From Thermoplasmata archaeon (GTDB lineage Archaea > Thermoplasmatota > Thermoplasmata > Lutacidiplasmatales > UBA184): a stretch of DNA of 34,944 bases. A program made the translations under genes and the position numbers. The notes beneath the pieces were generated by a model that was not told where the DNA came from, did not search any database, and saw only the letters and a program-made list of their open reading frames with translations. Location: assembly GCA_021816955.1 (NCBI GenBank), contig JAKAWP010000012.1, forward strand, positions 1 to 34,944. Direction: 5' to 3'. Positions 1 through 34,944 of this stretch are shown in pieces; position 1 is the first letter of the stretch; every line of letters begins with the position of its first letter.

Positions 1-90
1 CCGGACGCACGAGCCGTTCTCGCCCAACTCGCGGTCGGCCAGGTCACTTTGGGAAGGGTCGCCGATCTCCCCCGACCTCCGCTTCGCTGA
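1..90 (+). CDS. Possible 3' end of a gene entering from the left edge
   Basis: Frame 1 is open from the window edge for 29 codons and stops with TGA at 88-90. The reading ends ...VLAQLAVGQVTLGRVADLPRPPLR. The piece is too short to recognise a family. It could equally be a chance open frame, since GC-rich DNA has few stop codons. The rest of 91-300 holds no gene I can support; weak AT-rich spots (CCTAACAC near 169, GCTTACAT near 278) could be promoter elements for the thioredoxin gene that follows. Confidence 0.25.
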   Translation, partial: PDARAVLAQLAVGQVTLGRVADLPRPPLR

Positions 91-300
91 GCCACGAACC
101 GGGGAGTATCGCTCACTCGCTTCAAGGGCCGTAGGGGATCCCAATGATGTCGGTGGGAGGCGAGGCAACCTAACACGACGCACGAATTCCCCGGCAAGTG
201 GTCCTTCGACCTCAGAGTGCTGTCGACAGCGCCATCGGATGGGACGACCGCGAAGATCGAGGGCCGATCGCCGCGGGCTTACATTCCCGGGAGGCGCGCC

Positions 301-1038
301 GTGAGTCCGAATCCGCCGGCTCGGCGGATGGAGCGCTGTCCGGTCTGCGCTACGATCGTCCGCACGGATCGCGTGGTGGTCCACTTACGATCGATCCATC
401 CGGATCGGGTCGACTCTCGGGAAGTGCTCCGCTACTTGCGGGATCGTCGGGAAGCGCTGGGCGCCACGGCACGGAGCGCCCGGCGACCGATGGGACGTGG
501 ATGGACCCGATGGCGCATCGTGGGGGTGATCCTTGCGGCGGCGGCCGTGAGCGGAGTGACCTACTACGTGTTGTTCCCTCCGAATCACCCGGCGGTCAAC
601 GACGGCTCGGCCGCGCCGGATTTTTCTTTCACCACGCCTAGTGGAGGGTCATCTCAGCTGAGCGCTTACGTGGGCCACCCTCTGGTATTGTGGTGGGTGG
701 CCACGTGGTGCAGCAGTTGTCAGCTTGCTACCCAGGTATTCGCCCAGCAGTATCTGTCGCAGTACGAGAACGCGCACGTGCTCCTTCTCGAAATGGAGGA
801 TTACAACGACCTCGGCCAATCCGGGCCGAGCATCTCGGCGATGGCGTCGGCGTATGGCTATCACGGCCAGTCGGGATGGGTGCTGGGCGTCGGGTCGTCG
901 TCCGGCACCTCCACCTACAACCCTCAGGACCAGCTCGATTACTACTACGTGATCAGCGGCTCGGGCGTCATCGTTTCGCAGGGCGCGGGACTCGGCGGGA
1001 ATTTCGCCGCCGCGTTGAGCGCGGCGACGGGGGGATGA
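301..1038 (+). CDS. Membrane-anchored thioredoxin-fold protein with N-terminal zinc finger
   Basis: About 245 aa from the GTG at 301, which has GGGAGG six bases upstream; the ORF track start (GTG 217) has no such site, and ATG 328 is another option. An N-terminal C2H2-like finger is visible: C13-x2-C16, then H28-x4-H33. A charged helix follows, then one membrane segment (about residues 73-92, IVGVILAAAAVSGVTYYVLF). The C-terminal half is a TlpA/thioredoxin-like domain with the redox pair C137-S-S-C140 in a WCSSC context, preceded by APDFSF as in peroxiredoxin/TlpA folds. The predicted topology puts the finger inside and the thioredoxin domain outside. The next gene, 22 nt downstream, encodes a membrane protein with two vicinal Cys pairs, so a thiol-exchange role is plausible. 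The oxidative or reductive direction and the partner are unknown. Confidence 0.8.
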   Translation: MSPNPPARRMERCPVCATIVRTDRVVVHLRSIHPDRVDSREVLRYLRDRREALGATARSARRPMGRGWTRWRIVGVILAAAAVSGVTYYVLFPPNHPAVNDGSAAPDFSFTTPSGGSSQLSAYVGHPLVLWWVATWCSSCQLATQVFAQQYLSQYENAHVLLLEMEDYNDLGQSGPSISAMASAYGYHGQSGWVLGVGSSSGTSTYNPQDQLDYYYVISGSGVIVSQGAGLGGNFAAALSAATGG

Positions 1039-1060
1039 GATTCCCCCGGTCGATCGGCGC

Positions 1061-1648
1061 GTGGAGACGATGGCCGCACGCCACGGGGCGCCCGGCGCCC
1101 CCGCGGTTCCGGATCGTTTCCCGGAGGGACCGGCCCTTCGGGAGATCTTCGCTCATCCGGCGTACCGCTGGGCGTATCCATTGCTCGGCGCGGGAATCGC
1201 CTTGGGGTATGCCTGGCTCCTCCCCGGCCTCGAACTTTGGAGTCTCGGCGTCTGGGTCATACAGTTTGTCACCCCGGTCCAACTGGCCTTCGCCCTGGCG
1301 ATGGGCGCGCTCCTTCCGTTGGTGATTCTCCTCAACGTGTACTACTGGCGGCATCCTTCCTGCTGCCGACGCACCTCGAGCACCGAGCGGGCTCCGATTT
1401 TCTCGGCCATTCTCGGCGGTGTCATTCCCAACCTCCTCTGTTGTACTCCCTTCATTCCGGTACTGCTCGCGGTGTTCCTCTCGGGGGCCGCCCTGCTGGC
1501 CGTCTCCCCACCGATCCAGTACGTGCTCAACGCCTATGCCTGGACATTCTATGCGGTGGCGGTCCTCAGCACTTGGTGGTCGATTCGAATGACGGCGCGT
1601 CGGTACTCGAAGGAGAGCCTCTGGTACGAGGCGCCGAGCCCGGAGTGA
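1061..1648 (+). CDS. Four-helix (approx.) membrane protein with two vicinal cysteine pairs
   Basis: 195 aa from GTG 1061 (METMAAR; the internal ATG at 1070 is an alternative). Hydrophobic segments lie at about 36-55, 64-94, 112-148 and 155-175. Two CC pairs stand out. C101-C102 sits in a charged loop (HPSCCRR). C127-C128 sits at the start of a membrane helix followed by TPFIPVLLA, which loosely resembles the Cys-Pro helices of CcdA/DsbD thiol transporters. I cannot assign it to that family by eye. It follows the thioredoxin-fold gene with a 22-nt gap on the same strand, so the two are probably cotranscribed. It may pass electrons to or from the thioredoxin domain; a metal-handling role is the main alternative. 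Downstream, 1649-1810 contains nothing recognisable. Confidence 0.7.
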   Translation: METMAARHGAPGAPAVPDRFPEGPALREIFAHPAYRWAYPLLGAGIALGYAWLLPGLELWSLGVWVIQFVTPVQLAFALAMGALLPLVILLNVYYWRHPSCCRRTSSTERAPIFSAILGGVIPNLLCCTPFIPVLLAVFLSGAALLAVSPPIQYVLNAYAWTFYAVAVLSTWWSIRMTARRYSKESLWYEAPSPE

Positions 1649-1810
1649 GTCGCGTCGGTGGCCCTCCCAACCCTTATTGCCCCGTCCCCACCCTCACCGA
1701 TCTCTTGGTCCCAGGGCCGCCACGGAGGTCCACCGTCCCTAGGCCGCCGGCGGGCAAAATCGGGCCGCTTCTGGAACGGGGCCGCGCGGCCTCCCGAGTA
1801 TTTCGGGAAG

Positions 1811-1895
1811 TGCAGGGGGTGAGATTTGAACTCACGAACTCCTTCGAGACCAGGACCTCAACCTGGCGCCTTTGACCAAGCTGGGCCACCCCTGC
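1811..1895 (-). tRNA. tRNA-Leu (anticodon GAG)
   Basis: Read on the minus strand, the sequence folds as a class II tRNA. The acceptor stem GCAGGGG pairs with CCCCTGC, with discriminator A. The D-arm is GGCCCAGCTTGGTC. The anticodon stem CCAGG/CCTGG encloses loop TTGAGGT, giving anticodon GAG (Leu, CTC codons). A 14-nt variable arm (TCTCGAAGGAGTTC) and a T-arm GTGAG-TTCAAAT-CTCAC complete the fold. The long variable arm agrees with leucine identity. No intron is needed, and CCA is not encoded. A TATA-like CATTAACG lies about 30 nt upstream. Confidence 0.95.
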
Positions 1896-1923
1896 ACGCG
1901 GGGCGTCTCGACCGGAGCGCGCC

Positions 1924-1931
1924 CATTAACG
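1924..1931 (-). promoter_or_regulatory. TATA-like element of tRNA-Leu
   Basis: CATTAACG on the plus strand (CGTTAATG on the minus strand) is an AT-rich patch centred about 32 nt before the tRNA 5' end, in otherwise GC-rich DNA. Spacing fits an archaeal TBP site. Confidence 0.45.
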
Positions 1932-2066
1932 TTTCCGAATCCCGGAACCCCCTGGTCCCGCGGATCCGGTCCGGGGACGAAGATCCGATCTCCAGTTCAG
2001 CCTCGAGGCGTGAGCGCGCCTCCGAACGCCGCCCCGGGTCAGAGGAACGATCGTCGTACCAACGCA

Positions 2067-2076
2067 ACATAAAAAG
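2067..2076 (+). promoter_or_regulatory. TATA box for the 204-aa membrane protein gene
   Basis: ACATAAAAAG, centred about 31 nt before the ATG at 2103, is one of the most AT-rich decamers in the region. The spacing predicts transcription starting at or just before the start codon. Confidence 0.65.
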
Positions 2077-2102
2077 TCCGGACTCCGAGTCTCTCTCTTC
2101 GC

Positions 2103-2717
2103 ATGGGTGCGGCCGTCCACGTCAGCCCGGGGGTTGGGGGGGAACCGTCCGCCGCCCACCGCACCTCCCCACCCCTCGTGACGTGGCGGGCCGTCCCGCT
2201 CGTCGCCGTTCCCGTTGGAGCCCTCCTGGTCGCGCTCGGTCTGCACGCGTTCGTGGCGCTCGATTACGTCCATGTGATGAACGGCGCGCTCTGGACGGGA
2301 ATCGACATCTTCCTCGGACTCGTCATCGGGCCGATCCTCGGCCGGATGTCGCCGCCCGCCCGCGCCGACTTCGTCCAGCGGCTGGTTCCGACGATGCTGT
2401 TTCTGATGCCGACGCTCGCGGCGGTGACGATCACCGCCGGCATCTACCTCGCCCTCTCGGCCGGCGTGTTCAACCTGGCCTACCCCACGATCCAAGCCGC
2501 CGGCATCCTCGTGATCATCCTCGCGGCCCAAGGGTTCGGGATCTTTCTCCCGAACGAGCTTCGGATCGTTCTCGAGCTGCGACGCCCCCAGCCGAACATC
2601 GCGAAGATCGGCCGCCTCGGACTCCTCAATGCCCAGCTCGCGGGCGTTCAAGCGGCGGTGCAGATCGCGCTCATCTTCGTGATGGCGAGCCTCGCCGCCG
2701 GCCTCGTCTATTTCTGA
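2103..2717 (+). CDS. Five-helix integral membrane protein, function unknown
   Basis: 204 aa from ATG 2103, chosen because a clear TATA box sits about 31 nt upstream. After a Pro/Ser-rich lead, there are about five hydrophobic segments: VPLVAVPVGALLVALGLHAFVAL, GALWTGIDIFLGLVIGPIL, TMLFLMPTLAAVTITAGIYLAL, IQAAGILVIILAAQGFGIFL and VQIALIFVMASLAAGLVYF. Histidines in the first loops (H47, H57 region: LHAFVALDYVHVMNG) and the WTGxDxFLGLVIGP stretch recall small CopD/DUF2269-type membrane proteins, some of which bind haem or copper. This is resemblance only. The long overlapping ORF 1826..4081 covers this gene in another frame and is not real over this stretch. Confidence 0.75.
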   Translation: MGAAVHVSPGVGGEPSAAHRTSPPLVTWRAVPLVAVPVGALLVALGLHAFVALDYVHVMNGALWTGIDIFLGLVIGPILGRMSPPARADFVQRLVPTMLFLMPTLAAVTITAGIYLALSAGVFNLAYPTIQAAGILVIILAAQGFGIFLPNELRIVLELRRPQPNIAKIGRLGLLNAQLAGVQAAVQIALIFVMASLAAGLVYF

Positions 2718-2792
2718 CCGCCCCCGCGCCGTCGGGTCCCGTGAATCGTCGGAAGGGCCGTTCGATCGGTGGATGGGTCGTCCCCCGCGCGC

Positions 2793-2804
2793 TTCATTAT
2801 CTAG
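2793..2804 (+). promoter_or_regulatory. TATA-like element before menC-type gene
   Basis: TTCATTATCTAG is the only AT-rich patch in the 158-bp gap between the membrane protein and the enolase-superfamily gene. It lies about 78 nt before ATG 2876, which would leave a leader of about 50 nt, unlike most genes here. Confidence 0.4.
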
Positions 2805-2875
2805 ACGAGGTCGTTGACCGTCCCGAGCGACCGGCCCGGGGGCCGCACCCCCACCTCACCGGTCCACCCGCCTCC

Positions 2876-4081
2876 ATGGCCGCCTGCTCGATCCGAAGTC
2901 GCCGCCTGCCGAACCGGTCGATCGGCTCCGCGCGCGACTCGGTCGCCCTCCGCCGCGCCGTCCTTCGCGAGGTCGCCCTAGATCTGGTCGAGCCGTTCGA
3001 AACGAGCTTCGGGGTAGAACGCCGCCGCCGGTTCCTGCTACTCGAACTCGAATCCCGGGACGGTCTTGTGGGGTGGGGCGAGTGCGCGGCCGCCCGAGAG
3101 CCGCGCTATTCGAGCGAGACGGTCGGCACCGCGCGGGAAACCCTCGGGCGCCTCCTACCGGCCCTTCTTTCCCCCGAACCGGTCTCGCTCGCGGCGTTCC
3201 ACGCCCGCGCGGACCGGTATCGAGGGCACGCGATGGCGAAGGCGACGGTCGAGACGGCCCTCATCGACCTACTCGCGCGGGCGCGGGGCTGCTCGATCGC
3301 CGAGTGGCTCGGTGGCCGGCGGCGACGGGTCGAGGTCGGGGTGAGCGTCGGGATCCACCCGACGCCGGACGCGCTCGTCCGCCGCGTCGGCGCGTACCTC
3401 GACGACGGCTACCGACGGGTGAAACTCAAGGTCCGTCCCGGCTGGGACGACGTGCCGGTCGGCGCCGTCCGACGGGCGTACCCCGACCTCGAGATCTGGG
3501 TCGATGCGAACCAGGCGTACCCGACGACGGCCGCGGCCGATATCCGCCGCTGGGCGTCCGCCCACCGGGTCGCGCAGGTCGAGCAACCGTTCGCCGAGCG
3601 GGCCGTTCGGGCGCACGCCGATCTCGCCCGACACGCGCCGTTCCGGGTCTGCCTCGACGAGTCGATCGTCGACCGGCCCTCGCTCGAAGACGCGATCCGA
3701 GCTCGCGCGCTCACGAGCCTCAACGTGAAGACGTCGCGCGTGGGCGGGCTCACGGCCGCGCGGGAGCTCGCGAGACTTGCCGCCATAGCGGGCGTGCCGG
3801 CGTGGGTCGGCGGCATGCTTGAGAGCGGCGTCGGCCGCGCCCACAACGTTCACCTCGCCTCCCTCGGCCCGTTCACGCTGCCGGGCGACCTTTCGGCGAG
3901 CGGGCGGTACTACCGGACCGATCTGGTCGACCCCCCGTTCGTCCTACGGCCCGGCAGCACCTTGGAAGTTCCGCGATCCCCCGGGATTGGCGTCGAGGTC
4001 GTCCCCGCCGCTCTGCGGCGCGCGACGCGGTGGACCCGGACCTGGACGGTGGGAGGGGGTGGTCACTCCGCCCGATCCTAA
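2876..4081 (+). CDS. menC: o-Succinylbenzoate synthase / N-succinylamino acid racemase family enzyme
   Basis: 401 aa from ATG 2876, the last part of the track's 751-aa ORF. It is an enolase-superfamily member. The N-terminal capping domain has the FETSFG loop, and the barrel carries the expected residues: K183/K185 (VKLKV), D210 (WVDAN), E236 (QVEQPF), D261-E (CLDES) and K285 (NVKTSRVGG). The stretch GGMLESGVGRAHN followed by FTLPGDLSASGRYY is typical of the OSBS/NSAAR branch. The reaction would be dehydration of SHCHC to o-succinylbenzoate in menaquinone synthesis. This branch often also racemises N-succinylamino acids, so specificity is uncertain. A MenG/UbiE methyltransferase 6.7 kb away supports the quinone role. 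The first 25 or so residues are not conserved-looking, so the start may be imprecise. The 4082-4284 gap holds only the alba promoter. Confidence 0.85.
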   Translation: MAACSIRSRRLPNRSIGSARDSVALRRAVLREVALDLVEPFETSFGVERRRRFLLLELESRDGLVGWGECAAAREPRYSSETVGTARETLGRLLPALLSPEPVSLAAFHARADRYRGHAMAKATVETALIDLLARARGCSIAEWLGGRRRRVEVGVSVGIHPTPDALVRRVGAYLDDGYRRVKLKVRPGWDDVPVGAVRRAYPDLEIWVDANQAYPTTAAADIRRWASAHRVAQVEQPFAERAVRAHADLARHAPFRVCLDESIVDRPSLEDAIRARALTSLNVKTSRVGGLTAARELARLAAIAGVPAWVGGMLESGVGRAHNVHLASLGPFTLPGDLSASGRYYRTDLVDPPFVLRPGSTLEVPRSPGIGVEVVPAALRRATRWTRTWTVGGGGHSARS

Positions 4082-4252
4082 GGCCGGTCCGCGGATCCGA
4101 TCGTCGTTCGATCGGACTGCCCGGGCGAACGGCCGCCGGCGCACCCTCCCGCGGGATCGGCGTCGGCGCTCCTTGGCCCCTCGATTCCCCAATCCGGGCC
4201 GTGGCCGCGCTCCGGGGGCGCGCTTCCCGCCCTGCCCGATACGCCCGAAAGG

Positions 4253-4262
4253 CGGTTAAGCG
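4253..4262 (+). promoter_or_regulatory. TATA box for alba
   Basis: CGGTTAAGCG, centred about 28 nt upstream of GTG 4285. The same GGTTAAG/TTAA core recurs before several genes in the window. Confidence 0.6.
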
Positions 4263-4284
4263 ACTCCGATCGTCCGGGCCGACC

Positions 4285-4671
4285 GTGCCGGAGCGGCTCG
4301 ACTCTCGGGAACGTCGCGACCCGGACGCCGTGTACATCGGCGCGAAGCCGACGATGACGTACGTCTTCCAGGTCGTGAGTCACCTCTACAGCGGTCCCGG
4401 CCCCGTGCGCGTGCGGGCCCGCGGGGCCGTCATCGCGAAGGCGGTCGACGTCGTGGAGGTCGTCCGACGCCGGTTCCTCGAAGGCGCCGTGACGGTCGGC
4501 CCGATCGAGATCGGTACGGAACGGCTCGTCAACCGGGCGGGGCGCGAGACGAACGTCTCGACGATCACGATCCCCTTGGTCCGGGCGGGGCCGCTGCCTC
4601 CGGGACCGGCGCCGGGCGCGGCTCCGGGGGCGGCGCCGGCGACGGACGGGTCGCCGTCGGCCGAGACGTGA
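4285..4671 (+). CDS. albA: Alba-family DNA/RNA-binding chromatin protein
   Basis: 128 aa from GTG 4285, selected because a TTAAG box lies about 28 nt upstream and the Alba fold begins immediately (VYIGAKPTMTYVF). The track's upstream extension (from 4030) is not protein-like. Conserved Alba features are present: the IGxKPxMTYV strand-loop, VRVRARGAVIAKAVDVVEVVRRRFL, and the C-terminal strand VSTITIPL. The domain occupies about residues 13-103. Alba dimers coat DNA and bind RNA in archaea. The usual KKP pair in the loop reads AKP here, so the lysine equivalent to the acetylated K16 of Sulfolobus Alba is missing. A Pro/Ala/Gly-rich tail (PGPAPGAAPGAAPATDGS) follows the fold. The last 107 nt overlap the oppositely transcribed DUF1614-RDD gene. 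Confidence 0.9.
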   Translation: MPERLDSRERRDPDAVYIGAKPTMTYVFQVVSHLYSGPGPVRVRARGAVIAKAVDVVEVVRRRFLEGAVTVGPIEIGTERLVNRAGRETNVSTITIPLVRAGPLPPGPAPGAAPGAAPATDGSPSAET

Positions 4672-6418
4672 CGACCCAAGTGCCGGCGAAGCGGTCCCCG
4701 AGGCGCTGGCGTTCGTCGCTCCAAAGGACGATCAGCAGTCCGATCGCGCCGAGCAGGGCGGTGCCCGCCGCGACCGTCGCGCCGACGAGGATCGCGGGAA
4801 GCGCGCCGACGCTGGTGGTGAGGTCGCCGCCCGCGAGGCCGCCGGCCCCGTGCCACGCGAGAGCGACGGCAAGCGCCCCCCCGATCCCGACCACGGTGAG
4901 GAGCGCCAGCTTCGTCGATTCGCGCACCAGGCTTGCGAGGAGGCTCGGCCGCTCGAGCGCCCGGTCGCGCACCGCGATACGCATCGCCGCCTTTCCGATC
5001 GTCTGGCCGGTCCACCGGTCGCCGAGGGCGAAGTAGAGGAACGCCGCCGCCGGGTAGCCGTACGCCGCCGCGAGGAACGTCGGCGACGACAACAGTCTGT
5101 CGAGCGAACCCCCGGTCGAGGCCGTGATCGCCACCCACAGGGCGGCCGCGGGGCCGGTCACGATCGCGAGGTCGATGAGAAAGGCGACGATCCGGGCGCT
5201 CGGCTTTGCGTATCGGCGACGGACGAGGCGAGTGGCGATCCCGGCGAGCCCGCGGGCCGCGAGGTACGCCCGAATCCCGTCGCGCGTATCGTCCGAGCCC
5301 GACTTCGCGAGCGCGGAGAGGTTGGCGAAATCGGCATGGACCCACGAAGGCACGTCAAGTCCGTTCCACGGGTCCGGTCCCGCGGGTTCGCTCGCGAGGA
5401 GCCGATGCGCGTTGACCGCCGCCAGGCGCGCCGCCTCGCACGAAGCCTCGATCGACGCGCGGATCTCCCCGCGCGCGCCCGCGTCGAACGCCCGGGAAAA
5501 CGCGGCGTCCAGTCGGGGTGGGCCGTCTCGAACCACGGTGTCCGACGGGAGGCGCCAGCGGCCATCGACGAACCAGTACGTGGCCAAGGCGGCGAGAAGG
5601 GCGAGGAGCGGAGAGAGGTACACGAGATCGAGGATCCCGGCGCCGCCGATCGAGTAGAGTTGGACGGTGCCGGCGCCGTACAGGCCGGGTTGGCGCCAGA
5701 CGTCCGCGCCGACGAGCACACCGAGCGCCGACGACGCGTAGGCGATCGGCAGGCCGAACGCTCGATCCGGGCCGGCCGGCCATATCGCGACGGCGAGCAC
5801 TCCGACGGCGACCGGGGGAAGGAGGTAGAGCGGGTACGGTTCCGAGACCCCGACCCCGGGGCTCGGGGTGGCGAGGGCGTACGTCGTGACGCTCACCCCG
5901 ACCGTCAAGACGAACCAGATCGCGAGGCGGGTCGCCGGCACGGCTTGCGAGAACGAGCGACCCGGCGCGCGGGCGAGCGCGACCGCGAGCGCGGCGCTCA
6001 CCGCACCGACGCCGGCGATCGCGCCGACCGAGCCCGCCCACGGGGGCGCGACGACGAGCAGGGCAATGACCGCCGAGCCGAACGCGGCGAAGCCGAGCGC
6101 CGCCGCCCAGCTCGCGCGCCGGCTGCCTCGTACGAGCCGCGCGATTAGGAGCGCCGCGATCACGAACGGGAACGCGGCGCCGCTCAAGTCGACGGCCAGA
6201 AGGCTGCCCTCGATCATCGCGATCGGCAGGTTCGCCAGCCAGCCCAAGATCGACCCGACGAACAAGAGCCAGAACGTCCGCGAGCCGAGCCCGAGCGCCT
6301 CCGCGAACGTCGGCCGCTCCCACGCGAGCAGAAAGAGCGCGAGCCAGCCGAGCGCGGGGATCGCGAGCGGGACGGCGGAACTCGAGATGTCGAGGGCCAG
6401 CTCGATCGGATCGACCAT
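4565..6418 (-). CDS. DUF1614-RDD fusion membrane protein
   Basis: 617 aa from ATG 6418 (MVDPIELALD). The track start at 6577 lies inside aspA and is rejected. Residues 1 to about 300 contain eight or nine hydrophobic helices with GVLVGADVW and SIGGAGILDLVYL, which match the DUF1614 signature. A soluble helical stretch (about 310-430, Ala/Arg rich) follows. Residues about 440-590 form an RDD domain: ARIVAFLIDLAIV at the start, then DRWTGQTIGKAAMRIAVRD, and DERQRLGDRFAGTWVV near the end. The tail is Pro/Ala rich. RDD proteins are mostly uncharacterised membrane proteins, some linked to ion exchange or substrate transport. The gene is divergent from aspA (88-nt gap) and its 3' end overlaps alba. 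I cannot name a substrate. Confidence 0.8.
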   Translation of the reverse strand: MVDPIELALDISSSAVPLAIPALGWLALFLLAWERPTFAEALGLGSRTFWLLFVGSILGWLANLPIAMIEGSLLAVDLSGAAFPFVIAALLIARLVRGSRRASWAAALGFAAFGSAVIALLVVAPPWAGSVGAIAGVGAVSAALAVALARAPGRSFSQAVPATRLAIWFVLTVGVSVTTYALATPSPGVGVSEPYPLYLLPPVAVGVLAVAIWPAGPDRAFGLPIAYASSALGVLVGADVWRQPGLYGAGTVQLYSIGGAGILDLVYLSPLLALLAALATYWFVDGRWRLPSDTVVRDGPPRLDAAFSRAFDAGARGEIRASIEASCEAARLAAVNAHRLLASEPAGPDPWNGLDVPSWVHADFANLSALAKSGSDDTRDGIRAYLAARGLAGIATRLVRRRYAKPSARIVAFLIDLAIVTGPAAALWVAITASTGGSLDRLLSSPTFLAAAYGYPAAAFLYFALGDRWTGQTIGKAAMRIAVRDRALERPSLLASLVRESTKLALLTVVGIGGALAVALAWHGAGGLAGGDLTTSVGALPAILVGATVAAGTALLGAIGLLIVLWSDERQRLGDRFAGTWVVTSRPTATRPSPAPPPEPRPAPVPEAAAPPGPRGS

Positions 6419-6469
6419 ACCGACGCGACGCGGACGGAGTGCGCGAGGAGGCGCTCGAACGCGCGGTCG

Positions 6470-6480
6470 GCTAAAGGTTT
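6470..6480 (+). promoter_or_regulatory. TATA-like element for aspA
   Basis: GCTAAAGGTTT, about 32 nt upstream of ATG 6507, is the only AT-rich patch in the short divergent gap between the RDD gene and aspA. Confidence 0.5.
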
Positions 6481-6506
6481 TGTCCGACGGGCGCGTCCCG
6501 AGCCCG

Positions 6507-7907
6507 ATGAACCCGACCCGATGGGAAGTCGACTCGCTCGGCCGTCGCGAAGTCCCGGCCAAGGCGTACTGGGGCATTCAGACGCTGCGCGCCCGGGAGA
6601 ATTTCCCGGTGAGCGGACTGCGCGTCTCGCCGCATCTGATCCGGGCTTACGCGTGGCTCAAGCTCGCCGCGGCCCGCGCGAACGCCGCGCTCGGGGCGCT
6701 CGACGCGCGGCGAGCCGACGCCATCGCCCGGGCGGCCGAGGAGGTGGCGAGCGGCCGCTTCGACGCGGAGTTCGTCGTCGACGTCTTCCAGGCCGGTGCC
6801 GGCGTGAGCCTGCACATGAACGTGAACGAGGTCCTCGCGAACCGGGCCCTCGAGATCCTCGGCCGGCCGCGCGGCGACTACGCGGAGCTGAGTCCGAACG
6901 ATCACGTCAACCGCGGCCAATCGACGAACGACACGTACCCGTCGGCCGCCCAGGTTGCGACGCTGTTCGCCTTCCGCGAGCTCGTGCCGGCGGTCCGCAC
7001 CCTCGTCGCGAGCCTCAGGAAGAAGGCGGAGGAGTTTCGGGGACTCGCGAAGGCCGGCCGCACGCACCTCAAGGACGCGATGCCGGTCACGCTCGGCGCC
7101 GAGTTTGGCGCTTGGGCGACCGCGCTCGAACGACTGCTCGAAGCGCTGCCGCCGATCGAGCGGGCGCTCGCCGAGATCCCCTTGGGGGGGAGCGCGGTTG
7201 GGACCGGCATCAACACGCGACCGGGCTACCGGGCGCGCGTCGTCGAGGAGTACGCGCGGCTCACCGGCCTCGCGCTGACCGTCGCCCGGGACCCGTTCGA
7301 ATCGATGGAGAGCCGCTGGCCGCTCGCCCACGCCTCGGGCTGGCTCAAGTCGCTCGCGCTCGAGCTGATCCGGATCGCGAACGACATCCGCCTGTTGTCG
7401 AGCGGCCCGGCGACGGGGCTCGACGAGTTCCGGGTCCCCGAGATCCAGCCGGGCTCTTCGATCATGCCGGCGAAGGTGAACCCGGCCGCCGCCGAGTGCC
7501 TCAACATGGTGGCGTTCCATGTCGTCGGGGCCGACACGGCCTCCGCGCTTGCCGTGCAAGGCGGCCAGCTTGAGTTGAACGTGATGACGCCCCTCATCAC
7601 CTACGAGCTGCTCTTCTCGGCGGAGATCCTCGCCCGGTTCCTGCCGGTCTTCGCCCGGTCGTGCGTCGACGGGATCACGGCGAACCCGGCGCGGCTCGAG
7701 CGCTACCTGTTGTCGTCGACCGCGCTCGCCACGGTCCTCACTCCGAAGCTCGGCTACCTCGAGGTGGCGAAGCTTTTGCACGAGGCCGAGCGGACGGGCC
7801 GCCCGGTGAAGGAGCTTCTCGTGGAGAAGAAGCTGCTGACCCCTGCGGAGGTCGAGTCGCTCCTCGGGGCGGCGGCCCTCGCGAAGCTGGCCGAACCCGT
7901 CCCTTAA
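6507..7907 (+). CDS. aspA: Aspartate ammonia-lyase (aspartase)
   Basis: 466 aa, the usual length for this family. Start is ATG 6507, with a TATA-like box 32 nt upstream; the 679-aa ORF is an upward extension through the opposite-strand gene. It belongs to the fumarase/aspartase superfamily. Visible motifs are SLGRREVPAKAYWGIQTLRARENF, NDHVNRGQSTNDTYPSA, AGRTHLKDAMPVTLG, the loop GSSIMPAKVNP (from G316) holding the catalytic serine, and the helix IANDIRLLSSGP. MPAKVNP and LLSSGP favour aspartase over fumarase, whose loop normally reads MPGKVNP. The expected reaction is L-aspartate to fumarate plus ammonia. With the glutamate dehydrogenase and aminotransferase in the window it would feed amino-acid nitrogen catabolism. 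Fumarase activity cannot be fully excluded. Confidence 0.88.
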   Translation: MNPTRWEVDSLGRREVPAKAYWGIQTLRARENFPVSGLRVSPHLIRAYAWLKLAAARANAALGALDARRADAIARAAEEVASGRFDAEFVVDVFQAGAGVSLHMNVNEVLANRALEILGRPRGDYAELSPNDHVNRGQSTNDTYPSAAQVATLFAFRELVPAVRTLVASLRKKAEEFRGLAKAGRTHLKDAMPVTLGAEFGAWATALERLLEALPPIERALAEIPLGGSAVGTGINTRPGYRARVVEEYARLTGLALTVARDPFESMESRWPLAHASGWLKSLALELIRIANDIRLLSSGPATGLDEFRVPEIQPGSSIMPAKVNPAAAECLNMVAFHVVGADTASALAVQGGQLELNVMTPLITYELLFSAEILARFLPVFARSCVDGITANPARLERYLLSSTALATVLTPKLGYLEVAKLLHEAERTGRPVKELLVEKKLLTPAEVESLLGAAALAKLAEPVP

Positions 7908-7928
7908 ACCCCGGCCCGCGGGGCGCGA

Positions 7929-7938
7929 ACGCTTAAGA
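7929..7938 (+). promoter_or_regulatory. TATA box for trmB-taw2 operon
   Basis: ACGCTTAAGA, centred about 32 nt upstream of the ATG at 7966, in the 58-bp gap after aspA. Confidence 0.6.
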
Positions 7939-7965
7939 GGGACGGGGCTCGGGCCGACGAGGCTC

Positions 7966-8718
7966 ATGGCAACGCTCGAAGAAGCGGCCGTCGCGCTCGG
8001 CACTCCGACCTCGGAAGAGTTCCGCCGTGCGGTCGAGGTGCTCGGCAAGGTCGGGCTCACCCAGTACGAGGCGCGCGCCTACATCGCGCTCGTCGCGCGG
8101 GGCGTCGGGGACGCGTCGACCGTCGCCAGTGCGGCCGGCATCCCCCGCACCTCCGCCTACAAGGTGATGGAGTCGCTCGCCGCGAAGGGATACGCCCAGG
8201 CCGCGGGCGGCAAGCCGATCCTGTTTCGGCCCACGCCCCCGCTCGACGTCGCGGAGACGCTGAAGGGCGCGATCCAGGACGTCTTCGACCAGCTCGCCTC
8301 GCTCCACCGGGTCGTCGCGGAGCACGGCGAGCCGCAGCTCGTCTACCTGTTGAGCGGCCGGGAGAAGGTCGTCGGGAAGATCGCCGAGATGCTCGACGCC
8401 GCGACCGAGACGTTCATTCTGACGATCGCCCAAGTGAGCGAAGTGCGCGACGAACTCGCGAAGAAGATCCAGAACGCGATCAAGCGCGGGGTCCGCGTCA
8501 CGTTCGTCACCGCCCCGCTCCAGAAGATACCGGACGGCGTCGAGCACGTTCCGCGGGAGAACCTCCTCGCCGCCGAGGCGCTCGCCGACGGCCGGCACGC
8601 CCTCCTCGCCGCGCCCGGGCTCGAAGCGTGCGGGTTCACCGACAACCCGATCCTGACCGCCCATCTGAAGCAGTTCCTCGAAGTGATCCTCGAGCGCGGG
8701 CCGTCGCCGGCGAAGTGA
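7966..8718 (+). CDS. TrmB-family transcriptional regulator
   Basis: 250 aa. The N-terminal winged helix (about residues 22-95) has the TrmB look: LGKVGLTQYEARAYIALVARG, then ASTVASAAGIPRTSAYKVMESLAAKGY, then a wing ending PILFRPTPP. A short helical linker (VFDQLASLHRVV) leads to a phospholipase D-like effector domain (about 125-245, AATETFILTIAQVSE...). There is no HKD catalytic pair, as is usual in regulators. Family members control sugar and central metabolism genes in archaea; the target here is unknown. It is transcribed with the Taw2-like gene, whose GTG start overlaps this stop codon (GTGA), suggesting coupled translation. Confidence 0.9.
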   Translation: MATLEEAAVALGTPTSEEFRRAVEVLGKVGLTQYEARAYIALVARGVGDASTVASAAGIPRTSAYKVMESLAAKGYAQAAGGKPILFRPTPPLDVAETLKGAIQDVFDQLASLHRVVAEHGEPQLVYLLSGREKVVGKIAEMLDAATETFILTIAQVSEVRDELAKKIQNAIKRGVRVTFVTAPLQKIPDGVEHVPRENLLAAEALADGRHALLAAPGLEACGFTDNPILTAHLKQFLEVILERGPSPAK

Positions 8719-9611
8719 GGCCCAGCGCCCCGGATCGGGCAGATCCGCCCGTTCGGGCGTGCGGCCGGCGCCGCGCGCCGGTCGAGCGGGTTCGCGACGC
8801 GCTCGCCGAACGGTTCGGCCCGGCGGTCGCGGCGGCGGTCCCGGACGGCTACCAGCGGCTCGGGAGCGTGCTGCTCGTCCGCTTGCCTCCGTCGCTGGAG
8901 CCGTACCGGGCGGAGGTCGGCCAAGCGTGGGCGCGCGTTCTCGGGGTGCGGACTGTGGTGACGCCGCGCGGCCCAATCGAGGGGGAGGGTCGGCGGCCCC
9001 GTCTCGAGCTGCTCGCCGGGAGCGACACCGTGACGACGGTCGTCGAGCACGGGCTCCGCTACCGGTTCGACGCCGCCCGCCAGATGTTCGCGCAGGGAAA
9101 TCGGGAGGAACGGCAACGCGCGGGGCGCCTCGTCCGGCCCGGCGAACGGGTCGCCGACCTGTTCGCCGGGATCGGCTACTTCACCCTCCCGATCGCGCGG
9201 GCGGCTCGCGCCAGCCGAGTGGTGGCGGTCGAGCGGGAGGCCGACACGTACGGCTGGCTCGTCGAGAACCTCCGATTGAACGGCCTCGCGGATCGGGTCG
9301 AACCGATCTTCGGCGACAATCGGACGGTCCCGCTCGACCCGGGCGGCTTCGACCGAATCTTTCTCGGCTACCTGCCGAGCGCGATCCCGTACCTCGACCG
9401 GGCGGTCGAGCTCGCGAACCCTGCGCGGGCGTACCTCCACGTCCACACCGTCGCGGACGCCCGAGCGGCCATCGCGAACGCCGAGCGCGAGGTCGGTTCG
9501 GCGCTCCGGCCGTTCGGCCCGTTCCGCTCGCTTCGCCTCGAAGGGCGCCTCGTCAAGCCGTACGGGCCCGGCCGCTCCCACTGCGTGGTCGACGTCGAGC
9601 TCGCCCGGTAA
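8715..9611 (+). CDS. Taw2/Trm5-family tRNA wybutosine enzyme
   Basis: 298 aa from GTG 8715, which overlaps the trmB stop as GTGA; the track start at 8628 lies deep in trmB. It is a class I SAM-fold protein of the Trm5/TYW2 family. An N-terminal domain (about 1-110) is followed by YRFDAARQMFAQGNREERQR, then motif I VADLFAGIGYFTLPIARAA, acidic VVAVERE, and NGLADRVEPIFGDNR. At motif IV the sequence reads FLGYLPSA. Trm5 m1G37 methyltransferases have NLP there, whereas TYW2/Taw2 enzymes that move the aminocarboxypropyl group of SAM onto the wyosine base have a G-x-L/I-P form. Taw2 (acting on tRNA-Phe G37 derivatives) is therefore preferred. Specificity is inferred from that motif alone. Confidence 0.82.
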   Translation: MRPSAPDRADPPVRACGRRRAPVERVRDALAERFGPAVAAAVPDGYQRLGSVLLVRLPPSLEPYRAEVGQAWARVLGVRTVVTPRGPIEGEGRRPRLELLAGSDTVTTVVEHGLRYRFDAARQMFAQGNREERQRAGRLVRPGERVADLFAGIGYFTLPIARAARASRVVAVEREADTYGWLVENLRLNGLADRVEPIFGDNRTVPLDPGGFDRIFLGYLPSAIPYLDRAVELANPARAYLHVHTVADARAAIANAEREVGSALRPFGPFRSLRLEGRLVKPYGPGRSHCVVDVELAR

Positions 9612-9631
9612 CGGGCGCGTCGCCGCGGCGC

Positions 9632-10762
9632 TCAGCGCGCGGACGGCGCGGGCGACTGGGCCCGAAGCGCCTCGACGGCGAGCGGGAACGCGGCGGCAAA
9701 CCGTTCGATGTCGGACGGCGGATTGGAGAACGAGACGCGGACGAACCGGTGGCCGTACGCGAGCGAGACGTACCGGCCCGACCGGACGAAGACGCCGTGG
9801 CGGAGCAACAGCTCGCGCTGCAGCTCGTCCGGGTCGAGGCCGGCCCCGCTCACGTCGATCGCGAACATGTTCGCCTGCGACGGGAAGAGCGGAAGGGCCG
9901 TCCCGGGAGTGCGGGCGACGACCTCCCGGATCCGCTGTTGGTTCGCGCGGACTTGCTCCCGGACCGCGGGGAACCACTGCGACTTCGTCGAGAGCCCCGC
10001 GACGGCCGCGACCTGGGCCAAGATGCTCACGCCGAGGTCGTTCGTGTTGAACCGGGCGATCCGCCGGGCGAGTTCGGGCGGCGCCGCGAACCCCCCGAGC
10101 CGGAGGCCCGCCAGCCCGCAGTTCTTCGCCGCCGACCAGAACGTGATGGTCGACTCGGGCGCGAAGTCGAACGCGTTCGCAGGGGCGTCCGCGAAGTCGC
10201 GGTAGGTGACGTCGTGGAGCAGGAGGAGCCGGTGGTCCCGCGCGATCTCGGCGATCGCGCGGAGCTCGTCGCGCGGGTAGGCGCTCCCGAGCGGGTTCAA
10301 CGGGTCGATGACGAGGACGGCCTGGGTCGCGGGAGTGATCGCGGCCTGGACTCGGTCGGCGGAGAGGCGGTACGGCGGGGCATAGACGCCCAGGTTTTCC
10401 GTGCGGGCGCCGCCGAGCTCGAGGAACCGGTGGATGATGAGGTACGTCGGGTCGGAGGCGACGATGATGTCGCCCGGCCCGAAGAGGGCCCGGGCCGCCG
10501 CGTACAGCGATTCGGTCGCTCCGGCGGAGACGAACACGGCATACTCCGACGGGAGCCTGAGGTCGCGTCGGACGAGTTCGCGCAGCTCCTCGAGCCCTCC
10601 GGCCGGGGGGTATCCTTCGTAGCGACGCTCGTCGATCGCCTCGAGGAGCGCGCTCCGGAAGACCTCGGGGGGAACGAGGTGGTTCGTGTTCTGGCTCATC
10701 CAGACGACCTCGCGGCGGTGCGCGTGGGCGTAGGCGAACGCGTCGAACGGAGCCGCTCCCAT
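9632..10762 (-). CDS. PLP-dependent aminotransferase, class I/II
   Basis: 376 aa from ATG 10762. Fold-type I features appear in order: GYPPAGGLEELRELV, SAGATESLYAAARALFGPGD, the DPTYLIIHRF loop, DPLNPLGSAYPRDEL, LLLLHDVTYRDFA (the PLP-contact Asp/Tyr region), and SAAKNCGLAGLRLGG with the Schiff-base lysine. The C-terminal RVSFSNP supplies the substrate-carboxylate arginine. It resembles the aspartate/histidinol-phosphate aminotransferase groups. The usual SKxxGLAGLRxG reads AAKNCGLAGLRLGG. Substrate cannot be fixed by eye. It lies 27 nt downstream of the MenG gene on the same strand but also has a TTAA box before its start, so it may have its own promoter. Confidence 0.85.
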   Translation of the reverse strand: MGAAPFDAFAYAHAHRREVVWMSQNTNHLVPPEVFRSALLEAIDERRYEGYPPAGGLEELRELVRRDLRLPSEYAVFVSAGATESLYAAARALFGPGDIIVASDPTYLIIHRFLELGGARTENLGVYAPPYRLSADRVQAAITPATQAVLVIDPLNPLGSAYPRDELRAIAEIARDHRLLLLHDVTYRDFADAPANAFDFAPESTITFWSAAKNCGLAGLRLGGFAAPPELARRIARFNTNDLGVSILAQVAAVAGLSTKSQWFPAVREQVRANQQRIREVVARTPGTALPLFPSQANMFAIDVSGAGLDPDELQRELLLRHGVFVRSGRYVSLAYGHRFVRVSFSNPPSDIERFAAAFPLAVEALRAQSPAPSAR

Positions 10763-10786
10763 CGGCCTCGGCGACGGGGAAACGGC

Positions 10787-10796
10787 CCCTTAACGG
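10787..10796 (-). promoter_or_regulatory. TATA-like element for the aminotransferase, overlapping the menG stop codon
   Basis: CCCTTAACGG, centred about 30 nt before ATG 10762 on the minus strand. The TTA at 10790-10792 is at the same time the TAA stop codon of the upstream menG gene. Confidence 0.45.
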
Positions 10797-11581
10797 CTTG
10801 GGCCGCTTCCCCCGCGGGCCCGGGCGAGGTACGCCGTGACGATCCCTTGGGAGAACCGCACCGCACGGACGGGGTCGAAGCCGGCGGCGCCGAGCCGCCG
10901 GACGATCTCCTCCCGGGCCGGCAGGGAGCGGAGGGATTCGGGCAGGTACCGGTACGGCCCCGAGCTGTGCACGGACCGCCCGAGCCACGGCACGACGTGG
11001 TCGAAGTACGCGTGGAAGAGCGACCGAACGAGCCGGTTCGGCGGCTCGGAGATCTCGAGCGTGACCAGGCTTCCGCCGTCGACGAGCACGCGGCGCATCT
11101 CGGCGAGCGAGCCGTCGAGATCGGTGAGGTTCCGCACGACGAACGCGTTCAGGACGAGGTCGAACGATCCGTCGGCGAACGGGAGCCGCCGCACGGTCGC
11201 CCGGACGGCCGTCGTCCGCGGTGCGAGCTTCCCCGCGAGCGCTCGGGCGCGCGCGACCATCGCCCCCGTGAAGTCGGCGCTCACGACCGTGCTCTCGGGA
11301 TAATGGCGAAGCGCCCAGCGAGAGAACTCGCCGGTGCCGCAGCCGACGTCCAGGACCCGACGCACGGGACGATCGGCGCGGAACCGGTCGAGCGCCCACA
11401 GCGACATCGGGCGCCAGAGGAAGTCGTTGCCGACGCTCGCCAGGTGGTCGAACCATTCGTAGCGGCCGGCGATGTGCGTGAACATCCGGCGAACGTCCCG
11501 CTCGAACGTGGGGCTCGCTCGGTCGGGGTACGGAGAGCCGTCCTCCGCGGCCCGGCCCGGCCGGCCGGGGTCGTCCGTCAC
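10790..11581 (-). CDS. menG: Demethylmenaquinone methyltransferase-like (UbiE/MenG)
   Basis: 263 aa from GTG 11581 (VTDDPGRPGR), chosen because a GGTTAAGCC box lies about 28 nt upstream; the 33 extra residues in the track ORF are not needed. The UbiE/COQ5 signature is clear: FTHIAGRYEWFDHLASVGNDFLWR at about 36-60, SAM motif I VLDVGCGTGEFSRWAL, acidic VVSADFTGAM, then RRLPFADGSFDLVLNAFVVRNLTDLDGSLAEMRRVL. The C-terminal part with VVPWLGRSVHSSGPYRYLPESLRSLP matches the family's distal motif. It would add the final methyl group in menaquinone synthesis. Together with the menC-type gene it points to menaquinone in the membrane, hence a respiratory chain. Confidence 0.85.
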   Translation of the reverse strand: MTDDPGRPGRAAEDGSPYPDRASPTFERDVRRMFTHIAGRYEWFDHLASVGNDFLWRPMSLWALDRFRADRPVRRVLDVGCGTGEFSRWALRHYPESTVVSADFTGAMVARARALAGKLAPRTTAVRATVRRLPFADGSFDLVLNAFVVRNLTDLDGSLAEMRRVLVDGGSLVTLEISEPPNRLVRSLFHAYFDHVVPWLGRSVHSSGPYRYLPESLRSLPAREEIVRRLGAAGFDPVRAVRFSQGIVTAYLARARGGSGPSR

Positions 11582-11603
11582 GGGCTCCGCCAGATCGGTC
11601 GGG

Positions 11604-11613
11604 CGGTTAAGCC
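11604..11613 (-). promoter_or_regulatory. TATA box for menG
   Basis: CGGTTAAGCC on the plus strand reads GGCTTAACCG on the minus strand. It is centred about 28 nt before the GTG at 11581 and supports that start. Confidence 0.55.
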
Positions 11614-11682
11614 CATCCCGGCAACGCATCGATGGGGGGGGACGACGGGCGTGATCGACCGACGGCTCGTTCGTGAGCAAGG

Positions 11683-11692
11683 GTTATCTAAC
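11683..11692 (+). promoter_or_regulatory. TATA box for the 94-aa membrane protein
   Basis: GTTATCTAAC, centred about 29 nt before ATG 11716, in the divergent gap with menG. Confidence 0.6.
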
Positions 11693-11715
11693 ACGCCCCC
11701 GCTCGGCCGCGCTCG

Positions 11716-12000
11716 ATGTCCGTCCCGTCCGCGGCGACCGAGCCGTCGATGCCCGCGGCTCCGCCGCCCGTAGCCGAACGGCCCCCGGCCCCGCAATTTT
11801 CGCTCTCCCGCCGTCTCGTCTTTGGCGGGTTCGGGGCGCTCGTGGTGCTCGCGGCCGTCTTCTACGTTTGGTGGGGCCTCTCCTACGGCGTCTGGCTCGA
11901 CAACGGGGTCTACTCGGTCGTGATCACGCTCGCGCTCTTCGGCCTCGCGGGCATGTGGCTCGTCCTGCCGGCTCCGCCGCGGCGGAGCCCGCCCGCGTGA
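11716..12000 (+). CDS. Small two-helix membrane protein, unknown
   Basis: 94 aa. A Pro/Ala-rich N-terminus (PAAPPPVAERPPAPQ, about 1-28) is followed by an Arg-flanked hydrophobic helix (LVFGGFGALVVLAAVFYVWWGL, about 33-54). A short acidic turn (WLDNGVY) and a second helix (SVVITLALFGLAGMWLVLPA) follow. A good TATA box and GC-rich third codon positions make it a real gene. It recalls small two-TM proteins of archaeal membranes but I recognise no family. It stands alone between the divergent menG and the convergent proS. Confidence 0.7.
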   Translation: MSVPSAATEPSMPAAPPPVAERPPAPQFSLSRRLVFGGFGALVVLAAVFYVWWGLSYGVWLDNGVYSVVITLALFGLAGMWLVLPAPPRRSPPA

Positions 12001-12015
12001 TCCGCGTCCGACCGC

Positions 12016-13440
12016 TCAGAGCGGCCGGCCCGCGACCGCCCACCGGGTCCCCGCCGCGGTGCCGCAGACGAGGCAGGATCGGGGTTCCCCGAGGGTCGGA
12101 AGGGGCAGCGGGGCCTCGGGCGTTCCAAGCAAGCTTCCGTCGACGGCCGCCTCGATCTGGTGGCCGCACGCCTCGGCTCCGCACCACTCCACGACCGCCA
12201 CCGCGCGGCCGTCGCGGAGCGCTTCGATCGAGTCGACCCGCCGAAACGCCGTCGAGAACCGCTCGGTCGCCCGGGCGTAGAGAGCCGCGTCGAACTCGGC
12301 CAGTCGGCCCCGGACGCCGGCCTCGAGGGTCGCGATCGGGATCGACCCCTTCTTCCCCAGGCGGTCGACCGCGGTGACCGAGCCGCCGCTCGCCTCCCGC
12401 GGTCCGATCTCCAAGCGCAACGGGACGCCCTTGAGCTCCCAGCGGTAGTACTTCGCCCCGGGGCGCTCGTCCCCGGTGTCGACGACGACCCGGACTCCGG
12501 CGCGCCCGAGTCGATCGGCGACGTCGCGGGCGAGCGATCCGACGTCCGCTCCCGCGCCGGGCACCGGGACGACGACGACTTCGTACGGAGCGATCGACGT
12601 GGGGAAGACGACGCCCTTCTGGTCGCCGTGGATCGCCACGACGGCGCCGAGCAGGCGTTCCGACAGGCCGAACGTCGTCTGGTGCACGTACCGCTGCTCG
12701 CCCGTCGCCGTCTCGTAGAGGAGGCCGTATGGCCGGCTGAAGTTCTCGCGGTAGTGGTGGATCGTGCCGATCTGCAGGGTCCGCGCCTCGCCGAGCGGCA
12801 CGTCGAGCGCCACGGTGTAGTAGGCGCCGGGGAACTTGTCCCACTCCGGCCGCCGCAAAAAGGCGCACGGGAGCGCGAGCGCGCGAACGATCGCCTTCGC
12901 CGTCTCAAGGTTCGACCGGACCCGGGCCGTGGCGGCGTCGTCATCGACCTGGCAGGTATGCTCCTCGAAGAAGTGGATCTCCCGCACCCGAAGGAACGGG
13001 CGGGTCGTCTTCGTCTCGTAGCGGAACGTGTTGACGATCTGGTAGACGTTGAGCGGCAGGTCGCGGTGGGACCGGATCCACTTCTGGAAGACCGGGTAGA
13101 TGGCGGTCTCGCTCGTCGGTCGGAGGACCAACGGGACGTCGAGGGGAGTCTCCCCGCCCCGGGTGACCCAGTAGACCTGCGCGTCGAACCCCCGGATGTG
13201 CTCGGCTTCCTTGGCAAACTCCGTCTGCGGGATCAAGGTCGGGAACTCGACCGGGTTCGATCCCGTCCGCTCGATCTCTTGGACGAGCAGCGCATCGAGC
13301 CGGCGCCGCGCCCGCAGCCCGTACGTCGTCCAGACGTTGAGCCCCTTGACCGGGTAGCGCTTGTCGGTCAGCTCCGCGGCCTCGACGACCGCGAGGTACC
13401 AATCGATGAACTGGGTGGTCCGGTCGGGAAGGTCGACCAT
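12016..13440 (-). CDS. proS: Prolyl-tRNA synthetase, archaeal/eukaryotic type
   Basis: 474 aa, the usual archaeal ProS length. Class II motifs are visible: VKGLNVWTTYGLRARRRLDALLVQEIERTG with FPTLIP (motif 1), LVLRPTSETAIYPVFQKWIRSHRDLPLNVYQIVNTFRYETKTTRPFLRVREIHFFEEHT (TSE proline site and motif 2), and HQTTFGLSERLLGAVVAIHGDQKG (motif 3 region). An anticodon-binding domain follows (VVVVPVPGAGADVG...). The C-terminal zinc-type extension has CGAEACGH and CLVCG. It charges tRNA-Pro. A strong TATA box (AGATATAAGA) lies about 31 nt upstream of ATG 13440. It is convergent with the preceding 94-aa gene (15-nt gap). Confidence 0.96.
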   Translation of the reverse strand: MVDLPDRTTQFIDWYLAVVEAAELTDKRYPVKGLNVWTTYGLRARRRLDALLVQEIERTGSNPVEFPTLIPQTEFAKEAEHIRGFDAQVYWVTRGGETPLDVPLVLRPTSETAIYPVFQKWIRSHRDLPLNVYQIVNTFRYETKTTRPFLRVREIHFFEEHTCQVDDDAATARVRSNLETAKAIVRALALPCAFLRRPEWDKFPGAYYTVALDVPLGEARTLQIGTIHHYRENFSRPYGLLYETATGEQRYVHQTTFGLSERLLGAVVAIHGDQKGVVFPTSIAPYEVVVVPVPGAGADVGSLARDVADRLGRAGVRVVVDTGDERPGAKYYRWELKGVPLRLEIGPREASGGSVTAVDRLGKKGSIPIATLEAGVRGRLAEFDAALYARATERFSTAFRRVDSIEALRDGRAVAVVEWCGAEACGHQIEAAVDGSLLGTPEAPLPLPTLGEPRSCLVCGTAAGTRWAVAGRPL

Positions 13441-13466
13441 GGGGTCGGCCCGACCGACGGGCGCCG

Positions 13467-13476
13467 AGATATAAGA
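13467..13476 (-). promoter_or_regulatory. TATA box for proS
   Basis: AGATATAAGA on the plus strand reads TCTTATATCT on the minus strand. It is centred about 31 nt before the proS ATG and is one of the best TATA matches in the window. Confidence 0.7.
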
Positions 13477-13589
13477 GGCGCCCCGGCGCGCCGAGCCGGT
13501 CCCGGACGGCGGCGACGGCCGCTACGGCGCCGGGCCGCGAGGAAAGCCGACCCGGGCTCGGGGGCCGTCCCGCGGCGCCAGGACCCGAG

Positions 13590-13599
13590 CCATTAAGCG
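13590..13599 (+). promoter_or_regulatory. TATA box for the DUF373 gene
   Basis: CCATTAAGCG, centred about 30 nt before ATG 13625. The gap 13441-13589 between the two divergent promoters holds nothing else recognisable. Confidence 0.6.
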
Positions 13600-13624
13600 G
13601 AGAGGCGCGCTATCGACGAAGGCC

Positions 13625-14716
13625 ATGAGGCTCGTCGTCTGCATCGACCGCGACGATGACCTTGGACGGAAGGCCCAACTCGCCGGTCCGGTCGTCGGTC
13701 GGAGCGCCGCGCTCGAAGCGGCGACCCGGCTCGGGGTCGCGGACCCGGAGGACTCCGACACGAACGCGATCCTCGCGGGGGTCCAGCTTGTCGACGAGCT
13801 GCGGGGGGAGGGCGACGAGGCGGAGATCTGCATCCTCACGGGAGCGGCGAAGGTCGGCCCGATCTCCGACCGCCGGATCGCCCGCCAGCTGGACGAAGTG
13901 GTCCAGCGCCTCGCGGTGACGAGCGCGCATCTCGTCAGCGACGGCGCGGAGGACGAGTTCATCTTCCCCCTCATCTCCTCGCGCCTGAAGATCGACGGCG
14001 TCCGCCGCGTCTATGTCCGCCAGAACGCCAACATCGAATCGACGTACTATACCGTCGTCCGGGCGCTCAAGGATCCGAAGCTCCGGGCGAAGACGATCCT
14101 GCCGGTCGCGATCGTCCTGCTCCTCCTCGGGATCACCGCGGCGGGCGGGGTTTTGCTCTGGGGGCTCGTCGCCCTGTCGATCCTTCTCGGCATCTACCTC
14201 GTCTTCTGGACGTTCGACATCGACGAGATGATCATCGATGCCGTCCGGAGCGCCTCGACGGACGTCCGGCAAGGGTCGATCGCCTTCGGCTTCGGGCTGT
14301 TCTCGGTCGCGCTCGTCGGCGTCGGCTTCCTGACCGGGTACAACGGCTACCTCACGTCGATCCGGTCGGCGTCCCTCTTCATTTCCGTGATCACGTTCCT
14401 CGTCAACGGGCTGTTCTGGTGGATCCTCGGGGGCGTCGTCTGGGAAGCGGGCCGGGCCCTGCGCCGGTTCCTCTGGAATCGCCGGTTCCCGCGGAGCTGG
14501 GTCGTCGCCACCGCGTCGATCGTCGGAATCGGCTTCGTGAGCTACAGCGTCCTCTTCATCGCGAAGTACCTCGACAGCGTCCAGACCGGCTACACGCTGC
14601 CGCTCCTCCTGATCTTCCTGGTCGCCGGCTTTGGCCTGATCATCGGGGCGAGCTTCCTCCAGCAGCGGTTCCGGGCCGGGCGGGGGAGCCCCGCGAGCGA
14701 CCCCGCCTCCAGCTGA
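13625..14716 (+). CDS. DUF373 family archaeal membrane protein
   Basis: 363 aa from ATG 13625, with a TATA box 30 nt upstream. The N-terminal soluble part (about 1-145) begins MRLVVCIDRDDDLGRKA and contains DPEDSDTNAI, ICILTGAAKVGPISDRRIARQLDEV and LVSDGAEDEFIFPLISSRLKI, which are hallmarks of DUF373. About six hydrophobic helices follow (155-350), starting KTILPVAIVLLLLGITAAGG. The family is widespread in archaea and its role is unknown. The Asp-rich N-terminal motif (DRDDDLG) suggests a nucleotide- or metal-binding domain facing the cytoplasm; that is inference. It stands alone, convergent with the phosphoribosyltransferase gene. Confidence 0.88.
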   Translation: MRLVVCIDRDDDLGRKAQLAGPVVGRSAALEAATRLGVADPEDSDTNAILAGVQLVDELRGEGDEAEICILTGAAKVGPISDRRIARQLDEVVQRLAVTSAHLVSDGAEDEFIFPLISSRLKIDGVRRVYVRQNANIESTYYTVVRALKDPKLRAKTILPVAIVLLLLGITAAGGVLLWGLVALSILLGIYLVFWTFDIDEMIIDAVRSASTDVRQGSIAFGFGLFSVALVGVGFLTGYNGYLTSIRSASLFISVITFLVNGLFWWILGGVVWEAGRALRRFLWNRRFPRSWVVATASIVGIGFVSYSVLFIAKYLDSVQTGYTLPLLLIFLVAGFGLIIGASFLQQRFRAGRGSPASDPASS

Positions 14717-14791
14717 CGCGGCTCGGCCGGCGGCTCGGTCGGCGTCGACCCGTCGTTGAATCGGGCGCGTTCCGCGGAGGCGAGCGCCCGC

Positions 14792-15406
14792 TCAGCGGGA
14801 GAATTCCGCGAGCGCTCGCGCGACGTCCGCGCGGGGAAACCGCACCCCCGTCCCCTCGCGCAGCCGCTCGACGACCTTCGCCAGGCGCGGATCGGATTCG
14901 GCGGCGCGCGCGGCGAGCGTGCGGAGGTCTTCCCAATAGTTCCACGGGAAGATGACCCACACCCACGACCGCTTCGGGATCCGCTCGGCGTAGAAGTCCG
15001 GCCGGAACCCCGAGTGGCCGATATGAAGGAACGCCGCGCTGTCGAGTTGCGCCGGCCCCTGGGCGCGGACGTGGTCGGTGGCGAGCCGCAGGCTCTCCCC
15101 GGTGTCGGTGATATCGTCCACGACGAGAACGCGCTCATTCGCGACCGGGCCGCTCAGCTCCTCGGTGATCTCGGCCGAACCGCTCGGCGTCGCCGTCACG
15201 CCCCAGTGCTGGGCGCGCAGGGAGACGATCCGCTTGACCCCGAGGCGGTCGGAGAGCAGGCGGGCCGGCACCCAGCCGCCGCGGGTGAGTCCGACGAGCG
15301 TGTCGTACGTCCGATGACGCCGACGTATCTTCCCGCTCAGCGTCTCGGCCCAGGCGTCGACCTCTCCCCACGAGGCGAGGCGGCAGCGGGGGAGCGGGTC
15401 GGCCAT
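14792..15406 (-). CDS. Purine-type phosphoribosyltransferase
   Basis: 204 aa from ATG 15406 (MADPLPRCRL). The extra 28 residues of the track ORF run into gdhA and are rejected. The PRPP-binding loop VLVVDDITDTGESLRLA (about 93-109) defines a type I phosphoribosyltransferase. Upstream, YDTLVGLTRGGWVPARLLSDRLGVKRI is the usual PPi-loop region of archaeal hypoxanthine/xanthine-guanine PRTases. The C-terminal VIFPWNYWEDL lies where the purine base stacks. It would salvage a purine base to its nucleotide; which base cannot be told. It lies 25 nt downstream of gdhA on the same strand, and a TAAT patch in that gap could be a separate promoter. Confidence 0.85.
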   Translation of the reverse strand: MADPLPRCRLASWGEVDAWAETLSGKIRRRHRTYDTLVGLTRGGWVPARLLSDRLGVKRIVSLRAQHWGVTATPSGSAEITEELSGPVANERVLVVDDITDTGESLRLATDHVRAQGPAQLDSAAFLHIGHSGFRPDFYAERIPKRSWVWVIFPWNYWEDLRTLAARAAESDPRLAKVVERLREGTGVRFPRADVARALAEFSR

Positions 15407-15431
15407 CGACGGAGCGGTGGGGGGCGGCCGA

Positions 15432-16694
15432 TTACGGGTAGATCCCCCGGATCCGGATCGCGTCGACGACCCGCTGGATCGCGAGGACATAGGCGCCGGT
15501 CCGGTTGTGGACCCGGTGCTCCGTCGCGATCCGGTGGACGTCCGCGTACGAGCGGACCATCACCTGCTCGAGCCGGTGGTTGACCTCGGCCAGCGGCCAG
15601 AAGAATCCTTGGATGTCCTGCGCCCACTCAAAGTAGCTCACGGTCACGCCGCCCGCGTTCGCGAGGATGTCCGGGAGGACTGTGACGCCCCTTTCGAACA
15701 GGATCCGGTCCGCGGCCGGCAGGGTCGGGCCGTTCGCCGCCTCGGCGACGAGCTTCGCCTGGACGTTGCCCGCGTTGCGCTCGGTGAGCTGGTTTTCCAG
15801 CGCGGCCGGGACCAGCACGTCGCACTTCGTCTCGAGCAGCTCCTCGTTCGAGATCGGCTTCGAACCGGGAAAGCCGACCACGGAGCCGGTCTTGCGCTTG
15901 TGCTCTTCGAGCGCGTGCGGGTTGAGCCCGTCGGCGTGGTAGACGCCCCCGCGCGAGTCGGAGACCGCCACGATCTTCGCGCCCTGTTCGTCGTGGAGGA
16001 GCTTGGCGGCCACGCTGCCCGCGTTGCCGAATCCCTGGACCGCGACGCTCGCCCCTTTCAGGCGGACGCCGGCGTGCGGCGCGGCCTCGCGGATGACGTA
16101 CGCGCAGCCGCGGCCGGTCGCTTCGCCGCGGCCCTCGCTGCCGCCGAGGCTGATCGGCTTACCCGTCACCACGCCCGGCACGGAGTAGCCCTTCTGCATC
16201 GAGTAGGTGTCCATGATCCACGCCATCGTCTGGGCGTCGGTATAGACGTCCGGCGCGGGGATGTCCATCTCGGGGCCGATGATCGGCGCGATCTCGCTCG
16301 CGTAGCGGCGCGTCAGCCGTTCGAGCTCGCCGTGGCTCATCTTCTTCGGGTCGCAGACCACACCGCCCTTGCCGCCGCCGTACGGGATGTTGACGACGGC
16401 GCACTTCCACGTCATCCACGCCGCGAGCGCTCGGACCTCGTCGAGCGTCACTTGCGGGTGGTAGCGGATCCCGCCCTTCGTCGGTCCCCGGGCCATGCTG
16501 TACTGCACGCGGTAGCCCGTGAAGACCCGGTACGACCCGTCGTCCATCCGGACCGGGAAATTGACTGTCAGCTCGCGCTTCGGCGCCTTGAGCACGGCGC
16601 GGAGGCCCGCGTCGATCCCGATCAAATCGGCCACGATGTCGATCTGCTGCTTCGCCGTCTCGAACGGGTTCGCACTGGCACCGTTGCTTGGCAT
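15432..16694 (-). CDS. gdhA: Glutamate dehydrogenase
   Basis: 420 aa, typical of hexameric archaeal GDH. Motifs include FPVRMDDGSYRVFTGYRVQYSMARGPTKGGIRYHP, then WKCAVVNIPYGGGKGGV with the catalytic lysine. APDVYTDAQTMAWIMDTYS follows, and the Rossmann fingerprint is VAVQGFGNAGSVAAKLL. Downstream are LVAEAANGPT and LPDILANAGGVTVSYFEWAQD. It interconverts glutamate with 2-oxoglutarate and ammonia. The Rossmann beta2 end reads IVAVSDSRGG; coenzyme preference (NAD or NADP) cannot be decided by eye. Unlike most genes here it has a purine-rich GAGGGGGAAAG directly before ATG 16694, so it probably has a short leader with a ribosome-binding site; CCTACTTAGG about 45 nt upstream may be its TATA region. 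Confidence 0.95.
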   Translation of the reverse strand: MPSNGASANPFETAKQQIDIVADLIGIDAGLRAVLKAPKRELTVNFPVRMDDGSYRVFTGYRVQYSMARGPTKGGIRYHPQVTLDEVRALAAWMTWKCAVVNIPYGGGKGGVVCDPKKMSHGELERLTRRYASEIAPIIGPEMDIPAPDVYTDAQTMAWIMDTYSMQKGYSVPGVVTGKPISLGGSEGRGEATGRGCAYVIREAAPHAGVRLKGASVAVQGFGNAGSVAAKLLHDEQGAKIVAVSDSRGGVYHADGLNPHALEEHKRKTGSVVGFPGSKPISNEELLETKCDVLVPAALENQLTERNAGNVQAKLVAEAANGPTLPAADRILFERGVTVLPDILANAGGVTVSYFEWAQDIQGFFWPLAEVNHRLEQVMVRSYADVHRIATEHRVHNRTGAYVLAIQRVVDAIRIRGIYP

Positions 16695-16734
16695 CTTTCC
16701 CCCTCGGTCGAGGATGCGCCCCGACCTTGTCGAG

Positions 16735-16744
16735 CCTACTTAGG
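16735..16744 (-). promoter_or_regulatory. Possible TATA element for gdhA
   Basis: CCTACTTAGG (CCTAAGTAGG on the minus strand) lies about 45 nt before the gdhA ATG, leaving room for a roughly 15-20 nt leader that carries the GAGGGG ribosome-binding site. Confidence 0.4.
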
Positions 16745-16803
16745 CCTAACGTGGGACTGCCACGCCGCCGCACGGCCGTCGGTCGTCGACGCCCGAGCGC
16801 CGC

Positions 16804-17784
16804 TCATCGAGGAGGACGGGAGCGGAACGGGTCCCACGACGATCTCGGCATCGGCTGCCGCCGGCCGTGGTCGATCAGCGAGACCCCCTGTCCGCGGATC
16901 AGCCGCCCGATCGCCGTGAGCCGCCCACCGACCGCCCGTACGGCGGCGTCCGCCTCCCCGAAGCGCGCCGGCGGGAGGCTCGCCAACAGTTCGTAGTCCC
17001 CGCCGTAGACGCCGACGGCCCACCGTCGGGCCGACGCGGGGTATCTCCGTCTCAGGGGCGGGTACCACGGGATGCGTTCGGCCTCGATCTCCGCGCGCAG
17101 GCCCGACGACGACGCGAGGAGCGCGGCCGCCTCGGCGAGCCCATCTGAAGTGTCGAGCATCGCGTGGGCGAACCGGACGAGCGCGCGCCCTTCGCGCAGC
17201 CGCGGCTCGATTGTGAGCGATGCCGCGCGGGCCGACGGGCGATCGGCCCGGTGCGGGTCGAACGTATGGAACCCGCCGCGGCCGACCGTGCCCGTCGTCA
17301 CGAGGAGGTCGCCCGCGCGGCCTCCCCCGCGCGGCGCCAGGCGACGCCCGTCCCCCCAACCGACCGCCGTCGTGACGAGGGCCGTGACGCCCGAGGCCTT
17401 GGTGTCGCCGCCCACCAGGGCGGCGCCGGCCCGCCGCGCCGCCCGGTCGGCGCCGACGGCCGCCGCCTTCGCCCAGCGGTCCGGCCGACGCGGGTCGAGC
17501 AAGAGCGCCCACAGGATCGCCGCCGGGGTTCCGCCCTTCGCCGCCAGGTCGGAGAGGCTGACGTTCACCGCGGCCGCGCCGACCGCTTCGGGGGGATCGT
17601 CCGGGAGGAAGTGCCAGCCTTCCACCAGCGCATCGCACGTGAGGAGCGCGACCGCGCGCCGGGGCGGGAGAAGGGCGGCCGCATCGTCGCCGAGAGGGAG
17701 CCAGCCGCGCCGCGCCGACGGGAGGTGGCGCACCAGCCAGCGGTGGAACCGGCGCTCCCGGGTCTCCGTGGGGCGCGCCGGCAT
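16804..17784 (-). CDS. thiL: Thiamine-monophosphate kinase
   Basis: 326 aa from ATG 17784 (MPARPTETRERR), the C-terminal part of the track's 632-aa ORF. The ThiL pattern of the PurM/SelD kinase fold is clear: LPLGDDAAAL (metal/ATP site), LLTCDALVEGWHFL, VNVSLSDLAAKGGTPAAIL, GAALVGGDTKAS, LVTTGTVGRGG, MLDTSDGLAEAA and VYGGDYELLASL. It makes thiamine diphosphate from thiamine monophosphate. The gene starts 8 nt after the stop of the acyl-CoA dehydrogenase gene and is probably cotranscribed with it. I see no functional link between the two beyond position. Confidence 0.93.
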   Translation of the reverse strand: MPARPTETRERRFHRWLVRHLPSARRGWLPLGDDAAALLPPRRAVALLTCDALVEGWHFLPDDPPEAVGAAAVNVSLSDLAAKGGTPAAILWALLLDPRRPDRWAKAAAVGADRAARRAGAALVGGDTKASGVTALVTTAVGWGDGRRLAPRGGGRAGDLLVTTGTVGRGGFHTFDPHRADRPSARAASLTIEPRLREGRALVRFAHAMLDTSDGLAEAAALLASSSGLRAEIEAERIPWYPPLRRRYPASARRWAVGVYGGDYELLASLPPARFGEADAAVRAVGGRLTAIGRLIRGQGVSLIDHGRRQPMPRSSWDPFRSRPPR

Positions 17785-17792
17785 GGGGGCCC

Positions 17793-18983
17793 TCACTTGT
17801 ACGGGAGGAACTCTCGGCCGAGGAGCTCGCGCCCGAGGATCATCCGCATGACGTTGAGCCCGCCTTCCGCCCCGACCAAGTACGACGTCACGCCCCTCAA
17901 GCCGAGCTCGAGGCCGACGTCCTTCGTGTAGCCGGCCGCCCCGAACCACATCATCACCCGCTTCACGCACTCGAACGCGAGCGGCGGTGCCGTGAGCTTC
18001 ACGGCCGCGACGGTCCGCTCGATCTCGCTCCGCTGCGCGGCGCCGCCGCGGTCGAGGTACGTGTCGATGAGCCACGCCGCCCGTCGGCACTGCCACTTGA
18101 CCGCTTCGAGCTGGGCGTACAGGTCGGCGAGCTCGAACTGGATCCCCTCGAACTTGCCGAGCGGTCGGCCAAAGACCGTCCGTTCCTTGATGTGGCGCAT
18201 CCCGGTTTCGAGCGCGCGCTCCGCGGCGCCGACGCACGCAGCGCTCACGAACGTCCGAGCCACGGTGAACCCTTCCATCGCACGGCCGAAGCCTTCGCCG
18301 TCGGCGCCGATGAGGTAGTGCGCGGGCACCGGCGCGTCCGTGTAGGTGATCGCCCCGGTGGAGATCCCCATCCGTCCCATGTTCTCGAACCGCTGGGTCG
18401 AGCGCCCCGGGCCGTTCGTGGGGACGTAGAGAAATCGAAACCCCCCCTCTTCGGCCCGCGTCAGGGTGAGGTGGCCGCCGCCCATCCGTCGGGCCTCCTC
18501 GACCCCGGAGAGGAACGCCTTCTCGCCCCGGACCGTGAACCCGTCCGCGCTCTTGCGCGACGTGGTGCGGAGGTGGGCGAGATCGCTCCCGCCGGTCGGC
18601 TCGGTCGTCGCGATCCCCAGGAACGCCCGGCCGCGGCAGACGGCCGGCAGGACCTCGCGCTTGGCCTCCTCGGTCCCGTACCGGGCGAAGATCCGGCCCC
18701 ACCCAGCCTCCAGGAGGAAGAAGACCGCGGTCGCCATCGAGGAGTCGCCCCGTCCGACCTCCTCGGCGGCGAGCTCGGTCAGGACGGCGGACGCGCCCAT
18801 CCCGCCGTACTCGGACGGCACCGGCATCGCGAGAAGACCGAGTTCGGCCATCCCGGCGATCACCTCGTCCGGGATGCGGCCTTGCCCGTCGATCCGCCGT
18901 TCGTTCGGCCGAAGCACGCGGTCGCCGAAGCGGCGAACGGCGTCCTGGAACGCCCGCTCTTCGTCGGTCAGCTCGAACTGCAT
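17793..18983 (-). CDS. Acyl-CoA dehydrogenase
   Basis: 396 aa from ATG 18983 (MQFELTDEERAFQDAVRRF). This start is preferred over 19013 because the family begins here and a GGTTAATC box lies 25 nt upstream. ACAD features: N-terminal helical domain, then GIATTEPTGGSDLAHLRTTSRKSADGFTVRGEKAFLSG (FAD/substrate contact region), VARTFVSAACVGAAERALE, RTVFGRPLGKFEGIQFELADLYAQLEA, and WFGAAGYTKD. The C-terminal catalytic-base region reads GAEGGLNVMRMILGRELLG, aligned to the usual YEGTSEIxRxxIARxLLG, with the Glu kept. It oxidises an acyl-CoA to the 2-enoyl-CoA, passing electrons to ETF. Chain length or branched-chain preference is not visible. No ETF genes are nearby. Confidence 0.92.
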   Translation of the reverse strand: MQFELTDEERAFQDAVRRFGDRVLRPNERRIDGQGRIPDEVIAGMAELGLLAMPVPSEYGGMGASAVLTELAAEEVGRGDSSMATAVFFLLEAGWGRIFARYGTEEAKREVLPAVCRGRAFLGIATTEPTGGSDLAHLRTTSRKSADGFTVRGEKAFLSGVEEARRMGGGHLTLTRAEEGGFRFLYVPTNGPGRSTQRFENMGRMGISTGAITYTDAPVPAHYLIGADGEGFGRAMEGFTVARTFVSAACVGAAERALETGMRHIKERTVFGRPLGKFEGIQFELADLYAQLEAVKWQCRRAAWLIDTYLDRGGAAQRSEIERTVAAVKLTAPPLAFECVKRVMMWFGAAGYTKDVGLELGLRGVTSYLVGAEGGLNVMRMILGRELLGREFLPYK

Positions 18984-19003
18984 CGCGGGGGCGAACGGGG
19001 CGG

Positions 19004-19013
19004 GGTTAATCAC
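19004..19013 (-). promoter_or_regulatory. TATA box for acyl-CoA dehydrogenase-thiL
   Basis: GGTTAATCAC on the plus strand (GTGATTAACC on the minus strand), centred about 25 nt before ATG 18983. It decides the start codon in favour of 18983. Confidence 0.55.
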
Positions 19014-19037
19014 CTTCGCCCCGGGCGCTCGCCTCGG

Positions 19038-20699
19038 CTACAGCGCGATCGGCTCCCCCGGTCGCACGGGGAGCACGTTCGTCCGTACGCCGCGGGCGCG
19101 CAGGAGCTCCTCGAGGCGGTCGGCGCGCTGCTCGGTGTGCACCGGCACGATCGATTTCGGTCCGACGGTCGCGATGAAGTCGAGGAGCTCGTCGTGGGTC
19201 GCGTGCCCGCTCGCGTGGTAGCCGACGTCGTCGGGATGGTCGAACCGGAGCCGCTCGACGCCGGCGTTGTCCCGCAAGTGGCGGAAGCCGACCTGGTCCA
19301 TGCGCGCCCAGCGGATCCACGCCTGCAACCGGCGGAAGTCGAACTCCTGCTCTTCGCCGTGGGATTCGCTCGATGAGTACAGCCAGAGGCCGCCGGGCGT
19401 CGCGGCCCGCAGGTCGACCAGGTCGTTGCAGTCGAAGAAGCTGAAGCAGACGATCCAATGGCCCGGCGACCGGGCGATCTCTTGCGGGGCGAGCAGCGCG
19501 GAAAAGAACGCGTCGCGTACGAATCGCCGCCAGCGTTTCGTCTCCGAGGTCGGTTCTTCCAAGATCCGCATTCCCCCCGCGGAGAGGTCGAGCTCCACGG
19601 TCGGGTCGGCGGCGTGCAAGAGGTGGAGGAGGTAGGCGTCCTTCGGGGTCAGCACGAGCTGGCGGCCGGTATCGAGCGCGACGCGTCGGAACCGTCGCAA
19701 TCGCTCCACATTCCGGGGCCCAAAGTCGGCGACGACGAGCTTGCCCGCGTACGCCTCGACCTTCCGCCGGCAGTTCCGCTCGACGTCGTCTTCCGTGATC
19801 CGGCGCTGGACCGCGGTCGCTCCCCTCGGCTGGAGGCGGGTGCCCTCCGTCACGAGCGTGAGGTCGGACGCTTCGCGGGCGAGGAGGTCGGCGAACCGGC
19901 CGGTCTCCCGTCCCCGTTCGCCGTGAAACCTCAGGTCCCCGGTGTAGCCGACCGCCCCGCCGTCGGTGCTCAGGAGGTACCCCACCGCTCCGTAGACCGA
20001 GTGATCGACGGTGTGCCAGCGGAGCTCCATCCCGTCCCAGCGCTGGGGCGCCCGGCTCGGCGGCTGGGCGTCGAACGACTTGTTCGAGGGGGAGTACGGG
20101 GACGTCGCGAGGATCGACGCGAGGTCGGCCGGCGTCTCCTCCAAGGTCGCGAACGCGCGGGCGCGCGCTCCGTTGGCGGACGATTCGAGCAATTGGGCGG
20201 CGCGGCCCGTGGCGCGGCCGTCGGCCGGAGCGCGGGGGATCCGGGGCGTGTAGAACGCGATCTCGTTCGGGAGGAGGCTGGCCATCCCGCTCTCCTGCCA
20301 AGCGCGCACCAACGCGGCCGTCGTGGGCGTCGCCACGATGGGGATGTCGGGGTGGAGAAAGGCGATCCCTCCCACGTGGTCGAGATGACCGTGGGAGACG
20401 AGGACCGCGGACGCGTGCCCGGGTGGCCAGTCGCGGTCTCCGTGCGGGTAGTCGAACCCCGGGAAGATGTCCGGTCGGTACAACCCCCGCACCTTCGGGA
20501 GCAGTCCGGTCTCGACCCAGTCGACGAGGCCCCGCGCCGGTCGCGGCTGCACGAACTCTTCGTACAGCTGGTTCATCCGTCGGTAGTTCGTGCCGAAGTC
20601 GAGCAGGAGCTCGACCGCTCCCTGCTCGAGCCGGATCTTCGTGCCGCCGATCGTGTCGTGACCGTCGAAGACCGTGAGTCTCGGGCCGTCCCGGGCCAT
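19038..20699 (-). CDS. RNase J-like MBL/beta-CASP nuclease
   Basis: 553 aa from ATG 20699, with GGAGGGG about 9 nt upstream. Metallo-beta-lactamase motifs are present: LLLDFGTNY, VSHGHLDHVGGIAFLHP (zinc motif 2), YLLSTDGGAVGYTGDLRFHG (motif 4), then a beta-CASP insertion with LVVADFGPRNVERLRRF. The C-terminal SGHATHDELLDFIATVGPKSIVPVHTE supplies the last metal ligands. The SGHA...PVHTE ending and the HGHLDHVGG form fit the RNase J/aRNase J group, which digests RNA 5'-3'. It is longer than usual archaeal RNase J (about 450 aa). Extra sequence lies between motif 2 and motif 4 (RATGRAAQLLESSANGARARA... to about SNKSFDAQPPS). The exact RNA substrate is unknown. Confidence 0.87.
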   Translation of the reverse strand: MARDGPRLTVFDGHDTIGGTKIRLEQGAVELLLDFGTNYRRMNQLYEEFVQPRPARGLVDWVETGLLPKVRGLYRPDIFPGFDYPHGDRDWPPGHASAVLVSHGHLDHVGGIAFLHPDIPIVATPTTAALVRAWQESGMASLLPNEIAFYTPRIPRAPADGRATGRAAQLLESSANGARARAFATLEETPADLASILATSPYSPSNKSFDAQPPSRAPQRWDGMELRWHTVDHSVYGAVGYLLSTDGGAVGYTGDLRFHGERGRETGRFADLLAREASDLTLVTEGTRLQPRGATAVQRRITEDDVERNCRRKVEAYAGKLVVADFGPRNVERLRRFRRVALDTGRQLVLTPKDAYLLHLLHAADPTVELDLSAGGMRILEEPTSETKRWRRFVRDAFFSALLAPQEIARSPGHWIVCFSFFDCNDLVDLRAATPGGLWLYSSSESHGEEQEFDFRRLQAWIRWARMDQVGFRHLRDNAGVERLRFDHPDDVGYHASGHATHDELLDFIATVGPKSIVPVHTEQRADRLEELLRARGVRTNVLPVRPGEPIAL

Positions 20700-20720
20700 C
20701 GTCGTCTCCCCTCCGCCTTC

Positions 20721-20734
20721 CCGGTATTTCTACC
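20721..20734 (-). promoter_or_regulatory. TATA-like element for the RNase J-like gene
   Basis: On the minus strand GGGTAGAAATACCG lies about 28 nt before ATG 20699. Between it and the start is GGAGGGG, so transcript start and ribosome-binding site would be very close together. Confidence 0.45.
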
Positions 20735-20818
20735 CGGTGCCTGCGCGCTCGGATCGGCGAGCCCGCGCGGGGCGACGCAACCCTAAAGCCCCCCGGCCGG
20801 TGCGCCGGGTCCCGAGCC

Positions 20819-21850
20819 ATGCGCATCCGCGTCGCGGTGAACGGATACGGGACGATCGGCAAGCGGGTCGCCGACGCCGTGAACCGCCAATCGGACATGA
20901 CCCTGGTCGGCGTGGCGAAGACCCGTCCGAGCTTCGAAGCCCGCCGCGCGGTGGAGAAGGGCTACCGCCTGTACGTGACCGGCGGCGGCTCCCGGGACGA
21001 GTTCGAGGCGGCCGGGCTCCCCGTCGCCGGGGGGCTGGACGACCTGCTCCGGGACGCCGACATCGTCGTCGATGCCGCGCCGGACAAGGTCGGGGCCGAG
21101 AATCGGGCGATCTACGCGCGCGCGGGCAAGCCCGTCATCTTCCAGGGCGGGGAGAAGGCGAACGTCGCCGAGGCGTCGTTCAACGCGCTCGGCAACTACG
21201 ACGCCTGCCGCGGAAAGCGCTCGCTGCGCGTCGTGAGCTGCAACACGACCGGGCTCGCCCGGGCGGCGGCGGTCTTCCGGGCCCGCTGGGGAGTCGAGCA
21301 CTGGGAAGTCACCCTCGTGCGCCGGGCGAGCGACCCGGCGGAGACGAAGCGGGGGCCGATCAACGGGATCCTTCCGACGTTCCAATTGCCGTCCCACCAC
21401 GGACCGGACGTCCAGACGATCTTTCCGGGCCTGCCGATCGCGACGACCGCGGTCGTCGTCCCGACGACGCTCATGCACGTTCACGTGAACCACCTTCGTC
21501 TCGAGCGCGCGCCGTCCGGGCCCGCGGAGGTGTTGGACGCGCTCCGAGCGACGCCGCGGTTCCACCTGTTCGCCCGCTGGGAACACGTCGACGGCACGCC
21601 GCAGGTGATGGAGTACGCTCGCGACCGGGGGATCGGCCACAACGACATGATGGAGAACGTCGTCTGGGAGGACGGGCTCCGCCTCGAGGGGCGGGACCTG
21701 TACTTCTTCCAGGCGATCCATCAGGAGTCGATCGTCGTGCCGGAGAACATCGACGCGATCCGGGCCGTCTTCGACGCGGCGAAGGACGGCCCGGCGTCGA
21801 TCGCCCAGACCGACCGGGCGCTCGGCCTCCCGCCGCCCCGAGCCGCGTAG
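20819..21850 (+). CDS. gap: Archaeal (type II) glyceraldehyde-3-phosphate dehydrogenase
   Basis: 343 aa, the archaeal GAPDH length. It has the dinucleotide fold MRIRVAVNGYGTIGKRVADAV and VGVAKTRPSFEARRA in place of the bacterial sequence. IVVDAAPDKVGAENRAIY and VIFQGGEKA follow, then the catalytic cysteine C141 in VVSCNTTGLARA. Further on are RRASDPAETKRGPINGILP and the C-terminal HNDMMENVVWEDGL with SIVVPENIDAIRA. It catalyses reversible phosphorylating oxidation of GAP with NAD(P) and in archaea works mainly in gluconeogenesis. TATA-like CCCTAAAGCC lies about 33 nt upstream. It precedes the rpo7 operon, which has its own promoter. Confidence 0.95.
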   Translation: MRIRVAVNGYGTIGKRVADAVNRQSDMTLVGVAKTRPSFEARRAVEKGYRLYVTGGGSRDEFEAAGLPVAGGLDDLLRDADIVVDAAPDKVGAENRAIYARAGKPVIFQGGEKANVAEASFNALGNYDACRGKRSLRVVSCNTTGLARAAAVFRARWGVEHWEVTLVRRASDPAETKRGPINGILPTFQLPSHHGPDVQTIFPGLPIATTAVVVPTTLMHVHVNHLRLERAPSGPAEVLDALRATPRFHLFARWEHVDGTPQVMEYARDRGIGHNDMMENVVWEDGLRLEGRDLYFFQAIHQESIVVPENIDAIRAVFDAAKDGPASIAQTDRALGLPPPRAA

Positions 21851-21867
21851 CCGTCGTCGGGAAAACA

Positions 21868-21877
21868 CCATATAGAC
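21868..21877 (+). promoter_or_regulatory. TATA box for the rpo7-spt4-dpck-rps24e-rps27ae operon
   Basis: CCATATAGAC, centred about 26 nt before ATG 21898, in the 47-bp gap after gap. It is a strong TBP-site match and implies a leaderless or nearly leaderless rpo7 transcript. Confidence 0.7.
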
Positions 21878-21897
21878 GGCCCCGCTCGCACCGCGCT

Positions 21898-22533
21898 ATG
21901 TATTATCTGGACCGTCGGCACGATGTCGTTCGGATCCCGCCCGAGCGCCTCGGCGCCGAGCTGTCGACCACTCTCACCGAGCTCGCCCAGCAGCAGTTCG
22001 AAGGGAAGCTCGTCGATGGCCAGAACTTGGTCGTCCTGATCCGCGACGTCACCCCGAAGGGGGAGGGGCATATCATCCACGGCGACGGCGGCGTCTACCA
22101 GGAGGTCGAGTACGAGGCCCTGCTCTCCCGGGCCGAGATCCAGGAGGTCGTCGAGGGCGCGGTGGTCGAGATCCGAAAGTTCGGGGCGTTCGTCCGCTTC
22201 GGCCCGCTGGACGGCCTCCTCCACGTCTCGCAGGTGATGGACGACCGGGTCAACATCGACGAGCACAACCAGCGGCTGGTCGGCGTCGAGTCCAAGCGCG
22301 ACCTGAAGGTCGGCTACAAGGTCCGCGCCCGCGTCGTGTCGCTCTCCCTTTCGGAGATCTCCCCGCGGGACAGCCGCATCGGGCTCACGATGCGCCAGCC
22401 CGGGCTCGGTCGGCTTGAGTGGATCGAGGACGCCCACAAGAAGGCCGACGAGCGCGGCGGTGCGAAGAAGGCTCCGAAGAAGGAGACGGCGGCGAAGCCG
22501 GCCGCGGCCGCCCCGTCGAAGGCGGCGTCATGA
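21898..22533 (+). CDS. rpo7: RNA polymerase subunit Rpo7 (RpoE')
   Basis: 211 aa from ATG 21898; the 619-aa track ORF is an extension through gap. The N-terminal tip domain (MYYLDRRHDVVRIPPERLGAEL...) and the S1/OB domain (VVEGAVVEIRKFGAFVRFGPLDGLLHVSQVMDD) are the archaeal Rpo7 hallmarks, with SLSEISPRDSRIGLTMRQPGLGRLEWI closing the fold near residue 180. Rpo7 forms the polymerase stalk with Rpo4 and binds emerging RNA. A tail of about 30 residues rich in Lys/Ala/Pro (KKAPKKETAAKPAAAAPSKAAS) extends beyond the usual end. The stop overlaps the spt4 start as ATGA. Confidence 0.95.
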   Translation: MYYLDRRHDVVRIPPERLGAELSTTLTELAQQQFEGKLVDGQNLVVLIRDVTPKGEGHIIHGDGGVYQEVEYEALLSRAEIQEVVEGAVVEIRKFGAFVRFGPLDGLLHVSQVMDDRVNIDEHNQRLVGVESKRDLKVGYKVRARVVSLSLSEISPRDSRIGLTMRQPGLGRLEWIEDAHKKADERGGAKKAPKKETAAKPAAAAPSKAAS

Positions 22534-22715
22534 TCAACCTGAAGGCCTGCAAGAGCTGCTCGTCGATCACCGACCAAGCGAAGTGCCCGCGCTGCGGCGG
22601 GGAGACCTCCCGAGAGTGGCAGGGATACCTCGTCGTCATCGACCCCGAGAAGTCCGAGATCGCCCGGAGGATGGGGATCCATGCCGCGGGACGCTACGCG
22701 CTCCGCGTCAAGTGA
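22530..22715 (+). CDS. spt4: Transcription elongation factor Spt4 (RpoE'')
   Basis: 61 aa, normal for archaeal Spt4. Zinc ligands are C-x2-C (CKSC, residues 7-10) and C-x2-C (CPRC). The sequence SREWQGYLVVIDPEKSEIARRMGIHAAGRYALRVK gives the typical ending. It pairs with Spt5 (not in this window) as a processivity factor on RNA polymerase. ATG 22530 overlaps the rpo7 stop by the ATGA arrangement, supporting translational coupling. The next gene overlaps its 3' end. Confidence 0.95.
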   Translation: MINLKACKSCSSITDQAKCPRCGGETSREWQGYLVVIDPEKSEIARRMGIHAAGRYALRVK

Positions 22716-23238
22716 CACGGCGGATCGGGTGGTTCCCGAGACGCTGCGGCCCGCGCTCGCCGCCCGCTACGGCCCGGTCTACCGCGGAGCGGCGGCGAAC
22801 GCCGCGCTCCGGCGCCTCGGCGTCTTCGGCGCGTGCGGCGACCTCGTGACCGCCCGGGCAATCGAGGTCGGCCGGCTCCCGCTGGTCGGGATCGTCGACT
22901 ACAAGACACGACGATCGGAGACGATCGATCCGGCCCGGTTCGCCCCCCTCGCGGCCCGTCGGACGGTCCGGGTCGCGAACCCGGCGGGCGAGCTCACGTG
23001 GGCGCTGCGGACGGCGGTCCGATCGCTCGTCGGTTCGGGAGGCGGCCTCGTCGAAGTCGACGGGGAAGACGACCTCGGCTCGCTCGCGCTGGTCGAATCG
23101 CTTCCGCTCGGGGCCACCGTTATATACGGCATCCCGGGTGAGGGGGTCTCCTTCGTTCGCGTCGACGGCGCGGCCAAGGATCGCGTGACCAAGCTCATCG
23201 CCCAGATGGAAACGAAGACGGCTTCGCATGGAGATTGA
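22681..23238 (+). CDS. GTP-dependent dephospho-CoA kinase (DUF359)
   Basis: 185 aa from ATG 22681, which has GGAGG about 10 nt upstream and overlaps spt4 by 35 nt; GTG 22729 (VVPETLRPAL) is an alternative, since family members usually start near that point. Key motifs are GDLVTARAIEVGRLPLVGIVDYKTRR (GD-V-T and D-x-K-T-R), VANPAGELTWAL (N-PAG) and VEVDGEDDLGSLALVESLPLGATVIYGIPGEGV, as in archaeal DPCK. It makes CoA from dephospho-CoA with GTP, the last step of archaeal CoA synthesis. The gene sits in the conserved archaeal order spt4-dpck-rps24e. Its stop overlaps the rps24e start by 11 nt. Confidence 0.93.
   Translation: MPRDATRSASSDTADRVVPETLRPALAARYGPVYRGAAANAALRRLGVFGACGDLVTARAIEVGRLPLVGIVDYKTRRSETIDPARFAPLAARRTVRVANPAGELTWALRTAVRSLVGSGGGLVEVDGEDDLGSLALVESLPLGATVIYGIPGEGVSFVRVDGAAKDRVTKLIAQMETKTASHGD
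23119..23128 (+). promoter_or_regulatory. Possible internal TATA box inside the DPCK gene
   Basis: CGTTATATAC matches a TBP site well, but it also encodes the conserved VIYG peptide. It lies about 105 nt before the rps24e start, too far for a leaderless start, so any promoter role is speculative. Confidence 0.25.
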
Positions 23239-23614
23239 ACTGACCGACCGGCGCTCGAACCCGCTGTTGAAGCGCAGCGAGGTTCAGTTCGCGGTCAACC
23301 ACGCCTCGAAGCCGACCCCGACGCGCGCGGAGGTCCGCGCGGCGCTCGCCCAGACGCTCAACGTCCCCTCCGACCGCATCGTGATCGAACGGATGGCGGC
23401 GAAGTTCGGGACCGCCCGAACCGTCGGCGAGGCGATGGTCTACGAGACGAAGGACGTCGCTCTCGAGGTCGTCCGCGAGCACATCCTCCTCCGCAACGGG
23501 CTGAAGACGAAGGCGGCAAAGCCGGGAAGCGAATCGGCCGCCGCGGCCCCGGCGCCGTCGGCCGACGCCGCTCCCCCGAGCCCTCCGGCGAAGGCGCCGG
23601 CATCGGGGGCGTGA
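23228..23614 (+). CDS. rps24e: 30S ribosomal protein S24e
   Basis: 128 aa. The S24e core covers about residues 1-97: MEIELTDRRSNPLLKRSEVQFAVNHASKPTPTRAEVRAALAQTLN, then IVIERMAAKFGTARTVGEAMVYET and a helix ending LLRNGL. Beyond it is an Ala/Pro/Ser-rich tail of about 30 residues (SESAAAAPAPSADAAPPSPP...) not typical of the family. It is cotranscribed with rpo7-spt4-dpck and overlaps the DPCK gene by 11 nt. Confidence 0.95.
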   Translation: MEIELTDRRSNPLLKRSEVQFAVNHASKPTPTRAEVRAALAQTLNVPSDRIVIERMAAKFGTARTVGEAMVYETKDVALEVVREHILLRNGLKTKAAKPGSESAAAAPAPSADAAPPSPPAKAPASGA

Positions 23615-23620
23615 GCGGCC

Positions 23621-23830
23621 GTGGCGAAGGCCCGAATCGGCTTGTACGAACTGAAGGGCGACACCCTCACCCGTTCGCACGCGTTCTGCCCGAAGTGCGG
23701 TCCTGGCGTTTTCTTGGCGGAGCACGCCAACCGCCGCGCCTGCGGCCGGTGCGGCTACAGCGAGTCGCGAGCGCCCGCTCCGTCCTCGCCGAAGGGTAAG
23801 CCGGCCGGCAAGACCCCGAAGGGGCGGTAA
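23621..23830 (+). CDS. rps27ae: 30S ribosomal protein S27ae
   Basis: 69 aa from GTG 23621, six bases after the rps24e stop. Zinc ligands lie in [26 protein letters not shown] (two C-x2-C pairs), the S27ae signature. A basic Pro/Lys tail ([19 protein letters not shown]) extends the protein. It is the last gene of the operon. Confidence 0.95.
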
Positions 23831-23889
23831 CTTTCGCACCGATCTTCTCCTCCCATTCGGCCGCTTCGGGGGGTCTTCGGGTCGAAGCT

Positions 23890-23900
23890 CACCTTTAAGC
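23890..23900 (+). promoter_or_regulatory. TATA-like element for the DUF998 gene
   Basis: CACCTTTAAGC lies about 57 nt before ATG 23953, which would give a leader of roughly 25-30 nt, or mean the true start is elsewhere. Confidence 0.4.
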
Positions 23901-23952
23901 GACCCATCGCGCCTCGTCCGTCCACCCGCGGCCGAGCGGCCGCTCGAAGGTC

Positions 23953-24627
23953 ATGGAAACGACGCCGAGCCCCCCCCGCCACGCCCAAGGACCGATGGTG
24001 AATCCGCCGGTGCATTCGGGGGCGATCGTGCTCCTCGTCGGCGTGGTGCAGTTCGTGATCGTCGGGATGGCCCTCACCCAGCTCAAGTATCCTGGCTACA
24101 GCCTCACCGGTAACTACATCAGCGACCTCGGCAACACGTCGACCTCCCCGTGGTACTTCGTCTTCAACGGCTCGATCATCGCGCTCGGGGTCCTGTCGTT
24201 CTTCGGCGTCCTCATGATCTGGGGAGCGTTCAAGCCGGGACTCCTTCGGCTCGCGGGCCTTGCGCTGCTCTTGGTGGCGTCGATCGCGGCGATCGGCGTC
24301 GGGGTCTTTCCCGAGAACGTGAACGGAGGGATCCACGGTCTCGCGTCGCTGCTGGTCTTCTTGCCGTCCGGCCTCGCGATGGTGCTGCTCAGCGGGACGA
24401 TGCTGCGAGATACCCGCTGGCAGGGGTTCCGCTTCTTCACGTTCCTGCTCGGCGTGATCACCCTGGTCGCGCTCGCGCTCTACCTGCCCCAGTACTGGGG
24501 TCCGCTCGGACCGGGCGGCCTCGAACGGATCGTCGTCTATCCGGTCCTGATCTGGGCGTTCGTCATCTCGATCCACCTTCGCCAGCTCCCGTCGACGGTG
24601 AAGATCGGCCACCTCGCCAAAGTTTGA
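23953..24627 (+). CDS. DUF998 family membrane protein
   Basis: 224 aa. Six hydrophobic helices begin at about residue 22 (GAIVLLVGVVQFVIVGMAL). The loop YPGYSLTGNYISDLGNTSTSPWYFVFNGSIIALGVL is the DUF998 signature; the family is widespread in archaea and bacteria. Helix 4 is followed by VFPENVNGGIHGLASLLVFLPSGLAMV, also characteristic. No function is known. It stands alone and is convergent with the FAD oxidase gene. Confidence 0.88.
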   Translation: METTPSPPRHAQGPMVNPPVHSGAIVLLVGVVQFVIVGMALTQLKYPGYSLTGNYISDLGNTSTSPWYFVFNGSIIALGVLSFFGVLMIWGAFKPGLLRLAGLALLLVASIAAIGVGVFPENVNGGIHGLASLLVFLPSGLAMVLLSGTMLRDTRWQGFRFFTFLLGVITLVALALYLPQYWGPLGPGGLERIVVYPVLIWAFVISIHLRQLPSTVKIGHLAKV

Positions 24628-24658
24628 CCGGTCGATTGCGCGGGCGCGGGGCGGATCG

Positions 24659-25867
24659 TCAGGCGGGCTCGGCCGGTAGACCGCGGACGATCTCCTCGGC
24701 CAGGCCGAACGACGACGTCGCGGCCGGGGACGGCGCGTTCAGCACGTGCGTCATCCGCGGGCCGTTGACGATGACGAAGTCGTCCACGAGCGCTCCCCGG
24801 CGGTCGACGGCCTGGGCGCGGACGCCCGCGCCGCCCGGTTCGAGGTCGTCCGCCGTGAGCGACGGGACGAGGCGAGCGAGGTCGCGGGCGAACCACCCGC
24901 GGCTCCTCGAGCGGAGGAACTCGTAGCTCCCCGTGCCGAACAGGCGCCGGGCGAGGCGAACGCTCCCCGGCCAGCTCGCCGTCTCCCAGAGATCGCGCAG
25001 GGAGATCGTGCCGCGGCGATACCCTTCGCGAGCGAGGGCGAGCACGGCGTTCGGCCCGGCCTCGATGCGCCCGGTGATCGTCAGGGTGAGGTGGACGCCG
25101 AGAAACGGTAGACCCGGGTCGGGGACCGGGTAGATCAGCCGGGTGAGTCCCAGACGACGCGCCGCCCGCACCCAGTAGTACTCGCCCCGGAACGGCACGA
25201 TCCGAACGGGCGGGTCGAGGCCGGAACAGCGCGCGACCCGGTCCGAGTCGAGCCCCGCGCAGTTGATGAGGTAGCGGGCCCGAACCGTCCCGCCGTCCGC
25301 GAGCCTGACCGTCACCCCGTCGCGGTCGGCGGTCACGCCGGTCACTTCGGCGCCGACGCGCACGAGGTGCCCGCGGGTGGATAGATCGCGCGCGAGGGCC
25401 CGGGCGACCTCGGCGTAGTCGGTGATCCCCGCGGTCGGGACCTCCAGCGCGGCGACGCCCGCGACCTCGGGCTCGAGCGTTCGGAGCTCGTCGGCCGTGA
25501 CCAACCGGACCCCGGCGACCCCGTTCTTCTCGGCGCGCCGGCGGATCTGCTCGAGCGCCGGCAGCTCCGCCGGCGCGGCCGCGACGATCAGCTTTCCGAC
25601 GATCCGATACGGAAGCCGGCGCTCCGCCAGGAACTTGAGGAGGAGTTCGCGTCCCCGCCGGCACGTTCGGGCCTTGACCGAGCCCGGCCGGTAGTAGGCG
25701 CCCGAATGGATCACTCCGCTGTTGTGGCCGGTCTGGTGCGCCCCGACCGCCGCCTCCTTTTCGAGGACGGTCACGCGCGCCTCGGACCGTTGCTGCGCCA
25801 CGGTCCAGGCGGTGGCCAACCCGACGATCCCCCCGCCGACCACGACGACATCGTCCCGTTCGGTCAT
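24659..25867 (-). CDS. lhgO: L-2-hydroxyglutarate oxidase-like FAD enzyme
   Basis: 402 aa from ATG 25867 (MTERDDVVVVGGGIVGLATAW); the long 868-aa track ORF is an extension through the pnt genes. The DAO/glycine oxidase fold shows the FAD-binding GGGIVGLATA followed by VLEKEAAVGAHQTGHNSGVIHSGAYYRPGS, which is characteristic of LhgO. Downstream are YLINCAGLDSDRVA, PFRGEYYWV, YPVPDPGLPFLGVHLT and the C-terminal GAGVRAQAVDRRGALVDDFV...HVLNAPSPAATSS. It would oxidise 2-hydroxyglutarate to 2-oxoglutarate, feeding electrons to quinone or oxygen. It is divergent from the transhydrogenase operon, sharing a single AT-rich promoter patch. Confidence 0.88.
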   Translation of the reverse strand: MTERDDVVVVGGGIVGLATAWTVAQQRSEARVTVLEKEAAVGAHQTGHNSGVIHSGAYYRPGSVKARTCRRGRELLLKFLAERRLPYRIVGKLIVAAAPAELPALEQIRRRAEKNGVAGVRLVTADELRTLEPEVAGVAALEVPTAGITDYAEVARALARDLSTRGHLVRVGAEVTGVTADRDGVTVRLADGGTVRARYLINCAGLDSDRVARCSGLDPPVRIVPFRGEYYWVRAARRLGLTRLIYPVPDPGLPFLGVHLTLTITGRIEAGPNAVLALAREGYRRGTISLRDLWETASWPGSVRLARRLFGTGSYEFLRSRSRGWFARDLARLVPSLTADDLEPGGAGVRAQAVDRRGALVDDFVIVNGPRMTHVLNAPSPAATSSFGLAEEIVRGLPAEPA

Positions 25868-25921
25868 CGAGGAACCCGGTCGACGGCCCACGCACGGCCC
25901 GCCGCCGGCCCGGAGGCGGCA

Positions 25922-25931
25922 ACCGTATAAT
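25922..25931. promoter_or_regulatory. Shared TATA patch between lhgO and pnt operon
   Basis: ACCGTATAAT (with following T) is the sole AT-rich patch in the 93-bp divergent gap. It is about 33 nt before ATG 25961 of pntAA. On the other strand it reads as ATTATACGGT, about 55 nt before lhgO. Confidence 0.55.
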
Positions 25932-25960
25932 CTCTGCTCGTTCGAGGGCGCCGATTGAGC

Positions 25961-27097
25961 ATGGGCGTTCGCTTGCGAGTTCCCCGAGAGACCGCGGACG
26001 GCGAGCGCCGCGTGGCCCTCGTACCGGAGATCGCCCGTCGGCTCGTCAAGGCCGGCCACGACGTCGCGGTCGAGACCCGGGCGGGCGACGCGAGCGGATA
26101 TCCCGACCGCCTCTTTTCGGAGGTCGGCGCTCGCGTGGTCGCCTCGTCGGGCGAGCTGTATCGCGACGCCGAGGTCGTCGTGCGGGTCGGGATGCCGACC
26201 CGGGCCGAAATCGACGCCCTCCCGGAGGGCACCGTCGTCGTCGGGCTGCTCACTCCGCACCGGTTTCTCGACGAAGTCGCGGCGCTCGCGAAGCGCCGAG
26301 TGACGGCGTTCTCGCTCGACCTCATCCCCCGGATCACCCGCGCGCAGGGGATGGACGTCCTGTCGAGCCAGGCGACGGTCGCGGGCTACAAGGCGATGCT
26401 GATCGGAGCCGAGCGGGCCCCCAAGTTCCTCCCGATGCTGACGACGGCGGCCGGGACGATCCGCCCCGCCAAGGTCCTCGTGCTCGGGGCCGGCGTCGCC
26501 GGGCTCATGGCGATCGCGACCGCCCGCCGGCTCGGGGCGATCGTCGAGGCGTACGACGTCCGTCGCGCCGCCGGCGAGCAGGTCCGCAGCCTCGGAGCGA
26601 AGTTCCTCGAGCTCGAGATCAACGCCGAGGGTCAGGGGGGCTACGCCCGGGAGCTCACGGCCGAAGAGAAGGCGAAGGAGCAAGAGATGGTCGCTCGGGC
26701 CGTGGCCGAAGCGGACGTGATCATCACGACCGCCGCGATTCCCGGCCGGCGCGCTCCGCTCCTCGTCAGCGCGGCGATGGTCGCTCGCATGCGACCGGGA
26801 GCGGTCCTCGTCGACCTCGCCGCGGAGTCCGGCGGCAACTGTGAGCTCACCCGGCCGGGAGAGACCGTGCGGGTCGGGGACGTCACGATCGTCGGCCCGC
26901 TCCACCTTCCGAGCCAGCTGGCCTACCACGCGAGCCAGATGTTCGCGCGCAACGTGCAGGCGTTCCTCGAACTCCTGATCGGGAAGGACGGCCGGCTCGT
27001 GACCGAGTACACGGACGAGATCCTGACGGCGAGCCTGCTCGTGACGGCGGGCGAGGTCCGTCACGCCCCGACCGCGAAGCTCCTGGAGGGACGGTAG
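25961..27097 (+). CDS. pntAA: NAD(P) transhydrogenase subunit alpha, part 1 (PntAA)
   Basis: 378 aa from ATG 25961; TTG 25955, given in the track, is two codons earlier and less like the family. The start RLRVPRETADGERRVALVPE is typical. Domain I (NAD(H)-binding) carries RITRAQGMDVLSSQATVAGYKAMLIGA and the Rossmann motif VLVLGAGVAGLMAIATARRLGAIVEAYDVR. It also has VRSLGAKFLELE and MVARMRPGAVLVDLAAESGGNCE. It transfers hydride between NADH and NADP together with domain III in PntB, driven by the proton gradient. Split alpha subunits are known in some bacteria. SD-like GGAGGG precedes the next gene, which starts three bases after this stop. Confidence 0.94.
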   Translation: MGVRLRVPRETADGERRVALVPEIARRLVKAGHDVAVETRAGDASGYPDRLFSEVGARVVASSGELYRDAEVVVRVGMPTRAEIDALPEGTVVVGLLTPHRFLDEVAALAKRRVTAFSLDLIPRITRAQGMDVLSSQATVAGYKAMLIGAERAPKFLPMLTTAAGTIRPAKVLVLGAGVAGLMAIATARRLGAIVEAYDVRRAAGEQVRSLGAKFLELEINAEGQGGYARELTAEEKAKEQEMVARAVAEADVIITTAAIPGRRAPLLVSAAMVARMRPGAVLVDLAAESGGNCELTRPGETVRVGDVTIVGPLHLPSQLAYHASQMFARNVQAFLELLIGKDGRLVTEYTDEILTASLLVTAGEVRHAPTAKLLEGR

Positions 27098-27100
27098 GCG

Positions 27101-27403
27101 ATGAACCTCTACGAGGCGCTTTTCGTCGCGGTCCTCTCCGCCTTCCTCGGCTACGAAGTGATCAGCCGCGTTCCCGTACTGCTGCACACCCCGCTCATGA
27201 GCGGGTCGAATTTCGTCCACGGCATCGTGCTGGTGGGGGCGCTGATCGCGCTCGCCGTCGCCCAAGGGCCGCTCCAGCAGACGATCGGATTCCTCGCGGT
27301 GGTGATGGGGGCGCTCAACGTGACGGGCGGCTACGCCGTCACGGAGCGCATCCTCGCGATGTTCGACCGCTCAAAGGGCGGCAAGGGAGGTTCCGCGCCG
27401 TGA
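27101..27403 (+). CDS. pntAB: NAD(P) transhydrogenase subunit alpha, part 2 (PntAB)
   Basis: 100 aa. It is the small membrane part of the split alpha subunit. Helices are LYEALFVAVLSAFLGYEVIS, FVHGIVLVGALIALAVAQ and TIGFLAVVMGALNVTGGYAVTERIL, matching the PntAB consensus (PLMSGSNFVHGIVLVG; NVTGGYxVTxRML). It contributes to the proton channel (domain II). Its stop overlaps the pntB GTG start (GTGA). Confidence 0.95.
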   Translation: MNLYEALFVAVLSAFLGYEVISRVPVLLHTPLMSGSNFVHGIVLVGALIALAVAQGPLQQTIGFLAVVMGALNVTGGYAVTERILAMFDRSKGGKGGSAP

Positions 27404-28791
27404 TCGATTTCATCGACCCGGTCTACCTCGTCGCGGTCATCGTCTTCATCTTCGGCCTGAAGGCGATGAGCTCGCCGCGCACCGCGCGCGTCGGGATCGT
27501 CATCGCCGGGGGCGGGATGCTGTTCGCCGTCGCGGCAACAATCGCGGCCCTGTTCGTTCCGTCGACGTCCGCGATCCTCGGCGTCGCGGGAACGCCGGCG
27601 CTCACCAACCTCGTGCTGATGGCGGCGGCGCTCGCGATCGGGGGCGGGCTCGGCTGGTACGCCGCGAAGGTGGTCCGGATGACAGCGATGCCGCAGATGG
27701 TCGCGATCTACAACGGGATGGGCGGCGGTGCGGCGGCCGCCATCGCCGCGGTCGCGCTCCTCGGCACCTCGGGCACCGACGGGCTCAGCGTCGCGGGCGC
27801 GGTGATCGGCGCGACCTCGTTCACGGGCAGCGCGATCGCGTTCTTCAAGCTCCAGGGGTGGATGCGCCAGAAGCCGATCGTCTACCCCGGCCAGTCCGTG
27901 TCGAGCCTCGCCGTGCTCGTCGTCGGCGTCTTCTTCGGCGTCTATGCGGTCCTCACCGCCACGTCGTTCTGGCTGCTCCCGTTCTTCGTCCTCGTCCTGC
28001 TGTACGGGGTCCTGCTCACCCTGCCGATTGGGGGGGCCGACATGCCGGTCGCGATCTCGCTGTTCAACGCGCTCACGGGGATCGCCGTGGCGATGGACGG
28101 CTTCTCGCTCTCCAACGACGCGATGATCGTGGCGGGGATCCTGGTCGGGGCGGCCGGGACGCTCCTCACGCTCCTGATGGCGAAGGCGATGAACCGCAGC
28201 GTCTCGAACGTGCTGTTCGGCGCGTTCGGGGCGACTGAGGAGTCGGCGGGCTCGGTCCAGGGTTCAATGAAAACGATCGACATCGACGACGCCGCCTCGC
28301 TTTTGGCCTACGCCGGCCAGGTCGTGATCGCCCCCGGCTACGGGATGGCCGTCGCGCAGGCCCAGCAGAAGGTCAAGGAGCTCGTCGACGCGCTCGAGGC
28401 GAAGGGGGTCGGCGTGAAGTTCGCGATCCACCCCGTGGCGGGACGGATGCCCGGCCACATGAACGTCCTGCTGGCGGAGGCGGGGGTGCCGTACGACCAC
28501 CTCTTCGACCGGGACGAGATCAACGCCGAGTTCCCCGCGACCGACGTGGTGCTCGTTATCGGGGCGAACGATGTCGTCAACCCAGCGGCTCGCCGGGAGG
28601 GGAGCGCGCTGTACGGGATGCCGATCCTCGACGTCGACCGCGCGCACAACGTGCTGGTCGTTAAGCGCGGGCAGGGGAAAGGGTTCGCGGGGATCGAGAA
28701 CGAGCTGTTCTACCGCGACAACTGCCGGATGCTCTACGGCGATGCCGCGGCCGTCATCGGGGCGCTCGTCCAAGCCGTGAAGCGAGCGTAG
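27400..28791 (+). CDS. pntB: NAD(P) transhydrogenase subunit beta (PntB)
   Basis: 463 aa from GTG 27400, overlapping the pntAB stop. The membrane half (about 1-265, eight or nine helices) includes MPQMVAIYNGMGGGAAAAIA and GADMPVAISLFNALTGIAVAMDGF. The C-terminal domain III binds NADP(H): VVIAPGYGMAVAQAQQKVKELVD, VKFAIHPVAGRMPGHMNVLLAEA, VVLVIGANDVVNPAAR, and GQGKGFAGIENELFYRDNCRMLYGDA near the end. With PntAA/AB it forms the proton-translocating transhydrogenase supplying NADPH. It is the last gene before the accessory region; 28792-28881 has no feature I can name. Confidence 0.96.
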   Translation: MIDFIDPVYLVAVIVFIFGLKAMSSPRTARVGIVIAGGGMLFAVAATIAALFVPSTSAILGVAGTPALTNLVLMAAALAIGGGLGWYAAKVVRMTAMPQMVAIYNGMGGGAAAAIAAVALLGTSGTDGLSVAGAVIGATSFTGSAIAFFKLQGWMRQKPIVYPGQSVSSLAVLVVGVFFGVYAVLTATSFWLLPFFVLVLLYGVLLTLPIGGADMPVAISLFNALTGIAVAMDGFSLSNDAMIVAGILVGAAGTLLTLLMAKAMNRSVSNVLFGAFGATEESAGSVQGSMKTIDIDDAASLLAYAGQVVIAPGYGMAVAQAQQKVKELVDALEAKGVGVKFAIHPVAGRMPGHMNVLLAEAGVPYDHLFDRDEINAEFPATDVVLVIGANDVVNPAARREGSALYGMPILDVDRAHNVLVVKRGQGKGFAGIENELFYRDNCRMLYGDAAAVIGALVQAVKRA

Positions 28792-28881
28792 CCGGCCGTG
28801 TCCGCCCGCGGTCCCTGAGGGGAACCCGTTCTCCGACTCCTCCCGCCGTTGGTCGCGGGGGGTCTCGCGCGTTCGGGCTCG

Positions 28882-28891
28882 AAGGTCCTCC
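28882..28891 (+). repeat. Left target-site duplication of the IS element
   Basis: AAGGTCCTCC, identical to 30398-30407 on the other side of the element. A flanking G (28881) also matches, so an 11-bp duplication with the element one base shorter on each side is possible. Confidence 0.8.
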
Positions 28892-28911
28892 CATCGGGCT
28901 CTAGTTTAGCC
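28892..28911 (+). repeat. Left terminal inverted repeat
   Basis: CATCGGGCTCTAGTTTAGCC; the core CTAGTTTA is shared exactly with the right end. Confidence 0.75.
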
Positions 28912-28991
28912 CCCCACACCCCCGCCCTATCCCCGTAGCCCCTTTCCCATGGAACCGATGGGGTTCTTCCCTCGGCACCCACACGAGAGGG

Positions 28992-30371
28992 ATGACGCGC
29001 CGCAAGCCCGAGTCCGAACTGCGATACCATCGGAAGAGCCCGTTGCCCAACCACCTCGAACCCGGGACTATCGAGGAGAGCTTGACCCGCCTCCTCCCGA
29101 CCGACACGATCCGCCAGATCGCGCGAGAGACCGGCTTCGTGGTGCGGGAGCGCAAGATCGACCCCGTTGCCTTCCTCTGGACCCTCGTCCTCGACTTCGG
29201 GGTCCAGCTCCATCGGTTCCTCGAGGAGCTCCGCGTCGCCTACGTCCGCTCCTCCGAGCTCGAGGAGATCGCCTACGCCTCCTACTACCTCCGCTTCACC
29301 CCCAAGCTCTCCGCCTTCCTCCGACGATGCTTGGAGGTCGCGATTGCCAACCTGCCCCAAGAGCCCGGGCGGGAGTTGGACCCTCGGCTCAAGGCATTTG
29401 TCCAGGACGTGGTCATCAAGGACTCCAGCGTGGTCCGCCTCCACGCAAGCCTGGCCACGAAGTTCCCCGCTACTCGCTCGCGCAAGGTCGCCGCCGGGGT
29501 CAAGGTCGACACGCTGGTGAGCGTCACCGCGAACGGTCCGAAGAGCGTGGCACTGGTCGGCGAGCGGACCGCCGACGTGAAGGGCCTGCGGCTCGGGCCG
29601 TGGGTGAAGGGACGGATCCTCCTCGCCGATCTCGGCTACTACGCGCATCGTCTCTTCGCCAAGATCGACGAGCATGGCGGGTTCTTTGTGAGCCGCCTCA
29701 AGGCGAGCGCCGACCCGGTCTTCGTGCGCTCGCTGAAGGTCCATCGGGGCCAGGCCATCGATCTCGCGGGCCAGCGATGGAGCGAGGTGGCGCCTCGTCT
29801 CCAGCGCGAGGTGTTGGACGCCGAGGTGGAGCTCTCGTTCAAGAAGCGGGCCTACAACGGTCGAAGCTCTTCGGACACCTTCGTCTGCCGTCTGGTGGCG
29901 GTGTGGAACGGGGAGGCGAGGAAGTACCACGTCTACCTGACCAACATCGCCCCCGAGCGGCTGAGCGCGGAGGAGGTGGCGACCCTGTATTCTCTGAGGT
30001 GGGAGATCGAACTGACATTCAAAGAAATGAAGTCGAGCTACGCGCTCGACAAGTTCCGGACGACCAAGGTCGAGGTGGTGGAGGCGCTGATCTGGTCGGC
30101 GTTGCTGACGCTGGTGGCGAGCCGTCGGTTGCACAACCTAGTGCGCGCCCGGCAGCCCCCGGAGCTTCGCCCTCGGTATCCCCCGATCCGCTGGGGGAAG
30201 GCGTTCCGGCGCACGGCGCGAGAGATCCTCGCCCTTCTGTTGAGCCATCTGGGGTTGGGGGCCCGGGTCGATCAACGGCGGTACACTCGTCTGGTCAGCG
30301 TCCAGCTCACACGACTGGCGCTGGACCCTCACGTCACTCGCCATCGGCCGAGGGACGAATGGTCGACTTGA
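28992..30371 (+). CDS. IS4-family DDE transposase
   Basis: 459 aa from ATG 28992, preceded directly by GAGAGGG. The N-terminal helical DNA-binding part (about 1-115) begins with a basic stretch. The DDE core has the first Asp in FVQDVVIKDSSVVRLH (about 137-147), the second in GRILLADLGYYAHRLF (D at about 216), and the catalytic Glu in LYSLRWEIELTFKEMKS. The last matches the IS4 signature Y-x2-R-x3-E-x6-K exactly. All catalytic positions are present and the frame is unbroken, so the protein should be active. The C-terminus (HRPRDEWST) ends 26 nt before the right end of the element. A short CCCAT...ATGGG hairpin lies in the leader. Confidence 0.92.
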   Translation: MTRRKPESELRYHRKSPLPNHLEPGTIEESLTRLLPTDTIRQIARETGFVVRERKIDPVAFLWTLVLDFGVQLHRFLEELRVAYVRSSELEEIAYASYYLRFTPKLSAFLRRCLEVAIANLPQEPGRELDPRLKAFVQDVVIKDSSVVRLHASLATKFPATRSRKVAAGVKVDTLVSVTANGPKSVALVGERTADVKGLRLGPWVKGRILLADLGYYAHRLFAKIDEHGGFFVSRLKASADPVFVRSLKVHRGQAIDLAGQRWSEVAPRLQREVLDAEVELSFKKRAYNGRSSSDTFVCRLVAVWNGEARKYHVYLTNIAPERLSAEEVATLYSLRWEIELTFKEMKSSYALDKFRTTKVEVVEALIWSALLTLVASRRLHNLVRARQPPELRPRYPPIRWGKAFRRTAREILALLLSHLGLGARVDQRRYTRLVSVQLTRLALDPHVTRHRPRDEWST

Positions 30372-30377
30372 GAGACG

Positions 30378-30397
30378 AGCTTAAACTAGGCCGGATG
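30378..30397 (-). repeat. Right terminal inverted repeat
   Basis: Read on the minus strand it begins CATCCGGCCTAGTTTAAGC, matching the left end with one gap and two or three mismatches. Confidence 0.75.
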
Positions 30398-30407
30398 AAG
30401 GTCCTCC
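30398..30407 (+). repeat. Right target-site duplication of the IS element
   Basis: AAGGTCCTCC, identical to 28882-28891. The following 30408-30563 is GC-rich intergenic DNA with no gene. Confidence 0.8.
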
Positions 30408-30563
30408 GGGCTTCGGCGGGGAGGAGGGCGTTCCTCGAAGGGGTGAGTCACCGGCCGGCCCGGGCCCTACTTGACGAAGCGACTTCGGGCCTCGCCGACC
30501 GGGCGGCCCCTCGTCGAAGCGGCAAGGGGGTCTCGGTCGGCCCCGGGTTGCTGGGTGGTGGCG

Positions 30564-31940
30564 CTAGCAGTGGAAGACCTGTCGATAGAGGACGGAGCCC
30601 GAGACGGCGTTGATGCTTACATCCAAGATGGGCCCGGTCGAGACGCTACAGCTTTCCCACGCCATCGTCCAGTAGTAAGCGACCGTGCCGCCCATATTGG
30701 CGCTGGCGACGACCATCACCGCGGTGGTCGGGGGATGGGCGGTCAGGAACTGCGTGACGTTTCCGTTGCTGTTCGCCAAATTGACCGCTTGCACGGAGGT
30801 GAGAAGGCTCACCGCATTCAGGGAGTACCCCGAGCCCAGGATGATGCACTTCGAACCGGTCATTGTTCCAAGAATGCTCGCGGTACCGTTCACCACGGCG
30901 ACGAACGCCGCCAGATCGGACGTGGTGGTGGCGTTGTATTCCACGTACCAGAACGGCGAGGTTCCGGTGAGGAAATTACCGGTATACTTCGGGATGAAGA
31001 CGGTGGGAACCCCAGCATAGGTACAGTTCGAGGTGCTATTCAGCGGAAGTCGCAATCCACTGGTGGCTTGCCAGCCCAACTCCAGGCTCGGTACCCAGTT
31101 CTGCGATTGATAGCCGCTGATGGCTGCGGTCGCTGACGAAAGTGCCTGCGCCGAATCGACCGACGATGACGGGGGAGCGCTCGAGAAGGTGATGGCCTGG
31201 GTCACGCTCGCCCCCGAGACGATTACGTTCCCGCTCGCAGGAGTCGCGGTGTAGCCGCTCGCGAGCACCGAGAACGGGTACGTTCCGTTCGACTCGGTGA
31301 ATCCGATCTGAGTCGCGGTCGAGCTCCGGGGAACGCTGTTCAAGGTCACGCTCCAAGCGGTTCCGCTCGGCAATCCCGTCTCGGTAAACGTTACCGTGTA
31401 CTGGCCGGGGGCCAAGGGAGTAAAGACGACCGTCTGGTTGACCGGAGCGCCCGAGACGACCACGGTACCCGACGAAGGGGTCGCCGTGTAGCCCGACACC
31501 GGGGCCACCGAAAATGGGTAGCTCCCGTTCGAGACAGAGAACTGAATCGTAGTCATCGTCGAACTTTGTGTGCTCGTCCCGGACGTCACAGACCAAGTCG
31601 TGCCGGCGGGGAGCCCGCTCTCCGTGAACGTGACCGTGTACGTCTTCCCTCCCCCGCCGCCCCCTCCACTTCCGCCCCCGAGGTGGAAGCCGGGGATCAC
31701 GCCCGCGAATCCGAGACCGAGGACGACCACGACCACGACGACTACGGCGCCGATGCCAGCGTACAATCCCGTATGTTTCGGTTTGGGCGTCGGTGGCGAG
31801 TATCCCGGAGGTGGGGAGCCCGGATAAACGGGAGGCGGATAATTCGGGGACCAAGTCGGAGGGGCGCCGCTTGTCGGGGGATACTCCGGCGGGGACGGGG
31901 GCGCGGAAGGGTACGGAGTCGCCGGGGGTTGTCCCGCCAT
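30564..31940 (-). CDS. Type II-like membrane-anchored surface protein with TFTESGLP repeats
   Basis: 458 aa from ATG 31940, with a TATA box about 28 nt upstream. The N-terminal 55 residues are a Pro/Tyr-rich cytoplasmic segment (SPPEYPPTSG, YPPPVYPGSPPPGY). One very regular membrane helix follows (about 58-83, GAVVVVVVVVLGLGFAGVI), then a glycine linker (GGGSGGGGGGG). Outside are two beta-repeats of about 80 aa, starting YTVTFTESGLPAGTTWSV (about 101) and YTVTFTETGLPSGTAWSV (about 183). A C-terminal domain (about 265-458) has four cysteines (NCTY, SKCI, ESCS, FHC-end), enough for two disulfides. These repeats are common in surface proteins and thermopsin-like proteases of Thermoplasmata and Sulfolobales, but no protease motif is evident here. 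The C-terminal domain is unrecognised. Confidence 0.82.
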   Translation of the reverse strand: MAGQPPATPYPSAPPSPPEYPPTSGAPPTWSPNYPPPVYPGSPPPGYSPPTPKPKHTGLYAGIGAVVVVVVVVLGLGFAGVIPGFHLGGGSGGGGGGGKTYTVTFTESGLPAGTTWSVTSGTSTQSSTMTTIQFSVSNGSYPFSVAPVSGYTATPSSGTVVVSGAPVNQTVVFTPLAPGQYTVTFTETGLPSGTAWSVTLNSVPRSSTATQIGFTESNGTYPFSVLASGYTATPASGNVIVSGASVTQAITFSSAPPSSSVDSAQALSSATAAISGYQSQNWVPSLELGWQATSGLRLPLNSTSNCTYAGVPTVFIPKYTGNFLTGTSPFWYVEYNATTTSDLAAFVAVVNGTASILGTMTGSKCIILGSGYSLNAVSLLTSVQAVNLANSNGNVTQFLTAHPPTTAVMVVASANMGGTVAYYWTMAWESCSVSTGPILDVSINAVSGSVLYRQVFHC

Positions 31941-31963
31941 TCGGCGACGGTAGCGACCTCCCA

Positions 31964-31973
31964 GATGATAAAC
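31964..31973 (-). promoter_or_regulatory. TATA box for the 458-aa surface protein
   Basis: GATGATAAAC on the plus strand reads GTTTATCATC on the minus strand, centred about 28 nt before ATG 31940. Confidence 0.6.
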
Positions 31974-32876
31974 CCACCTATGGTCGGCCGCCGGTCTTTA
32001 GCGGAAAGTTACTCGGCATTTCGTCGGTGTGCAGTCACGGCTCCCCCCCGCACCGCCGAGCGAGCGGCTTCAGCTCCTCGCCCATCTGATCCTCGCCGCG
32101 TGGCCGTAAGGGGTGGACCAGGTTCGCTCCCATTTCCAATACCGGCACGTCCTCCCTCGACCCGATTCCGCCCGATGGTCCGGTTAGAGCCTCTTGTCAG
32201 AAGCCCACGCCCAGACTCGCGAGTGTAATCGACCCGGAGACGGGACCAAAGTACGGATGAGCGCAACGGTGGGTGGCCGCACGCGTAGAGAGAAGGGTTC
32301 GCGCAAATCCACGACTCGCTTCTCCGGGGCCTTGGGAGGGTGGCGTGAAGTGACGCGTGTTGCCTTCGGCCTCTCTCCGGTCTCGCGGAGCAGCTTTTGC
32401 CGGATCGAAATTCGGATTCCCTCCCGAGGCACTCCGCTGCTCGCTCCTGGGCTCGCCGTCGGTCGATCGTTTCGCTTACTCGACGAAGGTATCGCTCTCG
32501 TTCACCACGGGGACGGAAATGACGTCTGGTGGATTCGCCGTCCTGGGTCGGGTCGCCGCATATCCCGATAGGGGCGCCGACTATCGCGATGTCGTTCACG
32601 GCATCATTTGCTTACGCCGAGTAAGCGGCGAAAGGAGTTCGACTGCCGGCCAATTCGAATGGCTGGGGGCTCAGCGTGGCGATCAGGGGGACGGGGCCAG
32701 CGGAAGTCGATGTGACAGTCGCTCACCTCCGCTTCGGATGCGGCCGGGGCGAACGACGTGTCCGGGCTCTTACAATCTTGCGGTCCGGGATTATCGTTCT
32801 AAGGGGGCTTCCCGAAATGGATCTATGGATCTCGCGGCGGATGCGTCAACTAACTCTTCCAGGGGACTGACGACCG
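31974..32876. other. About 0.9 kb without a convincing gene
   Basis: This is the longest stretch in the window without a gene I can support. The ORFs listed here (32009..32599 minus, 32194..32571 plus, 32357..33001 plus) overlap each other. They read as Arg/Ser/Gly-rich translations without domains or hydrophobic pattern. Base composition is less GC-rich than in the core genes. One perfect short inverted repeat, GCTTAC-GCCGA-GTAAGC (32610-32626), is visible. It may hold regulatory DNA for the two divergent surface genes, an unrecognised RNA, or remnants of a decayed gene. Confidence 0.5.
32610..32626. repeat. Short perfect inverted repeat
   Basis: GCTTAC and GTAAGC flank a 5-base spacer GCCGA. 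It could be an operator for a dimeric regulator or a small hairpin; nothing nearby decides this. Confidence 0.35.
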
Positions 32877-34619
32877 GTGGATCGGCGGACAGCACAAAAG
32901 AGATTTCAAACTCTAGCCGAATCACCAGGCGTGGACAATATAGGGCCGATCCCGAAGCTCGGAGAGTCAGGGGAACGCACGATCGCCGGGTCCGCAGATA
33001 GGGGCGGGAAGAATGCTAAGCTCCGCCGGACGGGTCGCTTTCCCTTCCGGACCGGCTGCCGTACGGTCTCGGCCGGGGCAGTGTTCGCCATCGTTGTCGT
33101 GTTGTCCCTCGTCGGGGTGGTCTCCGTCCCTTCGGCGAGCCATGTCGCTTCCTCTCTTTCCACCGGGGCGAGCCGCTCCCTCCCGGGCCCCAGCGTCCGG
33201 CGCCCCCACCTCGCTGTTTCGTCTTTCCAGCAGAGAGCGGCTTCCGGCGGAGCGACGACCACGATTACGTTCAATGAGACCGGGTTGAGGGCCGGGACGT
33301 TTTGGTCGGTGTGGGTCAACTCGACGGCCTTCTTCGGCAACAAGTACGAGAATGGATCCGTCCTCCCGTACCTCCAGTTCTTCGTGCCCAACGGGAACTA
33401 TACGTACGCGGTTGATCCGCTCGCCGGATACTACGTCACCTCCGGCGGCAGTGGGACGTTGAACGTGACCGGGGCGCCGATATCGCCGATCTTGGTCACG
33501 TTCGTTTCGGCTCCGTATACCGTGACGTTCCAGGAGTCGGGACTTCCGAACGGGGCGCCCTGGTGGGTGAAACTCGCGGGGAAGTACAACCTCACCTCGA
33601 CCAATTCGAATCTCAGTTTCCCACGTACTAACGGCACCTACGGGTTCCAGGACGGCACCCTGATTTCGGGGTATGTCTCCTTGACCCCGCGCGGAGCGGT
33701 GAACGTCCAAGGAAAGAATGTGGTCGTTCCCCTTACCTTTGCGCCGGCGTATCCGCTCCAGTTCACGGAATCCGGTCTTCCAGCGGGAACCCGCTGGAGC
33801 GTGAGCGTTCCGCGGCTGTACGTTGCGAACTCGACAGGCTCGACGATATCGTACTTGGCCCCGAACGGAAGTTACTCCTTTTCGGTGCCTCCGGTGAGCG
33901 GCTACGTCCCGCAACCTTCCTCGGGTTCGCTCGTTGTCCGCGGCTCCGCGGTCAGCCAATCGATCACTTTCACATCGGCGCCCGGGGGAGAGTTCGCGGT
34001 ATCGTTCGTAGAGCGGGGGCTCCCGTCGGGCACGAACTGGTCGGTTACCTTCCACGGGACCTCTCAGAGTGCGTCCGCGCCCGGGACGATCACGTTCTAT
34101 GCGGCGAACGGAACGTACCCGTTCATCGTCGGCAACCAAGCCGGTTACCTCATCATTCCCGCTTCGGGAACCGTCACGGTCCAGGGCGCCGCCGTGACCC
34201 AAACCGTGACGTTCGCCCTGATTCCTCCCGGCGCGTACCCGGTGACATTCACCGAGACCGGGTTGCCGAGCGGGACCAATTGGTCCGTGAGCGTGCTGGG
34301 CTTTCCGCTCTATTCGATCACGAACACGATCGTCACCGCGCTTCCGAATGGGACGTACCAGGTGACCTATCAGACCCAGGCGGCCTACACCCCCTCGCCC
34401 TCGTCGGTCTCGGTGACGGTGTCGGGCCGGGCGGTCTTCGAAAACGTGACGTTCAGTCCGACGACTCCTCCATCGCCTTCGACCCCCGGATTCCTCGGAC
34501 TTCCGGGAGCCTTGGGATACTACCTGCTGACGGGCATCGCGGTCGTGATCGTGGCTGGGGTCGGAGTTGCCCTCTGGACCCGGTCCCGGGTGCGCCGGCC
34601 ACCGAATCCCCCATCCTAG
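32877..34619 (+). CDS. Surface protein with five TFTETGLPSGTNWSV repeats and C-terminal membrane anchor
   Basis: 580 aa from GTG 32877; GTG 32931 is an alternative and the start is uncertain. A charged N-terminus is followed by a signal-peptide-like helix (about 67-87, GAVFAIVVVLSLVGVVSVPSAS). Five beta-repeats of about 80 aa follow, starting near residues 127, 213, 291, 371 and 453. Each opens TFxExGLPxGTxWSV, contains an NGTY turn and closes with ASGTVxVxG. Repeats 4 and 5 are closest to consensus, while 1 and 2 are divergent. A Pro/Ser linker (TTPPSPSTPGF) leads to a C-terminal helix (about 543-568, LLTGIAVVIVAGVGVALW) and an Arg-rich stop (RSRVRR). The predicted state is an exported, C-terminally anchored cell-surface protein. 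Many N-x-S/T sequons suggest glycosylation. Adhesion or envelope structure is inferred only. Confidence 0.82.
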   Translation: MDRRTAQKRFQTLAESPGVDNIGPIPKLGESGERTIAGSADRGGKNAKLRRTGRFPFRTGCRTVSAGAVFAIVVVLSLVGVVSVPSASHVASSLSTGASRSLPGPSVRRPHLAVSSFQQRAASGGATTTITFNETGLRAGTFWSVWVNSTAFFGNKYENGSVLPYLQFFVPNGNYTYAVDPLAGYYVTSGGSGTLNVTGAPISPILVTFVSAPYTVTFQESGLPNGAPWWVKLAGKYNLTSTNSNLSFPRTNGTYGFQDGTLISGYVSLTPRGAVNVQGKNVVVPLTFAPAYPLQFTESGLPAGTRWSVSVPRLYVANSTGSTISYLAPNGSYSFSVPPVSGYVPQPSSGSLVVRGSAVSQSITFTSAPGGEFAVSFVERGLPSGTNWSVTFHGTSQSASAPGTITFYAANGTYPFIVGNQAGYLIIPASGTVTVQGAAVTQTVTFALIPPGAYPVTFTETGLPSGTNWSVSVLGFPLYSITNTIVTALPNGTYQVTYQTQAAYTPSPSSVSVTVSGRAVFENVTFSPTTPPSPSTPGFLGLPGALGYYLLTGIAVVIVAGVGVALWTRSRVRRPPNPPS

Positions 34620-34685
34620 GACGGGACCCCATTCCTGGGCCCGCTCGACCCGCGCATCTCCCGCGGCGGCGGGGAAAGGAATTCC

Positions 34686-34944
34686 GTGAGAGCCGAACCT
34701 TCGATGCCGGCCGTCCGGATTGGTGGCCCGTCTGCTGATATCAAGACCGTTCGCAGGCTTCTGGGGCGGGCTGACCCTCGAGGTTGCTGGACCGACCATT
34801 CTCTTGCCCGGTCGCTCTCGCAGTTCCGGTCCGCACGGAAGACCTCGACCCCGTCTCGACGATTCTCGGATGGCATTCCCTCCGCCGGGAAGCTCACTCA
34901 GCGGCTCCGCGAGGTGCTGCGTCCGCGGATCGATCGAAGGGCGC
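34686..34944 (+). CDS. Possible 5' end of a gene leaving the right edge
   Basis: From GTG 34686 the frame is open for 86 codons to the window end. The purine-rich GGAAAGGA sits five bases before the GTG. The translation (VRAEPSMPAVRIGGPSADIKTVRRLLGRAD...SAGKLTQRLREVLRPRIDRRA) is basic with no membrane segment and no family I recognise. The opposite-strand ORF 34616..34897 competes for the same DNA. I favour the plus frame only slightly; the stretch 34620-34944 may also be non-coding. Confidence 0.3.
   Translation, partial: MRAEPSMPAVRIGGPSADIKTVRRLLGRADPRGCWTDHSLARSLSQFRSARKTSTPSRRFSDGIPSAGKLTQRLREVLRPRIDRRA

Follow-up and report, generated by a model that had tools for sequence, protein, structure and literature searches.

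In bacterial mer operons, merA is accompanied by genes for an extracytoplasmic CxxC protein, MerP, which has an HMA fold with a GMTCxxC motif, and for a membrane protein, MerT, whose vicinal cysteines stand in a membrane helix and precede a P...SG...P pattern. The mer operons of archaea have been described as devoid of MerT and MerP, except for a merP homolog in Ferroplasma acidarmanus (PMC3466566). The merA cluster of Sulfolobus contains an ArsR-type regulator and a small TRASH-domain protein whose metal site was proposed to serve in mercury trafficking (PMC3466566). A survey of mer genes from 2021 lists three merA copies in Cuniculiplasma, and term searches of its text revealed no transport pair of the kind described below (PMC8261052).

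A second group of systems with similar parts consists of thiol-redox couples such as ResA/TlpA/CcmG with CcdA/DsbD, in which a membrane-anchored CxxC domain of the AhpC-TSA/ResA type is combined with a cysteine-bearing polytopic partner. MauD and MauE likewise represent a thioredoxin-like protein with a small polytopic partner. Here, we analyzed a gene pair, A and B, of a Thermoplasmata archaeon that shares features with both groups. A search of open papers yielded no description of this pair. By profile, it belongs to none of MerT, MerP, CcdA, and MauE, and it may work like MerP/MerT.

Architecture and Predicted Topology of the A and B Proteins

The window, i.e., the whole stretch of 34,944 nucleotides that was analyzed, is an entire contig (C15), one of the 82 that make up a genome of 1.42 Mb, and gene A begins 300 bases into it. 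Gene A (301..1038, plus strand) has a GTG start at position 301 preceded by GGGAGG and encodes a protein of 245 amino acids, in which a C2H2 finger, a single membrane helix, and a thioredoxin domain with CSSC follow one another, as deduced from the ORF and a Pfam AhpC-TSA match. The starts of the homologs agree with each other in an alignment of 13 sequences and lie about 12 residues ahead of the finger. The finger comprises residues 13-34 (337..402, plus strand) with the pattern C13-P-V-C16-x11-H28-x4-H33 and was recognized in all 13 aligned sequences, in the structural model, and by a profile match. Hydropathy and charge count place the membrane helix at about residues 71-92 (511..576, plus strand), with the hydrophobic stretch at about 73-91, and the predicted model has a helix at residues 67-91. 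Residues 35-70 in front of the helix include 11 K/R and 5 D/E, compared to 0 K/R and 2 D/E in residues 93-128 behind it. Since the K/R-rich side precedes the helix, the finger is predicted to be cytoplasmic and the thioredoxin domain extracytoplasmic. A reading of this DNA made from the sequence alone (the sequence-only reading) had already joined finger, single helix, and WCSSC thioredoxin domain in one protein and had placed the finger inside and the thioredoxin outside; both ORFs were recovered at the coordinates given here, and the orientation fits the charge distribution. The motif C137-S-S-C140 (709..720, plus strand), which follows a tryptophan, lies in the predicted extracytoplasmic domain. 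In the alignment, C137 and C140 are invariant (13/13), and they are also present in three relatives from another family of the same class, termed f19. All 13 A proteins match Pfam AhpC-TSA (PF00578), and the domain scored above the cut-off.

Gene B (1061..1648, plus strand; GTG start at 1061 or ATG start at 1070) follows gene A on the same strand at a distance of 22-31 nt and encodes a polytopic CC membrane protein of 195 amino acids, as judged from the ORF, its homologs, and the helices of the model. Alignment and charges place C101-C102 (1361..1366, plus strand) in an R-rich, positively charged loop that is predicted to be on the cytoplasmic side. C127-C128 (1439..1444, plus strand) is located at a break between two membrane helices within the motif LCCTPxIP (here LCCTPFIP), as seen in the alignment and in the model, whose local confidence is low at the CC. 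In the 15 aligned B proteins of the family, C101, C127, and C128 are invariant (15/15) and C102 is variable. Therefore, of the two CC pairs named in the sequence-only reading, C127-C128 stood as a conserved pair, whereas the first is really a single conserved cysteine. C127-C128 is also kept in the f19 relatives, whose B proteins contain FCCTP, lack C101, and have an extra CC near the C-terminus. Protein B had no family above the cut-off in Pfam or NCBIfam, and nothing useful was retrieved when its model was submitted to a fold search (lowest E 2.9).

Distribution and Pairing of A and B

As the sequence-only reading requires, the two genes co-occur and are neighbors in relatives. B is present in 13 of 103 genomes of the family, all 13 of which also carry A, and in nearly all loci the genes are directly adjacent in the order A, then B. 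In the nearest relative (G041), merA, A, and B are consecutive and A is 65% identical. Outside the family, three f19 genomes contain an adjacent pair in the order B, then A. A scan of named genomes with B alone gave no match, and a scan with the A alignment gave 14 loci, 13 of which were titled Thermoplasmata archaeon and one bacterium. The close homologs come from metagenome-assembled genomes.

In one genome (G012, L046:5771-12407), an intact A and a remnant of B adjoin merA, and a few kb away an intact B is found next to a degenerate A that has lost both CxxC and finger. This complementary decay, seen in one genome, would fit A and B needing one another. The merA-A stretch of G012 is near-identical to that of G001 (L046, L047), which suggests a recent transfer or a mis-binned contig. 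B-like paralogs with VGCCGS or VGCGGT follow B in tandem at L052:9057-9680 and L046:9911-10519 (minus strand), and another one follows a lone finger ORF without thioredoxin domain at L060:2150-2953 (minus strand).

In the window itself, no relative examined matched positions 1-310, and six close relatives share no sequence upstream of the gene following the pair (2103-2717). The latter would be expected if the pair is an accessory insertion at this place. A tRNA-Leu(GAG) gene (1810-1895, minus strand) is located directly downstream of the pair; it was rejected as a conserved insertion site, as no tRNA was present within the 1.5 kb examined in relatives.

Linkage of the Pair to merA

When the ORFs surrounding the pair were clustered, a MerA-like flavoprotein was the only recurrent functional neighbor besides A and B; a large conserved beta-propeller protein was set aside because it belongs to a common surface-protein family. 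Three tested examples of the neighboring MerA exceeded the cut-off of NCBIfam TIGR02053 (523-535 bits vs. 454). In 10 of the 13 pair-bearing genomes of the family, merA adjoins the pair, in both codirectional and divergent arrangements. Within the family, MerA was found in 11 of the 13 pair-bearing genomes and in 3 of the 90 others (Fisher p 1.3e-10, relatedness ignored); for 350 genomes of the class, the numbers were 11 of 14 and 58 of 336, respectively (Fisher p 1.9e-6, relatedness ignored). Most MerA-bearing genomes of the class thus lack the pair, which shows that it is not required for MerA. In the f19 genome G162, merA is located about 1 kb from the pair, so that the linkage is seen in two families of archaea and in more than one gene arrangement; among the other f19 loci, the two with the highest similarity had no merA within the stretch examined. 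Four copies of the pair are located away from merA within the stretches examined, and in trees these copies are partly clustered and do not form one clade. Genes for thiol-redox proteins were observed near merA-distant copies (L054:3871-5921, L056:8150-9086).

In the window's own genome, merA is found on contig C57 (C57:66571-67961, minus strand; L154:8569-9965) and not near A and B. Its coding sequence is split between two frames that overlap, both catalytic cysteine motifs are retained, and the gene is either a young pseudogene or the result of an assembly error. The window contig might have continued into C57 to give a divergent merA-A-B cluster, but this was not supported, since 3 kb with another large ORF separate merA from the end of C57. 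With merA on another contig, a role in mercury metabolism of the copy in the window rests on its relatives.

In 13 loci, merA is found together with a gene for an HxlR-type regulator (e.g., L044:264-860, L045:9864-10343, L046:8794-9222, and L053:7068-7526), also in the pair-less genomes G061, G031, and G011. Since MerR or ArsR is tabulated as the regulator of mer operons, the HxlR type seems to represent a separate kind of mer regulator. A small separate HMA gene was observed next to merA at L050:2833-3090 (minus strand), L049:1768-2025, and L115:8752-9033 (minus strand). It represents the detached N-terminal HMA domain, which is lacking in the adjacent MerA.

The sequence-only reading had suggested that the pair links envelope redox state to a contact with DNA, RNA, or protein inside the cell; its neighborhood points instead to mercury handling beside MerA. 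We consider it just about probable that A and B act together in the membrane as a module for the handling of Hg(II) on behalf of MerA, similar to MerP/MerT but built from different parts. Like MerP and MerT, the pair combines an extracytoplasmic CxxC protein with a vicinal-CC membrane protein beside merA. It differs in that A, in place of the HMA fold of MerP, has a thioredoxin fold anchored in the membrane and a finger on the cytoplasmic side, and in that B has additional N-terminal helices and no match to MerT above the cut-off: MerT (PF02411) matched none of 15 B proteins and was found in 0 of 200 genomes of the class above the cut-off. When the second half of B was aligned with MerT by hhalign (20 B and 8 MerT sequences), the CC was placed on the CC with an E of 9e-4, compared to 0.045 for reversed MerT and 0.13 for CcdA. 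With 15 B sequences the E was 0.02-0.05. Because the likeness was spotted before it was tested and the HH probability of the resemblance is only 23%, it is a hint and not proof of homology. The clusters also recall that of Sulfolobus, in which an archaeal merA is likewise accompanied by a small protein with a metal site, but contain an HxlR-type instead of an ArsR-type regulator and a membrane partner; the additional metal site is provided by a C2H2 finger that is part of a membrane thioredoxin rather than by a TRASH-domain protein.

In such a module, Hg(II) would be bound outside the cell by the thiolates of C137 and C140 of A, which lacks the cis-proline of the thioredoxin fold (see below), and would be handed from this dithiol to C127-C128 within the membrane-embedded part of B. 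It might then reach the cytoplasmic side through C101 of B, the CPxC side of the A finger, or both, and go onward to MerA for reduction to Hg(0). The pairing, the residue conservation, and the linkage to merA in relatives were observed, and the topology is predicted; that mercury is bound, that it moves in this direction, and that the finger is a cytoplasmic hand-over or docking site is what we infer from these features.

Comparison with Thiol-Redox Relays

The main rival explanation, doubtful but deserving serious attention, is a thiol-reductant relay like CcdA-ResA/TlpA or MauE-MauD. Cytoplasmic reducing equivalents would pass via C101 and C127-C128 of B to C137/C140 of A and serve to reduce or repair envelope proteins; beside merA, such a relay would keep thiols intact or restore them during exposure to mercury. 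Both a PDB profile search and a fold search gave ResA as the nearest relative of the A domain, and two of the merA-distant copies are in a fitting neighborhood, one near a membrane thioredoxin and a thioredoxin reductase, another beside MsrB/MsrA. Furthermore, none of 10 sampled genomes of the class contained CcdA (PF02683), vs. 15 of 50 others of the phylum, which makes a substitute conceivable.

The active site of A, however, deviates from that of ResA. At the cis-proline position of the thioredoxin fold, A of the window has D213 (937..939, plus strand), and all 17 A proteins have D or E there, whereas ResA and six of the seven generic thioredoxin-like controls that reach this position have P. 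Thus, A has the CxxC domain of ResA/TlpA-type proteins but not their cis-proline. This proline may keep metals off the active site (PMC2757866), and its absence in A is a hint at metal rather than disulfide chemistry. Nor does B resemble the known partners by profile. Among CcdA/DsbD profiles none matched B above the cut-off, the only hits being of DsbD_2 in two members (best E 0.12). MauE (PF07291) weakly matched residues 38-101 of B (E 0.019, 15.7 bits vs. a cut-off of 27) in one of 15 members, a region that excludes C127-C128, and methylamine dehydrogenase genes were not seen among the neighbors. The finger, the strong linkage to merA, and the dispensability of C101 in the f19 relatives set the pair further apart from these relays. 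The thiol relay of the sequence-only reading is most plausible for the copies away from merA, while the neighborhood as a whole favors mercury handling; a reductant relay was perhaps the ancestral role.

Conservation and Possible Role of the Finger

Conservation of the finger was evaluated in the 13 aligned A homologs. The four ligands, as the sequence-only reading had expected, and also V20, R21, D23, R24, and P34 are invariant (13/13). Mean identity is 57% in the finger and 59% in the thioredoxin domain, but only 19% in the linker beside the finger, which argues for a strong constraint on the finger and against a chance occurrence of its ligands. It is modeled as a beta-beta-alpha unit with a pLDDT near 88-90, and a profile search with it retrieved C2H2 fingers of solved structure at a best E of 3e-4; zf-Di19 matched weakly in 8 of 13 members. 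With two Cys and two His conserved in a predicted beta-beta-alpha unit, it can be assigned to the C2H2 fingers. Within the window's family, this finger type is nearly restricted to A. The same type (CPACGVKVREDRILAHKERVHP) was observed near the start of a large protein without thioredoxin domain in G035 (L218:674-1951).

The finger is absent from A of the three f19 relatives and of G020, a member of the window's own family, all of which keep the couple. This contradicts the initial view of the finger as integral to the couple and indicates that it is a family-level addition to a core formed by the thioredoxin and the CC membrane protein. The same absence weakens the proposal of a sensor or tether, which comes close to the sequence-only reading and in which the finger would contact DNA, RNA, the HxlR regulator, or MerA, the thioredoxin would sense mercury or redox state outside, and B would be an accessory. 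The finger is conserved as well as the catalytic domain, including non-ligand R and D residues, and HxlR-type regulators are encoded in the same clusters, but HxlR-merA also occurs without the pair in the three genomes mentioned above. Moreover, specific binding to DNA usually takes more than one finger. In view of these points, we regard a sensor or tether as unlikely.

Least likely by our estimate, and indeed very improbable, is a function for another soft metal such as copper, e.g., in Sco-like oxidase assembly, with the linkage to merA reflecting shared metal-resistance islands: the altered cis-proline site, Sco proteins among the weaker fold matches of A, and the four copies away from merA would fit, but merA is the sole recurrent functional neighbor, in several orientations and in two archaeal families, and copper or oxidase genes were not recurrent among the clustered neighbors.

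Discussion

The Hg(II)-handling module outlined above can be specified further. A and B might be an undescribed archaeal mercury importer with a thioredoxin-fold metal site outside the cell and a finger inside that acts as Hg(II) acceptor or as a dock for MerA, a more detailed proposal that we put forward as a tentative and rather doubtful one. The analysis points to a family of thioredoxin-fold proteins devoid of the cis-proline as possible binders of mercury, and a C2H2 finger tethered to the membrane joins the parts known from metal handling in prokaryotes. Should the pair instead relay reductant, it might take the place of CcdA in a class in which a small sample yielded no CcdA. How Hg(II) reaches MerA in archaea has been a gap, for which the pair provides a concrete and conserved candidate: in some acid-loving archaea, it is probably the mercury-handling step that archaeal mer operons were thought to lack.
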